Positions 1 to 64,000 of a stretch of DNA of 64,000 bases are shown here, one piece after another. Origin of the DNA: Thermoplasmata archaeon. Its GTDB lineage: Archaea; Thermoplasmatota; Thermoplasmata; Lutacidiplasmatales; UBA184. Each line of letters begins with the position of its first letter. Position 1 is the stretch's first letter. Made by a program: the position numbers and the translations under genes. The notes under the pieces were generated by a model. The model made no database searches, was not told where the DNA came from, and saw nothing but the letters and a program-made list of their open reading frames with translations. The stretch lies in NCBI GenBank assembly GCA_028864975.1, contig JAGWLG010000004.1, positions 1-64,000 on the forward strand, written 5' to 3'.

Positions 1-443
1 ACGACCCGCCCGCGCCATCCCCGCGCCGCCGCGCGCCGCTCGAGCTCCCGACCGAAGCGCGCCGCATCCGGGTCGCAGGCGTCGGCGTAGACCTCCTCGG
101 GCGAGAGCCTCACAACGAGGCGGGCCATCATGGAGAGCTCTAGCTCGTTGAGCCGGCCGCGGTCGACATAACGATCGACGAGCGCCGGTTCGGCCCTGGG
201 CGCGGCCGCCCTTCCCAGCCGTTGGAGCGCATGATAGATCCGCTCGCGTTCCGCGGCCCGCAGGAGCTTGGAATCCTTGACGCCGAGGGCTCGCAGCCCT
301 TCATCGGTCACCCCCTCATCGACGAGGAAGGCCCCCACCACCAAAGGTCCGAGCAGGCTCCCCCGCCCCGCTTCGTCGAGCCCGAGGCGACCGTGCAACG
401 GGAGGGCTCGCGGGGAGGACCGGAGGGTGCTCTGCCGCGCCAC
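1..443 (-). CDS. rnhB: Ribonuclease HII (partial, 3' end of gene cut by window edge)
   Basis: Minus-strand translation from GTG 443 gives VARQSTLRSSPRALPLHGRLGLDEAGRGSLLGPLVVGAFLVDEG...GVKDSKLL; DEAGRG and GVKDSK motifs of RNase HII. Confidence 0.9.
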   Translation of the reverse strand, partial: MARQSTLRSSPRALPLHGRLGLDEAGRGSLLGPLVVGAFLVDEGVTDEGLRALGVKDSKLLRAAERERIYHALQRLGRAAAPRAEPALVDRYVDRGRLNELELSMMARLVVRLSPEEVYADACDPDAARFGRELERRAAARGWRGRV

Positions 444-502
444 GCTCCCTCCAAGGCCTGCAGAAGAGCGAGGCTTAGATATGACGGGGGGTCCGGCCGA
501 AC

Positions 503-1396
503 GTGCCGCTCAATGGGCTCGTCGTTCCGATCGTGACGCTCTTCGGGGACCAAGGAAAGCTCGACCTGACGAGGAACACCCGGTTCGTACGGGGGCTGAT
601 CGACGACGGCGTGCACCACCTCCTGAGCCTGGGGGTCCCGGGGGAGCCCTCCTCGCTCTCGGAGACGGAGCGCGAGCAGCTGCTCGAGAAGGTCGTCGAG
701 AGCTGCACCTTCGGGACCGATGTCTGGGCAGGGATCGATGGCGTCACGACCGAGGAGGCGGTCGCCAGAGCGGACACGGCCGAGGCGGTCGGAGCTTCGG
801 TCCTGGTCGCGTTCCCCCCGCACGGCGCGCGTGTCGAGCCCTCCCACGTCCTCGAGAGGTTCCGTGCCATCCACTCCTCGTCCAAGCTCTCCCTGGTCGC
901 CTACCGGGTGCCGGGGCAAGGAGGGGAGCTCCTCTCCCCGGCGGTCGTGCACACCCTCGCGAAGGAGGGGGTGTTGGAGGGGGTGATCGACGCCTCGGGG
1001 GACCTCACAAGCCCCTTCCAGCTCCTCGAGAGCGCCCCGGCAGGGTTCACGGTCTTCGGCGGTGACGGAGATGACTCGGTCGAAGCCCTCGAGAAGGGCG
1101 CGCTAGGGGTCGCGTGGGAGACGGGGAACATCCTTCCCCGATTGAGCTCGAAGATCTGGGAGCTCTGGGAGCGCCACGAGACGGAGAAGCTCCGCACGTT
1201 GCTCCCGCTCGAGCGGCTCCTCCTTGACGCGAGCCGCGCGGCGCCGCGCCCCGCCTCGATCAAGTTCCTCGCGCATGACCTTCGCGAGGCGGACGAGGGA
1301 TATCGGGCGCCGCACGGAGCGCTCACGGAGGAGCAGCGCGCGAAGGTCCTGGCGATGGTGGAACCGCGGAAGGCCGAGCTCCAGGAGTACGCTTAA
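503..1396 (+). CDS. Dihydrodipicolinate synthase / N-acetylneuraminate lyase family aldolase
   Basis: 297 aa; MPLNGLVVPIVTLF...LSLGVPGEPSSLSETER...VLVAFPPHG and TIM-barrel aldolase pattern; substrate not determinable. Confidence 0.75.
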   Translation: MPLNGLVVPIVTLFGDQGKLDLTRNTRFVRGLIDDGVHHLLSLGVPGEPSSLSETEREQLLEKVVESCTFGTDVWAGIDGVTTEEAVARADTAEAVGASVLVAFPPHGARVEPSHVLERFRAIHSSSKLSLVAYRVPGQGGELLSPAVVHTLAKEGVLEGVIDASGDLTSPFQLLESAPAGFTVFGGDGDDSVEALEKGALGVAWETGNILPRLSSKIWELWERHETEKLRTLLPLERLLLDASRAAPRPASIKFLAHDLREADEGYRAPHGALTEEQRAKVLAMVEPRKAELQEYA

Positions 1397-1492
1397 ACGT
1401 CGTCGCTCGGTGGGTGCCGCCGAGCTTCTCCGCTGCCCCCGCTAGCCGTAATATAGGGTCCTCGGTAGGCCCGAACCCCTCGAGGCAGACCG

Positions 1493-1894
1493 ATGGGCAT
1501 CTGGCAGGGCCGTCCGCGAAGGAAGCGCACGGGCGGACGCCTTCGACCCAACCGGAACAAACGCCGGTTCGAGGTCGGGAGGGAGCTCCAGTTCCCGACC
1601 ATCGGGGAGCCCAAGCACAAGTTCTACCGCGTGCGCGGGGGGAACCGCAAGGTCCGCATCCTGCTCGCCCAGGAGATCAACGTCTACGATCCCCAGACCA
1701 AGACCATGAAGCTCGCCAAGGCCGTCACGGTCCGCGAGAACAAGTCCAATCCCAACTACGTCCAGCGGAACATCATCACCCGGGGAGCCGTTCTCGAGAC
1801 CGAGCTGGGCCCCGTGGAGATCCGCTCCCGGCCCGGACAGCACGGGCAGTTGAACGGCGTCCTGGTCGCGCGCCGCGACGCCTCGGCCGCGTAG
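1493..1894 (+). CDS. rps8e: 30S ribosomal protein S8e
   Basis: MGIWQGRPRRKRTGGRLRPNRNKRRFEVGRE...GAVLETELGPVEIRSRPGQHGQLNGVLV, archaeal S8e. Confidence 0.95.
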   Translation: MGIWQGRPRRKRTGGRLRPNRNKRRFEVGRELQFPTIGEPKHKFYRVRGGNRKVRILLAQEINVYDPQTKTMKLAKAVTVRENKSNPNYVQRNIITRGAVLETELGPVEIRSRPGQHGQLNGVLVARRDASAA

Positions 1895-1898
1895 GCCG

Positions 1899-2201
1899 AT
1901 GCCGGACCACTTCTACGTCTACCCCAGCTACCTCAAGCGCTCGGTGAAGCGTTCGGAAGGCCGTCGGGTCCCGGAGAGCGTCGCGGTCGGAGGGGAATTG
2001 ACGGCCGAAGGGATGAGGGAGGCGGCCCAGGCACTCGGGTTCCATGCGGAGGTCGAGACCAAGCACTATCCGAAGGAAGCCTGGCGCGTGGAAGGGAGGA
2101 TCAAGGTGGCGAAGAAGAAAGGGGTCAGCAAGGCCGAGTTCCTTCGGCGGCTCGCGAAGGAACTGCATACCCGGGCCCAGGCCGCGGCGGGGGCCCCTTA
2201 G
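1899..2201 (+). CDS. srp19: Signal recognition particle 19 kDa protein
   Basis: MPDHFYVYPSYLKRSVKRSEGRRVPESVAV...KHYPKEAWRVEGRIKV, SRP19 family. Confidence 0.88.
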   Translation: MPDHFYVYPSYLKRSVKRSEGRRVPESVAVGGELTAEGMREAAQALGFHAEVETKHYPKEAWRVEGRIKVAKKKGVSKAEFLRRLAKELHTRAQAAAGAP

Positions 2202-2225
2202 GGCGAACGATCGGGAGGGAGGCAT

Positions 2226-3020
2226 CTGACGGACCCGATCGCGATCTACTTCACGGGTACCGCCGGCGCGGGCAAGACCGCCATCACCCGGGCCTTCCAC
2301 GACTGGATGGAGGAGAGCGGCTACGACGCGCTCACGGTGAACCTGGACCCCGGGATGGAGGAGCCCGGGTACGAGGCGAACATCGACATCCGAGACTGGG
2401 TCAAGCTCACGGACATCCAGAGCGAGTTCGGGCTCGGCCCCAACGGGGCGCAGATCGCGGCCAGCGACATGATCGCGCTCAAGGTCTTCGAGGTCCGGGA
2501 GGAGCTCGACCGGCTGAACGGCGACTACGTCCTCATCGATACGCCCGGGCAGGTCGAGCTCTTCGCCTTCCGGGAGTCCTCGAAGGCGATCGTGGAGGCG
2601 CTTTCGGGAGAGCGCTCGATGCTCGCCTTCCTCTTCGACCCCGCGCTCGCAAGGAGCCCGGGGGGGTTCGTCTCGCTCCTGCTCCTCTCCGCCACGGTCC
2701 AGTTCCGCTTCGGCCTGCCGCTCACGAATGTTCTGTCGAAGGCCGACCTGCTGAAGCCCGGGGACCGGGAGCGTCTCCAGCAGTGGGGCGAGGAGCCCTA
2801 CTCGCTCTACGACGCCGTGGGGGACGAGAGCCCGGGGAAGGACACGGGGCTCTCGCTCGAGCTCTTCCGTGCGCTCGAGTCGATCGGTCCGCTCTGGCAG
2901 CCGATCTTCACCAGCGCCGAGACCCGTCTGGGGATGGAGGACCTCTACGCGATGGCCCAGAAGGTCTTCGCGGGCGGCGAGGACCTGGAGAAGAGCGGTG
3001 GCACGGGCACGACCGACTGA
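2226..3020 (+). CDS. GPN-loop GTPase
   Basis: IAIYFTGTAGAGKTAIT...NLDPGMEEPGYEANIDIRDWV; P-loop lies upstream of the first ATG (2307). The only nearby in-frame initiator is CTG 2226, after a GGGAGGG SD-like motif and an in-frame stop at 2199. Confidence 0.88.
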   Translation: MTDPIAIYFTGTAGAGKTAITRAFHDWMEESGYDALTVNLDPGMEEPGYEANIDIRDWVKLTDIQSEFGLGPNGAQIAASDMIALKVFEVREELDRLNGDYVLIDTPGQVELFAFRESSKAIVEALSGERSMLAFLFDPALARSPGGFVSLLLLSATVQFRFGLPLTNVLSKADLLKPGDRERLQQWGEEPYSLYDAVGDESPGKDTGLSLELFRALESIGPLWQPIFTSAETRLGMEDLYAMAQKVFAGGEDLEKSGGTGTTD

Positions 3021-3027
3021 CCGGCCC

Positions 3028-3726
3028 GTGGGCCGGAGCGCGGTCGACGCCCCCAGGCTCCTTCGTTCCCTTCGGCGGGCCCTCGCCACCGCGGGGGACC
3101 CTGTCGACGCGAAGGCAATGCAGGCCTACATGCGGTCGCGGATGCCGTTCCATGGCGTCCATGCCGAGGAGACGCGCCGCCGGGCGAGGGAGGTCTTCTC
3201 GGGGGTACAGTTCACGACTCCCGCCGAGTGGCGTGCGACCCTCGTCGCGCTTTGGGACGGCGCTCGCTTTCGCGAAGAACGCTACGCCGTAGTGACGCTC
3301 GCTCGTTCCTACGTCAGCGACCCGTTCCAAACCCCCCGGGCCCTGCCGGTCTTCGAGCACCTCATCGTGACCGGCGCCTGGTGGGACCTCGTGGACGAGA
3401 TCGCGATCAAGTGCGTTGGTCCCCTCCTCCTCCAGCATCCTCGCGAGGTCGCCGGGGTGATGCGGGAGTGGAGCCTCTCCTCGGACCTCTGGAAACGACG
3501 TACGGCCATCATCTGTCAGGTCGGTGCCAAGGAGAGGACCGACGTCGCCCTCCTCGCCGACTGCATCGGTCCTTCGATCCGGTCGAAGGAGTTCTTCCTC
3601 CGCAAGGCGATCGGGTGGTCGCTGCGGCAGTACGCCCGAACGGACCCGTCGTGGGTCCGTCGTTTCGTCGCGGGGCACCCGACGATGAGCCCGCTCAGCC
3701 GGCGGGAAGCGCTACGCCACCTGTAG
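3028..3726 (+). CDS. DNA alkylation repair (AlkD-like HEAT-repeat) protein
   Basis: GTG start; AYMRSRMPFHGVHAEETRR...WWDLVDEIA...SSDLWKRRTAIICQ...KEFFLRKAIGWSLRQYARTDPSWV typical of AlkD family. Confidence 0.85.
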   Translation: MGRSAVDAPRLLRSLRRALATAGDPVDAKAMQAYMRSRMPFHGVHAEETRRRAREVFSGVQFTTPAEWRATLVALWDGARFREERYAVVTLARSYVSDPFQTPRALPVFEHLIVTGAWWDLVDEIAIKCVGPLLLQHPREVAGVMREWSLSSDLWKRRTAIICQVGAKERTDVALLADCIGPSIRSKEFFLRKAIGWSLRQYARTDPSWVRRFVAGHPTMSPLSRREALRHL

Positions 3727-3744
3727 CGGCCGCAGGGCGGCGGC

Positions 3745-4047
3745 TCAGTCTGAGAAGATGAGGCCCATCCCCTGGGCGGACTTCTCTTCCTCTTCCTTGA
3801 ACTGCGTGTGGAGCTTCTCGGCCAGGGCCGCTTCGACCTTCTTGGCGACCGAGGTGACCTTCTCGTCCGCGTGGGCCATCGCGGTGTCCGACCCTTCCAT
3901 GTACAGGTAGACCTCGTCCGCCGCCCCTCCCAGGGGAGCCGCGTCGCGGAGGATCCGGGTCTGTCGCCAGATGAGGTCGTCCTTCGTCAGGACCTCCTCG
4001 AGCTCCGCACGCTTGCCCGAAGGGACCACGTAGATGCGCCACGCCAT
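3745..4047 (-). CDS. Conserved hypothetical protein
   Basis: 100 aa MAWRIYVVPSGKRAELEEVLTKDDLIWRQTRIL...GMGLIFSD. Confidence 0.6.
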   Translation of the reverse strand: MAWRIYVVPSGKRAELEEVLTKDDLIWRQTRILRDAAPLGGAADEVYLYMEGSDTAMAHADEKVTSVAKKVEAALAEKLHTQFKEEEEKSAQGMGLIFSD

Positions 4048-4143
4048 ACGACCGGGGCCACCTGCGAGTCTATGTAACGGTTCGTAGGGTTGGGGCCAGT
4101 GCACCGCGGCCCCCACGCTCTGGTGAGGCCGTTCGCAAGCACC

Positions 4144-5004
4144 ATGGCGGCCCCTCCCTCATCGCCCGCTCCCGCGGCCCCCTCGGCCCCCGGCCTCACC
4201 CGGGAGATCTCCCTCCCTCCCCCCACGGCGCCCGATCCCTCGGTCCTCCTGGTCGGGGTCGCCCACGTGCTCGACCTGGAGTCCGGTCTCGACCGGGTGC
4301 TCGCGGCCTACCATCCGAAGGCCCTCGCGGTGGAGCTCGACCCCGAGCGTGCACAGCTCCTCTCCTCCCGCGTCCAGGAGCGGACGAGCGCGCAGGCCGA
4401 GGGGAAGCCGATGCCGGCGCGCCCCCGGTCAGAGGCCCCGCTCACGCTGCGGCTCTGGGCGAAGCTCCAGGACCGCTTCGCTTCCGACCTGGGCGGGGTC
4501 CCCGGGGAAGAGATGCTCCAGGTAGGTGCGTTCGCGAAGCGGCGGTCGCTCCCTTGCTTCTTGGTCGACGATCCGCTGCGTCAGGTCGCGCCCCGGCTCT
4601 TGGGAGCGCTCTCACCCCGCGAGCGGGTGAAGCTCCTGGTCTCGACGCTGGTCGCGCTGTTCATCCCGACGCGCGTCGTGGAGCGCGAGATCCATCAGTA
4701 CGAGGAGCACCGCGAGGAGTACCTAGGCGTGCTGCGCGAGCAGTACCCCACGGTGACCCGGGTGTTGTTGGACGAGCGCAATGCCCACATGGCCGAGCGG
4801 ATCGCAGCCCTCGCCCGCTCCTACGGCCCGGTGGCGGCGGTCGTGGGGGACGCTCACGTGGGCGGTCTCGCGCAGGCCCTCGCGGGAACCGGGTTCCCTG
4901 TGAAGGAGGTGCGGCTCGAAGCCCTTCGGGCGGCCGAGCACGCGCCTCTACCCGGCGCTGCCTCGGTGGTTCGCCCTCCACCGAAGAAGGACCAACCTGC
5001 CTAG
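4144..5004 (+). CDS. TraB family protein
   Basis: VLLVGVAHVLDLESGLDRVLAAYHPKALAVELDPERAQLL...EEMLQVGAFAKR...DERNAHMAERIAAL...VVGDAHVGGLAQAL. Confidence 0.8.
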   Translation: MAAPPSSPAPAAPSAPGLTREISLPPPTAPDPSVLLVGVAHVLDLESGLDRVLAAYHPKALAVELDPERAQLLSSRVQERTSAQAEGKPMPARPRSEAPLTLRLWAKLQDRFASDLGGVPGEEMLQVGAFAKRRSLPCFLVDDPLRQVAPRLLGALSPRERVKLLVSTLVALFIPTRVVEREIHQYEEHREEYLGVLREQYPTVTRVLLDERNAHMAERIAALARSYGPVAAVVGDAHVGGLAQALAGTGFPVKEVRLEALRAAEHAPLPGAASVVRPPPKKDQPA

Positions 5005-5357
5005 AACGCCTGCGATCTCCGTTTCGGCCAGTCCGCGTCCGCGGCGGGGAGCGAGGATGGGGCCGGGCTCCCCCGAACGTTGGGCGCCGGGCGCCGTCCC
5101 AGGAAGGCCGAGGGGACCGGGGGGCCCGCGGTCCGGCCGTGAGGTCGCGGCGGCCGCGCGAGCAGCGCGGGCAGCCTCAGCCCTTCGCCCGGACGATGGC
5201 GGATGACGCGGCAGTACGCCCCGGGGGCGTACCACCATGTGGGGGCGGTCAGCGGGACCACCTGTTCGCAGGCGTAGCAGTAGACGTAGTCGTCGGTGTC
5301 GCGGACGGTCTCGCTGCCGCCGCAATGGGGACACGCTTCGGGGGCCTGGTCGTTCAC
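5001..5357 (-). CDS. Zinc-ribbon protein
   Basis: MNDQAPEACPHCGGSETVRDTDDYVYCYACEQVV, two CxxC knuckles. Confidence 0.6.
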   Translation of the reverse strand: MNDQAPEACPHCGGSETVRDTDDYVYCYACEQVVPLTAPTWWYAPGAYCRVIRHRPGEGLRLPALLARPPRPHGRTAGPPVPSAFLGRRPAPNVRGSPAPSSLPAADADWPKRRSQAF

Positions 5358-5578
5358 GGGAGCTCCGCGGGGCGGGGGTCCCTATCCTATCGGTAATGGC
5401 CTCACCGGTAGGGGTAGGTTACCTCGCGCTCCGCGAGCATTATGTACGTCGAATGGTATCATAATCCACGCGTAACCCCGGAGATAGCCGAGGAAGCTTC
5501 GAGCGCGAACGGTCCCCTCACGGGAAAGGTCGAGGGTCTCGAGAGCGCGAGAAGGTCTCGGTCGGGGACGCAGGGTCT

Positions 5579-6136
5579 ATGCGAGGAGATATCGAAAGCG
5601 CCACGACGACCGTTCCGAGACGCGCGTTCGCTGAGCCCCCCAGCCTCTCGGAGTTCCGACAGTTCGCACGCACCTCGGCCGAGTTCTCCCGGGAAGCGAT
5701 GCAGCGATTGGGGCTGCACCCCGAGGCCTTCATGTCGAGGAGCGTCGAGAACAACCTGGCCGTGAGCCGGGCCCTCTTCGGCAAGTGGTCCGCGGAGCTC
5801 GTCGTGGTCCTCTACGGACAGCGAGAGCTCGGGTTCGAGGACCTGCGACGCCATCTGACCGGGGTCTCGCCCAGGATCCTGTCGAAGAAGCTCAAGGACC
5901 TGGAGCGCTTCGGCGTCGTGCGAAGGGTCACGATCTCCACGCACCCGCCCCGGGTGCGGTACTCGCTCACCGACCACGGCATCATCGTTGCGCGGATCGC
6001 GGAGCCGCTCTTCCTCTTCCTGAGGTTCCTCTCGCGCTACCCGCCCACCGACGGACACCACCGCGACGGACCCTCGGAGGCCCCGCGCATCGAGGCCACG
6101 ATCCCGCCGCCGGTCGAGGTCCCTAGAGTACTGTGA
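5579..6136 (+). CDS. HxlR/winged-helix transcriptional regulator
   Basis: FGKWSAELVVVLYGQRELGFEDLRRHLTGVSPRILSKKLKDLERFGVVRRVTISTHPPRVRYSLTDHG, HxlR-type wHTH. Confidence 0.85.
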   Translation: MRGDIESATTTVPRRAFAEPPSLSEFRQFARTSAEFSREAMQRLGLHPEAFMSRSVENNLAVSRALFGKWSAELVVVLYGQRELGFEDLRRHLTGVSPRILSKKLKDLERFGVVRRVTISTHPPRVRYSLTDHGIIVARIAEPLFLFLRFLSRYPPTDGHHRDGPSEAPRIEATIPPPVEVPRVL

Positions 6137-7019
6137 GCGTGCGCTTCCGGCTCTCCTCCAGGCTCTGGAGGAAGCCGGAGGCGAGGCCCGCGACGCTGGG
6201 GGAGGCGTACTGCTCCAGCTTGCCCTCGTCCCCCAGCTCGCTGATGCGGGGGTCGATCGGCAGGCTCGCCAGCAGCGGCAGGTCGAACTCCTGCGCTAGC
6301 TCCCTGGCCCGTCCTTTTCCATAGGGGCGGAAGTCTTTCTGGCAGTGGGGGCACTTGACGGTGGCCATGTTCTCGACGAGCCCCAGCAACGTGACGTGGA
6401 GCTCCCGGGCCATGTTCACCGCTTTCTTGACGATCAGGCCGGCGAGCTCCTGAGGGGTGGTCACGAAGACCATGCCGTCGATCGGGATGGTCTGGAAGAC
6501 CGTGAGCGGCACGTCGCTCGTGCCGGGGGGCATGTCCAGGAGCAGGTAGTCGAGCGCGCCCCAGTTCACGCCGCCGAAGAACTGAACGATGAGCCGGGTG
6601 ACCAAGGGACCGCGCCAGATGACGGGGGTCTCCTCGTCCTCGACCAGGAACTGGCTGGAGACGACCTTGAGCCCCTTCCCCGTGACCGCGGGTTCCACCC
6701 CCTCCCCCTTGTCGAGGAGATGCCCGCTCAAGCCCAGGAGCTTGGGCACGGAAGGCCCCGTCACGTCGGCGTCCAGGATGCCGACCTTCTTCCCCTGCCG
6801 CGCGAGCTCGCAGGCGAGGAGCACGGTGACCGCGGACTTGCCGACCCCTCCTTTCCCGCTCCCCACCGCGATGACGTTCTGGAGGTTCCCCTTCGGGAGG
6901 CGTTGCAGAACCCCTCCCCCCGCTCCGGGGCGTCGGGCGCCAGGGCCCGAGGGAGGAGGACGGCTCGGCGCGGCGCCGGTACCGTCGGAGGGAACGGCCA
7001 TGGCCGTTCGACGGGTCAA
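6123..7019 (-). CDS. Mrp/NBP35 family P-loop ATPase (Fe-S carrier)
   Basis: NVIAVGSGKGGVGKSAVTVLLACELARQGKKVGILDADVTGPSVPKLLG...KCPHC. Confidence 0.92.
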   Translation of the reverse strand: MTRRTAMAVPSDGTGAAPSRPPPSGPGARRPGAGGGVLQRLPKGNLQNVIAVGSGKGGVGKSAVTVLLACELARQGKKVGILDADVTGPSVPKLLGLSGHLLDKGEGVEPAVTGKGLKVVSSQFLVEDEETPVIWRGPLVTRLIVQFFGGVNWGALDYLLLDMPPGTSDVPLTVFQTIPIDGMVFVTTPQELAGLIVKKAVNMARELHVTLLGLVENMATVKCPHCQKDFRPYGKGRARELAQEFDLPLLASLPIDPRISELGDEGKLEQYASPSVAGLASGFLQSLEESRKRTLTVL

Positions 7020-7089
7020 CGCTATTTAACAAGGTCTTCATGGCAAGATCTCGCGGGTCGCGACCCGCGGTTCCGGGGGGCTGGAAGGC

Positions 7090-9267
7090 GTGGTCGCGAA
7101 AGGGGCGGACGGACTTCCTGCGCTCTTCTCTCCTCGCTCGATCGCGGTGATCGGGGCCTCGCGCCGCGCGGGGAGCGTCGGCGCCAGCATGTTCCAGAAC
7201 ATCCTGGGCGCCGGGTTCACGGGCGTCGTCTACCCGGTCAACCCCTCGTGGGAGAGCGTGGGAGGGGTCCGCTGTTATCCCAAGGTCGCGAGCCTTCCCG
7301 AGGTCCCGGACCTCGCCGTGGTGATCGTGCCCGCGCCCGCCGTCGAGCCGACCGTCGAGGAGCTGGGCCGTCGCGGGACCCGGGCGGCCATCGTGATCTC
7401 GGCGGGGTTCAAGGAGATCGGCGGCGAGGGGGTCGAGCGCGAGCACGAGCTCGTCGCGACGGCACGTCGGTGGAAGGTCCGGCTCGTCGGGCCCAACTGC
7501 TTCGGCGTCATCAACACCGACCCCGAGGTCCGATTGAACGCCACGTTCTCGGACACGCTGCCGCCTCCCGGGAACATCGCCTTCGTCTCGCAGAGCGGGG
7601 CACTGGGCGCGGGGATCCTTCACTATGCCCAGGTGCAGCGCATCGGGTTCACCAAGTTCGTCTCCGTCGGGAACCGCGCGGGGATCGATGAGAACGACCT
7701 CCTCGCGGCCCTTGCCGACGACGAGCGGACGCGCGTCATCCTGCTCTACGTGGAGTCGCTCGCGGCGGGGCGAAGGTTCCTCGAGGTCGCGGAGGCCGCG
7801 ACGAAGAGGAAGCCGGTCCTCTGCATCAAGTCGGGTCGCACGCCCCAGGGGGCGGCCGCCGCGCTGAGCCACACCGGCTCGCTCGCCCGTGCCCAGTCCG
7901 ACCGGCTCTACGACGGGCTGTTCCTGCAGTCCCGCGTCCTCCGGGCGAGCTCGCTGGCCGAGCTCTTCCAGATGGCGAAGGTCTTCGCTTCGGCCCCGGA
8001 CCTGGGGGGGTCCCGCCTGGCCATCCTCACCAACTCGGGCGGACCCGCGATCCTCGCGGCCGACGCGGCCCCTCGCGCAGGGCTCTCGCTCGCCTCGCTC
8101 CCCGAGCATCGCCAGGAACGCCTGCGACGCTTCCTCTCGCCGAACGCGTCCGTCCGGAACCCCGTCGACATGACCGCCGACGCCACGCCCGAGACCTACG
8201 CGCGGGCGCTTCGTGAGCTCCTGGGCGACACGAGCGTCGACCAGGTCCTGGCCATCGCCACGCCCACGGGCACCTCCACGGGCCTCGCCATCGCGAAGGC
8301 CTGGCTCGACGCCTGGAAAGAGCGGCCCAAGCCGACGGTGGCCTGCCTCTTCGGGGTCGAAGACCTCTCCGAGGAGGTCGCGCTGCTGGAGTCCGGGGGG
8401 ATCCCCAACTTCACCTTCCCCGAGGAGGGGGTACGGGCGCTCGGGCGCTGGGCCGAATGGCAGGACTGGAAGCGACGGGTCCGCAAGCCCCCGCCGACCT
8501 TCCAGGTCGAGCGGGCGAAGGCGCGTCGGCTCCTGGAGCGCGCCCGGCATCGCGGGCAACGGGCGCTGGGCGACTATGAGGCCCGCGAGGTCCTGCGGTG
8601 CTACGGCTTCAAGATCCCCGAAGGAGGGTTGGTCCACAACGAGCGGGAGGCCCGGGAGCTGGCGGAGCGCATCGGGTACCCGCTGGTCCTCAAAGTGGTC
8701 TCGCCCGACATCCTCCACAAGACGGACGTGGGGGGCGTTGCACTAGGACTGAGGGACGCGGCGTCCGTGGCGGCCGCGCTCCGAGGGATGCAGCAGCGCC
8801 TCGCGAAGGTGGCTCCGACCTCCCGCGTCGAGGGGTTCCTGCTGGAGCGCATGGTGGAGGGGGGACGCGAGCTCATCCTCGGGGTCCAGCGGGACCCCGA
8901 GTTCGGTCCGGTCATCGTGTTCGGGATGGGAGGGATCTACGTCGAAGTGCTGAAGGACGTCTCCTTCCGTCTGGTGCCGATCACGCAGCGATCGGCCGAG
9001 CACATGGTGGAAGGGACCCTGGGCTATCGGTTGCTCCAGGGGGTGCGCGGAGAACCTCCTGCGGACCTGGGCGCCGTCCATGAGGCGCTCCTGAGGCTCT
9101 CCCAATTCGCCCGTGAGCAGGAGCTCGTGGGAGAGCTCGACATCAACCCGCTGCTCGCGCTCCCGTCCGGGAAGGGCGCCGTCGCCGTCGACTGCCGGAT
9201 CGGGCTCGTTCCCCCTCCAGCACGTCCGTCTTCCAGATCGGCACGTCGCTCTTCAACCGGTCGATGA
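7090..9267 (+). CDS. Acetyl/acyl-CoA synthetase (ADP-forming), fused alpha-beta
   Basis: LFSPRSIAVIGASRRAGSVGASMFQNIL...SQSGALGAG...ALSHTGSLA...LKVVSPDILHKTDVGGVALGL...ELDINPLL. Confidence 0.93.
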   Translation: MVAKGADGLPALFSPRSIAVIGASRRAGSVGASMFQNILGAGFTGVVYPVNPSWESVGGVRCYPKVASLPEVPDLAVVIVPAPAVEPTVEELGRRGTRAAIVISAGFKEIGGEGVEREHELVATARRWKVRLVGPNCFGVINTDPEVRLNATFSDTLPPPGNIAFVSQSGALGAGILHYAQVQRIGFTKFVSVGNRAGIDENDLLAALADDERTRVILLYVESLAAGRRFLEVAEAATKRKPVLCIKSGRTPQGAAAALSHTGSLARAQSDRLYDGLFLQSRVLRASSLAELFQMAKVFASAPDLGGSRLAILTNSGGPAILAADAAPRAGLSLASLPEHRQERLRRFLSPNASVRNPVDMTADATPETYARALRELLGDTSVDQVLAIATPTGTSTGLAIAKAWLDAWKERPKPTVACLFGVEDLSEEVALLESGGIPNFTFPEEGVRALGRWAEWQDWKRRVRKPPPTFQVERAKARRLLERARHRGQRALGDYEAREVLRCYGFKIPEGGLVHNEREARELAERIGYPLVLKVVSPDILHKTDVGGVALGLRDAASVAAALRGMQQRLAKVAPTSRVEGFLLERMVEGGRELILGVQRDPEFGPVIVFGMGGIYVEVLKDVSFRLVPITQRSAEHMVEGTLGYRLLQGVRGEPPADLGAVHEALLRLSQFAREQELVGELDINPLLALPSGKGAVAVDCRIGLVPPPARPSSRSARRSSTGR

Positions 9268-9598
9268 GGAACCTGCAGGCATCGAACGCCTGGGCGCGGT
9301 GCGGCGCCGAGACGGCGACGAGGACCGAGACCTCGCCCACGGGGACCACCCCCAACCGGTGCACGACCACGATGTGTTCGGTCGCCCACCTCTGGGCCGC
9401 TTCCCGTTCCAACCTCGCCATCTCCCGGGTCGCGAGGGGTCGGTAGGCCTCGTAGTAGAGGGCGCGGACCCGGCCTCGGGCGGTCCGGTCCCGACGCACG
9501 CGTCCGAGAAAGAGCACGACGCCCCCGGAGGCTCCCTTGCAGACGGTCCGGAGCGCGGAGCCTACGGAGATGCCCTTGGAGGTGAGTTGGAAGCTCAC
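9143..9598 (-). CDS. moaE: Molybdopterin synthase catalytic subunit MoaE
   Basis: GTG start; GVVLFLGRVRRDRTARGRVRALYYEAY...VVVHRLGVVPVGEVSVLVAVSAPHRAQAFDACRFLIDRLKSDVPIWKTDVLEGE. Confidence 0.92.
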   Translation of the reverse strand: MSFQLTSKGISVGSALRTVCKGASGGVVLFLGRVRRDRTARGRVRALYYEAYRPLATREMARLEREAAQRWATEHIVVVHRLGVVPVGEVSVLVAVSAPHRAQAFDACRFLIDRLKSDVPIWKTDVLEGERARSGSRRRRRPSRTGARAAG

Positions 9599-9599
9599 G

Positions 9600-9857
9600 C
9601 TAGCCTCCTGAATAGGGCGGCAGCAGGGCGACCTCGTCGGCGTCCTGCAGCACGAACCGGGCGCTGCGGCGGGGGACGTACGCCCCGTTGACGGCGATGC
9701 GCGCGTGGGGGAGCACGCGGGCGAGAGGCGGATGGAGCCTGACAAGCTCTTGGAGCAAGTCCTCCAGGGTCGTGGCCCCTTCTCGTGAGAGGCGCAATCG
9801 CAGCTCTCCCTCTCCCCCTGCCGCCTCCCTGGCGCCCGCGAACAAGAGGACCCTCAC
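9600..9857 (-). CDS. moaD: MoaD/ThiS family sulfur carrier protein
   Basis: VRVLLFAGAREAAGGEGEL...ARIAVNGAYVPRRSARFVLQDADEVALLPPYSGG; C-terminal GG; abuts moaE. Confidence 0.88.
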   Translation of the reverse strand: MRVLLFAGAREAAGGEGELRLRLSREGATTLEDLLQELVRLHPPLARVLPHARIAVNGAYVPRRSARFVLQDADEVALLPPYSGG

Positions 9858-9916
9858 GCCACCCGACGGGCGGGCGTGGCGGATGAGGCTTTCACGGGGC
9901 AAGGCGCCCGTTGGGC

Positions 9917-10294
9917 TCAATCCCACTCGATCATGCCTGAGCCGTTTCCTGCATCCAGCCGGATCCTCATCCCGGCCGCCCGGAAGAGCTCCATTCCCAG
10001 AGAGCCTTGGACGGAAAGCCGCCCTCGGTCCTCGGGGAGCACCAACACCTTCGGGACCGGAACCATCCTCGGTCGTGGGCCGAACAGGACGAAACCCAGG
10101 TCCTCGATCACTCGGCTCCCCGAAGGGCCGCCCATTCCAAAGGTCGGGTGAAGAGGCAAGGCGGAAAGGTCGGGGTATCCGAGCTCTCTCGCCAGCGTCT
10201 GGGTGATCGCCGGCCATCGGGCGCCGGAGTCCAGAACGAACTGACCTTCCAGATGGACAAGGTCCTCTACAAATCGGACCACTCGGGCATCCAC
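9917..10294 (-). CDS. Retropepsin-like (clan AA) aspartic protease-like protein
   Basis: QFVLDSGARWPAITQTLARELG...FGMGG...LSVQGSLGMELFRAAGMRIRLD; reading frame stays open upstream (YLPVVELDYDDN), so the start may be near 10342. Confidence 0.65.
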   Translation of the reverse strand: MDARVVRFVEDLVHLEGQFVLDSGARWPAITQTLARELGYPDLSALPLHPTFGMGGPSGSRVIEDLGFVLFGPRPRMVPVPKVLVLPEDRGRLSVQGSLGMELFRAAGMRIRLDAGNGSGMIEWD

Positions 10295-10328
10295 GAGGAA
10301 CAGCCCCGAGTTGTCGTCGTAGTCGAGC

Positions 10329-10604
10329 TCAACGACGGGCAGGTAACAGCTGGATGTCGAGGTCTCGTTCGGGAACGGGGAAGACGTAGAGACCCCGCTC
10401 TCCGGCGAACTTCGACCTCAGCTCCCCTGGATCGTCCCCCGAGCCCAGGACCTGTCGACGTCCGACGGCAACGAATTTGCCACGAAAGGGTTCGAACGAC
10501 CCCCAGTGCGTCCGAGCCCATCGGGAGTTCCTGGAGAACTCCACATGCTCGGCCTCCCAAGCGCTGAGGAGCTCCGGCGGGATCCTGCGGGGTGGAGCGA
10601 CCAT
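10329..10604 (-). CDS. Small DUF5678-like protein
   Basis: MVAPPRRIPPELLSAWEAEHVEFSRNSRW...EPFRGKFVAVGRRQVLGSGDDPGELRSKFAGERGLYVFPVPERDLDIQLL; resembles FxGKxVAV..G.V...G..p.eL. Confidence 0.5.
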   Translation of the reverse strand: MVAPPRRIPPELLSAWEAEHVEFSRNSRWARTHWGSFEPFRGKFVAVGRRQVLGSGDDPGELRSKFAGERGLYVFPVPERDLDIQLLPARR

Positions 10605-10613
10605 CGGACCGAT

Positions 10614-10805
10614 TCAGCCGACCAGCTCGGATAAGGATGAGCGGGAACGCTCCCAAGGTTGAGTGGTGAGGGACGCAAGGTCGGTCTCGTGGCTCCTCCC
10701 CGCGTCGCGCGGAAGGTCGTAACCGACGAGCCGCCATCGCGGAAGGTGCGAGAGCGGCTCCCGCAACCAGCCAGTCCGCAGAGGGCCGCGAGTCGTCCTG
10801 TCCAT
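10614..10805 (-). CDS. Possible small hypothetical protein
   Basis: 63-aa ORF in line with the 10604-9143 gene run; no recognised domain. Confidence 0.25.
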   Translation of the reverse strand: MDRTTRGPLRTGWLREPLSHLPRWRLVGYDLPRDAGRSHETDLASLTTQPWERSRSSLSELVG

Positions 10806-10918
10806 CCTTGAGCGGTGGTGTCAGGAGTCGCCTTTTCAGCCGCCGAGCAGCCCTTCCCACCGCTCAAGGTCCCCCCCGGACACCCTACCCTCGATTGCAG
10901 AACCGGTTCAACCCTCCC

Positions 10919-10926
10919 TTTATTAT
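10919..10926 (+). promoter_or_regulatory. Probable TATA box of the 2-oxoacid:ferredoxin oxidoreductase operon
   Basis: TTTATTAT in GC-rich context, ~36 nt upstream of ATG 10958. Confidence 0.6.
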
Positions 10927-10957
10927 CGGCCCGGTCTAGCAAGTTCGAGAGGCGGCG

Positions 10958-12721
10958 ATGAAGGACATCTCCCTCCGCGTCGGGGGCGCGGCGGGCGACG
11001 GGATCGCGTCGGTGGGCGAGTCGTTCTGCCGCATCTTCTCGCGCAACGGTTTCTACGTCTTTGGCCACAACGGTTACCAGTCGGTCATCCGGGGGGGGCA
11101 CGTCTGGTTCCAGGCCCGGGCCTCGCCCGAGCGGATCTGGTCTCAGGGGGACGGCTGCGACCTCCTCTACGCGCTCGACCGCCAGACCGTGGACGTCCAT
11201 GCCCCCGCGCTGCGGCAAGGCGGCATCATCGTCTTCGACCCCGAGAAGTTCCAGGTCCCGCCGGAGAAGGTGCCCGCAGGGGTCCGCGCCTTCCCGGTCC
11301 CCACGCTGGAGCTCGCACGAAAGTTCTCCCCCCAGTCGATCCTCCAGAACGCGGTCGGCATGGGGGCGTGTGCCTTCCTTGCCGGGGTCCCCTTCGCCAC
11401 GCTCGAGAACGTCCTGGGCGACCAGTTCCGCAAGAAGAAGGACGTGCTCGAACAGAACCTGGGAGCGGCGAAGCTGGGGTACGAGCATGCTCAGGCGCAC
11501 GGCGCGGCGTCGGACAAGGCCATGCCGATGAAAGGGGGGGCTCCCAAGTTGCTCCTCACGGGGAACCAGGCCATCGCGCTGGGCGCGGCCTCGGCGGGGC
11601 TCAAGTTCCTCGCGCAGTACCCCATGACCCCGGCGACCTCGGTGATGCACTGGCTCGCCGCCCATGCGACACAGTTCGACATCGTCGTGAAGCAGGCCGA
11701 GGACGAACTGGCCGCGATCAACATGGCGATCGGAGCCTCGTACGCGGGCGTCCGCGCCATGACCGCGACGAGCGGCGGTGGGTTCTCCCTGATGGTCGAG
11801 GGCCTGGGGCTCGCCGGGATGACCGAGACCCCGCTCGTCGTGGTGGAGGCCCAACGCAGCGGTCCCTCGACGGGGCTGCCCACCAAGACCGAGCAGGGGG
11901 ACCTCAACATGATGCTCGGGGCCTCCCAGGGCGACTTCCCACGGGTGATCCTCGCCCCCGGGGGGGCTGCCGAGGCGTTCCGGTCGACGGTCCGAGCGTT
12001 CGAGCTCGCGGAGGAGTTCCAGACCCCGGTCCTCCTGGCGAGCGACCTCTACCTCTCCGAGGACCTGCACGCCGTCGACCGGGAGGAGCTGCCCCTCGAC
12101 CACGTTCCCGCCTCGCTCTTCGCGGTCCCCGATCCTCCCTCCGGGTCCAACGGGTACAAGCGCTACCTGCTCACCCCCTCCGGGGTCTCCCCCCGGGCCA
12201 TCCCGGGGCAGAAGGGGCTCAACTTCATCGCCTCCTCGGACGAGCACGACGAGGCGGGGCACCTGATCTCGGACATCTACGCCGGGATCCCGATGTTCGT
12301 CGAGGTGCGGCGGAAGATGATGGAGAAGCGCATGCGGAAGCTGGGGGGCATCCTCCGGACGACGGAGCCCCCGAAGCTCGAGGGGCCCGCGAACGCGGAG
12401 GTCACCCTGGTCGGGTGGGGATCGACCGCGCTCCCGGTACGGGATGCGATGGCGATCCTCTCCTCGCGAGGGGTCGCGGTGAACTACCTCCACGTCCGCC
12501 AGCCCTTCCCGCTGCATGCCGAGGCGATCGCCCAGGTCCTCCGCTTGGCGAAGCGCACCCTGCTCGTCGAGCAGAACTACACCGGGCAGCTGGGGAGGTT
12601 GATCCGGGCGGAGACCGGGATCGACCTCCCGCACAAGCTCCTTCACTACGACGGCGAACCGCTCTACCCCTGGCAGGTCGTCGGAAAGGTCCTGGAGGTG
12701 ACCGGACGTGTCGCTAGCTAG
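10958..12721 (+). CDS. 2-oxoacid:ferredoxin oxidoreductase, fused gamma-alpha subunit
   Basis: ISLRVGGAAGDGIASVGESFCRIFSRNGFYVF...NQAIALGAASAGLKFLAQYPMTPATSVMHWLA...GASYAGVRAMTATSGGGFSLM. Confidence 0.93.
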   Translation: MKDISLRVGGAAGDGIASVGESFCRIFSRNGFYVFGHNGYQSVIRGGHVWFQARASPERIWSQGDGCDLLYALDRQTVDVHAPALRQGGIIVFDPEKFQVPPEKVPAGVRAFPVPTLELARKFSPQSILQNAVGMGACAFLAGVPFATLENVLGDQFRKKKDVLEQNLGAAKLGYEHAQAHGAASDKAMPMKGGAPKLLLTGNQAIALGAASAGLKFLAQYPMTPATSVMHWLAAHATQFDIVVKQAEDELAAINMAIGASYAGVRAMTATSGGGFSLMVEGLGLAGMTETPLVVVEAQRSGPSTGLPTKTEQGDLNMMLGASQGDFPRVILAPGGAAEAFRSTVRAFELAEEFQTPVLLASDLYLSEDLHAVDREELPLDHVPASLFAVPDPPSGSNGYKRYLLTPSGVSPRAIPGQKGLNFIASSDEHDEAGHLISDIYAGIPMFVEVRRKMMEKRMRKLGGILRTTEPPKLEGPANAEVTLVGWGSTALPVRDAMAILSSRGVAVNYLHVRQPFPLHAEAIAQVLRLAKRTLLVEQNYTGQLGRLIRAETGIDLPHKLLHYDGEPLYPWQVVGKVLEVTGRVAS

Positions 12722-13601
12722 TGCTCCCCCGAAGACCGCGGGCCCTGCGCTGAAGGTCGTGTACAAGTCGTCGACGAAGCCCACCTGGTGCCCCGGGTGC
12801 GGCGACTATGGGGTCGTCGCGAGCGTCGAGCGCGCGCTCTCCTCGCTCCAGGTCCCGCCGCACGAGGTGGTCGTGGTCGGGGGCATTGGCTGCTCGTCGA
12901 ACCTCCCGCACTTCCTCTCCTCCTACGGGTTCCACGGCCTGCACGGGCGGGCCATGCCCGTCGCGGAGGGGGTGAAGCTCGCGAACCACGGCCTCCACGT
13001 GATCGTGACCGGTGGGGACGGGGACGGATGGGGCATCGGGCTGGGGCACGCGCTCCATGCCATGCGACGCAACCTGGACCTGACCTACATCGTCATGGAC
13101 AACGAGATCTACGGCCTCACCACCGGACAGGCCTCGCCCACCTCGACCATGGGGCAGAAGACGAAGAGCACCCCCCAGGGGGTCATCGAGGAGCCGGTGA
13201 ACCCCATCTCCCTGTCCCTCGCGGCGGGGGCGACCTACGTGGCCCGCGGGTTCTCGGGGGACCCCAAGCAGCTCTCCGACCTCATCGCGGGGGGGATCAA
13301 GCACCGGGGGTTCGCGCTCATCGATGTCTTCTCCCCGTGCGTCACCTACAATCCCCTCAACACCTTCGACTTCTTCCGTCAACGCCTGTACAAGCTCGAC
13401 AGCGCGGGGCACGACCCCTCGGACCTGGTCAAGGCCCACGCCAAGGCGCTGGAGTGGGGCGATAGGATCCCCACGGGCCTCTTCTACCGGGTCGAGCGCC
13501 CGACCTACGAAGAGCTCGAACCCGCCCTGAAGCCGGGACCGCTCGTCCACCAGAAGGCAGGGCTCCAGGGGAAGGATAAGGTCCTCGACGAGTTCGTCTA
13601 G
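12708..13601 (+). CDS. 2-oxoacid:ferredoxin oxidoreductase beta subunit
   Basis: KPTWCPGCGDYGVVASVERAL...GIGCSSNLPHFLSSYGFHGLHGRAMPVAEGVKLAN...GDGDGWGIGLGHALHAMRRN. Confidence 0.95.
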   Translation: MSLASAPPKTAGPALKVVYKSSTKPTWCPGCGDYGVVASVERALSSLQVPPHEVVVVGGIGCSSNLPHFLSSYGFHGLHGRAMPVAEGVKLANHGLHVIVTGGDGDGWGIGLGHALHAMRRNLDLTYIVMDNEIYGLTTGQASPTSTMGQKTKSTPQGVIEEPVNPISLSLAAGATYVARGFSGDPKQLSDLIAGGIKHRGFALIDVFSPCVTYNPLNTFDFFRQRLYKLDSAGHDPSDLVKAHAKALEWGDRIPTGLFYRVERPTYEELEPALKPGPLVHQKAGLQGKDKVLDEFV

Positions 13602-13637
13602 GACGAGATCGACCGCCCCGCCCTCCCCGTACCGAGA

Positions 13638-14096
13638 TCAGCCCGGGAGCCCCTCGGACCCCACGCGGGTCCCGTCGAGCTCTCCGCCGCTCGTTTCGGA
13701 GTCCCCTCGCGGAGCTTTCTCCCCGTCCTCGCCCGCCTTGTCGGTCCCTTCCGCGGGGCCCGTCGTGTCCTCCGTGGTGGTCTTCTCGTCCGGAGGTGAG
13801 GACTCCTTCCCCCGCTCCGGCCCGTCCTTCTCTGCGCGCTGGGCCCTCGCCCGCTCCTCGCGGACATGGTCGACGAGCAGGAGGACGACCCCTCCCGCGA
13901 GGAGGAAGAAGACGTACTCCGAGAGGACGTTCGCGTCCGCCGTTTGGCCCGCCGCGTCGACGACCGCGGTCACCACGAGCAGGAGGAGCGCCGCCCCGAC
14001 AAGATAACGGGAGTCGAGACGCGCCCACTCCGAGTAGACCATGTAGACCAGGAGGAGCGCGAGGAAGGGGTAGGTCGGGTCGAAGGTCAACGCCAT
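13638..14096 (-). CDS. Membrane protein with charged C-terminal tail
   Basis: TM-like PFLALLLVYMVY, LVGAALLLLVVTAVV, YVFFLLAGGVVLLLV followed by a long acidic/lysine-rich tail. Confidence 0.6.
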   Translation of the reverse strand: MALTFDPTYPFLALLLVYMVYSEWARLDSRYLVGAALLLLVVTAVVDAAGQTADANVLSEYVFFLLAGGVVLLLVDHVREERARAQRAEKDGPERGKESSPPDEKTTTEDTTGPAEGTDKAGEDGEKAPRGDSETSGGELDGTRVGSEGLPG

Positions 14097-14182
14097 CGGC
14101 GCACGAAGCGTCGTCTCGGACTTATCTTTTGGGCCTCAGGAGCCAAGGGCACGGGAAGGAGGTCCAGCCCTCCTTCTCAAGC

Positions 14183-15694
14183 TCACGTCTTGAGCCAGCC
14201 TGCCTTGATGAAGCAGTAGATGAGGAAGGCGACGGTGAGGGCCATCCCTCCGACCACCTGCCACATCTCGAGGGGATAGGGCTGGCCCAGGAGGTTCATT
14301 CCCAGCACCCCTCCCAGGACCGCAGGGATGAGCGACAGCCCCGTGATCACCGCGAGGACCTTCAGCATCTTGTTGGTCTCGAACGCCTCCTGATTGATGT
14401 AGAGGTCCACGTCCATCTGGATGCTGTCGGTGATGTCGTCCGAGAGCTCGCCCAGGAACTCGGTGTCTCCTTGGAGGACGCGGAAGTTCTGCAACGCCTC
14501 CTCATCGAACCCGTCCAAGGGGAGACGCCCCCCGTCGATGCGGATCAACATGTCCTTCATGTGCACGAGGCTCGAGTTGACCCTCGCCATCTCGCGACGC
14601 ATCGCGTACATCCGCTCCAGGAAGTCCCTGGGCAGCCGCTCCCGGGGGAGCTTCCCGATCTTGTTGAGGTCGGCCTCGATGTCCGACAGGATGTGCCGGT
14701 ACTGGTCGAGGGTCGAGCTGAAGATCGCATAGAGGACGCCCGAGAGGTACTGCCCGGGGGGGACCTCCGAGGGGAGCCAGGAACGGGTCCGCCGGGGGAC
14801 GTCGAGGTGGTGCGGGGAGATCGTCAGGATGGTCGGTCCCGCACAGATGATCACGAGCCCGGAGCGGTCGACGCTCAGGAACTCCTCTTCGCTCGTGGGA
14901 AAGCTGACCTCCCCGGAATGCAGGAAGAGGAAGGTCGCTCGCTCGGCCCGGTGGACGTGGGGCGAGACGTTGTCGATGTCCTTGCTCTTGAAGTGCGGCT
15001 CGGGGATCTTGAGGAGCTCGCTCAACCTGTGGATCCCGGCACGACCGATCCCCTCGATGTCGATCCACTCGGGGGACGGGTTGAGGACATGCGGCGCCAC
15101 CTCCTCCCAGGTGAGCCGGCTCCCCGGGGCCTTCGCTCCGGGGGTGAGGCTGTCGATCGTCTCCGGGACCGCCGCCTCGCGGGAGGCCACCGGGCGGCCT
15201 TGTTCGTGGGTCGCGCGGCCGACCACCCGGGCCCCGACCGCGAAGGCCCGGGGAAGCCGCAGGAGCCGCAGGAGCAGCGGCCATGACCCGTGGAGCGTGA
15301 GGCCGAGCAGCGGCAGGTACGAGATGACCGAGACGACCACCACCGCGAGGTCGAGCAGCCGCCAGGGGCTCCGAAAGTGGGCCCAACGGCCCTCCGAGAG
15401 GTAGAGCTTCGCCACGTACTCGATGACGAAGAAGGCCACGACGATGACGTCCCCGACACCGAGGAATCCGAGGACGCTTGCGGGGAGCGCGACGAAGAGG
15501 GGAAGGAGGATGACGGGGACCAGCAGGACCGCGAGAACGGCCATGAAGCCGTCGGAGAGGATCGAATCGACGAGATGGCGGCCCGCGCGTCGAGGGTCTT
15601 TCGAGACGACGAAGAACGAGCGGGGCAGGTCGGCAGGGGTGATCTCTCCGGCCCCCATCGACACCGAGCGCGGGCGGTTCGGGCTAAAAAACAT
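14183..15694 (-). CDS. CorA-like divalent cation transporter with N-terminal voltage-sensor-like (ion_trans S1-S4-like) membrane module
   Basis: C-terminus ...LIPAVLGGVLGMNLLGQPYPLEMWQVVGGMALTVAFLIYCFIKAGWLKT (GMN); N-terminus FFVIEYVAKLYLSEGRWAHFRSPWRLLDLAVVVVSVISYLPLL...LLLRLLRLPRAFAVGARVVGRA. Confidence 0.85.
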   Translation of the reverse strand: MFFSPNRPRSVSMGAGEITPADLPRSFFVVSKDPRRAGRHLVDSILSDGFMAVLAVLLVPVILLPLFVALPASVLGFLGVGDVIVVAFFVIEYVAKLYLSEGRWAHFRSPWRLLDLAVVVVSVISYLPLLGLTLHGSWPLLLRLLRLPRAFAVGARVVGRATHEQGRPVASREAAVPETIDSLTPGAKAPGSRLTWEEVAPHVLNPSPEWIDIEGIGRAGIHRLSELLKIPEPHFKSKDIDNVSPHVHRAERATFLFLHSGEVSFPTSEEEFLSVDRSGLVIICAGPTILTISPHHLDVPRRTRSWLPSEVPPGQYLSGVLYAIFSSTLDQYRHILSDIEADLNKIGKLPRERLPRDFLERMYAMRREMARVNSSLVHMKDMLIRIDGGRLPLDGFDEEALQNFRVLQGDTEFLGELSDDITDSIQMDVDLYINQEAFETNKMLKVLAVITGLSLIPAVLGGVLGMNLLGQPYPLEMWQVVGGMALTVAFLIYCFIKAGWLKT

Positions 15695-15872
15695 CGCGGT
15701 GGCCGCCTTGCCCCACCGCTAGGTCGTCGATCAGACGCTGTCAGGTTACGGCCGTCCTCGACCTTCTCGAGGGAAGAGCCGCCCCTCCTCCTCGACGGGA
15801 GGGTGGGCGAATGCCGGTCGATAGCTACAGTTGAAATATGTGAATTACGCATAGTTCGAGAGAAGGGCATCG

Positions 15873-16298
15873 ATGGCCGAGAAGTTGAGCGAACCGGCAA
15901 CCCCGTCCTGGTGGCGTCGCGCGGTCCCGACCGCCTTGGCCGTCGGCATGGCCGTGACCGTCGGCTATGGTGTCCTGGAAGGCCCCCACGCCAGCGCGAA
16001 CGCGATCCCCGCTCCGTCCCAGTACACTACTCCTACGACCAGCCCGTTCTCCGACCCTCTTGTCATCGCCGGGGTCGCCCTCGGCATCCTGGTCGTGATC
16101 TTCGCGGTCCTCCTGGCCCTCCGCCTGCGCGGCGGCCGCATGGGTGGCGGGGGCGCGGGTGGCGAAGAGGAAGAGCCGAAGGACGGCTCCGACGAGGAAG
16201 AGGATGAGAACCTCGACCAAGAGGGGGACGGGACCGACTCCAGCGAGGGCCCCTCGGACACCTCGGAGGGGTCCGAACCCTCCGAGAGCTCGGCCTAA
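15873..16298 (+). CDS. Two-TM protein with acidic cytoplasmic tail (paralog A)
   Basis: RRAVPTALAVGMAVTVGYGVL - AIPAPSQYTTP - DPLVIAGVALGILVVIFAVLLALRLRGGR - Glu/Asp/Ser-rich tail. Confidence 0.65.
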   Translation: MAEKLSEPATPSWWRRAVPTALAVGMAVTVGYGVLEGPHASANAIPAPSQYTTPTTSPFSDPLVIAGVALGILVVIFAVLLALRLRGGRMGGGGAGGEEEEPKDGSDEEEDENLDQEGDGTDSSEGPSDTSEGSEPSESSA

Positions 16299-16331
16299 GG
16301 CACGCCCGGCGTTCGCCCATAGGTTCTTGAA

Positions 16332-16351
16332 CCCCAGGCCTTAGCCTGGGG
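16332..16351. repeat. Perfect hairpin (8-bp stem, 4-nt loop), IS200/IS605-end-like
   Basis: CCCCAGGC-CTTA-GCCTGGGG in the gap between the two paralogs; minus strand reads CCCCAGGCTAAGGCCTGGGGTTCAAGAACC. Confidence 0.55.
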
Positions 16352-16393
16352 CGCGGCATCGCCTAGCTCCTCTCCGAAAGGGGGGTTCTGGGC

Positions 16394-16933
16394 ATGGCCG
16401 AAGCACGAGCAATTTCCATGACGAGCAAGAATCGTGGCGCACAAGAGAACACCCGTCGCTGGGTCCCCCTGGGTTTGGCCACCGCCATGTCGGTCCTGAT
16501 CGCCCTGAGCGTCCTGGGGACCTCCTCGGCGCCCTCCACGGCCATCCCGGCGCCTTCCCAATACACCACGCCTCCACCTCCGTCCATCTTTGCGAACCCC
16601 GTGGTCATCGGCGGGATCGCCGCGTTCGCGATCCTCGTCATCCTCCTGCTCTTCCTGATCCTGCGCCGCCGTGGGATGTTCGGCGGCGGAGGCGGAGCCG
16701 CGACCTCTGAAGAAGAGGAAGGCGAGGGCGGTGCCGGGGCCGGCGAGGAAGATGAGGGCAGCGAAGAGAAGCCCGAGGAGGAGCAAGGCTGGGACGAGAG
16801 CCAGTCCTCCGAGAAGTCCAGCCCCAAGACCGGCGGCAACGGGAACGGCAACGGGAACGGCGACCTCGGCGACACGTTGAGCGAGCTCGACGAGCTCGCC
16901 AAGACGGCGGACCAGCAGCCCCCACGAGAATAG
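16394..16933 (+). CDS. Two-TM protein with acidic cytoplasmic tail (paralog B)
   Basis: RWVPLGLATAMSVLIALSVLG - AIPAPSQYTTP - NPVVIGGIAAFAILVILLLFLILRRRG - acidic/GN-rich tail; same layout as paralog A. Confidence 0.65.
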   Translation: MAEARAISMTSKNRGAQENTRRWVPLGLATAMSVLIALSVLGTSSAPSTAIPAPSQYTTPPPPSIFANPVVIGGIAAFAILVILLLFLILRRRGMFGGGGGAATSEEEEGEGGAGAGEEDEGSEEKPEEEQGWDESQSSEKSSPKTGGNGNGNGNGDLGDTLSELDELAKTADQQPPRE

Positions 16934-17026
16934 GCCCGGGTGCCCCCTGTGCTAGGGCCTTCCCCCTCGGTCCAGGCCCTCGAGCAACCCTTTCAACCTC
17001 GCGAACCTCCTCAGCCCCGAGGGGCC

Positions 17027-17287
17027 ATGCAGAACCCACGGGAGGAGGCGCTCCTCGACGAGCTCCACCGGGCCGTTCGGACCGCCCCTCACCTGCCCAG
17101 GGAGATCGAGGTCGGGACCGAGCTATCGATCGCCTTGGGACGTCGTCGCACCGTGGTCGAGTGCGGAGGATGCACGACCCCGCTCTCGTTCGAAGGGGTA
17201 CCGGTTCGGACCGTCGTGGGACTCAGATCCCCTTTCCGACTGGTCACCGATGCCGTCTCGCCCGAGAGGAACCGAGGCGCGCCGTAG
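17027..17287 (+). CDS. Hypothetical protein
   Basis: MQNPREEALLDELHRAVRTAPHLPREIEVGTELSIALGRRRTVVECGGCTTPLSFEGVPVRTVVGL; no recognised family. Confidence 0.45.
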   Translation: MQNPREEALLDELHRAVRTAPHLPREIEVGTELSIALGRRRTVVECGGCTTPLSFEGVPVRTVVGLRSPFRLVTDAVSPERNRGAP

Positions 17288-17299
17288 GGGGAAGACAGG

Positions 17300-18010
17300 T
17301 TGTCCCTCACGGGTTTCGTCGCCGCCATCATCATCCGTGCGCTCGTCGCCTCGGGCCCGGCGGGGCTCGGGGCCCTCTTCGCGCTCATGGCCGTGGAGAG
17401 CTTCGGCATCCCTCCCCTCCCAAGCGAGGTCATCCTGCCGGTGGCCGGGATCATCCTGGCGGGGGGGTCCGCAGGCTCGACCATCGAGGGGGTCTCGATC
17501 CCGGGCGACCCGTGGTTCACCTGGCCCACCGTGATGGTGGCCGCCGTGGGGGGCGGGCTCACGGGGGCGATCATCGGCTATGAGCTCGGACGGGTCCTGG
17601 GCCTTCCGTTCGTCCACCGGATCGGACGACGGTTCGGGCTCGAGGAGAAGGACCTCCAACGGGCGCAGGCCTTCTTCGACCGAAGGGGCCCGATCACCGT
17701 GCTCGTCGCTCGCCTCGTCCCTCTGGTCCGGGCCTACATCTCCTACCCCGCGGGCGCGGCCAAGATGAACCGTCCCAAGTTCGCGGTCTACACCGCGATC
17801 GGCGCGACGCCGTTCACCTACGTCCTGGTCTATCTCGGCGTCGTGCTGGGCACGCACCTTCGAGCGCTCCAGCTCTTCTTCCAGGCGCTCGACATCTTGG
17901 TCGGCGTCGGCCTCGTGGCGTTCCTCGTCTATGCCGTTCTGCGGCTCCGCAAGCGCCGGCAGAGGACGGAACAGGAGACCAAAGGAACCTCGGCCTCCCC
18001 CGAGGGCTGA
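17300..18010 (+). CDS. DedA family membrane protein
   Basis: ALMAVESFGIPPLPSEVILPVAG...GGGLTGAIIGYELGRVLG...FFDRRGPITVLVARLVPLVRAYISYPAGAAKMNRPKFAVYTAIGATPFTYVLVYLG. Confidence 0.9.
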   Translation: MSLTGFVAAIIIRALVASGPAGLGALFALMAVESFGIPPLPSEVILPVAGIILAGGSAGSTIEGVSIPGDPWFTWPTVMVAAVGGGLTGAIIGYELGRVLGLPFVHRIGRRFGLEEKDLQRAQAFFDRRGPITVLVARLVPLVRAYISYPAGAAKMNRPKFAVYTAIGATPFTYVLVYLGVVLGTHLRALQLFFQALDILVGVGLVAFLVYAVLRLRKRRQRTEQETKGTSASPEG

Positions 18011-18194
18011 GACCGACCTGGCGCCCAACTCGCTTCCGGTGCGGGCACCGGTGGCGGGCAATGGAGCTTTGGCGTCCGCCGCCCCTGGTCGGCAGGATGC
18101 TCCCGCGGCCCCTCCCTCTCCTCAGGGAGGGGCGATCGACCTCCCCACGGGGATTCAGGGAAGAGCCGGGTCCCTGTCCGCACAGGGAAGGGCC

Positions 18195-19415
18195 TCACAT
18201 CTCGCGAAGGGCTTCGACTGCCTCGAGACGGGAGGCCTGGTAGGCGGGAAGCAGGGAGAAGAGGAACCCCACGAACCAGAGCACGAGCAGGAGCTCGACA
18301 AAATAGAGCCCCAGGTCGACCGGGTTCGTCACCAGGGCGGAGTAGAAGCCGGACCCGTTCGTCTTGAGGAACCGGACGACCAGCGTCCCCAATCCCACGC
18401 CCAGGCCGATCCCCACGACGCTCATGGTCCCCGCTTCGAGCAGGAACTGCAGCATCACGTCCGTGCGCTCGGCCCCCAGCGCGCGCAGGACGCCGATCTC
18501 CCGACGACGGTCCTTCACGGCCATGGTCATCACGACGAAGATGCTGAAGGCCGAGAGGACCAGGAGGGTCATCTCGACGAGCTGGATGATCGTCTGGAAC
18601 TGGCCGATCTGCTGGAGGACGAACTGGACCTCCGACTGCTGGTTCGAGACGGTGAAGTCCTGGGTATCGTTGTGCCGGGCGTAGATGAGGTTCGTGATCG
18701 CGTCGCTCGCGGACTGCACATGGGAGGAGGAGTCCGCCGAAGCGAAGATGTAGGTCAGCGTCGGGGCGCCCGTCAAGTTCACCAGGGTCGAGACCGGGAT
18801 GAGCGCCGCCAGGTCGAAGTTGATCCCCGCGACGGTGCCCTTGTGGCCCAAGAGCCCCTCGACGACGAGCGTGACCTGGATCGGACGCGAGTTCCCGCCG
18901 GGGAGCACGTTGATCACCGTGACCGGCAGGGACTGGCCGACGGAGAGGGAATGGTTGTTCCAAAGGTCGTAGCCGACCACGAGCGGGATCGGGTCGTTCA
19001 TCGAAGCGGGGGCCGAGAGGTCGACCGAGCCCTGGGCCACTTGGAAGTTGAAGATGGAGGTGAGCGCGCTCGTCGACCCCGTGAGGGTCACGGCCGAACT
19101 GCCCCGGGGCCAGCTGTTGAACTCTCCCAGTGCCCAAAGGATGGGGGTCACGGCCGTGAGGTGGGGCACGTCGGCTTGGATCGCGTTCGCGTCCGCCACG
19201 GTCAGCGGCCGGTAGTAGGCCGCGTTGGGGGTCACATCGATCCAGTTCACCGCGAGGTTGTTCACCTCGGAGAGGAAGCTCTCCTCGTTCCCCACCACGG
19301 CGCTCGTGAGCAAGAGCGTCACCGTGACCGCGGCGGTGTAGGTGGCGATGACGAAGGCGGTCCGCCCCTTCTGGCGGAGCATGTAGCGGATGGCGAGCGC
19401 GCCCCGCGAGGTCAT
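18195..19415 (-). CDS. ABC transporter permease (FtsX/MacB-like)
   Basis: AIRYMLRQKGRTAFVIATYTAAVTVTLLLTS...LLVLSAFSIFVVMTMAVKDRRREIGVLRALGAERTDVMLQFLLEAG. Confidence 0.88.
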   Translation of the reverse strand: MTSRGALAIRYMLRQKGRTAFVIATYTAAVTVTLLLTSAVVGNEESFLSEVNNLAVNWIDVTPNAAYYRPLTVADANAIQADVPHLTAVTPILWALGEFNSWPRGSSAVTLTGSTSALTSIFNFQVAQGSVDLSAPASMNDPIPLVVGYDLWNNHSLSVGQSLPVTVINVLPGGNSRPIQVTLVVEGLLGHKGTVAGINFDLAALIPVSTLVNLTGAPTLTYIFASADSSSHVQSASDAITNLIYARHNDTQDFTVSNQQSEVQFVLQQIGQFQTIIQLVEMTLLVLSAFSIFVVMTMAVKDRRREIGVLRALGAERTDVMLQFLLEAGTMSVVGIGLGVGLGTLVVRFLKTNGSGFYSALVTNPVDLGLYFVELLLVLWFVGFLFSLLPAYQASRLEAVEALREM

Positions 19416-20161
19416 CCGCTCCCCTCCTGCCCTGAGGGGTGGGGCGGCCGTTCCTCGCGGACGATCCTTCCGTCGCCGACCCGGACGACCCTCTGGGCGT
19501 GCTCCGCCACCTCGGGATTGTGGGTCACGAGGACGATGGTCGCGCCTTCGCGAGAGAGCTGGTCGAAGATCCGCATGACCGCGCTCGAGTTCACGGTGTC
19601 GAGGTTCCCCGTGGGCTCGTCGCCCAGGAGCAGCGACGGAGCGTTGGCGAGAGCTCGCGCGATGGCGACCCTCTGCGCCTCTCCCCCGGAGATCTGGGTG
19701 GGGTGGCGGTCCAGCAGCGCGGCAGGGAGACGCACCCGGCGGATCAGCTGTTCTGGCGTGGGGAGGTGCTTGCCCTCACGGCGTCGGAGGTAGACCTGCG
19801 GGAGCTCGAGGTTCTCCCGTACGGTCAGGTCACGCAGCAGGTGGAACTGCTGGAAGACGAACCCGATCCTTTCGCTGCGCAGCCGCGTGCGTTCCGAGTC
19901 GCTCTGCCGGGGGACGGGCACGCCGTCGATCTCCACCTCCCCTTCCGTCGGGACGTCCATGCACCCCAGGATGTGCAGGAGCGTCGACTTTCCGCTCCCC
20001 GAGGGCCCCATGATCGCGACGAACTCTCCGCTGCGGACCGTGAGGTCCACGCCTCGGAGCGCGTGGACCTCGGAGGCGCCCTCGCCGTAGGTCTTGGCGA
20101 CCCCCCGCAGGAAGGCCACCGGGGCCTCGCGTGTGGTGGTCGTCGCGGAAGGAGCGCTCAT
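19412..20161 (-). CDS. ABC transporter ATP-binding protein (LolD/MacB-like)
   Basis: GPSGSGKSTLLHILG, QFHLLRDLTVRENLELP, ISGGEAQRVAIARALANAPSLLLGDEPTGNLD. Confidence 0.95.
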   Translation of the reverse strand: MSAPSATTTTREAPVAFLRGVAKTYGEGASEVHALRGVDLTVRSGEFVAIMGPSGSGKSTLLHILGCMDVPTEGEVEIDGVPVPRQSDSERTRLRSERIGFVFQQFHLLRDLTVRENLELPQVYLRRREGKHLPTPEQLIRRVRLPAALLDRHPTQISGGEAQRVAIARALANAPSLLLGDEPTGNLDTVNSSAVMRIFDQLSREGATIVLVTHNPEVAEHAQRVVRVGDGRIVREERPPHPSGQEGSG

Positions 20162-21543
20162 GCGGAGGGGGAAGGAACCGATGGCGCAGAAGAGGGGTTC
20201 GGGGAAGAAGAAGGACGCGGCGCGGTCCTAGGGGTCGGAGCCGCAGGGAGGGAAGCCCCCGCCCCATCTCCGCGCGAGAGAAGGAGGCCCGTGTGGTCTC
20301 CGACGAACTCGCCATCCTCGACGATCTGGCGGCCCCGAAGATAGTGTGCCCGCGGGAAGATGCCCTCTCGGCCCTCGAAGGCGGTCCACCCGCAAGGGGC
20401 GTGCAGGTCCCTGGCCCGGATTCTCGTCTTGTCGCGGAAGTCCACGACCAGGAAGTTCGCTTCCATCCCCGCCGCCAAGTGTCCTCTCGGGAGACCCAGG
20501 AAGAGGGCGGGGCGGCGGGCCGCGGCGGCGACGAGTGTCGGGAGCGCGAGGTCCCCCGAACGCACCTTCTCCAGCAGAAGGGGAAGCATCGTCTCGACCC
20601 CCGGCATGCCCGAGGGAGCCTCGGGGAACGGCCGCTCCTTCTCGGAGAGCGCGTGGGGAGCGTGGTCGCTGGCGAGCATCGTCACCCGACCGGTCTTGAA
20701 CGATCCGAAAAGCGCGTCGCGTTCGGCGACCGAGCGGAGCGGGGGATTGACCTTCCAACGCGCGTCCTGATGGGCCGTCGCCGCCAGCAGGAGGTGCTGG
20801 GGGGTCGCTTCGACGCTCCACCCTGCCCCCCGGGCGAGCTCGACCGCCTCGACGGTCGTGGCATGGGCAAGGTGCAGGCGCAGCCCCTCGGCGAGAGGCA
20901 GGAGCGAGCGGACCGCGGAAATCTCGCTCCGCGCGGGGCGCTTCGCTGCCCACCCCTCGGGGTCCACGGCGTAGAGGCCTTCCTGGAACAGACGGGGGTC
21001 TTCGGCGTGGACGTGGACGGGCGCTCCGGTCCGCGCCACCCGCTCGAGGAGCGGACGAAGGTCCGTGCCGGGGGGAGCCGCAAGGTCCCCCGTCGTGGGC
21101 GCCATGTAGAGCTTGAACCCCGCCCCCTGCGCCGCCAGCTCCTCCACTCGGGTCTCCGTGCGCAAGGCCGCCAGGAGGAGCCCGTCGACCTCCGCCTTCG
21201 CCCGGAACCGGTCTCCCTTCTCCTCGAGCCGCTCGACGCTCGTCGTGGGCGGGTCGGTGTTCGGCATGTCGACCACCGCGCCCACCCCTCCCAGAGCCGC
21301 CTGGACCGTGCCGCTCTGGAAGTCCTCGACGCTCCCCGGTGGAGAAGGGTCGCGGAAGTGGACGTGAAGGTCGATCGCCGAGGGCAAGAGCAGGGCCTCC
21401 CCCAGGTCCACCCGGCGCCCACCGCGGACGCTGGGGGCTACCTTGAGGATCCTTCCCTCTTCGCTCACGCCCAGTTCGGCGGGGATGATGCGGCCCCGGT
21501 AGAGGATGCGCCCTGCAAAGACGGTCCGTGGTTCGACCTCCAC
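20158..21543 (-). CDS. pyrC: Dihydroorotase
   Basis: GTG start; LLLPSAIDLHVHFRDPSPPGSVEDFQSGTVQAALGGVGAVVDMPNTDPPT...LHLAHATT...MLASDHAPHALSEKERPFPEAPSGMPGVETMLPL. Confidence 0.92.
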   Translation of the reverse strand: MEVEPRTVFAGRILYRGRIIPAELGVSEEGRILKVAPSVRGGRRVDLGEALLLPSAIDLHVHFRDPSPPGSVEDFQSGTVQAALGGVGAVVDMPNTDPPTTSVERLEEKGDRFRAKAEVDGLLLAALRTETRVEELAAQGAGFKLYMAPTTGDLAAPPGTDLRPLLERVARTGAPVHVHAEDPRLFQEGLYAVDPEGWAAKRPARSEISAVRSLLPLAEGLRLHLAHATTVEAVELARGAGWSVEATPQHLLLAATAHQDARWKVNPPLRSVAERDALFGSFKTGRVTMLASDHAPHALSEKERPFPEAPSGMPGVETMLPLLLEKVRSGDLALPTLVAAAARRPALFLGLPRGHLAAGMEANFLVVDFRDKTRIRARDLHAPCGWTAFEGREGIFPRAHYLRGRQIVEDGEFVGDHTGLLLSRGDGAGASLPAAPTPRTAPRPSSSPNPSSAPSVPSPSA

Positions 21544-21700
21544 GTGGACGTTCTGGCGCCCGTGCAGCTTGCTCCCGCGGGACCGCGCTGGCACGACCGG
21601 GCCAGCGTCGGGCGGGGAGATAAGCCCGCGCGCTGCGTAGGCCCAGGGTCGTCGCGGCGCGCGCCGACCATGTTTATGCCCGTCGGCGCTACCCTGGCCG

Positions 21701-22789
21701 ATGCCCTCCATCGCTCTGGGGTCGGAGGAGACCCTCGCCCGCCCGGCACCTTCGTCACCCGTGACGTACGCCCAGACCGGGGTCCGCCAGGACCTGGTCG
21801 CGCTCGCTTTGAGCAAGCTCCTCGAAGGAACCAAGGGGAGGATCCCGCCCGGAAGCGGGGAGCCCTTGAAGCTCCCGGGCCACTTCGCCGGGATCGTCCG
21901 GATCGGTCGCGAGAGCGTCGCCCTCACCACGGACAACGTGGGCACGAAACTCCTGCTCGCGCGGACCCTCGACCGATGGGAGGAGGTCGGGGAGGATGTC
22001 GTCGCGGTGAACGTGAACGACCTCTCGGCCGTGGGAGCTCGCCCCTCCGCCCTGGTGGACTACATCGCGGTGCAGTCGCCGGTCCCTTCGGTGTTCGAGG
22101 CGCTCGGACGGGGGATCGGACGGGGACTCAAGGAGGCGTGCTGCCACTTGGTCGGAGGGGAGACCTCCGTCGTCCCGGACCTCGTGAAGAGCCTCGACCT
22201 TTCTGGGACCGCCCTGGGGTTCTTTCCGAAGGGTCGCGCCCCGGTCACGGGGGAGAAGCTCCGACCGGGGGATGTGCTCCTGGGGCTCTCCTCCTCGGGC
22301 TTCCACGCCAACGGCTACACCCTGCTGCGGCGCCTCATCGAGGAGAACGCGATCGACATCACCCGCCCGCTCCCCGGCGACCCGATGCCCCTCGGAGAGC
22401 GTCTGCTCGCCCCCACGCGCATCTACACCCGACCCGTCGAAGCGCTCCTCGCGGCCCGCCTCCCGCTCGCCCTTGCCCACATCTCCGGCCGGGGGCTGCG
22501 CAACCTCATCCGCCTGAACCCCAAGGTCCAGTTCACCCTGGACGCGCTGCCTCCGCTCGAGGGGATCTTCCGTTGGGTCGCGGACCTTTCGCGACTGCCG
22601 ACGGAGGAGCTCTACCAGACGTTCAACATGGGCATCGGCTTCGTCCTTGCGGTCCGTCCGAACCATGTCGAGCGGTCCCTCTCCGTCCTACGACGCTCCG
22701 GGGGCAAGGACGCCCGCGTCATCGGCCGCGTCGAGAAGGGACGGGGCGTCTACCTGCCCAACGAGGGCGTACGGTACGACTCCTACTGA
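21701..22789 (+). CDS. purM: Phosphoribosylformylglycinamidine cyclo-ligase (AIR synthase)
   Basis: VALTTDNVGTKLLLA...EDVVAVNVNDLSAVGARPSALVDYIAV...HISGRGLRNLIRLNPKVQF...YQTFNMGIGFVLAV. Confidence 0.93.
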   Translation: MPSIALGSEETLARPAPSSPVTYAQTGVRQDLVALALSKLLEGTKGRIPPGSGEPLKLPGHFAGIVRIGRESVALTTDNVGTKLLLARTLDRWEEVGEDVVAVNVNDLSAVGARPSALVDYIAVQSPVPSVFEALGRGIGRGLKEACCHLVGGETSVVPDLVKSLDLSGTALGFFPKGRAPVTGEKLRPGDVLLGLSSSGFHANGYTLLRRLIEENAIDITRPLPGDPMPLGERLLAPTRIYTRPVEALLAARLPLALAHISGRGLRNLIRLNPKVQFTLDALPPLEGIFRWVADLSRLPTEELYQTFNMGIGFVLAVRPNHVERSLSVLRRSGGKDARVIGRVEKGRGVYLPNEGVRYDSY

Positions 22790-22849
22790 GCTCCAGGGGC
22801 CAGGGTCGCCGAGACGCCGCCGTCGGCCCCCCGAGGGGGCGGCCGTCCG

Positions 22850-23276
22850 CGCGTGCCCTCGCTGCGGTTGTCCGACGCTACGGCCCGGCCGCGCCTGGGA
22901 GGGCCCGGTCGTGTACGACCACGAGCCGCTCGGCACCGGAGGCTGCCCCGCCTGCGCTTTTCGCGGGGTACCGATCGAGTTCCGCGACGAATTCGAGTGG
23001 AGGGTGTTCGCGCGGGAGTGCCTTCTGACCTTCTGGGCCGAACTTCGGGAGCCCTCCACCTCTGGTCTGCCTCCTTCTTCGCGTCCGTGGCACGCGTGCG
23101 CCTCCTGCCTGTCGCCTTGGGTGGAGGGAAGGGCCGAAGCTCCGGGGGTCGTTCGCTGCCGGGTCTGTGGAATCGAGGGTTCGGCGCGACACTTCCTGTC
23201 GCGAGTTGCATGGACCGCCGAACTTAGGACGCGGAGGGAGAGGGGGCCCGAGGGGGATCGAGGCGAGGACTCATAG
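22850..23276 (+). CDS. Multi-CxxC zinc-binding protein (start uncertain)
   Basis: ACPRCGCPTLRPGRAWEGPVVYDHEPLGTGGCPACAF...HACASCLSPW...VRCRVCGIEGSARHF; four paired-cysteine motifs; open frame begins inside purM. Confidence 0.5.
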
Positions 23277-23298
23277 TCGGCGGTCTCTGACCACGACC

Positions 23299-24228
23299 AT
23301 GCCACCTCCCCGGGCGAACCTGCTCGCGGGCGCGGCGGGGGGCCTCGCGGCGTTCATCTGGGCGTCCTACTACATCCTCCTGGTCCTCCTCCCGAGAGTC
23401 CCCACCCCCACGGTCATCGTCGTCCCGTTCCTCGTCGCCGGCTCCGCCTTCTTGGTCGGACACCCTGGGCGCCTCCGTCGAGGGGCCGCGACACTCCTCC
23501 GGAGGCTGCCCACCCCCGCGGGGATCGCGCTGGGGCTCATCTTCCTCATCCTGCAGATCGACGTGGTCCTGGCGACGCGGCTCACGGGGGCGGTCGACGC
23601 GGCGCTGGTCACCCTCCTCGCTGACGTGGTCGCGACCCCGCTCCTCGTCTTCGCCCTTCTCCGCCAGGACGCGGACCGTTTCCGCTCGGTGGCGTTCTGG
23701 GGTGGGGTCGCGGTCGCCGCCCTGGGCGCGGTCGGCACCATTTTCGCGGGGGGGTCGGGCCGTCCGCTCACCTTGGCGGGGGCGGCCTCGCTCATTCCCC
23801 TTCCGTTCCTCGTGGCGGTCTTCTTCGTTTGGGTGAACGAGGAGTCCCGCTCCACTCCCGCGGGGGAGGTCCTGGGGGCCGCCGCCCTGCTGGCGGGCTT
23901 CGTGGGCCTCGCCGGGGGCGTCCTCCTCTTCGGCCCTGGGTGGACGAGCGCCCCCTTGGCACCGGCCCAATGGGCCGCGCTGCTGGCCATGGGCCTCTCC
24001 AGCTTCTACCTCGCACCCTGGGCCTACTTCTGGGCCGCCCAGCGAACCTCCATCCTGGTACCGGCGGTGCTCCAGGCCTTGATCCCGGTCTTCACGCTGG
24101 TGCTCGTGGCGGCGCTGATCGCTCCCGTACCTTGGATCGCATGGGTCGGGGTCCCCCTGGCCTTTGGCGGGAGCGCCGTCGCGGTGCTGGCGCCCGAGAG
24201 GGCCCAACACGCACATCCTTCCGGCTGA
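23299..24228 (+). CDS. EamA/DMT-superfamily transporter
   Basis: NLLAGAAGGLAAFIWASYYILLVLL...VDAALVTLLADVVATPLLVFALL...APWAYFWAAQRTSILVPAVLQALIPVFTLVLVAAL, ~10 TM. Confidence 0.82.
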   Translation: MPPPRANLLAGAAGGLAAFIWASYYILLVLLPRVPTPTVIVVPFLVAGSAFLVGHPGRLRRGAATLLRRLPTPAGIALGLIFLILQIDVVLATRLTGAVDAALVTLLADVVATPLLVFALLRQDADRFRSVAFWGGVAVAALGAVGTIFAGGSGRPLTLAGAASLIPLPFLVAVFFVWVNEESRSTPAGEVLGAAALLAGFVGLAGGVLLFGPGWTSAPLAPAQWAALLAMGLSSFYLAPWAYFWAAQRTSILVPAVLQALIPVFTLVLVAALIAPVPWIAWVGVPLAFGGSAVAVLAPERAQHAHPSG

Positions 24229-24341
24229 GGCGATCCGCTCCCGGGCACGGCGACCGGGTGACCGGTGCGCAGGCAAGCCGCTCAACATGGTCGAGGCGCG
24301 GCCTTCTCTTCCCAGCGCCCACGGGGCGCGAAGGTGGGAAC

Positions 24342-25292
24342 ATGGCCCTATCGGTCCTGGAGGACGAGATCACCAACGCCGTCGAACGGCTGAGCGAACA
24401 TGTCGTGAGCATCAACAGCCAGAGGATCCTGGCCCATCCCCGAAGAGGGATCGTCCCGATGGAGGGGAGCGGCTCGGGGGTCATCTTGGAGAAGGAGGGG
24501 CTCATCGTGACGAACCATCACGTCATTGACGGAGCGACGCATGTTCGCGTCACCCTCCATGACGGGCGGGAGTTCCAGGGGGAGGTGGTCGGCACCGACC
24601 CTCAGACCGACGTCGCGGTGCTCAAGGTCGACGCCGGGGTGTTGGGCCCCGCGACCTTGGGCGATTCCGAGAAGCTCAAGGTGGGACAGATCGTCCTTGC
24701 CATCGGGAACACGCTAGGGCTCCCCGGAGGTCCCACGGTCTCGACGGGGGTCGTGAGCGCCCTGGGCCGGCCAATGCCCTGGTCGCAGTTCATCTTCGAA
24801 GGACTCATCCAGACGGATGCCGCTATCAATCCGGGGAACAGCGGGGGCCCGCTCGCCGACCGACACGGGAACGTCATCGGGATCAACACCGCCATGGTCC
24901 CCTTCGCCCACGGGATCGGATTCTCCGTCCCGATCAACACCGTCCGCTGGGTGGCCGAGCAGATCACGAAGTACGGTCGCGTGATACGCCCCTTCCTGGG
25001 CATCGTGGGCGTGACCGTGACGCCGACGCTCGCCCGCGTCCACGACCTCAAGTCGGACCGAGGGATCCTCATCGTGGGGGTGGAGCCGCATACGGCGGCC
25101 TCCCGAGCTGGGATCCGGGCGGGCGATATCTTGACGCGGATCGGCGAGCGCAACGTGGACAGCATGAAGGACCTGCTCGAGGCCCTCTCGAAGAGCGGCA
25201 TCGGCTCGGACGCGCCGCTTGCCTACCGCCGAGGAAGGAACGAGCAGTGGACCCAGATCCGCCTCGAGGAGTCACCGGAAGAAGCACGTTGA
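24342..25292 (+). CDS. HtrA/DegP-like serine protease with PDZ domain
   Basis: GVILEKEGLIVTNHHVIDGATHVRV...DPQTDVAVLKV...IQTDAAINPGNSGGPLADRHGNVIGINTA; His/Asp/Ser triad; PDZ-like C-terminus. Confidence 0.93.
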   Translation: MALSVLEDEITNAVERLSEHVVSINSQRILAHPRRGIVPMEGSGSGVILEKEGLIVTNHHVIDGATHVRVTLHDGREFQGEVVGTDPQTDVAVLKVDAGVLGPATLGDSEKLKVGQIVLAIGNTLGLPGGPTVSTGVVSALGRPMPWSQFIFEGLIQTDAAINPGNSGGPLADRHGNVIGINTAMVPFAHGIGFSVPINTVRWVAEQITKYGRVIRPFLGIVGVTVTPTLARVHDLKSDRGILIVGVEPHTAASRAGIRAGDILTRIGERNVDSMKDLLEALSKSGIGSDAPLAYRRGRNEQWTQIRLEESPEEAR

Positions 25293-25343
25293 GCGTGGGT
25301 GGGGGTCGTGCGAGACGCGTGGCCCCCGCTCTTCCCTGCGTCC

Positions 25344-26165
25344 TCACTTCGATCCCGTCGCTAGCAGGCCCTCGCCGAAGAAGTTGAGGACCCGCCGCCA
25401 GGCGTCCTGCGCGGCCTCGGCGTTGTACATCGGTCGCGTGTCGTTGAAGAAGGCGTGCTGGGCCCCGGGATAGACGTGGGCCTCGAACCGAACGTGATGG
25501 GCCCTGGCAGCCCGCTCGAGCTCAGGGACGGTGTCCGTGATGCGATGGTCCTCTCCCCCGTAGAGGCCGAGGATGGGGCATCGGGCCTTCGCGACAAGCT
25601 CTTCGGAGGGCGAGTTGCCGTAGAAGATCACGCAAGCGGCGAGCTTCGGGTCGTGGCAGGCGAGCAGTGCGCTCATCCCCCCTCCGAAGCAGAACCCGAC
25701 GGAACCCACTCTCGTGGGGTCGACGTCCGCGCGGGAGCGGAGCCCGTCCGCCACCCCCACGAGGTCCCGAGCGAACCGAAGATGCTCCTCGGGATTCTGG
25801 ATGCGTCGCAGGGCCTCAAGGACGGCTCGCTCCTCCGTCGGGCGTTCCGCGATCCTCCTCTGGATGGCGGCGGGGTCCCGCTGTACCTCCGGCGGCAGCG
25901 ACCTCAAGAAGCCGAAGCCCGTGGCCACCGCGGCGGGCGTCAGCAGGCGCTCGATCTCCCCGGTGAACAGGTTGGGGGCAAGCGCCACCTAGCCCTCCCT
26001 CGCGAAACGCCGCGCGACGTCCTGGATGTGGGCGTCAGGTCCGAAGATCTCGTGGATCACGATGACGGCGGGGCAGCGCCCCCCGCCCCCGCCTTCCGGA
26101 AGGGCGAGGTAGGCCTCGAGCTCGCGTCCGTCTCCCGCCATCTTGAGCTTCTCGTTCCGCGCCAT
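25344..26165 (-). pseudogene. Dienelactone hydrolase family protein interrupted by one in-frame TAG (25989-25991)
   Basis: MARNEKLKMAGDGRELEAYLALPEG...VIVIHEIFGPDAHIQDVARRFAREG-TAG-VALAPNLFTGEIERLL...GSVGFCFGGG...GGEDHRITD...YPGAQHAFFND; same frame on both sides, catalytic Cys/Asp/His retained. Confidence 0.8.
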
Positions 26166-26176
26166 CGGTCTCCTCC

Positions 26177-28642
26177 TCAGAACTCCCCGAGGCTCGCCTG
26201 CCGTTTCTTGCGGCGGCCGGTCTCGAGGGCCTCCAGCGCGGAGGTCCCCCCGCCGACGGCGATGCCGGCCTCGACCGGGGGCCGCGCGGAGGCCACCTCG
26301 CCCCCGAAGAGGTTCTGTTGCTGCGTCCTTTGGAGCAGCCGGGCCTGGTCCCATCCGAAGACCTCCGTCACCCGGGCGAGCGTCTGGGCGACACGCTCCG
26401 CGTAGTATTGGACGTCAGGGCGGCCCTGGAGCTCTCGTCCTTCCACGTACGGCTCGACCTGCTGCGGGCTCTTCTTCGCGTTCGTCACGATCCAGGCGAC
26501 CTTCATCCCCGGGACCACGGGGTAGCCCTCCTCCTTGAGCTGTCGGAAGATCCGCAGGAAGGGGAGGGCGTCCCGGGTCGCCGCGTTGTACTGCTCCTCG
26601 CCTCGGACCGTCCGGGCGATGATGTACCGTTCGGCCTCGTACTTCCCCTGGAGGACGTTCTGCACGACCTCGCGGGCGTGCTCGCACGCCTTCTCCGTCT
26701 CCCCGGAGAGGACGAGCTCGAAGACCTCCTGCAGGCTCTGGCTCTGCAGGTCGAAGGAGTCCGTGCGCCGGGTCTCGTACCCCCGGATGATGGTGTCCTC
26801 CTTCGGCCAGACCTGACGGGCGACGTAGCGCTTCTTCACCCCGTGGCTGAAGAAGGAGGCGTAGACGCTCTGGAACTCGAGCGAGGTCCCCTCCTTCGAG
26901 AACGTGGCGGAGAGCTTCTCTCCCAGGGCCCGGGCGCCCTCCAGGGAAGGCTGCGGGGAGCGGACGAAGATGCTGTCGGTGTCCGAGTAGATCACCTCGG
27001 CGCCCTCCGCCTCGACCGCCGCGATGACGCTCTTGGTCGTTTCGCGAGCGAAGGCGGTGATCGCCGCCCCGATCTCCTTGTTCGTGAAGCGGTAGAAGGA
27101 GCTCGCGAGCACGCCGTAGAAGGAGTTCATCAGGATCTTGACCGCGTTCTGGAGTCCGTCCAGGTAGAGGCGCTCGTCGTCGCCCTTCGTCGCCTTGAGC
27201 TCGCGTTTCAGACGGTCGCGCTCCGCCATCAGGGACCGGAGGATGTCCGGGACGAGCCCCCGCCGAACGTCGGGGGAGAGGAACCGGGCCCCGTTCGGGG
27301 CCACGACGCTGCCCTGCGGGGAGAGCGTCGTGAAGCAGATGTTCTTCGAGATGATGATCGACGGGTACATCGACTTGAAGTCGAGGACCACGACCCACTT
27401 GACCAGGTCGGGCTTGATCGCGTGGACGTATCCGCCCTCGATCGCGGCGTCCCCCGCGGTCCTCCGCGTCGGGGGGACCCCGATACGGCGTCGGTCCGCT
27501 TCCGGGATGAGCAAAGAGTCGACCAGCAGGCTGGTCCGGCCGTTGAGCCCCTCCTCGAGGTAGAGGTGGGCCACGGTCGCCATGTCCGACCCCCGCTCGA
27601 CGGCGCGGAGCTTGCGGAGGATCCTCAGCGCGAGGACCGCATCGTGCTCGCAGTACTCTACGACCTTCGCCGGGTCCTTGGCCCATTCCTCGTCCATGTT
27701 CCGGCGGTCGACGTCCTTCTTCCCCTCGCCCAGGAGGAGCCGGGAGACGAACTCGAGCGTCTCCTGCTTCGGGTGCAGGATCGTCCGCGCGAACCACCAG
27801 GCGTCGGCGATGGCCCGACCGTGGGCCCGCCACAGCCGGTCGCCGATGTCGCTCACCGGGCCTAGGTCGCGTCCGAGCGGGAGGGCGCCGTTGTCGGGGA
27901 GCCCCAGAGCCTTCGCCCGCTCTTCGAGCAGCGGGATGTCGTACCCGCCGATGTTGTATCCGACGATGATGTCCGGGTCCTCTTCCTGCACCTTGGCGAA
28001 GAACCCCTCGAGGATCCCTCGCTCGGCTCCCTGCAAGCGGAAGCCCCGGAGCTCCCCGTCCCCGCGCTGGACGACCCCGCACAGGCAGAAGATGGTCCGG
28101 TCCTTGAGCGAGTTCTCGATGTCGAAGGAGAGGTACGTGAGGGGCGGTCGGAAGGTGTCGCAAGGTGAGATCGCTCCCTGGACCCGAACGACCTCCTGGG
28201 TCGTGTACCCGCGACGGGCCGCCTCCGGCTCGGGCTCTGCGTCGAAGGCGACGGTGAGCCCCAGGTCGCGGTCGTAGAGGAAACGATGGGCGAAGGGGAT
28301 GTCGCAGGCGAGGACCCCCTCGTCCTCGCCCGGCTTCGCGAACCTCCGGCGATAGTCAGGGACCTTCCAGGGGAACTTGATCGTGACGCGAAGCGTGTCA
28401 CGCTCCGCCCCTCGATAGAAGACCTTCAGGTCCTCGAGCTTCAGGACCTCGGGGTCGTGCGAGAGCGCTTCCCGGACGGCGGGGTCGGGTTCGACCAGCA
28501 TGAACCAGGGGCGGTGGTCGTAGCAGCGGGCCGTGACCGACCGCCCGTCCTTCGTGCGTCCGAAGAGCTCGACGACGACGGAATCGCCGTCGGGGTGGTG
28601 GCGGTAGGAGCCCCCGAGAAGGAAGAGCTCGTACCGGGACAT
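26177..28642 (-). CDS. polB: Family B DNA polymerase
   Basis: YLSFDIENSLKDRTI, DFKSMYPSIIISKNICF, ILMNSFYGVLASSFYRF, YSDTDSIFV; C-terminal RQASLGEF PIP-box-like. Confidence 0.96.
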   Translation of the reverse strand: MSRYELFLLGGSYRHHPDGDSVVVELFGRTKDGRSVTARCYDHRPWFMLVEPDPAVREALSHDPEVLKLEDLKVFYRGAERDTLRVTIKFPWKVPDYRRRFAKPGEDEGVLACDIPFAHRFLYDRDLGLTVAFDAEPEPEAARRGYTTQEVVRVQGAISPCDTFRPPLTYLSFDIENSLKDRTIFCLCGVVQRGDGELRGFRLQGAERGILEGFFAKVQEEDPDIIVGYNIGGYDIPLLEERAKALGLPDNGALPLGRDLGPVSDIGDRLWRAHGRAIADAWWFARTILHPKQETLEFVSRLLLGEGKKDVDRRNMDEEWAKDPAKVVEYCEHDAVLALRILRKLRAVERGSDMATVAHLYLEEGLNGRTSLLVDSLLIPEADRRRIGVPPTRRTAGDAAIEGGYVHAIKPDLVKWVVVLDFKSMYPSIIISKNICFTTLSPQGSVVAPNGARFLSPDVRRGLVPDILRSLMAERDRLKRELKATKGDDERLYLDGLQNAVKILMNSFYGVLASSFYRFTNKEIGAAITAFARETTKSVIAAVEAEGAEVIYSDTDSIFVRSPQPSLEGARALGEKLSATFSKEGTSLEFQSVYASFFSHGVKKRYVARQVWPKEDTIIRGYETRRTDSFDLQSQSLQEVFELVLSGETEKACEHAREVVQNVLQGKYEAERYIIARTVRGEEQYNAATRDALPFLRIFRQLKEEGYPVVPGMKVAWIVTNAKKSPQQVEPYVEGRELQGRPDVQYYAERVAQTLARVTEVFGWDQARLLQRTQQQNLFGGEVASARPPVEAGIAVGGGTSALEALETGRRKKRQASLGEF

Positions 28643-28676
28643 GGCCCCGCGAGCCTACGATGGAGATAGGGGTTTG

Positions 28677-28698
28677 GTATGTGTTCAGCTCCCCCGGC
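28677..28698 (+). repeat. Left terminal inverted repeat of TnpB element
   Basis: gtatgtgttcagctcccccggc. Confidence 0.75.
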
Positions 28699-28907
28699 AA
28701 GAACTCAGGTGCTGACGGCGCTAGAACCTGCGGCCAGTGCGCCACGGTTGTGATCTCTTCGTCACGGCGGGGAGGCAGCCCCGCAGTCCCCGCCTGAAAC
28801 GGTTGCGCCATCTCGAGCTCCCCTCTAGAACTCGGTTTCACGTCCTCTCGAGGGTTCATCTTCTCGGACCGCTCGTCCCTCTCTCCCCTTACGCCCCGGA
28901 GCTCCCC

Positions 28908-30218
28908 TTGCACCTCTCCTACCAGTACCGGATCTATCCTCGCCCCTCGCAGGAGGCCACCCTCGAATCCTGGAGGAAGGAGCTGGGCTATCTATGGAAC
29001 TTCGCCCTCGCTCAGCGGAAGGACGCCTGGGAGCGCGAGCACCGCCCCGTTTCCTACCTCGACCAGCAGGAGAGCCTGGCCACTTGGAGGAGCTTCGACG
29101 CTCGGGGGTTGGGGCAGGTCCGTTACGTGGTCGCCCAGAACCTGCTCCAGGAGCTCGATCTCGCCTACCGCTCCTTCTTCCGCAGAGTGAAGGACGGGGA
29201 GCGGCGACCGGGGTACCCTCGGTTCAAGAAAGACGGCACGGTCCGCTCCTTCCGCTTCAACTACGCGGACACCTACGTCAAGATCGGGACCTCGGCGACA
29301 GACCGGCGGGTCCGGCTCTCCGGGATCGGGTACGTTCCCATCGTGGTTCACCGCGAGCCCCCCGCTGATGGGAAGCTCCTCACCGCCACGGTCTCCCGCG
29401 AGGCGGACCGCTGGCTCCTGACGCTCGTCTACGAACTACCGGACCCTGCTCCGCCCCCTCCCCCCGAGGTGGCGCCCGCGAACCCTGTCGGGATCGACCT
29501 GGGGATCATGCACCCCCTCGCCCTTTCCACCGGAGAGGTGGTCGAACCTCTGCGTCCCCTTGAGGCGGCGGAGGAGCGGCTGAAGCGGGAACAGCGACGA
29601 CTCGCTCGGAAGGAGAAGGGGTCGAACAACCACCGCAAGCAGGCGGCGAAGGTGGCGCGCTGCCATCAGAGGGTCGCGGACCGTCGCAAGGACCTCTGCC
29701 ACAAGCTGACCTCCCGTATTGCGCGCGAGCACGACCTGGTGGCGGTGGAGGCGCTGAACGTCCCGGGGATGGTCCGCGGGCCGCTTGCGAAGGCGATCCT
29801 GGACGCGCCGTGGGGGAGGATGCGGTCGATGCTGGAGTACAAGCTCGCTATGAGGTCGGGGCGCTACGTGGAAGTGGACCCGCGGGGGACCACCCAGACG
29901 TGCTCGGCGTGCGGGCGGGTCGCCGACCCACCGCTTGCGCTGGGGGAGCGCGTGTTTGCCTGTCCCTGCAGGCATCGCGAGGACCGTGACGTGAACGCGG
30001 CTCGCAACGTGCTGCATCGTGGATGTGACAGCGTACGGCGGATGTCGTCGGAAGTGAAGCCTGCGGAGAGGACGCCACCACCGCGGACCGGGGGCCGTCG
30101 GGTCTACCGGGGGCGGCGAGCGACCTCGAGGAACCAGGAAGACGCCTCACGACCGGAGGGGGAGGGCTCTCCCGGGGCCATCCCCGGGCGGCGCAAGCCC
30201 CCCGGCCGGCGAGGCTGA
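28908..30218 (+). CDS. tnpB: TnpB RNA-guided nuclease (IS1341/IS605-type OrfB)
   Basis: TTG start; HLSYQYRIYPRPSQEATLESWRKELGYLWNFAL...PANPVGIDLGIMHPLALSTGE...LVAVEALNVPGM...DPRGTTQTCSACG...CPCRHREDRDVNAARNVL; RuvC D/E/D present. Confidence 0.93.
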   Translation: MHLSYQYRIYPRPSQEATLESWRKELGYLWNFALAQRKDAWEREHRPVSYLDQQESLATWRSFDARGLGQVRYVVAQNLLQELDLAYRSFFRRVKDGERRPGYPRFKKDGTVRSFRFNYADTYVKIGTSATDRRVRLSGIGYVPIVVHREPPADGKLLTATVSREADRWLLTLVYELPDPAPPPPPEVAPANPVGIDLGIMHPLALSTGEVVEPLRPLEAAEERLKREQRRLARKEKGSNNHRKQAAKVARCHQRVADRRKDLCHKLTSRIAREHDLVAVEALNVPGMVRGPLAKAILDAPWGRMRSMLEYKLAMRSGRYVEVDPRGTTQTCSACGRVADPPLALGERVFACPCRHREDRDVNAARNVLHRGCDSVRRMSSEVKPAERTPPPRTGGRRVYRGRRATSRNQEDASRPEGEGSPGAIPGRRKPPGRRG

Positions 30219-30860
30219 ACATATACGGGGTTTGCTGCCTTCCGCGAAAGGGTCGGGTCGGAGGGACGGCAGGAGCACGGCGAAGCGTGCCCAGTCGTCC
30301 CGCCATCGCTCTCCGTAGCGCTTCGAGTGGAGGGTCGAGGCGGGGTGGAGCATCGGAAAGAGTGTCCGCCCCCAGATGGTGGCCGCGTGGCCCGCCGCAC
30401 GGGAGATGGGAAGTTCCTCCGGCGCGAACGCCTCGAGAGCGTGCGTGCCAAGGGTGACCAGCACGCGGGGGTCGAGCGTGCCGAACTTCGCTTCGAGCCA
30501 AGGTCGGCAAGCGGCGGCGGCCCTGCGGTCGAAGCGGTTCTGCGGGGGCCGGCACATGATCACGTTCGTGACCCCCCAGTCCCTGGGGCGAAGCCCCGAG
30601 GCCGCCACCGCCCGGTCGAGGATCCGCCCCGCCCTGCCGACGAACGGGAGACCGGAGGCGTCCTCTTCCTTCCCGGGGGCCTCTCCGATGAACAGGACCC
30701 AGGGGCGCGGCGCTCCTCGATAGACCACGACCTGATGCCGAAGGGAGGCGAGATGGCAACGGACGCACGCCTTCATCTCAAGTTCGAGGGCCGCCCACGG
30801 CACGACGGCCTCGGGAAGGCTGACGGGATGGAGCCGCAGACGCCGCCGACGCTCGGTCAA
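30147..30860 (-). CDS. Type-4 (Fe-S) uracil-DNA glycosylase; C-terminal ~27 codons derive from the inserted TnpB element
   Basis: MKACVRCHLA...VLFIGEAPGKEEDASGLPFVGRAGRILDRAVAASGL...VTNVIMCRPPQNR...FPMLHPASTL; four Fe-S cysteines. Confidence 0.92.
   Translation of the reverse strand: MTERRRRLRLHPVSLPEAVVPWAALELEMKACVRCHLASLRHQVVVYRGAPRPWVLFIGEAPGKEEDASGLPFVGRAGRILDRAVAASGLRPRDWGVTNVIMCRPPQNRFDRRAAAACRPWLEAKFGTLDPRVLVTLGTHALEAFAPEELPISRAAGHAATIWGRTLFPMLHPASTLHSKRYGERWRDDWARFAVLLPSLRPDPFAEGSKPRICSASPAGGLAPPGDGPGRALPLRS
30171..30188. repeat. Hairpin near the 3' end of tnpB (7-bp stem, 4-nt loop)
   Basis: CCCGGGG-CCAT-CCCCGGG; may belong to the right-end/omega-RNA structure. Confidence 0.5.
30205..30226 (-). 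repeat. Right terminal inverted repeat of TnpB element
   Basis: gccggcgaggctgaacatatac, reverse complement matches the left end 18/22, first 13 nt 12/13. Confidence 0.75.
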
Positions 30861-33800
30861 GGAGGCCCTACCGTAGGTGCGCCGCGATCGGGACCGGCGG
30901 GAGAGGACGCTTCGGCCTCGCGCATGAGGCGCTCGGACTCCTCGCGCAGGCGGGGCGCTTCCTCAGCATGTCCCTCGCGTTCCAGAAGCTCCGCCTCCAG
31001 CGCCATGCCCCTCCCTTCGAGGTACCGAGCTTGGGGGCGGCCCGTGAGGAAGCCCTTCGCCTCGTTCAGGTAACGTCTCGCACGAGGAGCGTCGGGGACC
31101 CTCAAGGCGAGACGGGTCATCCAGAGCCGAAGCTCGGCCTGGTCCTCCACCTCCTCGTCCCGCAGAGCGGGAGCGTTCTTCTCGAGCGAATCTAAGACCT
31201 CTGTCAGGGCGTGCGGGTCCTCGGAGAGGGCCCCCTCGGCCTCGGCCATCAGGATCCTCCCTTCGGCCAGGTGCTCCTCGCGTCCGATGCGCAGCGCGAT
31301 TTCGACGGCCTCCCGCGCGAGCTCCTTGGCCTCGACGAACCGGCCGAGGTTGAGGTAGACCCTCCCGAGCACCATCTTGGCCGCGGTCAGTCCCCGCTCG
31401 ACGCCGAACTTGAGAGCGAGCGCCAGGGACTCCTTCGCGAGCTCCTCCGCATGCTTGAGGTCTCCCGAGTAGGTGAGCACCCAGGCAGCGCTCGAGAGCG
31501 TGAAGCAGCTCGGCAGGACGGTCCCGGCCCGTTGGGCGTAGAGGTGAGCCTCGTGGAAGTCGTGGAAGGCGCTCTTGGCATCTCCCTCGCGCATGTGGAG
31601 CGCCGCGCGGGTGTTGAGGGCGGAGGAGAGGCGAACCGTGGCCCCGCAAGCCTGCGCGATCTCGATGCCCCGGTCCAGGAGCCCCCGGGCCTCCTCGATC
31701 TGCCCGGTGACGATCATGCAGTAGGCCTTCTGGATGAAGGCGGCCGCGCGCACGGGGCTCGGGCCCTCTCCCTCCGTCAGCTCGATCGCTTTCGTGAGGA
31801 CGGGGATCCCTTCCCTCCAGGCGTTCCGTCCCGAGGCCGTGAGCCCGAGGGTGACGCAGGCCAGGGCCTCTTGGGCGCGGGAGACGCTCCCGGGCCGGGC
31901 CTCGGCTAGCTCCAGGACCTCGTGAGCACGCCTCTCCGACTCTTGCACGCTCAGGTCGCGGGTGGCCCATGCGAGGTCGGCCATGAGCTCCGCCTTCGCC
32001 GCGGGTGAAGGCTCCTCGGAGAGTAGTTTGAGCAGGGCGTCGTGCAGCACCTGATTGTTCCCGAGCCCGTCGAGCGCGAACGCGAGCCGTCCCTCCTCCA
32101 GGATCGCTTCCTCGCGCTTGCCCTCCGCGCCGGCTCCCGTCCCCTCGCTTCTGCGCATCTCGCGCAGCCACGCCAGGTAGGTCCCGCCCACCTCGACGGC
32201 CGAACGCGCGGTCGCGACCTGCAACGCCTTCACGATCCAGGGGCGGGCGCGCCGACCATCCCCTGCGTCGTGGTACAAGCGGGCCAGCTCTTCCGTCCTC
32301 TCAGGACGGTGCATCGACCACCACTCCGCGAGCTTGCCCGCGACCTCCCGGCGGGAGGCCGGCGCCATCTCGGCCAAGGTCACTTCCCCGACGAGCGGAT
32401 GCGCGCAGACCCAGCGCTCCCCCTCCGGTTCGATCAGCCGACGCCGTCGGTAGAGGTTCTCGAGGCGATCGAGCACCTCTCGGGCGGGGGTTCCCAGGAC
32501 CTCGGACACCGGGGAGAGCTCGAACTCGCTCCCGGAGACGGCCGCGCACTCGAGCACCCTTCGTTCCTCCGGGGGAAGCGCTTCGAGCCGCCGTGCGACC
32601 AAACGTCGTACAGAAGCGGGCAGGGACTCGGCCGCGTCGCTCGGGGGCAGGTCCAGCACCGCCCCCCGGGAGGTCCGTCGCAGGCGCCCCTCTTCGATGA
32701 GCTGGGCCAGGATCTCTCGCAGGAAGTACGGGTTGCCCTCGGTCCGGTGGACGAGACGGTCGACGGCGCTGCGCTCGGCGACCTCGACCGAGGGCGCGTC
32801 CACCGCGAGGGCGGCGAGACGGAGCACGTCCTCCGCCCCCAGCCCCTTGAGACCGAGCACCTGGAGCAGCCCCTCGCGGGAGAGGGCGTCGCGCGCCTCC
32901 TCGAGACCGGTGAAGGCGACCGCCCGTTCGGGGCTCTCCTCCTCGCGAAAGGCGACGACCAGAAGGACCGGGAGCCCCGACTGGTTCCGTGCGAGGAACT
33001 GGAAGGCCGAGACCGATTGCGGGTCGGCCCACTGAAGGTCGTCCAGGATGAGGAGCTGCGGGGCGCGGCCCGCCGCTTCCTCGAGCATCGAGAGGTAGCG
33101 CATCAGGGTCGCGGCGGGGGTCTCGGGTCCAGATGAGGGGGAAGCTCCCTTGTCCGCGGCGGCCTTCGGGTCCTCCCGTTCCACCTCAGCGTCGGACTCC
33201 AGCAGGGAGACCTCCCGGGGCTCCAGGGCCGACGGATTGAGCGTGGTCAGAAGATGGCCGTCCGTCTCCGAGGCGACGTCGTGCAGGAACTGCAGGAGCC
33301 GCAGGACCGGAGGGAAGGCGTTCTGGCTCACGAGGTACTCGAGCCCCTCGACGGCGACGACCCGTCCTGGACCCCCTCGCAGGTGCGCCTCGAGCCTCTC
33401 CCCGAGCGCATCGATCGCCCCGGGGGCCACGTGGTCGCTCCCTTCCAGACGTGTCATCCAGAGGAGGGTCGCGCCATCCTTCAGTGCGGGTCGGGTCTCT
33501 CGGAGCGAGCTCGGCTTCTCCCGCGTCACGAGGAGGAGCGAGGACCCTCGTGCGGCCTCTTCGACCTGGTTCCAGAACCTTCGGGGCCGCCCCTCCTCCA
33601 CGATCCTCATCGTGGGAAGCGCGGGGTCCGTAGGAGCGTCCTCGCCTCGGGGAACGTTCGGGGGGACCGAGCCCCGCCGGAACACCTGCTCGAACGGGAA
33701 GAACGGGGCCAGCGACTCCTTGAGGCACCCCCCCGCCCGTACCTCGAAGCCTCTTCCTCGCGCCTCCTCCTCCAGCCATCGGAGCAGCCGCGTCTTCCCC

Positions 33801-34126
33801 ATGCCTCCCGGGCCGGTCAGGGCCCAGCTCTCGCCCCGGCCCCCGGCGGCGCGCTCGAGGGCCGCGCGGAGGTCGCGGGTCTCGCGTTCCCGCCCGACGA
33901 GCGGCGGCTGGAGCGCTCGGCCCGATGCTGGAGGGGAGTCCCGCGATATCTCCACGGGCCGCGTCAGAGCTTTCTGCCGTAAGAGCGTGCCCGTTACCGG
34001 ACCGTTCCAAAGCGAAGAGTGGTTGGGGTTCGGGCGACTGATGTGGGGCAACTCGTCTAAGAGCTGAACCCACCTGCCCGACAGCAGCTCCACCGGTAAT
34101 GGGGGATGCGACAAACCACCTCGCAT
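30857..34126 (-). CDS. Large AAA/STAND-like ATPase with nested DUF835-like domain and C-terminal TPR-like repeats
   Basis: LVGRERETRDLRAAL, GPGGMGKTRLL (Walker A), LLILDDLQWADPQS (Walker B), DUF835-like VVAVEGLEYLVSQNAFPPVLRLLQFLHDVASETDGHLLTTLNPSALEPREVSLLE; helical repeats to the C-terminus. Confidence 0.85.
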   Translation of the reverse strand: MRGGLSHPPLPVELLSGRWVQLLDELPHISRPNPNHSSLWNGPVTGTLLRQKALTRPVEISRDSPPASGRALQPPLVGRERETRDLRAALERAAGGRGESWALTGPGGMGKTRLLRWLEEEARGRGFEVRAGGCLKESLAPFFPFEQVFRRGSVPPNVPRGEDAPTDPALPTMRIVEEGRPRRFWNQVEEAARGSSLLLVTREKPSSLRETRPALKDGATLLWMTRLEGSDHVAPGAIDALGERLEAHLRGGPGRVVAVEGLEYLVSQNAFPPVLRLLQFLHDVASETDGHLLTTLNPSALEPREVSLLESDAEVEREDPKAAADKGASPSSGPETPAATLMRYLSMLEEAAGRAPQLLILDDLQWADPQSVSAFQFLARNQSGLPVLLVVAFREEESPERAVAFTGLEEARDALSREGLLQVLGLKGLGAEDVLRLAALAVDAPSVEVAERSAVDRLVHRTEGNPYFLREILAQLIEEGRLRRTSRGAVLDLPPSDAAESLPASVRRLVARRLEALPPEERRVLECAAVSGSEFELSPVSEVLGTPAREVLDRLENLYRRRRLIEPEGERWVCAHPLVGEVTLAEMAPASRREVAGKLAEWWSMHRPERTEELARLYHDAGDGRRARPWIVKALQVATARSAVEVGGTYLAWLREMRRSEGTGAGAEGKREEAILEEGRLAFALDGLGNNQVLHDALLKLLSEEPSPAAKAELMADLAWATRDLSVQESERRAHEVLELAEARPGSVSRAQEALACVTLGLTASGRNAWREGIPVLTKAIELTEGEGPSPVRAAAFIQKAYCMIVTGQIEEARGLLDRGIEIAQACGATVRLSSALNTRAALHMREGDAKSAFHDFHEAHLYAQRAGTVLPSCFTLSSAAWVLTYSGDLKHAEELAKESLALALKFGVERGLTAAKMVLGRVYLNLGRFVEAKELAREAVEIALRIGREEHLAEGRILMAEAEGALSEDPHALTEVLDSLEKNAPALRDEEVEDQAELRLWMTRLALRVPDAPRARRYLNEAKGFLTGRPQARYLEGRGMALEAELLEREGHAEEAPRLREESERLMREAEASSPAGPDRGAPTVGPP

Positions 34127-34224
34127 AGGGCCACCGGGCTCTCGACGTTGTGGAACGGTGACGAACGCAGAGAGAGCTCGTCCCCGGCCGCGCGGTTCAA
34201 ATCCTTCTCCCTCATGACTACCGC

Positions 34225-34542
34225 GTGGCGTGTCTCGCCTGTGGCTCCCAGAGCGCCGGCTACCGGAGTAGCTGCGGAGCCTTTCTATGCCAGAAGTGCG
34301 CTTCGCGCCCCTGCCCCTCCTGTGGAGAGAAGTACGATACCCTGATGCTCAACTACCTGCCGGCCCAGCCGGAGACCGCCCTTCCCGTCCCGACCGGTTC
34401 GCGCTTCGCCCCCCCTCCTCCTCCGCAACCCCAGGTCATCTACCGTGAGACCATCGTCGTCAAGATCCCGTGCAAGCACTGCGGCTATCTGAACCTCAAC
34501 ACTGACCCGCGGTGCTCGAGCTGCGGGGCACCATCAAAGTAG
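34225..34542 (+). CDS. Zinc-ribbon protein
   Basis: MACLACGSQSAGYRSSCGAFLCQKCASRPCPSCGEKYD...PCKHCGYLNLNTDPRCSSCGAPSK. Confidence 0.65.
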   Translation: MACLACGSQSAGYRSSCGAFLCQKCASRPCPSCGEKYDTLMLNYLPAQPETALPVPTGSRFAPPPPPQPQVIYRETIVVKIPCKHCGYLNLNTDPRCSSCGAPSK

Positions 34543-34768
34543 TAGGACGCTTGCACCCCGTCGAGGTCTCCGACCTTTCACCTCTGCCAGTGGACCGCCC
34601 AAGATGCGGAGGGACCGAAGCACACCACGACGGGCCTGACGCGGAAGTCCACCGGAGGCCAGGACCGAGGAACGGGAGCTTCGTCGCGCTGGCCATGGGG
34701 AACCAGGCGGAGCACTCGCTCCCGACATTCTCGGCGAGCTCGGGTCCTCGAGGAGAAGTTGAGAGGCC

Positions 34769-37342
34769 GTGGTTCATTGCCCCCAAACGAGAGGTCATTC
34801 GTGTCGGGGGGCAAGACGCATTCCTCCCTCCTCAGCGCCCCTCGAAGCGAAGATTGAAGTCAAGCCGTACGGTGTCGACCCTGTGGCGGTTCCACGGCAA
34901 GCGGTTCTCGGTCGTATACTCTCTCTGACCTTGGTACCCCTGCTCGTCCTCGGACTAGGGCTGGCGGCGGTCACCGCGACCAGCGGGCCACCCAAGAGTG
35001 GCTGCGTACTCCCCTCGCATTGCTCGTCGGAGCCATCCCGTGCCGGTGGCCGTCCTACGGGTTCGGCGCGAGCGCTTGCGCCTTCGGCCCCAGGACTGTC
35101 CATCCCGTCGGTGCAGGGGCCACCGCACGGTCGTGGCTCGACGGGCGACCCCCCAGGTCGCGCGAACGAAGCGGGGCCCTCAAGCGACCACGGGGTCGTC
35201 CTACCAGGCCCCGAGGTCGTCACCCTTACAGGTCCTCAACAGGTCTCCACCTGGGGCGCCACCGATACCTACGTCGCGGTGCTGTCGGGGCCTCTGGTGC
35301 CTTCGAACTATACGTGGGACATCGACGAGCAGGCCGCCGGCGGCGTTGTCGAGCACACCACGGTGCCTACCGTCGATGTCACTTGGACCGCGGCGATGTG
35401 CTACAGCGGCGTCGTCAACACCATCTTCGCCGTGAGCGTCACCGTCTCGTTCCAATCGACCCCTCTGATCCCCAACCCTCGAGGGGGTTACGACTCTATG
35501 ACCGCAGAGCTCGTTGTCTACCCACCCACGTCCCCCCCAACGGGTTGCTACTCCTCTCCCCCTCCCTATCTCCTGTACAGCCTGTCAAGTTGGGGGGATC
35601 GGCCGCAGGTCTTCCTCCACCCGACCTCGTACGCTAACACGACGAGTCATGTATGGCTCAACACGACCGCGGGAGCCACGGGGGCCTCCGTGACCGTCTG
35701 CGATCTTCCCGTGACCACATGCAGCCCCTCGTACACAAACATGACGGGCAACTTCGACTTCCTCGCGCAGTTCTACCCTAGTTCCGGGTGCTGTGGCTTT
35801 GGCCCGGGATGGACCGGCATCACGGTCGTCATGGACTACGTTCCCTTCCAGTCGGTGGGGAAGTTCATGGTGCAGTTCTTCAATCTTGCCGACGGTCTCC
35901 AGGCCTCAGCCACCGCCTCTCCACTGCAGGGGGTCCTTCCTCTCCCCGTATCGTTCGGGTCCAGCGCTCGGGGCGGTCTCCCGCCCTACACGTTCAACTG
36001 GACCTTTGGTGACGGGACGTCCGTCTACTTCACGCAGAATCCTAACCACACGTTCACCTCGACAGGTACCTTCCATGCGTGGCTCAACGTGACCGATTCG
36101 CTGGGTTTCTCCGTGAGCGTTGCGCTTCCCGCGATCGCGGTGGTCAGTCCCCTGAGCGCGGTCATCGTCCCTAGCTCCGTCGCCGGCCCCCCGCCCTTCA
36201 CAGTGAGCTTGGCAGCTTCCCTATCCGGAGGTCTGCCCCCCTTCCAGTACTCATGGGACCTGGGCAACGGTGCGACGGCGAGCGGGCCCTCGACGGCGGC
36301 CACCTACGTCCAACCGGGCGCCTACCTGGTCTCGCTCACGGTCTCCGATGCCCTCAGCGAGCTTGCCACGACCTACGCGATCCTGCGGGCCGACGGGGCA
36401 CCGACGTTCCCGGTGACATTCCAGGAGTCTGGACTTCCCTCGGGCGTCCAGTGGGGCGTGGCCGTAGATGGGGACCTGCCCCTGAGCACGGGCCCTTCGC
36501 TCACCGTGGACCTCCCCAATGCGACCTATGTCTACGGAGCCGTGGCAGCCGCGCGCTATCTCGCCCAGCCCGCCACGGGCATCTTCACCGTTCAGGGCAG
36601 CCCGGTCTCGGTTCACGTCTCCTTCGTGGCCTCTCCTGCGCCCTCGTTCCTCCTCGATTTTCTGTCGTCGGACCTACCACGAGGAGTCAACTGGACGGTG
36701 CACTTGGCCCACGGTGGTGTGCCCCTCGCGTCGGGAGGATGCGCCTGCGCGTCCGTCCCCTTCGTGGTCCCGAACGGAGCCTACGGTTTCACGGTTGGGG
36801 GCGCGTCGGGCTTCAAGTCCAACCGGACCGTGGGGAACGCTACGATTCAGGGAGCTGCCGACTTTGTCCTGATCGGCTGGGACCGTCTCTATCCCGTCGC
36901 ATTCAACGAAACGGGACTTCCGGCCTCCACGAATTGGTCGGTCCAGCTGGGTGGGGACAGGTGGAGCACGACCACGAACAGCGTGACCTTTGAGGCCGTC
37001 AATGGGACGTACAACTTCACGGTCCTCGGACCCCAGGGGTACCGAGCCTCTCCAGGTTCGGGCAGTCTGTCCGTACATGGGCCCGCCTTGGTTTCGATCA
37101 CTTTCTCCTCGTCGTCCTCAACCTGGGCCGGCTTAGCGGGCTTCTTCGCCCGCAATCCGTGGCTGGTGGTGGGCGCGGGCGCAAGTACGATCGCAGTCGC
37201 GCTGGGGATATGGCGATGGAAGAAGCCCCCATCCCGCCGGAGGACCGCGGCCACGAAGGGCGAGCCGTCGTCGGAGCCCTCGGGAGGATCTGGTCCATCC
37301 GATCCTAACTCTAGCACCCACGGCGGCACCAGCGTGAGCTGA
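34769..37342 (+). CDS. Secreted/anchored surface protein with PKD domains (start uncertain)
   Basis: Hydrophobic leader LSLTLVPLLVLGLGLAAVTA; PKD GGLPPYTFNWTFGDGTSVYFTQNPNHTFTSTGTFHAWLNVTDS; repeated F.ESGLPSGVQW modules; C-terminal TM NPWLVVGAGASTIAVALGIW plus basic tail. Confidence 0.8.
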   Translation: MVHCPQTRGHSCRGARRIPPSSAPLEAKIEVKPYGVDPVAVPRQAVLGRILSLTLVPLLVLGLGLAAVTATSGPPKSGCVLPSHCSSEPSRAGGRPTGSARALAPSAPGLSIPSVQGPPHGRGSTGDPPGRANEAGPSSDHGVVLPGPEVVTLTGPQQVSTWGATDTYVAVLSGPLVPSNYTWDIDEQAAGGVVEHTTVPTVDVTWTAAMCYSGVVNTIFAVSVTVSFQSTPLIPNPRGGYDSMTAELVVYPPTSPPTGCYSSPPPYLLYSLSSWGDRPQVFLHPTSYANTTSHVWLNTTAGATGASVTVCDLPVTTCSPSYTNMTGNFDFLAQFYPSSGCCGFGPGWTGITVVMDYVPFQSVGKFMVQFFNLADGLQASATASPLQGVLPLPVSFGSSARGGLPPYTFNWTFGDGTSVYFTQNPNHTFTSTGTFHAWLNVTDSLGFSVSVALPAIAVVSPLSAVIVPSSVAGPPPFTVSLAASLSGGLPPFQYSWDLGNGATASGPSTAATYVQPGAYLVSLTVSDALSELATTYAILRADGAPTFPVTFQESGLPSGVQWGVAVDGDLPLSTGPSLTVDLPNATYVYGAVAAARYLAQPATGIFTVQGSPVSVHVSFVASPAPSFLLDFLSSDLPRGVNWTVHLAHGGVPLASGGCACASVPFVVPNGAYGFTVGGASGFKSNRTVGNATIQGAADFVLIGWDRLYPVAFNETGLPASTNWSVQLGGDRWSTTTNSVTFEAVNGTYNFTVLGPQGYRASPGSGSLSVHGPALVSITFSSSSSTWAGLAGFFARNPWLVVGAGASTIAVALGIWRWKKPPSRRRTAATKGEPSSEPSGGSGPSDPNSSTHGGTSVS

Positions 37343-37706
37343 CTTCGCCGTCGTTACGAGCGACCTCGCAGACGGTAACGAAAGCAGACGGAGGACTGCA
37401 GCTCAAGTGCAGAAGGGCCCGCTGAGACCTCTACTTACGACTGCGAGTCATCTCGAGCCATCACGTGAACTCATGGACCCCTCGACGACCAGGTCGGCGT
37501 TCCATCACCCTACGGGGAGCTCCCGTCGGCGAGTAGCCCGATGTAGATCCCGGCGGGGTGCCTGCCCTTATCGACGAAGCGCGGGTCGGAGCCCAGGATG
37601 GCACTGGGTAGTCGTGGTCGAAAAGCCGTGAGGGGTGCTCATGGAGTCCCGGCGACCCATCCGCTCCCAGTTTCGGGCGCGCTCTCTCAGGCCGCTCAGC
37701 GTACAG

Positions 37707-37714
37707 TTTTATAG
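37707..37714 (+). promoter_or_regulatory. Probable TATA box of rps12-rps7-fusA operon
   Basis: TTTTATAG ~40 nt upstream of the rps12 ATG. Confidence 0.55.
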
Positions 37715-37752
37715 GGAACCTATGTGGCCCGACCCCCCCAAAGGACCCCTCG

Positions 37753-38193
37753 ATGTCACCCCCGCCACCCTCCGGCACCTTCACGGCCGGCAAGCTCCGG
37801 CACCTTCGGCAGCGACGGCGCTGGTCCGACCGGTACTACAAGCGTCGGGAGCTCCATCTCAAGGAGCGGTCGGACCCTCTGGAGGGCGCTCCCCAGGGCC
37901 GAGGGATCGTGATCGAGAAGGTCGGGGTCGAGGCGAAGCAGCCCAACTCGGCCATCCGCAAGTGCGTCAAGGTCCAGCTCATCAAGAACGGCCGTCAGGT
38001 GACAGCCTTCGCGGTGGGGGACGGCGCGATCAACTTCATCGACGAACACGACGAGGTCCTCGTCGAGGGCATCGGAGGGCGCATGGGAAGGTCCTACGGC
38101 GATATCCCCGGGGTCCGCTACAAGGTCATCAAGGTCAACAACGTCTCGTTGGACGAGCTCGTTCGGGGCCGTAAGGAGAAGCCGCAGCGATGA
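37753..38193 (+). CDS. rps12: 30S ribosomal protein S12
   Basis: [62 protein letters not shown]. Confidence 0.97.
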
Positions 38194-38933
38194 GCCCGAA
38201 AGAGGAGAAGACCGTGGCCGCCGCCCCCGCCGCGGCGGTGGCCGCCGTCCTGCCCCCTGCCGCGCCCTCCACCTCCGCGGGGGCCCCGGCCGCTTCGGTC
38301 TCGGTGGTCGGCGACGAGGAGGGTACCCTCCCCACGAGCGCGCCGGCCCCTCCGCCCCGACCCCGGCTCCCGTTCCCGCCGCTCTTCGGACGGTTCAGCT
38401 TCGAGGGCGTCGAGGTGCACGACCCCGGGCTCAAGAACTACCTCTTCCTGGACCCGGTCTACCTCCCGCACTCAGAAGGTCGGCTCGCCAACCACCCCTT
38501 CTCGAAGACCCGGATGCATGTGGTCGAGCGCCTGGCGAACGACCTGATGAAGACCGGGAAGTTCACGGGGAAGAAGGCGAAGGCCCTGAAGACCGTACGG
38601 GACGCCCTGACGGTCCTGGCGAAGCAGCCCGGGGCGAACCCGCTCCAGCTCCTGGTCGATGCGATCGAGAACTCGGCCCCACGGGAGGAGGTCACCCGTC
38701 TCCAGTTCGGAGGCATCTCCGTGCCGCGGGCCGTCGATTCTGCTCCTGCCCGCCGCTTGAACGTCGCGCTGCGCAACCTCGCCCAAGGGGCGATCCAGGC
38801 CACCAAGGGCCCCGGGGTCGCGATCTCGGACGCCCTCGCGAAGGAGATCCTCCTCGCCTCCAAGGGGGACGCGGGGTCCTTCGCCGTGGCGCGCAAGGAA
38901 GAGGTCGAGCGCGTCGCGCAGTCGGCCCGCTGA
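38190..38933 (+). CDS. rps7: 30S ribosomal protein S7 (with Ala/Pro-rich N-terminal extension)
   Basis: [30 protein letters not shown]...[18 protein letters not shown]...[44 protein letters not shown]. Confidence 0.95.
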
Positions 38934-38982
38934 GCACACCTCGGGCGCCCGGTCGGACAGAGAGAGCAGGTAGGAAGGCACC

Positions 38983-41187
38983 ATGGGACACATCCGCGCG
39001 GAGCTTGCGAAGGCCATTCCCGAGATGATGCACGTCCGGGAGAACATCCGGAACATCGGGATCGTGGCGCACATCCACCACGGGAAGACCACCCTCTCGG
39101 ACAACCTGCTCGCCGCGGCGGGAATGATCAGCGAGGAGCTCGCGGGGAAGCAGCTCTACCTCAACTTCGACGAGCAGGAACAGGCGAGATTGCTCACCAT
39201 CAACAACGCGGACGTGACCATCGTCCACGCCTACGAGGGGAAGAGCTACCTCATCAACCTCATCGACACGCCCGGGCACGTCGACTTCGGCGGGGACGTG
39301 ACGCGCGCCATGAGGGCGGTGGACGGCGCCGTGGTGCTGGTCTGCGCCGTCGAGGGCGTCATGGCCCAGACCGAGACCGTGCTGCGGCAGGCGCTGCGCG
39401 AGAAGGTGAAGCCCGTCCTCTTCATCAACAAGGTCGACCGAGCGATCCGGGAGCTCAAGCTGACCCCGGAGGCGATGCAGAAGCGCTTCGTCAACATCAT
39501 CACGGAGGTCAACGAGCTCATCCGAAAGATGGCCCCCGAGGAGTTCATCGAGAAGTGGAGCGTCAAGGTCGAGAACGGCACCGTCGCCTTCGGTAGCGGG
39601 CACGACAACTGGGCGATCAGCTTCCCCTACATGCGGCGCACAGGGATCAAGTTCGCCGATATCGTGCGGCTGGTCAACGAGGGGAAGGGCAAGGAGCTCG
39701 CCCAGAAGGCCCTCATCAACGACGTCGTCTTCGACATGGTGGTCAAGCACCTCCCGAGCCCGCTGGAGGCGCAGCGTTACCGCATCCCCCACATCTGGAA
39801 GGGACCGCTCGACAGCCGTGTCGGGAAGGCCGAGGTCACCTGCGACCCGGACGGCCCGCTCGCCTTCATGATCACCGACATCACCATGGACCCGAACGCG
39901 GGGGAGATCGCGACCGGGCGGGTCTTCTCCGGCCGCGTCGCCAAGGGGACCGAGGTCTCCATCGTCGGGACCAAGTCCAAGAACCGCATCCAGCACGTCT
40001 CCCTGTTCATGGGCCCCGAGCGGCTCATGGTCGAGGAAGTGACGGCGGGGAACATCGCGGCCGTCATCGGGCTCACCGACGCGTTCGTCGGCTCGACGAT
40101 CTCGACCGACCCCGAGATGGTGGAGTTCGAGGAGATCCGCCACGTGAGCGAGCCGGTGGTCACGGTGGCCATCGAGCCCAAGCACATGGGCGACCTTCCG
40201 AAGCTGATCGAGGTCATGCGCAAGGTGGCGAAGGAGGACGCTTCGCTGAGGGTCGAGATCAACAACGAGACCGGCGAGCACCTGCTCTCGGGGATGGGCG
40301 AGCTCCACCTCGAGATCACGCAGTACCGGATTGTCAACGACTACCACGTCGAGATCACGGCCTCGCCTCCGATCGTCGTCTACCGCGAGACCGTGGGCGG
40401 CAAGAGCCCCCAGGCCTTCGAGGGGAAGTCTCCGAACAAGCACAACCGGTTCTACATCGAGACCGAGCCGCTCCCCGCGGCCGTGGTCAAGGCCATCCAG
40501 GAGGGCGAGATCCACCAGGGGAAGTCCTTCAAGGACATCAAGACGGTCGTCCAGAAGCTGGTCGACCTCGGCATCGACCGCGACGAGGCGAAGGGGATCA
40601 CCGCCGTGGAGGACACCAACATCCTCTTCGACGCGACCAAGGGGATCCAGTACCTCCACGAGACCATGGACCTGGTCATCGACGCCTTCAAGGAGGCGAT
40701 GGGACGGGGACCGCTCGCGGCCGAGAAGTCCCGGGGCCTCCTGGTCCGCTTGGTGGATGCAAAGCTCCACGAGGACTCGATCCACCGGGGTCCGGGCCAG
40801 ACCATCCCTGCCGTCCGCTCCTCGATCTACGGGTCGATGTGCACGGCCGGACGCGTGCTCATGGAGCCGCTCTCGAAGGTCACCGTGAACGTGCCCCAGG
40901 AGGTGCTCGCCGGCGCCACGCGCGAGATGCAGCGCCGACGGGGAGAGATCCTGGACATGACCCAGGTGGGGGACCTGAACACGATCGTCGCCAAGGTCCC
41001 CGTCGCAGAGCTCTTCGGGTTCGCGAGCGACCTGCGCAGCGCGACCGCGGGCAAGGTCCTCTGGAGCACGGAGACCATGGGGTACGACCGGCTCCCCCGC
41101 GAGCTTCAGGACAAGATCGTCGGTGAGGTCCGCACGCGACGCGGGCTCAAGCCCGAGCCGTACGACGCCTCGTACTACGCCGGGTGA
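38983..41187 (+). CDS. fusA: Elongation factor 2
   Basis: IRNIGIVAHIHHGKTTLSDNLLAAAGMISEELAGKQLYLNFDEQEQAR...LINLIDTPGHVDFGGDVTRAMRAVDGAVVLV...DSIHRGPGQTIPAVRSS. Confidence 0.97.
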   Translation: MGHIRAELAKAIPEMMHVRENIRNIGIVAHIHHGKTTLSDNLLAAAGMISEELAGKQLYLNFDEQEQARLLTINNADVTIVHAYEGKSYLINLIDTPGHVDFGGDVTRAMRAVDGAVVLVCAVEGVMAQTETVLRQALREKVKPVLFINKVDRAIRELKLTPEAMQKRFVNIITEVNELIRKMAPEEFIEKWSVKVENGTVAFGSGHDNWAISFPYMRRTGIKFADIVRLVNEGKGKELAQKALINDVVFDMVVKHLPSPLEAQRYRIPHIWKGPLDSRVGKAEVTCDPDGPLAFMITDITMDPNAGEIATGRVFSGRVAKGTEVSIVGTKSKNRIQHVSLFMGPERLMVEEVTAGNIAAVIGLTDAFVGSTISTDPEMVEFEEIRHVSEPVVTVAIEPKHMGDLPKLIEVMRKVAKEDASLRVEINNETGEHLLSGMGELHLEITQYRIVNDYHVEITASPPIVVYRETVGGKSPQAFEGKSPNKHNRFYIETEPLPAAVVKAIQEGEIHQGKSFKDIKTVVQKLVDLGIDRDEAKGITAVEDTNILFDATKGIQYLHETMDLVIDAFKEAMGRGPLAAEKSRGLLVRLVDAKLHEDSIHRGPGQTIPAVRSSIYGSMCTAGRVLMEPLSKVTVNVPQEVLAGATREMQRRRGEILDMTQVGDLNTIVAKVPVAELFGFASDLRSATAGKVLWSTETMGYDRLPRELQDKIVGEVRTRRGLKPEPYDASYYAG

Positions 41188-41249
41188 GGTCCTCCCCGCG
41201 CTTGAATCGGGGGCTTCCTCCGGCCGTAGGGTTCTCGCCCCCACGGCCG
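41188..41249 (-). other. Orphan IS605/IS1341 right-end / omega-RNA-like relic
   Basis: Minus strand CGGCCGTGGGGGCGAGAACCCTACGGCCGGAGGAAGCCCCCGATTCAAGCGCGGGGAGGACCTC: 7-bp stem CGGCCGT/ACGGCCG, then GAGGAAG, then CCCCG/CGGGG hairpin and AGGA; resembles tnpB 3' ends. Confidence 0.6.
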
Positions 41250-41376
41250 GGGGCGGCTCGTGCTCCCTCGGACCGGCTGGTCGCTCCAAGGCGGTCGCGC
41301 GACTCTGGCGAGAAGAGGCGGGGGTCGGCCGTAGGACGCTGGGCTGTCTCCTTGGAGGCTCCGCCGAACGGCATGC

Positions 41377-41799
41377 TCAGGCGGCGCCGGAACTCGGGGG
41401 CATGTGCGTCCGCTCGGTGACCCAGTCGAACACCCTTTCCGCCCGGAGCACCATCTCTCTTGCGGTCCTCTCCTCCACCAAGGCGGGCCCGTACTGCACG
41501 GCGGTCTTCCGTTCCAAGACGTACTCGGCCTGTCTCCGAATGGCATCCAGCCCTGGTTCCGCCAGCCCTCGAAGGAGACGCAGCACGTCCAGGTGGTTCT
41601 GGCTGGTCGACTTCACCCCCAGCGACCAGCAGGTGAAGGCGTCCAGGGCGGAGATGACCGTTTGCACCGCCTCGATCGCCGCGCTGTTGAACATCCGGGC
41701 TTCGACGCAGGACTTCATGGTCCTCGAGGCCTCCTCCGCCCGCCGGAAGAAGACCACGAACTTCTCCCGAGGCAGGGGAGCGACCGAGGTCTCTTTCAC
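41377..41799 (-). CDS. HEPN domain protein (pair 1)
   Basis: GTG start overlapping the MNT stop; FRRAEEASRTMKSCVEARMFNSAAIEAVQTVISALDAFTCWSLGVKSTSQNHLDVLRLL...RAERVFDWV. Confidence 0.7.
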   Translation of the reverse strand: MKETSVAPLPREKFVVFFRRAEEASRTMKSCVEARMFNSAAIEAVQTVISALDAFTCWSLGVKSTSQNHLDVLRLLRGLAEPGLDAIRRQAEYVLERKTAVQYGPALVEERTAREMVLRAERVFDWVTERTHMPPSSGAA

Positions 41800-42395
41800 C
41801 GTTCCCTCGCTTCGAGCGCCACGATGCCCTCGCTCCGGACCCGGTCTAGGAAGGAAGGGCTCTTGGTGGACCGAACCTCCTCGGCGCTGTAGACCAGGGG
41901 AGAGAGGGTCGTGCCGTACCGGACCGCGACCCTGTCGAACAGGACATGAAGGGCCTCGCGCACCGCTCCCTTGTCCCACTCGGTGGGAACCTCGACGAAC
42001 AGGTCCAGGTCGCTGTTGGACCGTTCCTTTCCCCTGGCGACGGAGCCGAAGATCGTGGCCCGCCGCGCCGGCGTTCCTTCGAGGGCTTTGGCGATATCGG
42101 ACCGGATGGCGTCCATCAGCCCTCGCTCCACGCCCAACATCTCCTTCAACGCACGGTACAGGACATGCTGCCGCTCGACCCTCCAAAGATGCACGGGGCC
42201 CACGACCCTTCTGCGGGCCATCCCCTGCCGCTCTAGCTCCAAGAGGACCGCTCGGGCCTGGGAGGGCGAGAGCCTCGCAACACGCGCCGCCTCTCGCCCC
42301 GTGAATTCGCGGTCCTCGAGAAGGACCAAGGCCCGGAAGGTACGGAGCGTAGCCACGCCGTTCAGGATGTCGTCGAGCGGGGTGTGCAAGTTCAT
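41796..42395 (-). CDS. MNT-type nucleotidyltransferase with N-terminal winged helix (pair 1)
   Basis: FTGREAARVARLSPSQARAVLLELERQGMARRR wHTH; ATIFGSVARGKERSNSDLDLFVEV (GSxxRGxxxxxSDxDLxV). Confidence 0.85.
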   Translation of the reverse strand: MNLHTPLDDILNGVATLRTFRALVLLEDREFTGREAARVARLSPSQARAVLLELERQGMARRRVVGPVHLWRVERQHVLYRALKEMLGVERGLMDAIRSDIAKALEGTPARRATIFGSVARGKERSNSDLDLFVEVPTEWDKGAVREALHVLFDRVAVRYGTTLSPLVYSAEEVRSTKSPSFLDRVRSEGIVALEARER

Positions 42396-42413
42396 CGTAC
42401 TAGAACTAGTACG
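42396..42413. promoter_or_regulatory. 18-bp perfect palindrome, candidate operator of MNT/HEPN pair 1
   Basis: CGTACTAG-AA-CTAGTACG, directly abutting the start codon (42395) and downstream of TATA-like TTTAATAA (42421-42428, minus strand). Confidence 0.65.
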
Positions 42414-42623
42414 CTCGTTCTTATTAAAGTCCTCTTTGCGGGGTCGGCGGCTTGGTCGGGGGAACCTCCGTGGCCGGGGGATCCTCGGAGAGGTAGGGCT
42501 CCCCCGGGATAGAGGGAAGGGGGACCCAGGAGCTTCCTTGAGGAACGTGAGCTGGGGCCCCGACACCCTGAGCCGCCTCCCCGGGAGCGGTCCCCCCTCC
42601 GTCCCGGCGCCGCGTCGAGGAGG

Positions 42624-43628
42624 TCAGCTCGCCTCTTGCACGCGGTGCAGGACGCGAAGGGCGGTGAGCGTGGTCCACAGGCTCCTCTCGCCCGGCTTCT
42701 CCAGCGCGAGGGGCCTCACCCTTCTCGGTCCGCGGCCAGCCGGGTGCGATGGCTCCTCGTCAGGATGCACCCGGTCAAGGTTCCACCACCCATCGCTCCG
42801 TTGCTTCTCGCGCAAGAGACGAAGCGCGGGACCGAGACGGCGGTCGCCTCCCGCGCCCAGGCTGGTGAGCACCTCGAGCCCGACCAGCACGTCGTAGTAG
42901 TAGTGCGTGGGATAGTGGAAGCGGAACCAGGGCAGATATCGCCTTCCCTCCTGGAAGAGCTTCCGCTCGAGGTAGAACTCCAACCCGCGATCGATGGCCC
43001 GCTCCATGGCGGCGCTCCGCTTGGGCTTCGGGACAGCGGCGAGGGCGGATAGGGGCTCCCAAGCGTCGAGCGTCCCCGGCTTTCCCGGGGCGCAGTTCCA
43101 ACCCCCGTCAGCTCTCTGGTCCTCGAGCATCCAATCGAAGAGCTTGCGCACCCTGCGGTCGTCGCCGTAGCCGAGGCGCGTCAACATGCGAGCGACGTTC
43201 CCGACGATGCAGGCCTCCTCCGTGAAGATGTTCAAGGGAGAGCTCAGCGGGAGCAGGTACTGGAAGATGCGATCGGCGAACTTTCGGATGCGCGGGTCCT
43301 CCGAGGTCAGCCCGAGGTCGGAAAGGACCATCCCCTTCCAGACGGACGACTGGAACACCGGGAAGCGAAGGAAGCTCACCCACTCCCGGAGCGTCTTCGG
43401 CTCATGCGCCTCCCAGAAGCCTTCCGGCCCCTGGGTCGCGAGGAGGTCGCGCGCCCACCCTTCGCGGGAGAGACTTGAGCGGGCTCGTCGGACCTCTGGG
43501 TCGTCCTGGGGTCGACCCAGCAGCTCGGTGAGGGCGTAGTACCTGACCGAAGGTTGGCGGCTCGCGAGGAGCCCGTTGAGCGTCGCGCGGTCCAGGCCGT
43601 CGCTCGTTGTCGCTTCTCGACGTCCCAT
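42624..43628 (-). CDS. Prenyltransferase/squalene cyclase-like alpha6-alpha6 repeat protein
   Basis: LFDWMLEDQRADGGWNCAPGKPGTLDAWEPLSAL, ALRLLREKQRSDGWWNLDRVHP, SLWTTLTALRVL; QxxxGxW-like repeats. Confidence 0.7.
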   Translation of the reverse strand: MGRREATTSDGLDRATLNGLLASRQPSVRYYALTELLGRPQDDPEVRRARSSLSREGWARDLLATQGPEGFWEAHEPKTLREWVSFLRFPVFQSSVWKGMVLSDLGLTSEDPRIRKFADRIFQYLLPLSSPLNIFTEEACIVGNVARMLTRLGYGDDRRVRKLFDWMLEDQRADGGWNCAPGKPGTLDAWEPLSALAAVPKPKRSAAMERAIDRGLEFYLERKLFQEGRRYLPWFRFHYPTHYYYDVLVGLEVLTSLGAGGDRRLGPALRLLREKQRSDGWWNLDRVHPDEEPSHPAGRGPRRVRPLALEKPGERSLWTTLTALRVLHRVQEAS

Positions 43629-43662
43629 CTCGTACTCCTCTCCGTGCCGCCTTTCCTTGGTC

Positions 43663-44277
43663 CTATCCCCGCGCCTTCGGCTGCCGCAGGCTTTCCTCGA
43701 GCGTCGCTTGCCGCCCTCGGTCCGAGTCCGAGGAGCGCGCGGGAGGCGGGAGCGGATAGATCCCCTCGTGCTTGAGCAACCAACGCTTTCGCCATAGCCC
43801 AAGACCGAACCCGGTGAGCGAACGGTCCTGTCCGACGAGCCGGTGGCACGGAACGATGATCGGGATGGGGTTGCGGTGGGCCGCGCCGCCCACCGCCCGC
43901 GCCGCCCTCGGCTGCCCTATCCGACGGGCCACCTCGCCGTAGGTCCGGAAGTTGCCGAAGGGAATCTGATGGAGCCCGTACCACACCTTACGGTCGAACC
44001 CGCTACCCCCTAGGAAGGCGAGCTCGACCGCGAACTCGTGTCGCTTGCCCTGGAAGTACTCCTGGAGCTGTTCGGGAGGGGACCCGTGCGGGAAACGGCT
44101 GCGCTGGACCTCGTCGACCTCTGAGGGCCCGCTGCGCTCGATCCCGTGCTCCATCAGATCGACGTAGGCGACCCGCTTCCCGTCGTACCCCACCCGGAAG
44201 GTGCCGATGGGAGAGCGGACGTCGGCCGTGCTGAGCGTGTCGACGCCCTCGGGTACAGGGAGCTTCTTCCTCGGCAT
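43663..44277 (-). CDS. ogt: Methylated-DNA-protein-cysteine methyltransferase
   Basis: QIPFGNFRTYGEVARRIGQPRAARAVGGAAHRNPIPIIVPCHRLVGQDRSLTGFGLGLWRKRWLLKHEG. Confidence 0.93.
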   Translation of the reverse strand: MPRKKLPVPEGVDTLSTADVRSPIGTFRVGYDGKRVAYVDLMEHGIERSGPSEVDEVQRSRFPHGSPPEQLQEYFQGKRHEFAVELAFLGGSGFDRKVWYGLHQIPFGNFRTYGEVARRIGQPRAARAVGGAAHRNPIPIIVPCHRLVGQDRSLTGFGLGLWRKRWLLKHEGIYPLPPPARSSDSDRGRQATLEESLRQPKARG

Positions 44278-44342
44278 GGGAGAAACCGTTTGGTGAGACA
44301 CTTATTAGTCAACCCGACTAAAGCTTCTGGGTAGGGGGAGCA

Positions 44343-45092
44343 TTGCCCAGGTCCATCACGTACAGTGTCGTGGACTCGACCCAGGAGGTCGCCCTCCGTC
44401 TGGCCCGGGAAGGGGCCCCGCACGGGACCTCGGTCTCGGCGGAGACGCAGCTCCTGGGGCGCGGGCGCGAGGGGCGTGCCTGGGCCTCGCCCAAGGGAGG
44501 GCTCTACGCCTCCGTCGTGCTCCGCCCGGAGGCCTCCGCCTTCCCCTTGCTCTCGCTCTCCGCAGGGCTCGAGCTGCGGGAGCTCCTCGCCGAGCGTGCG
44601 CCCAAGGCCAAGGTCATGATCAAGTGGCCGAACGATCTGCTGCTCGTTCCCCGGGACGCTCCGGGGTCGGCCCGCAAGGTCGGTGGGGTGCTGACGGACA
44701 TCATCACCCGTCCCGGGATCACCACCGTCGCGGTCGTCGGGGTGGGGCTGAACGTGGACGTCGCCGTGTCCGACCTCCCCCCCGATCTCCAAGGACAGGT
44801 GGCGTCGCTGCGGGAGTTCACTCCCGGGCCCGTCTCGGTCCGAGACCTGCAGGAGCCCGTGCTCCATGCGGTGGTCCGAGCGTGCCAACGCGTCTCGACC
44901 TCGGAGGGTCGTGCGAGCCTGCCTCAGGCCGTTGCGAAGCACCTCTTCGGGGTGGGGAGCCCGGTCGCGCTCGAAGGGGCCCGAGGGACCTTCCGGGGCG
45001 TGGGCCCCGGTGGCGAGGCGCTCGTCGAGCCCGAGGGCGGGGGCCCGCCGCGCGCGCTGCATGCCGGCGAGCTCAAGATCGAGGTGCCATGA
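44343..45092 (+). CDS. birA: Biotin-protein ligase
   Basis: TTG start; SVVDSTQEVALRLAREGAPHGTSVSAETQLLGRGREGRAWASPKGGLYASVVLRP...IKWPNDLLL...KVGGVLTDI...VVGVGLNV. Confidence 0.92.
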   Translation: MPRSITYSVVDSTQEVALRLAREGAPHGTSVSAETQLLGRGREGRAWASPKGGLYASVVLRPEASAFPLLSLSAGLELRELLAERAPKAKVMIKWPNDLLLVPRDAPGSARKVGGVLTDIITRPGITTVAVVGVGLNVDVAVSDLPPDLQGQVASLREFTPGPVSVRDLQEPVLHAVVRACQRVSTSEGRASLPQAVAKHLFGVGSPVALEGARGTFRGVGPGGEALVEPEGGGPPRALHAGELKIEVP

Positions 45093-46726
45093 CGACCACG
45101 AGCCGTCCGCCCACGGGCTCCGACGGGGTCGGGAAGGGGGGCGCAGCGGCCCCGCCTGGTCCCTCTCGTTCCCACCGCCCCTCCCCGCGCGAAAGGTTCG
45201 CCCGAGAGAAGGCCCGTGTCCGAGAAGGGGCGGGGAAGGACCGACAGGAGAAGCTCCGCGCCCAGGGGAGGCTGGCAGCGCGCGAGCGGTTGGAGACCCT
45301 GTTCGACCCCGGGACCTTCGTCGAGATCGACCCGTTCGTCTCCCACCGCATCACTTCCTTCGGGCTCTCTGAGCGACGGATCCCGGGCGACGGGGTCGTC
45401 ACAGGATGGGGCAAGATCGAGGGGCGGGTCGTGGCGGCCTTCGCGCAGGACCCGACGGTCTTCGGCGGGGCGCTGGGGGAAGCGCACGCCAGCAAGATCG
45501 TGAAGATCATGGAGTTCGCGGCGAAGGTCGGAGCCCCGGTCGTAGGCCTGAACGACTCCGGGGGCGCGAGGATCCAGGAGGGGGTCGTCTCCCTCGGGGG
45601 CTACGGGGAGGTCTTCCACCGCAACGTGCTCTATTCCGGGGTCGTCCCCCAGGTCTCGGTCATCCTCGGAGCCTGCGCGGGGGGAGCGGTCTACTCCCCG
45701 GCCATGACGGACTTCATCATCATGGCCGAAGGGGCGAGCCACATGTTCATCACCGGACCGGACGTGATCCGCACGGTCACGGGCGAGGAGGTCACCCACG
45801 AACAACTGGGGGGAGCCCATACGCACGCGTCGAAGAGCGGCGTGGCCCACCTGGTCGCTCCGGGGGAGAAGGAGGCGCTCGCCCTCACTCGACGGCTCCT
45901 CTCGTACCTTCCGTCGAACAACCTCGAGGACCCGCCCTCGTCCCCGCCTCGCTCGCCTCCGCCCTCCGCTGCGGGAGAGCTCGACGCCCTCGTTCCCGCC
46001 GAGGCCGACCGGCCCTACGATATGCACGAGGTCATCGGGCGGGTCGTCGACCCCGAGAGCACGCTCGAGATCTTCCCGTCCTGGGCCCCGAACATGATCA
46101 CCGAGCTCGCCCGGCTCGACGGTCACCCGGTCGGGGTCGTCGCGAACCAGCCCCAGGTCCTCGCCGGTTGTCTCGACATCGAGGCCTCCGAGAAAGGTGC
46201 ACGCTTCGTTCGCACCTGCGACGCCTTCAACTTGCCGCTCTTGACCTTCGTGGACGTTCCGGGGTTCCTCCCCGGCACGCAGCAGGAGTACGGCGGGATC
46301 ATCCGTCACGGCGCGAAGCTCCTCTTCGCGTTCTCCGAGGCGACGGTCCCCAAGCTCACGGTGATCCCCCGCAAGGCCTACGGCGGGGCCTACGATGTCA
46401 TGTGCTCGAAGCACATCGGTGGGGACTACAACGTGGCCTGGCCGCAGGCGGAGATCGCGGTCATGGGCGCGGAGGGCGCGGTGAACATCCTCTTCCGCCG
46501 AGAGCTCGACAAAGCGCCGGAGGGGGAGCGCTCTTCCCTGCGCAAGACGCTCACCGACGAGTACGCGGCCGAGTTCCTCAACCCCTACCTTGCCGCCGAA
46601 CGGGGCTACCTCGACGACGTCATCGACCCGAGCGAGACCCGCAAGAGGCTCCTGGAGGCCTTCGAGGCGCTGCGGGGCAAACGGCAGGACCGTCCCCCGA
46701 AGAAGCACGGGAACATCCCGCTGTGA
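45089..46726 (+). CDS. Acyl-CoA carboxylase / methylmalonyl-CoA carboxyltransferase (12S-like) subunit
   Basis: RERFAREKARVREGAGKDRQEKLRAQGRLAARERLETLFDPGTFVEID...VVGLNDSGGARIQEGVVSLGGYGEVF...GPDVIRTVTGEEVTHEQLGGAHTHASKSGVAH. Confidence 0.94.
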   Translation: MTTTSRPPTGSDGVGKGGAAAPPGPSRSHRPSPRERFAREKARVREGAGKDRQEKLRAQGRLAARERLETLFDPGTFVEIDPFVSHRITSFGLSERRIPGDGVVTGWGKIEGRVVAAFAQDPTVFGGALGEAHASKIVKIMEFAAKVGAPVVGLNDSGGARIQEGVVSLGGYGEVFHRNVLYSGVVPQVSVILGACAGGAVYSPAMTDFIIMAEGASHMFITGPDVIRTVTGEEVTHEQLGGAHTHASKSGVAHLVAPGEKEALALTRRLLSYLPSNNLEDPPSSPPRSPPPSAAGELDALVPAEADRPYDMHEVIGRVVDPESTLEIFPSWAPNMITELARLDGHPVGVVANQPQVLAGCLDIEASEKGARFVRTCDAFNLPLLTFVDVPGFLPGTQQEYGGIIRHGAKLLFAFSEATVPKLTVIPRKAYGGAYDVMCSKHIGGDYNVAWPQAEIAVMGAEGAVNILFRRELDKAPEGERSSLRKTLTDEYAAEFLNPYLAAERGYLDDVIDPSETRKRLLEAFEALRGKRQDRPPKKHGNIPL

Positions 46727-46757
46727 TCCCGCCGGGCCTTCGCCACAGAGGAGGAGG

Positions 46758-47195
46758 CTACTCCGAGCGAGCGGAGGTGGACCCCTGGACCAGCTTTCGG
46801 ACCGTGCCCAGGACCACCGTCGCCCGCTGAAGGAACTCCCTGGCGCGACGAGGGTCCCGCACGTCGCGCGTCGGGCCGACCCCCTTCTGGCTGCCATAGA
46901 GGGCCGCTTCGCGGCGGTCTGCCAGAGCATGGGAGAGTTCCGCCATCTCAGGGATCGCCGACCGGAACCAGGCTGGGAACTTGTCGCGGTGGTCCTCGAG
47001 CACGAACCCGACGTCGTGGAACTTCGGGTAGTCGATCCCCGCCGACCGCAGGGCGGACTTCAACGAAAGCTCGACGGCCTCTTGGGAGAACCGAACGACA
47101 TCGGGGGTACGACGGCGGCCGAGGGCCGCGCGCGCCGCACGGACCCGCTCGTCGGCGCGAACCAGGAACTCCTCAGGGCCATCCTCGGGATTCAC
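46758..47195 (-). CDS. HEPN domain protein (pair 2)
   Basis: EFLVRADERVRAARAALGRRRTPDVVRFSQEAVELSLKSALRSAGIDYPKFHDVGFVLEDH. Confidence 0.8.
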   Translation of the reverse strand: MNPEDGPEEFLVRADERVRAARAALGRRRTPDVVRFSQEAVELSLKSALRSAGIDYPKFHDVGFVLEDHRDKFPAWFRSAIPEMAELSHALADRREAALYGSQKGVGPTRDVRDPRRAREFLQRATVVLGTVRKLVQGSTSARSE

Positions 47196-47929
47196 GAGGC
47201 GAGCACCTCCGCGAAGACCGAGCCCCTCGGCACTTCCCAGTAGCGCGCTCCCGTGGCGTCGCGCAACCGCCGGGCATGGAGGTCTCGGAGCCGGTGGCGG
47301 ACCTGCTCGAAGCGGCGAGAGAGCAACCGGTCCCGGTCCAGGATGACGATGGCGTCCTCGGCGAGGTCGAGCCAGAGGTAGCGGGGCGCGTCCACCTCCG
47401 ACGGCGAGAGCAAGATGACGGAGGGTGGATGGCACTCACGTAGGGCGGACCACTGACGAGCGAGCAGGGGCCCGAGATCGGCGTGCAGGGAACGGAGCTC
47501 GTCGGGGCGCTCGGAAGGGGGTCCCTGCAATCCCTCGACGACCCCGAGAAGGTCGACATCGCTCTGGGCGCCCTCCTCGCCCCGCGCGACAGAGCCGAAG
47601 AGGGCCAGCCCACGTAACCGGGCGCCGTACGTGCGCAGGAGCCATCCAACGGCGACTTGGAGAGGAGGGAGGGACCGATGTCCGACCAGGCGTTCCCCCC
47701 AGTCGCGCTCCATCCGGGACAGGGCCGCCAGGGGGTCGTGGAGGACGTGGACCCCCCTGCCGAGGGAGAACGCCCAGCCTCGTGCGGCGAGGCGAGAGAG
47801 AAGGAGGTTCGTCCACGTCTCGCTCGAACGGAGAACCTCACGCGCATCGCCGTTCGAGAAGGGTCTCGGGCCGAACGCCCCTTGGAGTTGAGCGTAGGCA
47901 CGAGCTGCCGATGGGGACAACCATCTCAT
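47192..47929 (-). CDS. MNT-type nucleotidyltransferase with N-terminal winged helix (pair 2)
   Basis: RLRGLALFGSVARGEEGAQSDVDLLGVVEGL; N-terminal wHTH-like segment; ATG 47929. Confidence 0.85.
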   Translation of the reverse strand: MRWLSPSAARAYAQLQGAFGPRPFSNGDAREVLRSSETWTNLLLSRLAARGWAFSLGRGVHVLHDPLAALSRMERDWGERLVGHRSLPPLQVAVGWLLRTYGARLRGLALFGSVARGEEGAQSDVDLLGVVEGLQGPPSERPDELRSLHADLGPLLARQWSALRECHPPSVILLSPSEVDAPRYLWLDLAEDAIVILDRDRLLSRRFEQVRHRLRDLHARRLRDATGARYWEVPRGSVFAEVLAS

Positions 47930-48064
47930 TTCAGATATTATATCATATTTGGCTATAAACACGTTCGCGAGCCCTGAGCGGGCGGTCACCGTCAGGGCGC
48001 CGCGGCCCGACCCGAATGTTGGGAGGAAAGGAGATAACCTGACGCAGCACGGACATCTCGCGGC

Positions 48065-49615
48065 ATGGTCGAGCTCACCGAGACCGTCCTTCGCGACGGG
48101 CACCAGTCGCTCATCGCGACCAGGATGCGGACCCGGGACATGCTTCCCGCGGTCGAGCGCCTGGACGCGGTCGGTTACCGCTCGCTCGAGGTCTGGGGCG
48201 GCGCGACCTTCGACGTCTGCCTGCGCTATCTCCACGAGGACCCCTGGGAGCGCCTGCGGGAGATCAAGCGGCGAGCGAAGCGGACGCCGCTCCAGATGCT
48301 CCTCCGGGGGCAGAACCTGGTGGGCTATCGCCACTACCCGGACGACGTCGTCGAGCGCTTCTGCGCGAGGGCCGCGAAGGAGGGGGTCGACCTCTTCCGC
48401 GTCTTCGACGCGCTCAACGACCCCAGGAACATGCGCACGGCGGTCCGAGCGATCAAGAAGGCCGGGGGACGAGTGCAGGGGACCATCTGCTACACCGAAA
48501 GCCCGGTGCACACCCAGGAGGCGTTCGTGTCCCTGGGCCGCGAGCTCGCCGAAATGGGTTCGGACGAGCTCTGCATCAAGGACATGGGCGGGTTCATGCC
48601 GCCCCACGCGGCAGCGGCGCTCGTCTCCGCACTGAAGAAGGAGATCGGGCTCCCGATCGCGGTCCATACGCACTCCTCCAGCGGCATGGCCCTCATGGCC
48701 CTCCTCGCGAGCGCCGAGGCCGGAGCGACCTCCCTCGACACGGCGCTCTCGCCTTTCGGAGGAGGGACCTCCCAGCCCCCGACCGAGTCCGTCGTCGGAG
48801 GCCTGCGTGGGACGCCGTTCGCCACCCGGCTCTCCCTGGAGCCGCTCGCCGACCTCGCCGACTACTTCCAGGGGGTGCTGGAGCGCTACCGCCCCATGCT
48901 GGAGTTCCGTTCGCTCCAGGTGGACCCTCAGGTCCTGCTCCACCAGGTCCCGGGGGGGATGCTCTCGAACCTCTTCTCGCAGCTGAGGGAACAGGACGCC
49001 CTCGGGCGCCTCCCTGAGGTGCTGAAGGAGGTGCCGCGGGTGCGGGAGGACCTGGGCTACCCTCCACTCGTGACGCCCACGAGCCAGATCGTGGGGATCC
49101 AGGCGGTCTTCAACGTCCTCTTGGGGCAGCGCTACAAGGAGATCACGAAAGAGGTCCGGGACTACGTGAAGGGCCTCTACGGACACGCTCCCGGTCCGAT
49201 CTCCTCCGACCTTCAGCACCGGGTCCTCGACGGGGCGGCGCCCCTCGACGGACGACCGGCGGACCTCCTCGCGCCCGAGTACGAGAGGATACGGAGCGAG
49301 CTCTCGGCGCTCCTCCCGGCGGCCACGGAGGAGGAGGTCCTCTCCTACGCTATCTTCCCCCAGGTGTTCAAGGAGTATCTCGTGGGTCGGTCGAAGGGGT
49401 ACACCGCCGAGATGCTGACCGTGGCCGCCGCGGGAGTGCTAGCGGCCCTCCGAGCTCCTACCGTCGCGGCCGCGCCTCCCTCCACGGCGCTCTCCTCAAC
49501 CTCGCCGACCTCCTCCGTCGCCGCTCCGTCCTCCGGGTGGGCGCTCGCGGGTCGGATACGAAGCATGGATCCCCATCGGTGGCAAGATGCGTATACAGCT
49601 CGTCGTCGACGGTAA
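48065..49615 (+). CDS. Pyruvate/oxaloacetate carboxyltransferase (5S / PycB / OadA-like)
   Basis: VELTETVLRDGHQSLIATRMRTRDMLPAVERLDAVGYRSLEVWGGATFDVCLRYLHEDPWERLR...LLRGQNLVGYRHYPDDVV...AVHTHSSSGMA. Confidence 0.94.
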   Translation: MVELTETVLRDGHQSLIATRMRTRDMLPAVERLDAVGYRSLEVWGGATFDVCLRYLHEDPWERLREIKRRAKRTPLQMLLRGQNLVGYRHYPDDVVERFCARAAKEGVDLFRVFDALNDPRNMRTAVRAIKKAGGRVQGTICYTESPVHTQEAFVSLGRELAEMGSDELCIKDMGGFMPPHAAAALVSALKKEIGLPIAVHTHSSSGMALMALLASAEAGATSLDTALSPFGGGTSQPPTESVVGGLRGTPFATRLSLEPLADLADYFQGVLERYRPMLEFRSLQVDPQVLLHQVPGGMLSNLFSQLREQDALGRLPEVLKEVPRVREDLGYPPLVTPTSQIVGIQAVFNVLLGQRYKEITKEVRDYVKGLYGHAPGPISSDLQHRVLDGAAPLDGRPADLLAPEYERIRSELSALLPAATEEEVLSYAIFPQVFKEYLVGRSKGYTAEMLTVAAAGVLAALRAPTVAAAPPSTALSSTSPTSSVAAPSSGWALAGRIRSMDPHRWQDAYTARRRR

Positions 49616-50153
49616 GAGGCAGGAGCTCGAGGTCGACCTCGCCAAGGGCGAGGTGCGCCTCGGTGGGCGGAGCGTGCCGTTCCACGTGGTCGACGACGCG
49701 GGCGGGCGGGTCGAGGTTGATGTGGGGGGGGAGAAGCATGTCCTCGAAGGTTGGCCGGACGGGGCACCCTCGCCTCCGACGAACACGCTCGTCGTGAACC
49801 GGGAGCTCCATCGTGTCGAAGGCGTTCACGCGGAGACCGAGCGCGTCCTCACCCCCACCCTATCCTCCCAGGAGAGAAAGACCCCGGTCCCCCCGACACG
49901 CGCTGCCGCGTCCGGCCCGTCCTCGGACGGCCCCGGCGTCCCGATCGCGCCGCCGATGCCGGGGAAGGTCCTCGAGGTCCGGGTGAAAGAGGGCGAGGAG
50001 GTGGTCCCAGGACAGACCCTGCTCGTCCTTGAGGCGATGAAGATGCGGAACGAGATCCAGAGCCCCGGCGCGGGGAAGGTCCAAGGGCTGTCGGTCGCGC
50101 CCGGGGCGATGGTGAAGGCGAAGCAGGTGCTGCTCCGGATCGTTCCCCCGTAG
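49587..50153 (+). CDS. Biotin carboxyl carrier protein (1.3S-like)
   Basis: IAPPMPGKVLEVRVKEGEEVVPGQTLLVLEAMKMRNEIQSPGAGKVQGLSVAPGAMVKAKQVLLRI. Confidence 0.93.
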   Translation: MRIQLVVDGKRQELEVDLAKGEVRLGGRSVPFHVVDDAGGRVEVDVGGEKHVLEGWPDGAPSPPTNTLVVNRELHRVEGVHAETERVLTPTLSSQERKTPVPPTRAAASGPSSDGPGVPIAPPMPGKVLEVRVKEGEEVVPGQTLLVLEAMKMRNEIQSPGAGKVQGLSVAPGAMVKAKQVLLRIVPP

Positions 50154-50264
50154 GGCCTGTCGGCCCCGCTCACGCGACCCCGCGTGGTCAATACCCGCAG
50201 GTGAGCTTTCGTGAAGGCTCGAGCAACCCTTGAAAGGGAGGTTCGGCCTATCAGAAACAACGCC

Positions 50265-50606
50265 ATGACGAAGGCCATGGGGGGACGACCCGATCCGAAC
50301 GCGGTCCAAGAGGCCATCCGTCGGATCGTGGGGGCCGCGCACCCCGTTCGCATCATCCTCTTCGGCTCGGCCGCTCGCGGGGAGATGAGGGACGACAGCG
50401 ACCTCGATATGCTGGTGGTCTGCAAGCCGCCCCTGGACCGGGTCGAAATGACGAGCCGTATCTACGAGGGACTCCTGGGGGTCGAGTTCCCGGTCGATGT
50501 TCTTGTCGTGACCGAGGAGTCCCTTGCGAAGACCCGGGACAACCCGGGTTTCATCTACGGCACGGCGTTGGAAGAGGGGAGGGAGATCTATCTCGCCGGA
50601 GCCTGA
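50265..50606 (+). CDS. MNT-type nucleotidyltransferase (pair 3)
   Basis: PVRIILFGSAARGEMRDDSDLDMLVVCKPP. Confidence 0.88.
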   Translation: MTKAMGGRPDPNAVQEAIRRIVGAAHPVRIILFGSAARGEMRDDSDLDMLVVCKPPLDRVEMTSRIYEGLLGVEFPVDVLVVTEESLAKTRDNPGFIYGTALEEGREIYLAGA

Positions 50607-50982
50607 GTACCTCGGAGCCCCCACAGAGTGGCTGACCAGGGCTCGGAGCAACCTTGAGCTCGCGCACCGGGCGGTGGGTCCCGGGGTGTTGTGGGAGGAT
50701 CTCGCCTTCGAGGCCCAGCAGGCCGCCGAGAAGGCTCTCAAGGGCGTTCTGATCGCCCGAGGCGGCTCCTTCCGAAAGACGCACGACATCGGCGTCCTGC
50801 TTACTCTTCTCCGGAATGCCGGTGTCGAAGTGTCGCACGACCTCGATGCTTCGGTCCATCTAAGCCAGTACGCGTTCGCAAGCCGTTACCCGTCCGAGGT
50901 GCCTCTCACGGAAGCAAACTTCCGTGAGGCGCTGCAACTCGCCGAAGCCGTGGTGGCGTGGTGCGAGACGCAGGTGGCGTAG
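50524..50982 (+). CDS. HEPN domain protein (pair 3); start uncertain
   Basis: EWLTRARSNLELAHRAVGPGVLWEDLAFEAQQAAEKALKGVLIARGGSFRKTHDIGVLLTLL...YAFASRYP. Confidence 0.85.
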   Translation: MRRPGTTRVSSTARRWKRGGRSISPEPEYLGAPTEWLTRARSNLELAHRAVGPGVLWEDLAFEAQQAAEKALKGVLIARGGSFRKTHDIGVLLTLLRNAGVEVSHDLDASVHLSQYAFASRYPSEVPLTEANFREALQLAEAVVAWCETQVA

Positions 50983-51083
50983 CCCGCTGTTGTCGTTCTT
51001 CCTCGCTCACGGCGATTTCTGGCCGCCATGCTTTGGGCTCGAGGCACCAACACCTTAATGGGTCCCGCCGTGGCGGCCCCTTC

Positions 51084-52550
51084 ATGCCGCCTCCACCGCG
51101 CCGCGTCATCCCGGTCGAGCGGCTCGACGACTGGCGGTACCGCCTCCCCAAGTCCACTGTCCCCGGGATGAACACCGACGGGATCCTCTTCTCGACGCCA
51201 AAGCTCGTGGAAGGATCCATCTCCGACGGGTGCTTGGAGCAGCTCGCGAACGTAGCGACGCTCCCCGGGATCCTCGGGAGCTCCCTCGCCATGCCGGACA
51301 TCCACTTCGGCTACGGCTTCCCCGTGGGGGGCGTGGCCGCCTTCGACCTGACCGAAGGGGTCGTCTCCCCCGGAGGGATCGGCTACGACATCAACTGCGG
51401 GGTCCGATTGATCCGCACCGACCTCACCGCCGTGGAGGTGAGGACGCGCCTTCGCGAGCTCACCCGAGCCCTGTTCGAGGCCGTCCCGAGCGGCGTGGGG
51501 AGCAAGGGCGGCGTGCGCCTGGACCACTCTGAGCTGGACAAGGTCCTGGAGGGCGGGGCGCGTTGGGCCGTGGAGCAGGGCTACGGCGTGGGCGAAGACC
51601 TTGAGCACCAGGAGGAGCACGGCAACCTTGCGGGCGCCGTCGCTTCCAGGGTCAGCGCACGGGCCCACGAGCGGGGCTTGAAGCAGTTGGGGACCCTCGG
51701 CTCCGGCAACCACTTCCTCGAGGTCCAGGAGGTAGCGGAGGTGCTCCGCCCGGAGGCCGCGAAGGCGATGGAGCTCGTTTCGGGCCAGGCTGTCGTCATG
51801 CTCCACACCGGCTCGCGCGGGCTCGGCCACCAGGTGGCGACAGACTACATCGCGCAGTTCGACGAAGGCTTGCGCGTGCAGGGGAAGACGCTCATCGACC
51901 GCCAGCTCTCCTGTGCGGGAGCGGACTCTCCCGAGGCCAAGGCCTACCTCGAGGCCATGGCCTCCGGGGCCAACTTCGCGTGGGCCAACCGGCAGATCAT
52001 CACCGACGGGGTCCGTAAGGCCTTCTCGAAGGTCTTCGGTCGGACGGCCGACGAGCTGGGGGTGCGCGTGGTCTACGACCTCTCCCACAACATGGCGAAG
52101 GTCGAAGAGCACGTCCTCCCGGACGGCGGGCGGAAGAAGGTCATCGTCCACCGCAAGGGAGCGACGCGCGCCTTCCCCGAGGGACGGGAGGAGATCCCCT
52201 CCCGCTATCGTTCGGTGGGGCAACCGGTCCTGATCCCCGGCGACATGGGGACCGCGAGCTACGTCCTGGTCGGGGCCCCCGGGAGCATGGAGCGTTCCTT
52301 CGGCTCGGCCTGCCATGGGGCAGGGAGGGTCCTCTCCCGCGCGGCCGCGACGCGCCGGTTCCGGTTCCGCGACGTGACGGAAGGCCTCGCCGCGAAGGGG
52401 ATCATCGTCGAGTCGGCGAGCAGGGAAGGGGTGACGGAGGAGGCCCCGGGCGCCTACAAGGACGTGCACGAAGTGGTCCGCGCGACGGAAGGTGCCGGGC
52501 TTGCCCGCGTCGCCGTCCGCCTCTCCCCGCTCGGGGTCGTGAAGGGGTAG
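51084..52550 (+). CDS. rtcB: tRNA-splicing ligase RtcB
   Basis: LPGILGSSLAMPDIHFGYGFPVGGVAAFD...GGIGYDINCGVRLIRT...GTLGSGNHFLEVQEV...LHTGSRGLGHQVATDY...SHNMAKVEEH...HRKGATRAFP. Confidence 0.97.
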   Translation: MPPPPRRVIPVERLDDWRYRLPKSTVPGMNTDGILFSTPKLVEGSISDGCLEQLANVATLPGILGSSLAMPDIHFGYGFPVGGVAAFDLTEGVVSPGGIGYDINCGVRLIRTDLTAVEVRTRLRELTRALFEAVPSGVGSKGGVRLDHSELDKVLEGGARWAVEQGYGVGEDLEHQEEHGNLAGAVASRVSARAHERGLKQLGTLGSGNHFLEVQEVAEVLRPEAAKAMELVSGQAVVMLHTGSRGLGHQVATDYIAQFDEGLRVQGKTLIDRQLSCAGADSPEAKAYLEAMASGANFAWANRQIITDGVRKAFSKVFGRTADELGVRVVYDLSHNMAKVEEHVLPDGGRKKVIVHRKGATRAFPEGREEIPSRYRSVGQPVLIPGDMGTASYVLVGAPGSMERSFGSACHGAGRVLSRAAATRRFRFRDVTEGLAAKGIIVESASREGVTEEAPGAYKDVHEVVRATEGAGLARVAVRLSPLGVVKG

Positions 52551-52566
52551 CCGCCCTCGGGTCGGC

Positions 52567-55500
52567 TCAGAGATGCGCGCCGCAGTGCGGGCAGTCGCGG
52601 GCGCCCCGTGCGACCTTGCCGATGCAAACCGGGCAGACCTCGGCCGCCGACCCTGAGGGAGGGGGCTCAGTCCCCTCCTGGAGCGGGACGCTGGCCGGCT
52701 CGGCCCCTCCTTCGGACCCTACACGGTCGCTCTGGGCGTCGGTCGACGACCCGCTCGCGGGTGCCGGATACGGCGAGGACGGCGCGGCCGGTCCTCCCAC
52801 TTGGACTCCCTGCAGAGAAGTAGCCGACAAGGCGGCGGTCGGCCCCACCGGGGGAGCGATCATGTCCATCGGTCCGGGGGGTGGGGGGCCTGCGGGAGGT
52901 CCCTCCCCCGGTTCGTAACCTGGGCCGATCACGGAAGGGAAGGGGGCCAGGTCCGAAGGGGGCGGGGCGACGGCGAGCCGGGACCGCCCGCGTCGCCGAA
53001 GCACGAGAAGGGCCACGATCGCCGCCACGACCAGGGCTACCGTCACGAGGAAGAGGGGGCTCGAGAGCACCCCCACCATCCTGGAGAACACGGAACCTGG
53101 CGTGGTGGCCGCCGAGACGTTCACCCAGAGGGTCCGGTTGAACTCCTCCCCCAACGCATCGCTCATCCGGGCCGTGGCCTGGAACGTCCCGGTCCGGTTG
53201 AACGTGTGCGTCGGGTCGAGGGCTTGAGAGGGGCCCCCTCCATCCGAGAACGTCCAGAGGACCGCGTACGGGGCGAGCCCCCCGCTGGGGATCGCGTCGA
53301 GGTGGACCGTGAGCGGTGCGTTCCCCGAGGTGCGGTCCGCGCTGACGTTTCCTCTCAGCGGACCCACCACCGAGACGACCAGGGTCGTGGTCGCGCTCTG
53401 GCGCGAGGGCGTGGAGGAGTCGTTCACGTACAGGCGCACCACGTAGCTTCCGCGGGTGGGGTAGGTGTGCGTCGGAGAAGCGAGCGCCGAGACGTTCCCG
53501 TCGCCGAAGCGCCAGGAGTAGACGTACGGGAGGTTCCCCCCCGAGACGCCGGCCTTGAAGTCGACGGCGAGCGGTGGGAGGCCTGCGGGGGGGGTCGCTC
53601 GGGGGTTCAGCGTCAGCGGTCCCTTCGACACCGCGATGACGACGGGGGCGAAGGACGCCGCGCCATTGAGGTCGGTCGCACGTAGCGTCGCGGTGAAGTT
53701 CCCGGACCGGTTGTAGACGTGGGTCGGGTCCGGCGCCGAGGAGAGCGGAGCGCCGTCCCCGAAGCTCCAGCGGTAGAGGTAGGGACCTGTGCCCCCCCTC
53801 GCGCCGCCCGAGAACTGGACGGCGAGGGGAAGGACCCCTGACGTGGGCGATGCCGAGGCCATCGCGGTCAGGGAGCTGGCGCTCGGAGAGACCGAGAGGA
53901 AGAGGCTCGACGCGTTGGTCTTGCCCACCGCGTCCGTGACGGTGAGCGTCGCTCGGAAGGTCCCGGAGCCGTTGTAGATGTGCTGGGGAGCGGTGGCGCC
54001 GGACGGGGTCGAGAGGTCGCCGAAGTCCCAGCTCCAACGCAAGGGCCCCGTGCCTCCCACGACGGTCGAGCTGAAGGCGACCGAGAGCGGGGCGGTCCCG
54101 CTCGTGGGGGTCGCCGTTGCGCTGACCAACGGGAGCGGTGCCACCACCACGCGCGCGAGGGCGGTGGCGCTGAATCCCGCCGTGTCGTTGACATAGAGCC
54201 GGGCGTAGAACGTGACCGGGACCGTTCCCGTGACCACGTACGGGTGGCTGACGTTCGCTCCCATCGCGGGGGCACTCCCGTCCCCAAAGACCCAGGTGTA
54301 GGTGTAGGGGGGTGTGCCCCCCACACCGAGACCCTGGAAGATCACGGGGATCCCCGAGTCGGTGGGAGAGTTGGTCGCGGCCGCGGAGGCGGAGAGGATC
54401 CCCCCGCCGGCCGCGGGACAGGTGCCGCTCGCTCCTCCCACGTCCACCTGGACCATCGGGCTCTCGCCCGCCATCGGGACGGGAGCGGTCGAGTCCGTCG
54501 CCGTCGCGTAGGCGCAGTCGACCCCCACCGCCTGGTAGGTGTGGCTGGGCGAGGTCGCCCCGGTCGAGGAGATGTTCCCTTCGAACGTTCCGTCACCCCA
54601 GTACATCGTCCAGGCGAAGGGCCCTGTGCCTCCCGTGGGCGTCGCCGAGAACGGGACCAACTGGCCCACCGTCGGGCTGGGGGAGCTTGTGGTCAGGGTG
54701 ACCCCGAACGTGGACGTCCCCACGGAGATGAGCACGGGGGCGGAGGTCGTCGAGTTGCCCGAACTGTCGAAAGCGACGACCCAGGCGAGGTAGGAACCTG
54801 GGATGAGGTAGGTGTGGGTCGCCAGGGTCCCCGGCTGGGTCGTCGCATTCCCGTCCCCGAACAGGAAGGTGTAGGTCGGATAGGTGCCCGTGCCCCCGCT
54901 GGCCGACGCCGCGAACGTGACCGGGAGCGGAGCGCTTCCGCTCTGCGGACCGAGGGAGAGGGCGACCTCGAACCCGCCTCGCGGGGGAACGGGTCCTCCT
55001 CGCGCCAGGTCCGGCACCGCGTAGGCGGCCTTCGGGGTCCCGATCCCCGTGATCGGGTCCCACCCGGGGGTCGCCGAGTACCCGTTGTTCCCGGAGGTGA
55101 TGTCATGGAAATCGGTCGAGTAGCTCGTGGAACGGAGGATGGCGTAGAGCGTGGGGTCGAGCAGTCCGATGCCTCCTCCATGGATCTGGTCCGCGGTGGC
55201 CGCGAGGCCCGCCCACATGGGGGAGGCGTCGGAGGTCCCTTCCACGAGCCAGGTCTGGCCCCCTTCGACCATCTCGAGGTAGCTCCCGGCCGTGATCCCG
55301 ACGTCCGGGACCCCGCGCAGCCCGTTGTTGACGACGCCGAGGCCGCGTTGGTACCAGGGCTGGGGTTGAGGCGACCATCCTCCCCCGGCCCCTCCCCCGT
55401 TGTTGCAGCTGCTGCCGGAGAGGTTCCCGCTCCAGGCGGTCTCGCTGCTATAGCTCGTGCCGCTCACGGTCAGGACGGTCCCCCCCACGCCGGTCGCTGC

Positions 55501-56772
55501 GTCGTCGGAGGCCGGATAGTCCGTGGAGGCGGTCTGCGTCCCGTCCGCGGCTCCGCAGTCGCCGCTCGCGGCGAAGACACTGATCCCCTCGACCGCGGCT
55601 GCCTGGAGGATAGGATGCAGGATGGCGTAGGTGCCGTCGGTGGAGGCGTTGCAGCTCGAGGAGCAAGCAGCCCCACCGTAGACCCCAACGTCCGGCTCGC
55701 CCCAGGAGAGCGAGATGACGTCCGCCACGTGGTACTCGACCAGGAAGTTCACGGCCTGGTAGAGCCCGAACCCCGAATCGGGGGAGAAGACGACGTCCAG
55801 ATTCGCCCCCTCGGCCATGACGTGCGACCATTCCATGTCCAGGGCGGTCTCGATCCCCCACCCGCTCGAGGTGCTCGCGTTCGGGTCCCGCGTGTCCGGG
55901 TCCGGGTAGAGGAACGAGAGCGAGGAGCTCGGAAGCGCGAAGTTCGCGTTGAAGGAGGCGTAGTCGCTCGCGAGCTGGGCCTGGGTCTCGCTCGAGTCGT
56001 AGTCGTCCACGACGGCGACCGTGCGACCGGCGCCGGTCTCGCTCTTCCCGATCAGCGTGGAGTCCCCGTAGGCGGATTGCACTTCGCAGGGAGTGTACCC
56101 AAATGTCCCCGTCGCGCAGGAAGCCCCAACCTCTGGGGAGCGCGGGCTTGAGAGAGAGAACGGACCGTTCACCATCTCGAGAGGTCGTGCATCCAGAGCG
56201 TTCGTGAGGCCGAAGCTCCCCGACACGGAGAGGTCAGAGGGCAGGCTCGGGGCCGTGCTCGGTCCGTAGACGACACGAGGACCCACCTGCCAGAGCTCGA
56301 GGGAGGTGTGGAACGCGGCGGACATCTCGGCCGAGGTGCCCGAGAGCCCCAGGGTCAGCCGGTTCGACGAAGGCTCGACCGTGAGGCCGTAGGAGGAGAA
56401 GTACGCCGAGGCCCGGTCGTAGGCGGAAGAGGAGGGCGAGAACTGGGTCGCGAACTCCGTTGGGGAGAGGAAGGTACGGTAGAGAGGGGAGTTCGGGGTC
56501 GACTCCTCTTGCACGAGCCGCGAAAGCTCCTGTGGGTCCCTCGTGGGGAGAGCGATGCCGGCATGCAGCGGGGCGGAACCCGTGAGCTTCCCGAGGTCCC
56601 TCGCCGCGGGGAAGATAGCCGGGATCGCGGCCCCCACGGCGTGGAGCATGGTGGGTGAGCCTCCGGCGATGGAGGTGACCGGAGCCGCGGCCGGGGGGAT
56701 CGCCGTCACCGACAAAAGCGCGAGGACGAGAACCGCGATGGGGAGCCCCCGATGTTGAGGACCCTTGGGCAC
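52567..56772 (-). CDS. S53 (sedolisin-like) peptidase with seven PKD repeats, TM anchor and C-terminal zinc ribbon
   Basis: GWGIETALDMEWSHVMAEGANLDVV, SGDCGAADG, GTSDASPMWAGLAA; seven GG(T/L)xPYxYxWxFGDG-type PKD units; TM FLVTVALVVAAIVALLVLRRRG; VCPVCIGKVARGARDCPHCGAHL. Confidence 0.92.
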   Translation of the reverse strand: MPKGPQHRGLPIAVLVLALLSVTAIPPAAAPVTSIAGGSPTMLHAVGAAIPAIFPAARDLGKLTGSAPLHAGIALPTRDPQELSRLVQEESTPNSPLYRTFLSPTEFATQFSPSSSAYDRASAYFSSYGLTVEPSSNRLTLGLSGTSAEMSAAFHTSLELWQVGPRVVYGPSTAPSLPSDLSVSGSFGLTNALDARPLEMVNGPFSLSSPRSPEVGASCATGTFGYTPCEVQSAYGDSTLIGKSETGAGRTVAVVDDYDSSETQAQLASDYASFNANFALPSSSLSFLYPDPDTRDPNASTSSGWGIETALDMEWSHVMAEGANLDVVFSPDSGFGLYQAVNFLVEYHVADVISLSWGEPDVGVYGGAACSSSCNASTDGTYAILHPILQAAAVEGISVFAASGDCGAADGTQTASTDYPASDDAATGVGGTVLTVSGTSYSSETAWSGNLSGSSCNNGGGAGGGWSPQPQPWYQRGLGVVNNGLRGVPDVGITAGSYLEMVEGGQTWLVEGTSDASPMWAGLAATADQIHGGGIGLLDPTLYAILRSTSYSTDFHDITSGNNGYSATPGWDPITGIGTPKAAYAVPDLARGGPVPPRGGFEVALSLGPQSGSAPLPVTFAASASGGTGTYPTYTFLFGDGNATTQPGTLATHTYLIPGSYLAWVVAFDSSGNSTTSAPVLISVGTSTFGVTLTTSSPSPTVGQLVPFSATPTGGTGPFAWTMYWGDGTFEGNISSTGATSPSHTYQAVGVDCAYATATDSTAPVPMAGESPMVQVDVGGASGTCPAAGGGILSASAAATNSPTDSGIPVIFQGLGVGGTPPYTYTWVFGDGSAPAMGANVSHPYVVTGTVPVTFYARLYVNDTAGFSATALARVVVAPLPLVSATATPTSGTAPLSVAFSSTVVGGTGPLRWSWDFGDLSTPSGATAPQHIYNGSGTFRATLTVTDAVGKTNASSLFLSVSPSASSLTAMASASPTSGVLPLAVQFSGGARGGTGPYLYRWSFGDGAPLSSAPDPTHVYNRSGNFTATLRATDLNGAASFAPVVIAVSKGPLTLNPRATPPAGLPPLAVDFKAGVSGGNLPYVYSWRFGDGNVSALASPTHTYPTRGSYVVRLYVNDSSTPSRQSATTTLVVSVVGPLRGNVSADRTSGNAPLTVHLDAIPSGGLAPYAVLWTFSDGGGPSQALDPTHTFNRTGTFQATARMSDALGEEFNRTLWVNVSAATTPGSVFSRMVGVLSSPLFLVTVALVVAAIVALLVLRRRGRSRLAVAPPPSDLAPFPSVIGPGYEPGEGPPAGPPPPGPMDMIAPPVGPTAALSATSLQGVQVGGPAAPSSPYPAPASGSSTDAQSDRVGSEGGAEPASVPLQEGTEPPPSGSAAEVCPVCIGKVARGARDCPHCGAHL

Positions 56773-56916
56773 ATCGTTTCGAGGTGGCCGGGGCTATATG
56801 ACCGTGCCCCGGGGCGTCGAGCGTAGGAGGGGACCCCAAGTCCCTCGCCTGGGCGGCCGGACGATGCAGGAGGGTAGGGTCCCCGCCGGGGGTAGGACCG
56901 TCTTGAGCAAGTGGCC

Positions 56917-58551
56917 CTAACTCTCGATGGACTCGCGGGCCAGGTCGGGTCGAAGGTTCTCCCCCCTTGACCCGCGGGTCGACCGTTGAGGCTTCCGACG
57001 ACCCACGGCTCGGGGGCGGGAGACTCGCCGCCTCGCGATCACGAGGAAGCTGGTGCCGGTCAAGATGGAGACTGCCGCGAGGACCAGAGCCACCTCGTTG
57101 AAGAAGGTCCCAAGGTACCACGGCAGTGGGGGGGGTGGGTAGGCGATCAGCAGGGTGGCCGGGGGTGGGCTGCTGGAAGAGCACGCGCTCGAGCATCCTC
57201 CGACCGCCGCGGCGAAGACGACCCACGTCGGTCCCCCGATGGCGCCCTTCAAGTCCGAGAGCGAGGAGCCGTAGGGGGAACTCCCTCCAAGCCTGAGCGG
57301 CGTGCGCGTGGGGGGCCCTGCGGTGGTGGCGCCGGGGGGCACGACCCAACGTAGGATACCACCCCCCTGAGGGACGACCTCGATCGCGGTGAGGCCGCCT
57401 CCCGCCTCGCTGCCCACCGCGCTAGCCGTGGGGTTCAGGCTGGGCTGGGGCGATGAGGGGAGGTCGGGGAGGGCCACCGGACCCTGGATCGCGGACCCCG
57501 GGAGTCCGTAGACCGCACCCCACATGGAGAGGTAGGCCCCGACCTCCGGAGAGGTGAGGAGGGCGGGCGTTCCCGAGAGGTTCACGGGCTGACCTGGAAC
57601 GAAGGTTCCCGGTGCACCGTTCGTTCCGGGATCGTAGGAGTACGGGACCGCCCAGTACCAGGATTGGACCGGATAGCAGCTCTCGACGCCCGGATTCCAA
57701 AGGGCGACGAGCCCGATCGAGGAGCCGCTCGCGAAGACCGAGGCGGAGGTGCTCGCCCAAGGAGGGTAGGGGCAGTTGCGAGCGAACGACGGGGTTACGT
57801 TCTGGGAAGGGGACCAGGTCGTTCCTCCGTCCGCCGAGATGGTCACATTGTCCGAGGTCATCCCGTAGGAGGTGCCGAAGTAGGGCCCTCCCTCGTAGTT
57901 GAACGCGACGGCTTCGAGGGACCCCTGGACCGCGACCGAGAGGCTCGAGAAAGGTGAGGCATTCTGGGCGAGGAGGCGAGGGAGACCCCAAGTCTGTCCT
58001 TCGTCCGCGCTCGACCATGCCTCCACCCGGTAGGGAGCATGGGCCGGGGCCGCACCGATGCTCGTGCTTTGGTACAACGGCACGGGCGACGTTTGTAATG
58101 TTGCCATGGCGAGAAGAAGCTGTGCCCCGTCCGCAGCTAAGGACAGGTCCCCCCACCTCCAGGGGTAGGGAGAGTCCGAACCCGGGATGGTGGGATGGGC
58201 CGGAAGCTCCGACCAATGCCCCCCCCTGTCGAGGCTCCGATACAGGCTGACGTTCGACCAGGCTTGACCCGTCGCCTTGACGGGAAGCAACGCCGCGAAC
58301 ACCGCGGACGTGGTATCGGCGAAGACCACTTCTTCGGAGGGGGGAAGAACGGTGGAAACGACGCTCGGCGCGAACGCGTTGTTCACGAGCTGGTACCCCG
58401 CATCGGCCGCGAGGGCGACCCCGACGGCCAGAAGCACCACGCCCGCGACACGCAGCCCCCTGACCTGCTCTCCACGATGCGTCAGGGGTGGGACGACGAC
58501 AGGAGCATCGTCCGGTCCTCCGAAGGAGGGTGGGTCGGCCGCGGAGCTCAC
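56917..58551 (-). CDS. Membrane-anchored BNR/sialidase-like repeat protein
   Basis: SLDRGGHWSELP, SSADEGQTWGLPRLL, SADGGTTWSPSQNV (Asp-box motifs) with N- and C-terminal TM segments. Confidence 0.75.
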   Translation of the reverse strand: MSSAADPPSFGGPDDAPVVVPPLTHRGEQVRGLRVAGVVLLAVGVALAADAGYQLVNNAFAPSVVSTVLPPSEEVVFADTTSAVFAALLPVKATGQAWSNVSLYRSLDRGGHWSELPAHPTIPGSDSPYPWRWGDLSLAADGAQLLLAMATLQTSPVPLYQSTSIGAAPAHAPYRVEAWSSADEGQTWGLPRLLAQNASPFSSLSVAVQGSLEAVAFNYEGGPYFGTSYGMTSDNVTISADGGTTWSPSQNVTPSFARNCPYPPWASTSASVFASGSSIGLVALWNPGVESCYPVQSWYWAVPYSYDPGTNGAPGTFVPGQPVNLSGTPALLTSPEVGAYLSMWGAVYGLPGSAIQGPVALPDLPSSPQPSLNPTASAVGSEAGGGLTAIEVVPQGGGILRWVVPPGATTAGPPTRTPLRLGGSSPYGSSLSDLKGAIGGPTWVVFAAAVGGCSSACSSSSPPPATLLIAYPPPPLPWYLGTFFNEVALVLAAVSILTGTSFLVIARRRVSRPRAVGRRKPQRSTRGSRGENLRPDLARESIES

Positions 58552-59032
58552 ATCCCACGATGCTCATCACCGCCCTATCTACCTTGCAAACTACCTTCCG
58601 CTCCGGGTAGTGGACCTCTTCCTGTGGGACCCCCCCGAGGAAGGCGCGGTGATTCCGTGGCCCGGTGCGCACGGGGTGAAAGCCCTGGGTCTCACCCTCA
58701 ACCCGCGAAGCGGAACGTCGCCGAGTCCACCGGATGACGAAGGCCGGGCTAGAACGGGGATGGTGAGGAAAGAGGGCACGCTCGAACCGGCAACGGAGGT
58801 CGCGCTTCCCAGGGAGGACTGGTCAAGACACGGGCTTCTCAACCCTCGAGCCGGGTTCGACCTGGGGGTCCCCCCGTGCCTTTCCGCCCCCAAGGGGCCG
58901 GCCCTCACAGCAACCCCGAGCCGTCAGCGATAGGGAGATCCTCGCCCTCCCGGGCCCGACGCCGAGACCTTCGGCAGACGTTAAGTCGCCCTGGGAGGTG
59001 AAGGCCCAGTACCATCCTCCGGGGAGCGCCTC

Positions 59033-60481
59033 TTGACCATAGATCTCAGCTACGTGATGGACGTCATTCTGCCGTACGTCATCGTGCCCCTGGTGGCGTA
59101 CATCGCCGTGCTCTTCGTGCTCGACCGGAAGGGGTGGCTGGGGAAGGACAAGCCCCTCGCCCTTCTCGGGCCGATCCTGATGGTCAAGACGCTCCACGGG
59201 CGCAAGCTCCTGGAGCGGCTATCGCGCTATCGCAGGTCCTGGAACCTATTCGGCGACTTGGGCATCGTCCTCGCGTTCGTCGGCATGGTCGTCATGTTCG
59301 CCTTCCTCCTGTGGGGGGCGTACCGGTCCTCGGTCCCGTCGACCGCCGTCAAGGCCCCGCTCAATGAGGTGGTCACGATCCCCGGCCTCAATCCCCTCTT
59401 GCCGATAGGCTACGGTCTCCTCGCCCTCGTCGTCGCCGTGGTGCTCCACGAGTTCTGTCACGGGATTCTCGCGCGAGCGAACGACATCCGCGTGAAGAGC
59501 CTGGGCGTGCTGTTCCTGGTGATCCCGCTCGGAGCCTTCGTCGAACAGGACGACGAGGACATGATGAAGGTCCCCGCGCGCAAGCGCGACCGGGTCGCTG
59601 CCGCCGGGGTGATGGCGAACTTTGTGCTCGCGTTCCTCTTCTTCGTCCTCATGGCGGGTCTCGTCGCCTCTTCCGTCCATGTGAAGACCTCCGGCATCGC
59701 CGTGCTGGGCGTCGTCTCGGAGAGCCCGGTGTCGAACGCCTCAGCGGCCCTGGGACCGGAGGGCCTTGCGCCGGGTGACTTCTTGACAGAGCTCAACGGG
59801 AGCGCGACCCCTGACTACCGCCACTTCCAGCTGGCCCTTTGGGAGACCCATCCGGGGGAGACCGTCAGCGTCCAGTGGTACTCGGAGTCCCGGGGGGGCC
59901 ATGTCTCGACGAACGTCACCCTCGGTGCCGCGGTCCACTGGTACGACGTGACGAAGTTGAACGCCTCCCAGATCCGCTCGCTGACGACGCTGTCGTTCCT
60001 CGGGTTCGAGCCCGCTTCCGTTCCCCCCTCCGTTCTCTTGGGCGTGCTCGCCAAGGGCCCGGCCGCGACGGGGACAGGAGCGTCGCTCAACACGAGCGAC
60101 GTCGTCGCCTCTTCCGCCCTCTTCCTCGCCCTGCCCATCACGAGCGAGATGCCCCTGCAGGGCGCGAGCGCCCAGTTCTACACCGTGGACGGTCCGCTCG
60201 GCGCCCTGGGGGCCGGGAACGTCTGGGTCGTGATCAACACGCTCTACTGGTTGGTCTGGGTCAACCTCCTCCTCGGTATCTTCAACGCGCTCCCCGCGGT
60301 GCCCCTCGACGGGGGCTTCCTCTTCCGCGACGTCGCGACGGGAGCGGTCCGCCGTCTCCGCCCCGCCTGGACCCAGGGGAAGACGGAGAAGGCCGTGAAC
60401 ATGCTGAGCATCTTTGCGACGCTCCTCGTCTTCTTCCTGATCCTCTGGGAGCTCGTCGCCCCGTACCTCCTCAACCCGTAG
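59033..60481 (+). CDS. M50 family site-2 protease
   Basis: VVLHEFCHGILARANDIRVKSLG (HExxH), LLLGIFNALPAVPLDGGFLF; multi-TM. Confidence 0.92.
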   Translation: MTIDLSYVMDVILPYVIVPLVAYIAVLFVLDRKGWLGKDKPLALLGPILMVKTLHGRKLLERLSRYRRSWNLFGDLGIVLAFVGMVVMFAFLLWGAYRSSVPSTAVKAPLNEVVTIPGLNPLLPIGYGLLALVVAVVLHEFCHGILARANDIRVKSLGVLFLVIPLGAFVEQDDEDMMKVPARKRDRVAAAGVMANFVLAFLFFVLMAGLVASSVHVKTSGIAVLGVVSESPVSNASAALGPEGLAPGDFLTELNGSATPDYRHFQLALWETHPGETVSVQWYSESRGGHVSTNVTLGAAVHWYDVTKLNASQIRSLTTLSFLGFEPASVPPSVLLGVLAKGPAATGTGASLNTSDVVASSALFLALPITSEMPLQGASAQFYTVDGPLGALGAGNVWVVINTLYWLVWVNLLLGIFNALPAVPLDGGFLFRDVATGAVRRLRPAWTQGKTEKAVNMLSIFATLLVFFLILWELVAPYLLNP

Positions 60482-60482
60482 C

Positions 60483-61718
60483 ATGACCGACGCGGCCCTC
60501 GTCGCCCGCTACCCCTTCCTCCCCGGAGCTTCCTCCGCGCTGGGAGATCTCCAACCCTCGCTGAGGGAGCTGGTCGAGGACCCCTCCTTCGAGCAGGTCC
60601 GCGCGCTCGCACGGGAGGAGGTCCTCCTGGCCCTCTCCTCCGCCCGCGAGGCTCCCGGGGAGGGCGTGGCGGGCTTCGACGCGGCCCGTCCCGAGGAGCG
60701 CGTCCTCGCCTTCCTCTATGCTCGGATGCTCGTGGCGGTGGCCCCCTCCTCGCAACGCGTCGCCCGGCGGTGGAGCGAGGGGCTCTCCCGCCGCGCCGGG
60801 GTCGAGATCGCGCGCAGGGAAGCTCCGAGCGAGGAGCTCCTCGCGCTGGGGGGAGCCCTCGACCTGGAGCTTGCACAGGACCCGAAGTTCCGGGGCTCCT
60901 TCGGCTTCGCCCTCCCCTCCTACGTGAGGCTCTCCTCTTCGTTGCGCGACGAGCGCTTCCGTCTCTCTCGCCAAAGGTTGCACCAGGGCACCGTGGACGT
61001 CGAGCACCGGGAGGTGGTCGAGCTGCTCCAGGAGGGCGTGCGTTCCTACTTGCTGGACGAGATGGCGATGCTCCGACTGGAGCCCGAGCTTCAGACCACG
61101 CTCAAGGCTCGGGAATCCGAGATCCTCACCCGCATCTCGACCCTCTCCCCGGCTCTGGGCCCGGGCGGGTTCGGGGTCGCGATGCGGCCCGACCTCTTCC
61201 CGCCCTGCATGCGGGAGATGCGAGCGACGATGGACCGCGGGGCGAACGTCTCGCACGCAGGTCGCTTCGCCCTGGCGAGCTTCATGCACAAGGTCGGGGC
61301 GGACCTGGACGCTATCGTCGAGGCCTACCACGGGTCTCCCAACTTCAAGGAGAGCATCACGCGCTACCAGGTCACGCAGATCGCGCACCACGACGGGGGA
61401 GAGGGGTACACGCCCCCCGATTGCGCGACGATGGCGGCGAACGGGCTGTGCGTCAAGGAGCTCGACGACGCCATGCCTCCGCTTTGCGCGGACCCGGGGA
61501 AGCTCAGGAATCCGTTGAACTACTACCGCATCCGAGTGCTGCCGCTCGCGCGCAAGAACGTTGGAGAGAAATCGGGTGAAGCCCCCGCGGCTACGGCGAC
61601 ACCGGAGGGCGCCCCCGCTCCTCCGAGCGCACCGACCGCCACGTCGTCCGGGCCCGCCAGTACGCCGTCGCCTGCCCCGCCAGAACGAACAACACCAGCA
61701 CCGCGTCCAGCGGCGTGA
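60483..61718 (+). CDS. priL: DNA primase large subunit
   Basis: DLFPPCMREMRATMDRGANVSHAGRFALASFMHKVGADLDAIVEAYHGSPNFKESITRYQVTQIAH...PPDCATMAANGLCV...LCADPGKLRNPLNYYRIRV; Fe-S cysteines. Confidence 0.93.
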   Translation: MTDAALVARYPFLPGASSALGDLQPSLRELVEDPSFEQVRALAREEVLLALSSAREAPGEGVAGFDAARPEERVLAFLYARMLVAVAPSSQRVARRWSEGLSRRAGVEIARREAPSEELLALGGALDLELAQDPKFRGSFGFALPSYVRLSSSLRDERFRLSRQRLHQGTVDVEHREVVELLQEGVRSYLLDEMAMLRLEPELQTTLKARESEILTRISTLSPALGPGGFGVAMRPDLFPPCMREMRATMDRGANVSHAGRFALASFMHKVGADLDAIVEAYHGSPNFKESITRYQVTQIAHHDGGEGYTPPDCATMAANGLCVKELDDAMPPLCADPGKLRNPLNYYRIRVLPLARKNVGEKSGEAPAATATPEGAPAPPSAPTATSSGPASTPSPAPPERTTPAPRPAA

Positions 61719-62304
61719 GCACGACCCCGCCCAAGCTCTCGCGCGTCGGGAGCATGAGCCGTGCAGGGGCAAGGAGGTCCCAGACGATCATAGCCGAGAG
61801 GAACAGCGAGGCCCCGCTCACGATGACGATACGGTCGGCCCGTCCCAGGACCCCGCCGTACTGTCGCTTCCCGGTGACCGCCTGCGCCTGCGTCCCCATG
61901 TAGCTCACCAGGAGCAGGCTCACGAGGGCGAGCAACGCGAGCACGGGTTGGGCCCAGCCGCTCACCGCAATCCCGAGCAGCAGGGCCACGTCCGCGTACC
62001 GGTCGAGGACGTGGTCCAGCAGATCGCCAGCCTTCGAGGAGAGGCCCCGTCGTCGGGCCACGTGCCCATCTAGGGCATCGAACACTCCCCCGCCGAAGAC
62101 AAGGAAGGCCGCGGCGAGGAAGAGCAAAAGGCTCCACGGTGAGACGGGTGGGACGAATCGCGCCAGTGCGAGAGCGACCGATCCCAGCACGAAAAGTCCG
62201 AACGCGAGCCAGCTCAGGGCGTCGGGTGACCAGCTCGGAAGGGCCTCGGCCAGACGGTCCAGGTGGGGCAAGGCCCTAGAACGGTGTCGGTCGAGCATAT
62301 CCAC
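61591..62304 (-). CDS. CDP-alcohol phosphatidyltransferase family protein
   Basis: GGGVFDALDGHVARRRGLSSKAGDLLDHVLDRYADVALLLG (DG..AR...G...D...D). Confidence 0.88.
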   Translation of the reverse strand: MDMLDRHRSRALPHLDRLAEALPSWSPDALSWLAFGLFVLGSVALALARFVPPVSPWSLLLFLAAAFLVFGGGVFDALDGHVARRRGLSSKAGDLLDHVLDRYADVALLLGIAVSGWAQPVLALLALVSLLLVSYMGTQAQAVTGKRQYGGVLGRADRIVIVSGASLFLSAMIVWDLLAPARLMLPTRESLGGVVLTPLDAVLVLFVLAGQATAYWRARTTWRSVRSEERGRPPVSP

Positions 62305-62414
62305 AGTTACCGAAGGTAGGGCCCTACGGCCGACGGTGAGATCCTACCGGCCTCTCTATAGGTACTAGAGACCACCGTTTTTCCTCGCATCTTCGGGGGG
62401 GCGCTGGAGGGCGC

Positions 62415-63002
62415 TCAAGGGGGGACGCGCCTCCTCCGCCTTCTGGGTTTCGGCCGGGGGACCCCCATCTCGCCGCCCACGTCTTGGGCGAGCCAATCGA
62501 TCATGCCGTGGTGCGGTCGGACGTTCCCACGGAGCACCGACCTCGCCCAGCCGGCCACGCTCGAAGGTGTTCGGTCCGTGGTATCGATCTCCCAGATGCG
62601 ACGTCCGAGCGCGAGCGCTTCGAGCAGGATGACATCCACCATCTCGGCCTCGACGTTGCTCTGGAGCTGCTTCCCCTTCACGCCTCTTCGGAGCAACCGG
62701 CGTCGGAGGACGTCGGGACGGCAACGGAGCAGAAGGGCCCCGGAGACCGGAAGCAGGTGAGCGAGGTGACCGACCAGCAGAACCGGCTTTCCCCGGTCCC
62801 TCGCGATCTTCCGAACCCGTCGGGCTGCGAGCGCCATGTCGATGATCGCTGCGCCCGTTCTGTGGCGGCCTCGCCCCTCCGGAGCGAGGAGGTCTCGGAC
62901 CTCGATCACCCGCCACGGAGCTTGGGTTCCCCGCCGTGACAGCAGCGTTCCTAAGGTGCTCTTGCCGGTACCAGGTGTACCGGTCAACGCATAGATGCGC
63001 AC
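62415..63002 (-). CDS. AK6/Fap7-like adenylate kinase family NTPase
   Basis: MRIYALTGTPGTGKSTLGTLLSRRG...VLLVGHLAHLLPVSGALLLRCRPDVLRRRLLRRGVKGKQLQSNVEAEMVDVILLEAL. Confidence 0.9.
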   Translation of the reverse strand: MRIYALTGTPGTGKSTLGTLLSRRGTQAPWRVIEVRDLLAPEGRGRHRTGAAIIDMALAARRVRKIARDRGKPVLLVGHLAHLLPVSGALLLRCRPDVLRRRLLRRGVKGKQLQSNVEAEMVDVILLEALALGRRIWEIDTTDRTPSSVAGWARSVLRGNVRPHHGMIDWLAQDVGGEMGVPRPKPRRRRRRVPP

Positions 63003-63153
63003 CGTCTCCAGGGAACTCCGATATCCCTCGCCACCAACCCGCGTTTCCGTCGGTGGTGGGCGATTTGGGGCGTGTTCGAGCGAACATATTTATAGGGACC
63101 CCCTTGATGGGCTCGCGCTTCCCGGTGGGCGGGGAGCTCCAAGGTGAACGACA

Positions 63154-64000
63154 ATGGGCAATACTGCGACCGCTGCCAAGAGCCGCTTGAACCTGACCGC
63201 TTGGGCCCGGAACGTCGCTCCGTTCCTGGCGATCTCCGTCATGATGTTGATGTTGGTCTCCGGACTCGGGCTGATCTCCGCGGTCAGTGGGGCCGTGCCC
63301 CTCGGACACGCCGGTATCCCGACCTCCCATGCCGCCGCCAAGTCCACTTCTTCGGCCGCGGCGCCCGCTAAGGCCTCGGGAAGTTCGTCGAACTTTGCCC
63401 CCAACATGGCCCAGCGCGCTGCCCTTGAGCAGAACTGGGCCGCGAGCTCGAAGGCCGCCCACGTGCCCAGCACGGCCTACCTGCCACCGGACCTACTCTC
63501 TAACCGGGTCACTGCCCACCCCGGTCAAGCACTCAGCGTCAACCCACCCAACGACACCTACCCCGTCGGGATTGGCGATGTTGGGGTCACGAGCCTCGGC
63601 TACCCGCCCCGCACCGCGAGCCTGTTCAACACGGCCAGCTGGGAAGGGACGATGACCATCAATTCCGGCAGCGCCTTCATGATCAACAACGACGGGCCGG
63701 ACTTCTTTGGTGCCCAGCTCAACACGGTGCTTGAGAACGTGACCGTCGGGGGAAGCGCCCAGAACAGCTTCTGGACGCAGGATGTCTTCGACTACTCGCC
63801 GGTCGCCGGCCTCATCATCACGGACAACATCTGGAACTTCTCCAGCGCTTCCGGAGCGGAGCCTGCAGGAACGTTCGAGACGGGCTACTACAACGGCACC
63901 CCGACGGGCTCGTACTACTACGACCAGACCTTCCCACCGGCCGCGAACGTCCCGGCGACCTACCCGTTCACGGTCGACATGTGGACGAACGCGAGCATCG
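63154..64000 (+). CDS. Thermopsin (A5) family peptidase, partial (runs off window)
   Basis: Own translation of the open frame: leader NVAPFLAISVMMLMLVSGLGLISAVSG; NPPNDTYPVGIGDVGVTSLGYPPRTASLFNTASWEGTMTIN...FFGAQLNTVLENVTVGGSAQNSFWTQDVFDYSPVAGLIITDNIWNFSSASG. Confidence 0.88.
   Translation, partial: MGNTATAAKSRLNLTAWARNVAPFLAISVMMLMLVSGLGLISAVSGAVPLGHAGIPTSHAAAKSTSSAAAPAKASGSSSNFAPNMAQRAALEQNWAASSKAAHVPSTAYLPPDLLSNRVTAHPGQALSVNPPNDTYPVGIGDVGVTSLGYPPRTASLFNTASWEGTMTINSGSAFMINNDGPDFFGAQLNTVLENVTVGGSAQNSFWTQDVFDYSPVAGLIITDNIWNFSSASGAEPAGTFETGYYNGTPTGSYYYDQTFPPAANVPATYPFTVDMWTNASI

Follow-up and report, generated by a model that had tools for sequence, protein, structure and literature searches.

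A rare, conserved family of archaeal proteins combining a voltage-sensor-type S1-S4 module with a CorA domain

The window analysed here, a 64,000-nucleotide stretch of DNA from a Thermoplasmata archaeon (contig JAGWLG010000004.1), contains a gene whose product joins an S1-S4 domain of the Kv/Nav/Cav type to a protein of the CorA superfamily, a homology assignment that we regard as practically certain. Such a pairing within one protein had been predicted from the window sequence, and was borne out by profile searches, by AlphaFold2 (AF2) and Foldseek analysis of each half, and by the presence of the same fused open reading frame (ORF) in 18 genomes. Both modules are known, and no report of a CorA-voltage-sensor fusion was found in the open-licence papers searched, an absence that is no proof; to judge from its sequences, the combination marks a conserved, rare archaeal family. 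We further consider it rather likely that the fusion protein mediates voltage-regulated transport. In a 2023 description, the only transporter known to be regulated by a voltage-sensing domain was SLC9C1 (PMC10620092).

Gene and domain architecture

The gene is a single ORF with an ATG start, located on the minus strand of the window (14183-15694) and encoding 503 aa. Residues 52-152 match the Pfam family Ion_trans (PF00520; E=8.8e-10, above the curated cut-off) over profile positions 7-107 of 241. Since the match ends before S5-S6, the module is read as a voltage-sensing domain that lacks a pore. Pfam detected no S5-P-loop-S6 pore after S4 in the fusion protein; instead, the CorA domain comes next, with residues 209-497 matching PF01544 over profile positions 5-292 of 292 (E=3.7e-28; 99.1 bits against a cut-off of 27). 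This full-length match, together with the GMN motif at residues 465-467, substantiates the predicted CorA-like domain with two C-terminal transmembrane segments (TMs). The two Pfam matches do not overlap and are the only domains above the Pfam cut-off in the window protein, with neither a Na+/H+ exchanger nor a cyclic-nucleotide-binding domain among them; both families were matched in 13 of 13 fusion members scanned together. By hydropathy, the N-terminal region is broadly hydrophobic and two TM segments lie at the C-terminus. A PDB search with the whole protein gave two sets of matches, one to CorA proteins (M. jannaschii, 5e-15; T. maritima, 8e-11) and one to Cav3 and Nav channels. The topology of the chain is read as a cytosolic N-terminus, a basic S2-S3 loop, an S4 ending in the cytosol, a linker (28-45 residues long across the family) and a cytosolic CorA funnel.

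Table 1 Features of the fusion gene and its locus, in window coordinates
Feature	Position	Strand	Basis
Complete voltage-sensor-CorA fusion gene, 503 aa	14183..15694	-	ORF and Pfam
Voltage-sensing module, residues 23-162: pre-S1 'PRS..V..DPR' segment and S1-S4	15209..15628	-	Alignment, profile searches
S1 helix, residues 48-67	15494..15553	-	AF2 model
S2 helix, residues 72-98, with D82, F89, E92, K96	15401..15481	-	AF2 model and alignment
S3 helix, residues 110-126, with invariant D115	15317..15367	-	AF2 model and alignment
S4 helix, residues 138-164, kink near P148	15203..15283	-	AF2 model and alignment
S4 gating-charge-type arginines R143, R146, R149 (R-x-x-R-x-x-R)	15248..15268	-	Alignment
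Variable linker from S4 to the CorA cytosolic domain, residues 163-190, zero invariant positions	15125..15208	-	AF2 model and alignment
CorA domain (PF01544), residues 209-497	14204..15070	-	Pfam, Foldseek
Long stalk helix and first C-terminal TM, residues 398-464	14303..14503	-	AF2 model, alignment
GMN motif, residues 465-467, followed by GMNLLGQPYPLEMW where canonical CorA has MPEL	14294..14302	-	Sequence
Second C-terminal TM, residues 477-497	14204..14266	-	AF2 model, hydropathy
Stretch without counterpart at the syntenic locus of three congeners	14097..15911		Synteny

The voltage-sensor module and the CorA half

A profile of the N-terminal module, compared with the PDB, matched the sensors of eukaryotic and bacterial voltage-gated channels (Cav3, Nav, NavMs and Kv4), the best match being a Cav3.2 chain (E=1.7e-19) and NavMs scoring E=2.5e-7. 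An AF2 model of the sensor alone was of medium confidence (mean pLDDT 76, pTM 0.64). Among its Foldseek matches, the best 50 listed were all voltage-gated channels, with probabilities of 0.99-1.00, query TM-scores of 0.49-0.71 and weak E-values of about 0.01-0.1, and they included the sensors of NavMs, NavAb, Kv and CatSper. The homology searches speak against an unrelated helical bundle, an outcome that had been envisaged for this region. The module is homologous to the S1-S4 region of Nav, Cav and Kv channels (NavMs, NavAb, Cav3.x, Kv4.2), which, unlike the fusion, continue into an S5-P-S6 pore where the CorA part stands here.

Within the family, the 140-residue sensor module of the close members aligns with hardly any gaps. 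All 17 close members (window protein included) retain D82, F89, E92 and K96 in S2, in the spacing D-x6-F-x2-E-x3-K, as well as W111 and D115 at S3, and R143, R146, P148, R149, A152 and R156 in or after S4. F89, E92 and D115, i.e. an aromatic and an acidic residue in S2 and an Asp in S3, are also kept in the one divergent member, L038. The family alignment shows no conserved acidic counter-charge in the middle of S1. For S4, the original prediction of an arginine at every third residue holds over three turns (R143, R146 and R149), a pattern found in 17 of the 18 members and reduced to two arginines in L038, and does not extend beyond them: position 152 is Ala in 17/17 close members, P148 sits between the second and third arginine, R156 is out of register though invariant, and R160 is not conserved. 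On each sequence test applied, the module reads as a voltage-sensing domain, but one with few charges.

The sensor is the best conserved region of the fusion protein (34 of 140 positions invariant in 15 members), mean pairwise identity being 61% here, 55% in the stalk and TMs, 45% in the cytosolic part of CorA and 26% in the linker. Substitution rates show the fusion gene to be under purifying selection: in each of the four sister pairs tested, dN/dS stays under 0.4 for the sensor and for the two CorA segments alike.

In the CorA half, the AF2 model of the whole chain (medium confidence; mean pLDDT 69.9, pTM 0.58) comprises the CorA alpha/beta domain, willow-like helices, the stalk helix and the second TM, and its best Foldseek matches in the PDB were to T. 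maritima CorA (E 3.4e-12; TM-score by target up to 0.73). Thr440, Asn441 and Leu447 correspond to T287, N288 and L294 of the T. maritima CorA pore helix and are conserved in 15 of 15 members checked, the pore-lining Thr440/Asn441 pair being invariant across the 17 close members; the gating-ring Asp277 (T. maritima CorA) is conserved in most of the 15. The fusion shares with the CorA/2-TM-GxN superfamily (T. maritima and M. jannaschii CorA, Mrs2, ZntB) the PF01544 domain, the CorA fold, the stalk helix, two C-terminal TMs, GMN and the pore-helix Thr/Asn. It differs from that superfamily in its added N-terminal S1-S4 module and in the loss of MPEL, of D89/D253 and, in one clade, of GxN. None of the 15 members checked has the MPEL (with Glu320) that follows GMN in canonical proteins; Tyr or Phe stands in place of the Glu, and D89 and D253 of the regulatory inter-subunit Mg2+ site (T. 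maritima numbering) are likewise missing in 15/15. Of four canonical archaeal CorAs, two lack the D89 and D253 residues as well; these are thus no strict family marker, and their loss is not special by itself. Distant CorA homologues that lack MPEL and have only GxN left are already known (PMC9276622). The window protein scores 72 bits against the NCBIfam corA equivalog TIGR00383, under its cut-off of 200.75, and the family is very divergent, being set apart from four canonical archaeal CorAs by a fusion-side branch of 2.93 changes per site. Taken by its motifs, the fusion is a 2-TM-GxN superfamily member that falls outside the canonical CorA subgroup (YGMNFxxMPEL).

GxN itself is retained in 11 of the 18 members, as GMN (window protein, L054, L055, L073 and the divergent L038), GQN (L051, L052, L094), GTN (L053, L074) or GAN (L093). 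The seven others (L056, L057, L058, L059, L060, L061, L062) form a single, well-supported clade in which five proteins carry GID and two carry GVS, and in which the loop is shorter by three residues. Because the window protein and L038 both carry GMN, the comparison suggests GMN to be ancestral and GID/GVS to be derived. In this clade, the sensor residues are invariant and dN/dS is low despite the loss of the GxN Asn; with both the Asn and three loop residues gone and the sensor kept in seven members, pore function is not uniformly conserved. The GID/GVS proteins may be non-conducting or altered in selectivity.

Distribution, locus and history

The proposed phylogenetic profiling of the fusion yielded 18 genomes with the same layout, i.e. 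the window and 17 further homologues, some of them from soil archaea. This shared ORF also excludes that the two regions are separate translated proteins. The hosts are Thermoplasmata of two families and genomes of the order that includes 'Nitrososphaerales' MAGs. Profile searches recovered 10 fusions among the 103 genomes of the window's taxonomic family (f1), and a scan of genome contigs added three, two from genomes labelled 'Nitrososphaerales archaeon' and one from an 'archaeon' MAG of another project. Two further fusions came from the order of the 'Nitrososphaerales archaeon' genomes, two from a phylum-wide sample of that group, and one, the divergent L038, from another Thermoplasmata family. 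L038 (1159-2712, minus strand, genome G380) keeps GMN, has two of the three S4 arginines and has S2 Asp82 replaced; it is 27% identical to the window protein, compared with 37-46% for the other 16 close members. A sample of 390 genomes from the window's phylum yielded no fusion other than that of the window, and the order of L038 contributed one in 120 genomes. The fusion family is rare, yet conserved.

A single-sequence scan of genome contigs found no relatives, and an alignment-based scan found them. Several matches in a PF00520 scan of 400 genomes of the class covered S1-S4 only and lay in ORFs of ~500-650 aa; these were full-length relatives with the same domain order. A scan of viral contigs returned no fusion, so that a viral source is not supported. 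In another family of the class, the ORFs L014/L040 (G269) and L039 (G366), of 260 and 160 aa, contain only the S1-S4 part of Ion_trans and are candidate stand-alone archaeal voltage-sensor proteins.

Three congeners of the window genome (G001-G003) share the order of the locus, which runs from the 2-oxoacid:ferredoxin oxidoreductase genes over a 152-aa membrane ORF to a small ORF starting near 15873. They lack a counterpart of the stretch that contains the fusion gene, whose flanks are 195 bases apart in G001. The gene is thus accessory, having been gained in the window genome or lost in the congeners. The small ORF (15873-16298, plus strand) and its neighbour (16394-16933, plus strand) encode adjoining paralogous small proteins. 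Both have an 'AIPAPSQYTTP' segment, a single transmembrane helix and a C-terminus that is acidic and of low complexity; the former protein is kept in the three congeners. An all-against-all comparison of flanking ORFs revealed no conserved operon or partner gene; neighbours were shared mainly between sister pairs, and genome context therefore gives no functional clue.

Within f1, CorA (PF01544) occurs in exactly 10 of the 103 genomes, always as the fusion, and CorA matches were obtained in 14 of 14 control genomes. Of three fusion-bearing genomes tested outside f1, G658 alone has an ordinary CorA as well. MgtE, as an alternative or companion, was found in none of 22 genomes tested (19 from f1); the search for Mg2+ importers in f1 covered CorA and MgtE. 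The whole family f1 (103 genomes) is without a canonical CorA. An in-place fusion with a native CorA gene was ruled out, f1 having no other CorA. Separate trees of the sensor half and the CorA half recovered largely the same groups, as expected from a single fusion event after which the two halves were inherited together and occasionally passed from one archaeal lineage to another.

Voltage regulation and its alternatives

For the fusion protein we infer charge movement in the sensor, its coupling to the pore, a divalent-cation substrate (possibly Mg2+), a pentameric assembly and a direction of gating; a pentamer of the Mg2+ type with membrane-potential sensing, as put forward in the original prediction, is plausible. 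In the proposed mechanism, the N-terminus would lie in the cytosol, and the chain would cross the membrane four times as the sensor, return to the cytosol and continue through a flexible linker into the CorA alpha/beta funnel domain, ending in the two CorA pore helices. Five subunits would most likely assemble via the CorA part, with five sensors surrounding the pore. Upon a change in membrane potential, the three S4 arginines would travel through the charge transfer centre (F89/E92/D115), and the motion of S4 would, via the linker, pull or push the funnel gating the CorA pore, with the outcome that divalent-cation flux would depend on membrane voltage. In ordinary CorA, intracellular Mg2+ bound between subunits closes the channel. 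The D89/D253 sites for this closure are gone in the members checked, which makes a different gating input plausible; with the Mg2+ sites lost and a voltage sensor in the same chain, the most economical interpretation would be that linker-transmitted S4 movement replaces or overrides Mg2+ gating. Speculatively, a benefit could be a pore that shuts when the membrane potential collapses or reverses, stopping a leak of Mg2+ outward. In proteoliposomes, a membrane potential enhances transport by ordinary CorA (PMC6972854).

Against voltage gating stand the three in-register S4 charges, compared with four to six in many channels, and the proline between the second and third. The missing third arginine and D82 of L038, the lack of a conserved acidic residue in mid-S1, the loss of the GxN Asn in seven members and the medium confidence of the AF2 models weigh in the same direction. 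SLC9C1 (sNHE), the voltage-gated Na+/H+ exchanger of animal sperm, likewise joins a voltage-sensing domain to a transporter; its charge of 3.1 e0 is carried by three S4 arginines (PMC10620092), and it shows that three such residues suffice to gate a transporter. Its charge transfer centre is formed by Y743, E746 and D767 (PMC10620092, PMC13095418), to which F89, E92 and D115 of the fusion correspond, as they do to the gating-charge transfer centre of Kv/Nav channels; D82 precedes the aromatic residue by seven positions, as N736 precedes Y743 in SLC9C1. Unlike the fusion, SLC9C1 is a eukaryotic, dimeric 13-TM exchanger with a cyclic-nucleotide-binding domain and without a CorA part, and resembles the fusion in function, without homology in the transport domain. 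In voltage-sensing phosphatases (Ci-VSP), too, an N-terminal voltage sensor acts via a linker on a C-terminal effector that is not of the channel type; they differ in being eukaryotic and in having a cytosolic phosphatase as effector (PMC6298786).

The paucity of S4 charges could also mean that S1-S4 has a voltage-sensor fold without sensing, serving as a membrane anchor, an assembly platform or a lipid- or partner-binding domain of a CorA-type transporter gated independently of voltage. The small number of S4 charges, the proline inside S4, the Ala that takes the fourth position throughout the 17 close members and the reduction to two S4 arginines in L038 fit this explanation, and TMEM266 is a precedent for a four-TM voltage-sensor-like module without known channel function (PMC13095418). 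We nevertheless consider it unlikely: D82, F89, E92, K96, D115, R143, R146 and R149 are strictly kept across 17 members whose overall identity to the window protein is 37-46%, charge-transfer residues would be superfluous for an anchor, and three effective charges suffice in SLC9C1. Quite improbable, in our view, is a mainly voltage-driven signalling or regulatory protein, in which CorA, at least in the GID/GVS clade, would be a degenerate, largely non-conducting pentameric scaffold relaying the signal to the cytosol. The GID/GVS sequences with their shorter loop in 7/18 members under persisting purifying selection, the lack of MPEL and the superior conservation of the sensor agree with such a role, and are countered by the GxN in 11 members, by the invariance of Thr440/Asn441 in the close ones, by the precedent of GxN-only CorA homologues without MPEL (PMC9276622) and by the flanking ORF comparison, which revealed no conserved signalling partner gene nearby.

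A further alternative, a module with its own Hv1-like voltage-gated proton or cation pathway coupled to a CorA/ZntB-like transporter, appears very improbable. Hv1 has three S4 arginines as well, but its selectivity-filter Asp lies in the middle of S1, where the fusion alignment has no acidic residue. ZntB, of the same superfamily, is proton-driven (PMC6972854); a review describes archaea as lacking Hv channels (PMC13095418). As all genomes are draft assemblies, including MAGs, one might finally think of two genes joined by misassembly, by a frameshift fusion or through a mis-binned contig. An artefact of this kind is scarcely credible and is refuted by the single ORF, free of internal stops and variable in its linker, in 18 separate genomes, and by the flanks of the window, whose synteny with three congeners indicates that the contig is correctly binned.

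Voltage-regulated transport, the reading that we favour, invites a bolder version, which we offer tentatively. Within the CorA superfamily, the fusion could be the first member gated by voltage, and among prokaryotic transporters the first under the control of an S4-type voltage sensor, membrane-potential gating having replaced the ancestral Mg2+ gating and perhaps closing the channel in soil-dwelling or acid-tolerant archaea when the potential collapses or reverses; one clade would later have lost the pore signature while the sensor stayed. If a sensor indeed acts on a pentameric CorA pore, voltage sensors would have been coupled to a pore other than the 6-TM type at least once more, in prokaryotes, and the fusion would offer a compact five-fold system for studying how S4 motion drives a distant gate. 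The clade without GxN provides a natural test of a role of the sensor beyond the pore. For the organisms themselves, the sequences suggest that metal uptake may be switched by membrane voltage in fusion-bearing archaea, in which case one would have to ask what leads certain archaea to make metal uptake depend on their membrane potential.

What the first reader, a model, noticed from the sequence alone, without database searches (positions are those of the whole stretch)
28669..30234. TnpB carried by a TIR/TSD-bounded element instead of an IS200/IS605 unit
The tnpB gene lies in a 1550-bp segment whose outer 22 bp are inverted repeats (GTATGTGTTCAGCTCCCCCGGC vs GTATATGTTCAGCCTCGCCGGC, 18/22; first 13 bp 12/13). 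Both ends abut an identical 8-bp direct repeat GGGGTTTG. IS200/IS605/IS607 elements normally lack TIRs and make no target duplications. This looks like a non-autonomous, DDE-type (MITE-like) transposon mobilised in trans with TnpB as its only cargo, loosely analogous to Fanzor proteins in eukaryotic DNA transposons. No transposase gene lies between the repeats.
Basis: partly seen in the sequence, partly recalled or inferred. Interest (0 to 1): 0.9.

Follow-up and report, generated by a model that had tools for sequence, protein, structure and literature searches.

The report
TnpB nuclease riding IS66-type transposon ends
In this archaeon and its relatives the RNA-guided nuclease TnpB sits in a transposon with the inverted repeats and 8-bp target duplications of the unrelated IS66 family, and its insertion sites carry the mark expected if the nuclease still works; TnpB was thought to live only in IS200/IS605 and IS607 elements.

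Summary
Window 28677-30226 is a 1550-bp element with 18/22 inverted repeats and identical 8-bp flanks (GGGGTTTG). Its only recognised gene is tnpB. At the same udg-polB junction, G001 and G002 lack the insertion and hold one GGGGTTTG; G003 also lacks it.

A TnpB clade (44-51% aa, one archaeal family) has the same kind of ends in eight other genomes, with different 8-bp duplications. Sister TnpBs keep IS605-type ends. The repeats match those of IS66-family DDE elements, which make 8-bp duplications. Y1 transposase was not found in the window genome or in seven of those eight.

Two further findings suggest TnpB still works. In 18/20 insertions a TA lies immediately 5' of the left duplication, on the tnpB-left side only (0/15 mirrored; 4/58 IS66 ends). 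This fits a TAM next to a guide that starts at the duplication. A covarying reRNA scaffold pairs with the inner right repeat.

Yoon et al. [quoted passage not shown] No biochemistry was done. The partner transposase is not assembled in several carrier genomes.

The parts
28667..28668 (+). TA directly 5' of the left TSD; predicted TAM (GATA at 28665-28668)
   Evidence: TA at this exact position in 18 of 20 TIR-TnpB insertions, 0 of 15 mirrored right flanks, 4 of 58 IS66 ends; GATA also in the empty sites of G001 and G002
28669..28676 (+). left 8-bp target-site duplication GGGGTTTG
   Evidence: single copy in the empty sites
28677..28698 (+). left terminal inverted repeat, IS66-like (GTATGTGTTCAGCTCCCCCGGC)
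   Evidence: 18/22 to the right TIR; 19/22 to the TIR of an IS66 element in G032
28908..30218 (+). tnpB (TTG start likely; open frame 28737-30218; conserved core 28908-30113; stop codon lies inside the right TIR)
   Evidence: Pfam and NCBIfam guided_TnpB 1.2e-81; aligns to ISDra2 TnpB structures 8bf8/8h1j at about 1e-44; D197, E281, D361 and C332/C335/C352 invariant in the clade
29996..30138 (+). predicted reRNA scaffold overlapping the 3' end of tnpB (six conserved helices)
   Evidence: 41 pairs, 19 with compensatory changes, 0 of 500 shuffles as good
30139..30219 (+). terminal reRNA stem whose 3' arm is the inner part of the right TIR
   Evidence: own 5' and 3' arms pair better than all other assignments among seven lineages, rank 1 of 5040
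30205..30226 (-). right terminal inverted repeat (GTATATGTTCAGCCTCGCCGGC on the minus strand)
30227..30234 (+). right 8-bp target-site duplication GGGGTTTG
30227..30246 (+). predicted guide segment of the reRNA (TSD plus flank)
   Evidence: inference from the position of TA and the IS605-type rule that the guide starts at the transposon right end
30147..30860 (-). udg (family 4 uracil-DNA glycosylase) interrupted near its 3' end; its last codons now run into the element
26177..28642 (-). polB, family B DNA polymerase, downstream of the insertion
   Evidence: synteny in G001-G003

Best explanation
This is a non-autonomous IS66-type insertion sequence whose only cargo is an RNA-guided nuclease, TnpB, with its reRNA. 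An IS66-family DDE transposase acting in trans recognises the GTA..TTCAS terminal repeats, moves the element and makes 8-bp duplications (inferred from TIR and TSD identity). The TnpB came from an IS605-type ancestor in one switch: the clade is monophyletic and its sisters have IS605-type ends (shown by tree). The reRNA runs through the 3' end of tnpB and the right TIR, whose inner half forms the last stem, so the guide begins at the TSD (covariation shown; transcript not shown). The predicted TAM is 5'-TA. In an unoccupied site TA-TSD-flank, TnpB should cut and the break be repaired from an element-bearing copy, restoring the element. Occupied sites should be spared, because the right end reads AC before the guide and the left junction offers only the 8-nt TSD. 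Insertions beside TA persist and others tend to be lost (inferred from the flank statistics).
For: TIR, TSD and empty site. Sibling insertions in G071, G026, G028, G074, G023, with left ends also in G068 and G024 and right ends in G080. IS66 elements (NCBIfam transpos_IS66 about 1e-72 to 1e-73; PF03050) with the same TIRs, several with 8-bp TSDs: AATCCCCC, GTCCCGTT, GCTTCCGC, GTCCGACC, CCCGGGCC. TIR matches of 19-20/22 between TnpB and IS66 elements. Y1 transposase not found in the window genome or in seven of the eight other carriers; G024 is the exception. TA at the exact TSD boundary in 18/20, Fisher 5.7e-12 against IS66 ends and 4.2e-8 against right flanks; a further left remnant also has TA (L244). 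reRNA covariation and TIR pairing. TIR clade 97/88 support.
Against: No IS66 transposase was found in the assemblies of G023, G026, G028, G071 or G074, which carry TIR-TnpB elements; most are fragmented MAGs, but G028 has only 5 contigs. The closest IS66 TIR match to the window lies in another genus (G032), not in its own genome. Two of 20 insertions lack TA (G026, G024), and nearly half of the 20 (nine) are from one genome. Several TnpB copies carry stop codons. For G080 the left ends could not be placed. Activity, transcript ends and TAM are inferred only.
Confidence: 0.83

Rival explanations
1. The element is IS66-type and mobilised in trans, but TA-N8 is a target preference of the transposase, so TnpB is passive cargo.
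For: TnpB carriers use IS66 subgroups whose own transposase is often not assembled in that genome, so the exact transposase was not tested for its preference.
Against: IS66 elements with closely matching TIRs show TA at 4 of 58 ends, and the motif is one-sided (0 of 15 on the mirrored side), oriented with tnpB. The conserved reRNA pairing argues that the nuclease is under selection.
Confidence: 0.13
2. An ordinary IS605-type tnpB happened to be carried once inside an IS66 MITE, a frozen one-off nested insertion.
For: Only one copy in the window genome.
Against: About 20 independent insertions in nine genomes have the same kind of TIRs; the IS605-type right-end hairpin and GGATGTCAC end are absent from the clade and present in the sister clade; the clade is monophyletic and copies in G023 are about 90-97% identical at the DNA level.
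Confidence: 0.02
3. TIR and TSD are chance matches around an IS1341-like tnpB with unnoticed IS605 ends.
For: High G+C sequence gives many short repeats.
Against: Control TnpB loci do not reach the score; empty site with one TSD; sibling TSDs.
Confidence: 0.01

Closest known systems
Fanzor1 and Fanzor2* elements in eukaryotic TIR/TSD DNA transposons (Bao and Jurka 2013, PMC3627910; Yoon et al. 2023, PMC10711439)
   Same: A TnpB relative as cargo of TIR/TSD transposons, sometimes as the only gene; TIR sequence built into the reRNA scaffold.
   Different: Archaeal TnpB close to IS605-type TnpBs, IS66 ends, 8-bp TSD. Here the TSD appears to be the first part of the guide with TA as TAM; in Fanzors the TSD is predicted to be part of the scaffold.
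IS200/IS605 (IS1341-type) TnpB elements
   Same: Same protein family and reRNA layout; the sister clade in the same archaeal family is of this type, with TGAC at the left end and GGATGTCAC at the right.
   Different: These have no TIR or TSD and rely on Y1 TnpA; the window clade has both and its carriers mostly lack Y1.
IS66 family insertion sequences
   Same: Terminal repeats GTA..TTCAS, 8-bp TSD, about 1.6 kb elements in the same archaeal family.
   Different: No transposase gene inside; tnpB in its place. The IS66 gene also called tnpB (IS66 Orf2) is unrelated (own knowledge).
MITEs, mobile insertion cassettes and transporter IS (own knowledge)
   Same: Non-autonomous DDE-type element with a passenger gene.
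   Different: The passenger is an RNA-guided nuclease whose guide is rewritten at each insertion.

Membership tests
TnpB RNA-guided nucleases | OrfB_IS605 plus C-terminal Zn-finger/RuvC (TNB) domains, RuvC D-E-D | tested here: met
TnpB RNA-guided nucleases | reRNA overlapping the tnpB 3' end and running to the element right end | tested here: met
   as predicted structure only: covarying scaffold 0/500 and TIR-pairing stem 1/5040; the transcript itself is not testable here
TnpB RNA-guided nucleases | TAM-dependent cleavage activity | not testable with these tools
   TA motif is statistical only
IS200/IS605 | no TIR, no target duplication, insertion 3' of a short motif | tested here: not met
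   18/22 TIR, 8-bp TSD, empty site
IS200/IS605 | Y1 HUH transposase in the element or genome | tested here: not met
   no PF01797 match in G000 or in seven of the eight other carriers; present in G024 and in several genomes with the sister clade
IS66 (as non-autonomous derivative) | TIRs shared with IS66 elements | tested here: met
   19-20/22 matches for most copies
IS66 (as non-autonomous derivative) | 8-bp target duplication | tested here: met
IS66 (as non-autonomous derivative) | IS66 DDE transposase gene in the element | tested here: not met
   no such gene in 28677-30226; three IS66 matches elsewhere in the genome
IS66 (as non-autonomous derivative) | mobilised by an IS66 transposase in trans | not testable with these tools
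   inferred from shared ends only
Fanzor | eukaryotic or eukaryotic-virus host | tested here: not met
   archaeal gene context

The most novel reading that the evidence does not exclude
TnpB functions as a transposase-independent homing module: after leaving IS605 for an IS66-type element it shifted its TAM (TGAC to TA) and rebuilt its reRNA around the new terminal repeat, then diversified across several IS66 subgroups, so that TnpB preserves a DDE transposon in archaea much as proposed for Fanzors.
Probability: 0.6. Interest if true: 0.92.

Novelty: new variant of a known kind. Interest (0 to 1): 0.87.

Why it matters
Yoon et al. [quoted passage not shown] This clade is a prokaryotic counter-example with a sister clade of known ancestry, so the steps of a transposon switch (new ends, new TAM, recoded reRNA) can be read directly and tested. 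It also suggests, from natural insertion sites, that TnpB shapes retention of a DDE transposon with target duplications.

Tried and rejected
Chance repeats: rejected by control loci and the empty site. TTTG at the end of some TSDs as the TAM: rejected, since it occurs in only a minority of insertions while TA just outside the TSD is in 18 of 20. Own-genome TIR scan: only this copy, no partner with identical TIRs. A genome-contig scan with the protein found only distant relatives. A class-wide search with the TIR-clade profile gave no TIR-type relatives outside this archaeal family, though the distant matches were not checked for ends one by one. Single-sequence folding of the right end gave mostly weak z-scores; only the comparative tests were informative. 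Paper searches for TnpB with IS66 found no report, but the library holds only openly licensed papers. One G080 copy (L048) falls inside the TIR clade but its ends were not found; it was labelled IS605 in the tree only for want of ends.

Full report
Observation. The only recognisable gene is tnpB (NCBIfam guided_TnpB 1.2e-81; about 1e-44 to ISDra2 TnpB structures). It lies between udg and polB of an archaeon (family 4 UDG and archaeal-type family B polymerase).

Empty site. The orthologous udg-polB junction in three congeneric genomes lacks the insertion. G001 and G002 read ...GGGAGATA GGGGTTTG CT..., one TSD copy in the same context; G003 also lacks the insert but its sequence there has diverged. 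PolB there is 80-82% identical over its first 114 residues, so the loci are orthologous. The insertion changes the last codons of udg.

Siblings. A search of relatives found TnpBs 44-51% identical. By their ends they fall into two sets. One set ends at fixed IS605-like positions, with TGAC at the left end and a hairpin plus GGATGTCAC at the right, and no TIR. The other has TIRs GTA..(T/C)TCA(C/G) and different 8-bp TSDs. Eleven insertions have a TSD seen on both sides: window GGGGTTTG; G071 CTCTTTGT and GCTCTA[C/G]G (7/8); G028 TAA[G/C]TTTG (7/8); G026 AGGTTTG (7 bp); G074 GCGTTTCG; and five in G023, CCTCGCGG, GCCACCGG, GAGCGGTC, CTCGCTCC, AAGTTGTC. The G023 and G074 sites were joined across contig ends by their shared TSD. 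The tree places the TIR set in one clade (97/88), together with one copy whose ends were not found. The clade was seen only in this archaeal family.

Which transposon. TIRs starting GTA with 8-bp TSDs pointed to IS66 (own knowledge). PF03050 searches found IS66 transposases in 40 of 103 genomes of the family. Their elements, mostly about 1.5-1.7 kb, have the same kind of TIR, and several have perfect 8-bp TSDs. TIR identity between TnpB elements and IS66 elements reaches 19-20 of 22. Different TnpB copies match different IS66 subgroups; the window matches one in G032 at 19/22. In G068 and G080 an IS66 element with matching TIR and a TnpB element occur in one genome. No Y1 transposase was found in the window genome or in seven of the eight other carriers; G024 has one.

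Does TnpB work? Two tests bear on it. First, flanks: at the two bases just outside the left TSD, TA occurs in 18 of 20 insertions and at almost no other offset. It is absent from the mirrored right position (0/15) and rare at IS66 ends (4/58); Fisher p = 5.7e-12 and 4.2e-8; background TA frequency is 0.019. One more remnant fits. Nine of the 20 come from G023; without them it is 9 of 11. A one-sided motif at this point is what a TAM would look like if the guide starts at the TSD. Second, RNA: the region from the tnpB 3' end to the right TIR has 41 predicted pairs, 19 with compensatory changes, none of 500 shuffles as good. The arm after the conserved GAA pairs with the inner right TIR, own pairing ranking first of 5040 permutations. 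So the TIR appears to be part of the reRNA scaffold, as in Fanzor elements, but here the TSD looks like guide.

Mechanism. Shown: ends, TSDs, empty site, clade, IS66 partner family, reRNA covariation, one-sided TA. Inferred: trans-mobilisation by IS66, TA as TAM, cleavage of the empty site followed by repair from an element-bearing copy. Self-cleavage would be avoided because the right end ends in AC (GC in one copy), not TA, before the guide. That TnpB records and cuts its own empty site, aiding retention and spread, is established for IS200/605 TnpB (e.g. PMC11870625).

Limits. Several carriers have no assembled IS66 transposase. G080 left ends are unplaced. Some TnpB copies are decayed. A transposase target preference is not fully excluded. 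Literature was searched only in an open-licence library; there Yoon et al. [quoted passage not shown]

Noticed in passing
30147-30860: The insertion replaces the last codons of udg with element sequence (about 28 extra residues), and it sits in the likely polB promoter region.
   Followed up: partly
L067 (G000:C46:62200-66500): A second TnpB in the window genome (51% identical) of the IS605 type, so both kinds coexist in one genome.
   Followed up: yes
L087 (G080:C18): A 1636-bp contig that is exactly one IS66 element, TIR to TIR.
   Followed up: partly
L048 (G080:C11:75400-79600): A TnpB inside the TIR clade whose ends could not be found.
   Followed up: partly
L046, L047 (G080): Right TIRs present but left TIRs not recognisable.
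   Followed up: partly
TIR-TnpB insertion sites: The TSD base next to the left TIR tends to be G and the one before it T (about half of copies); unexplained.
   Followed up: no
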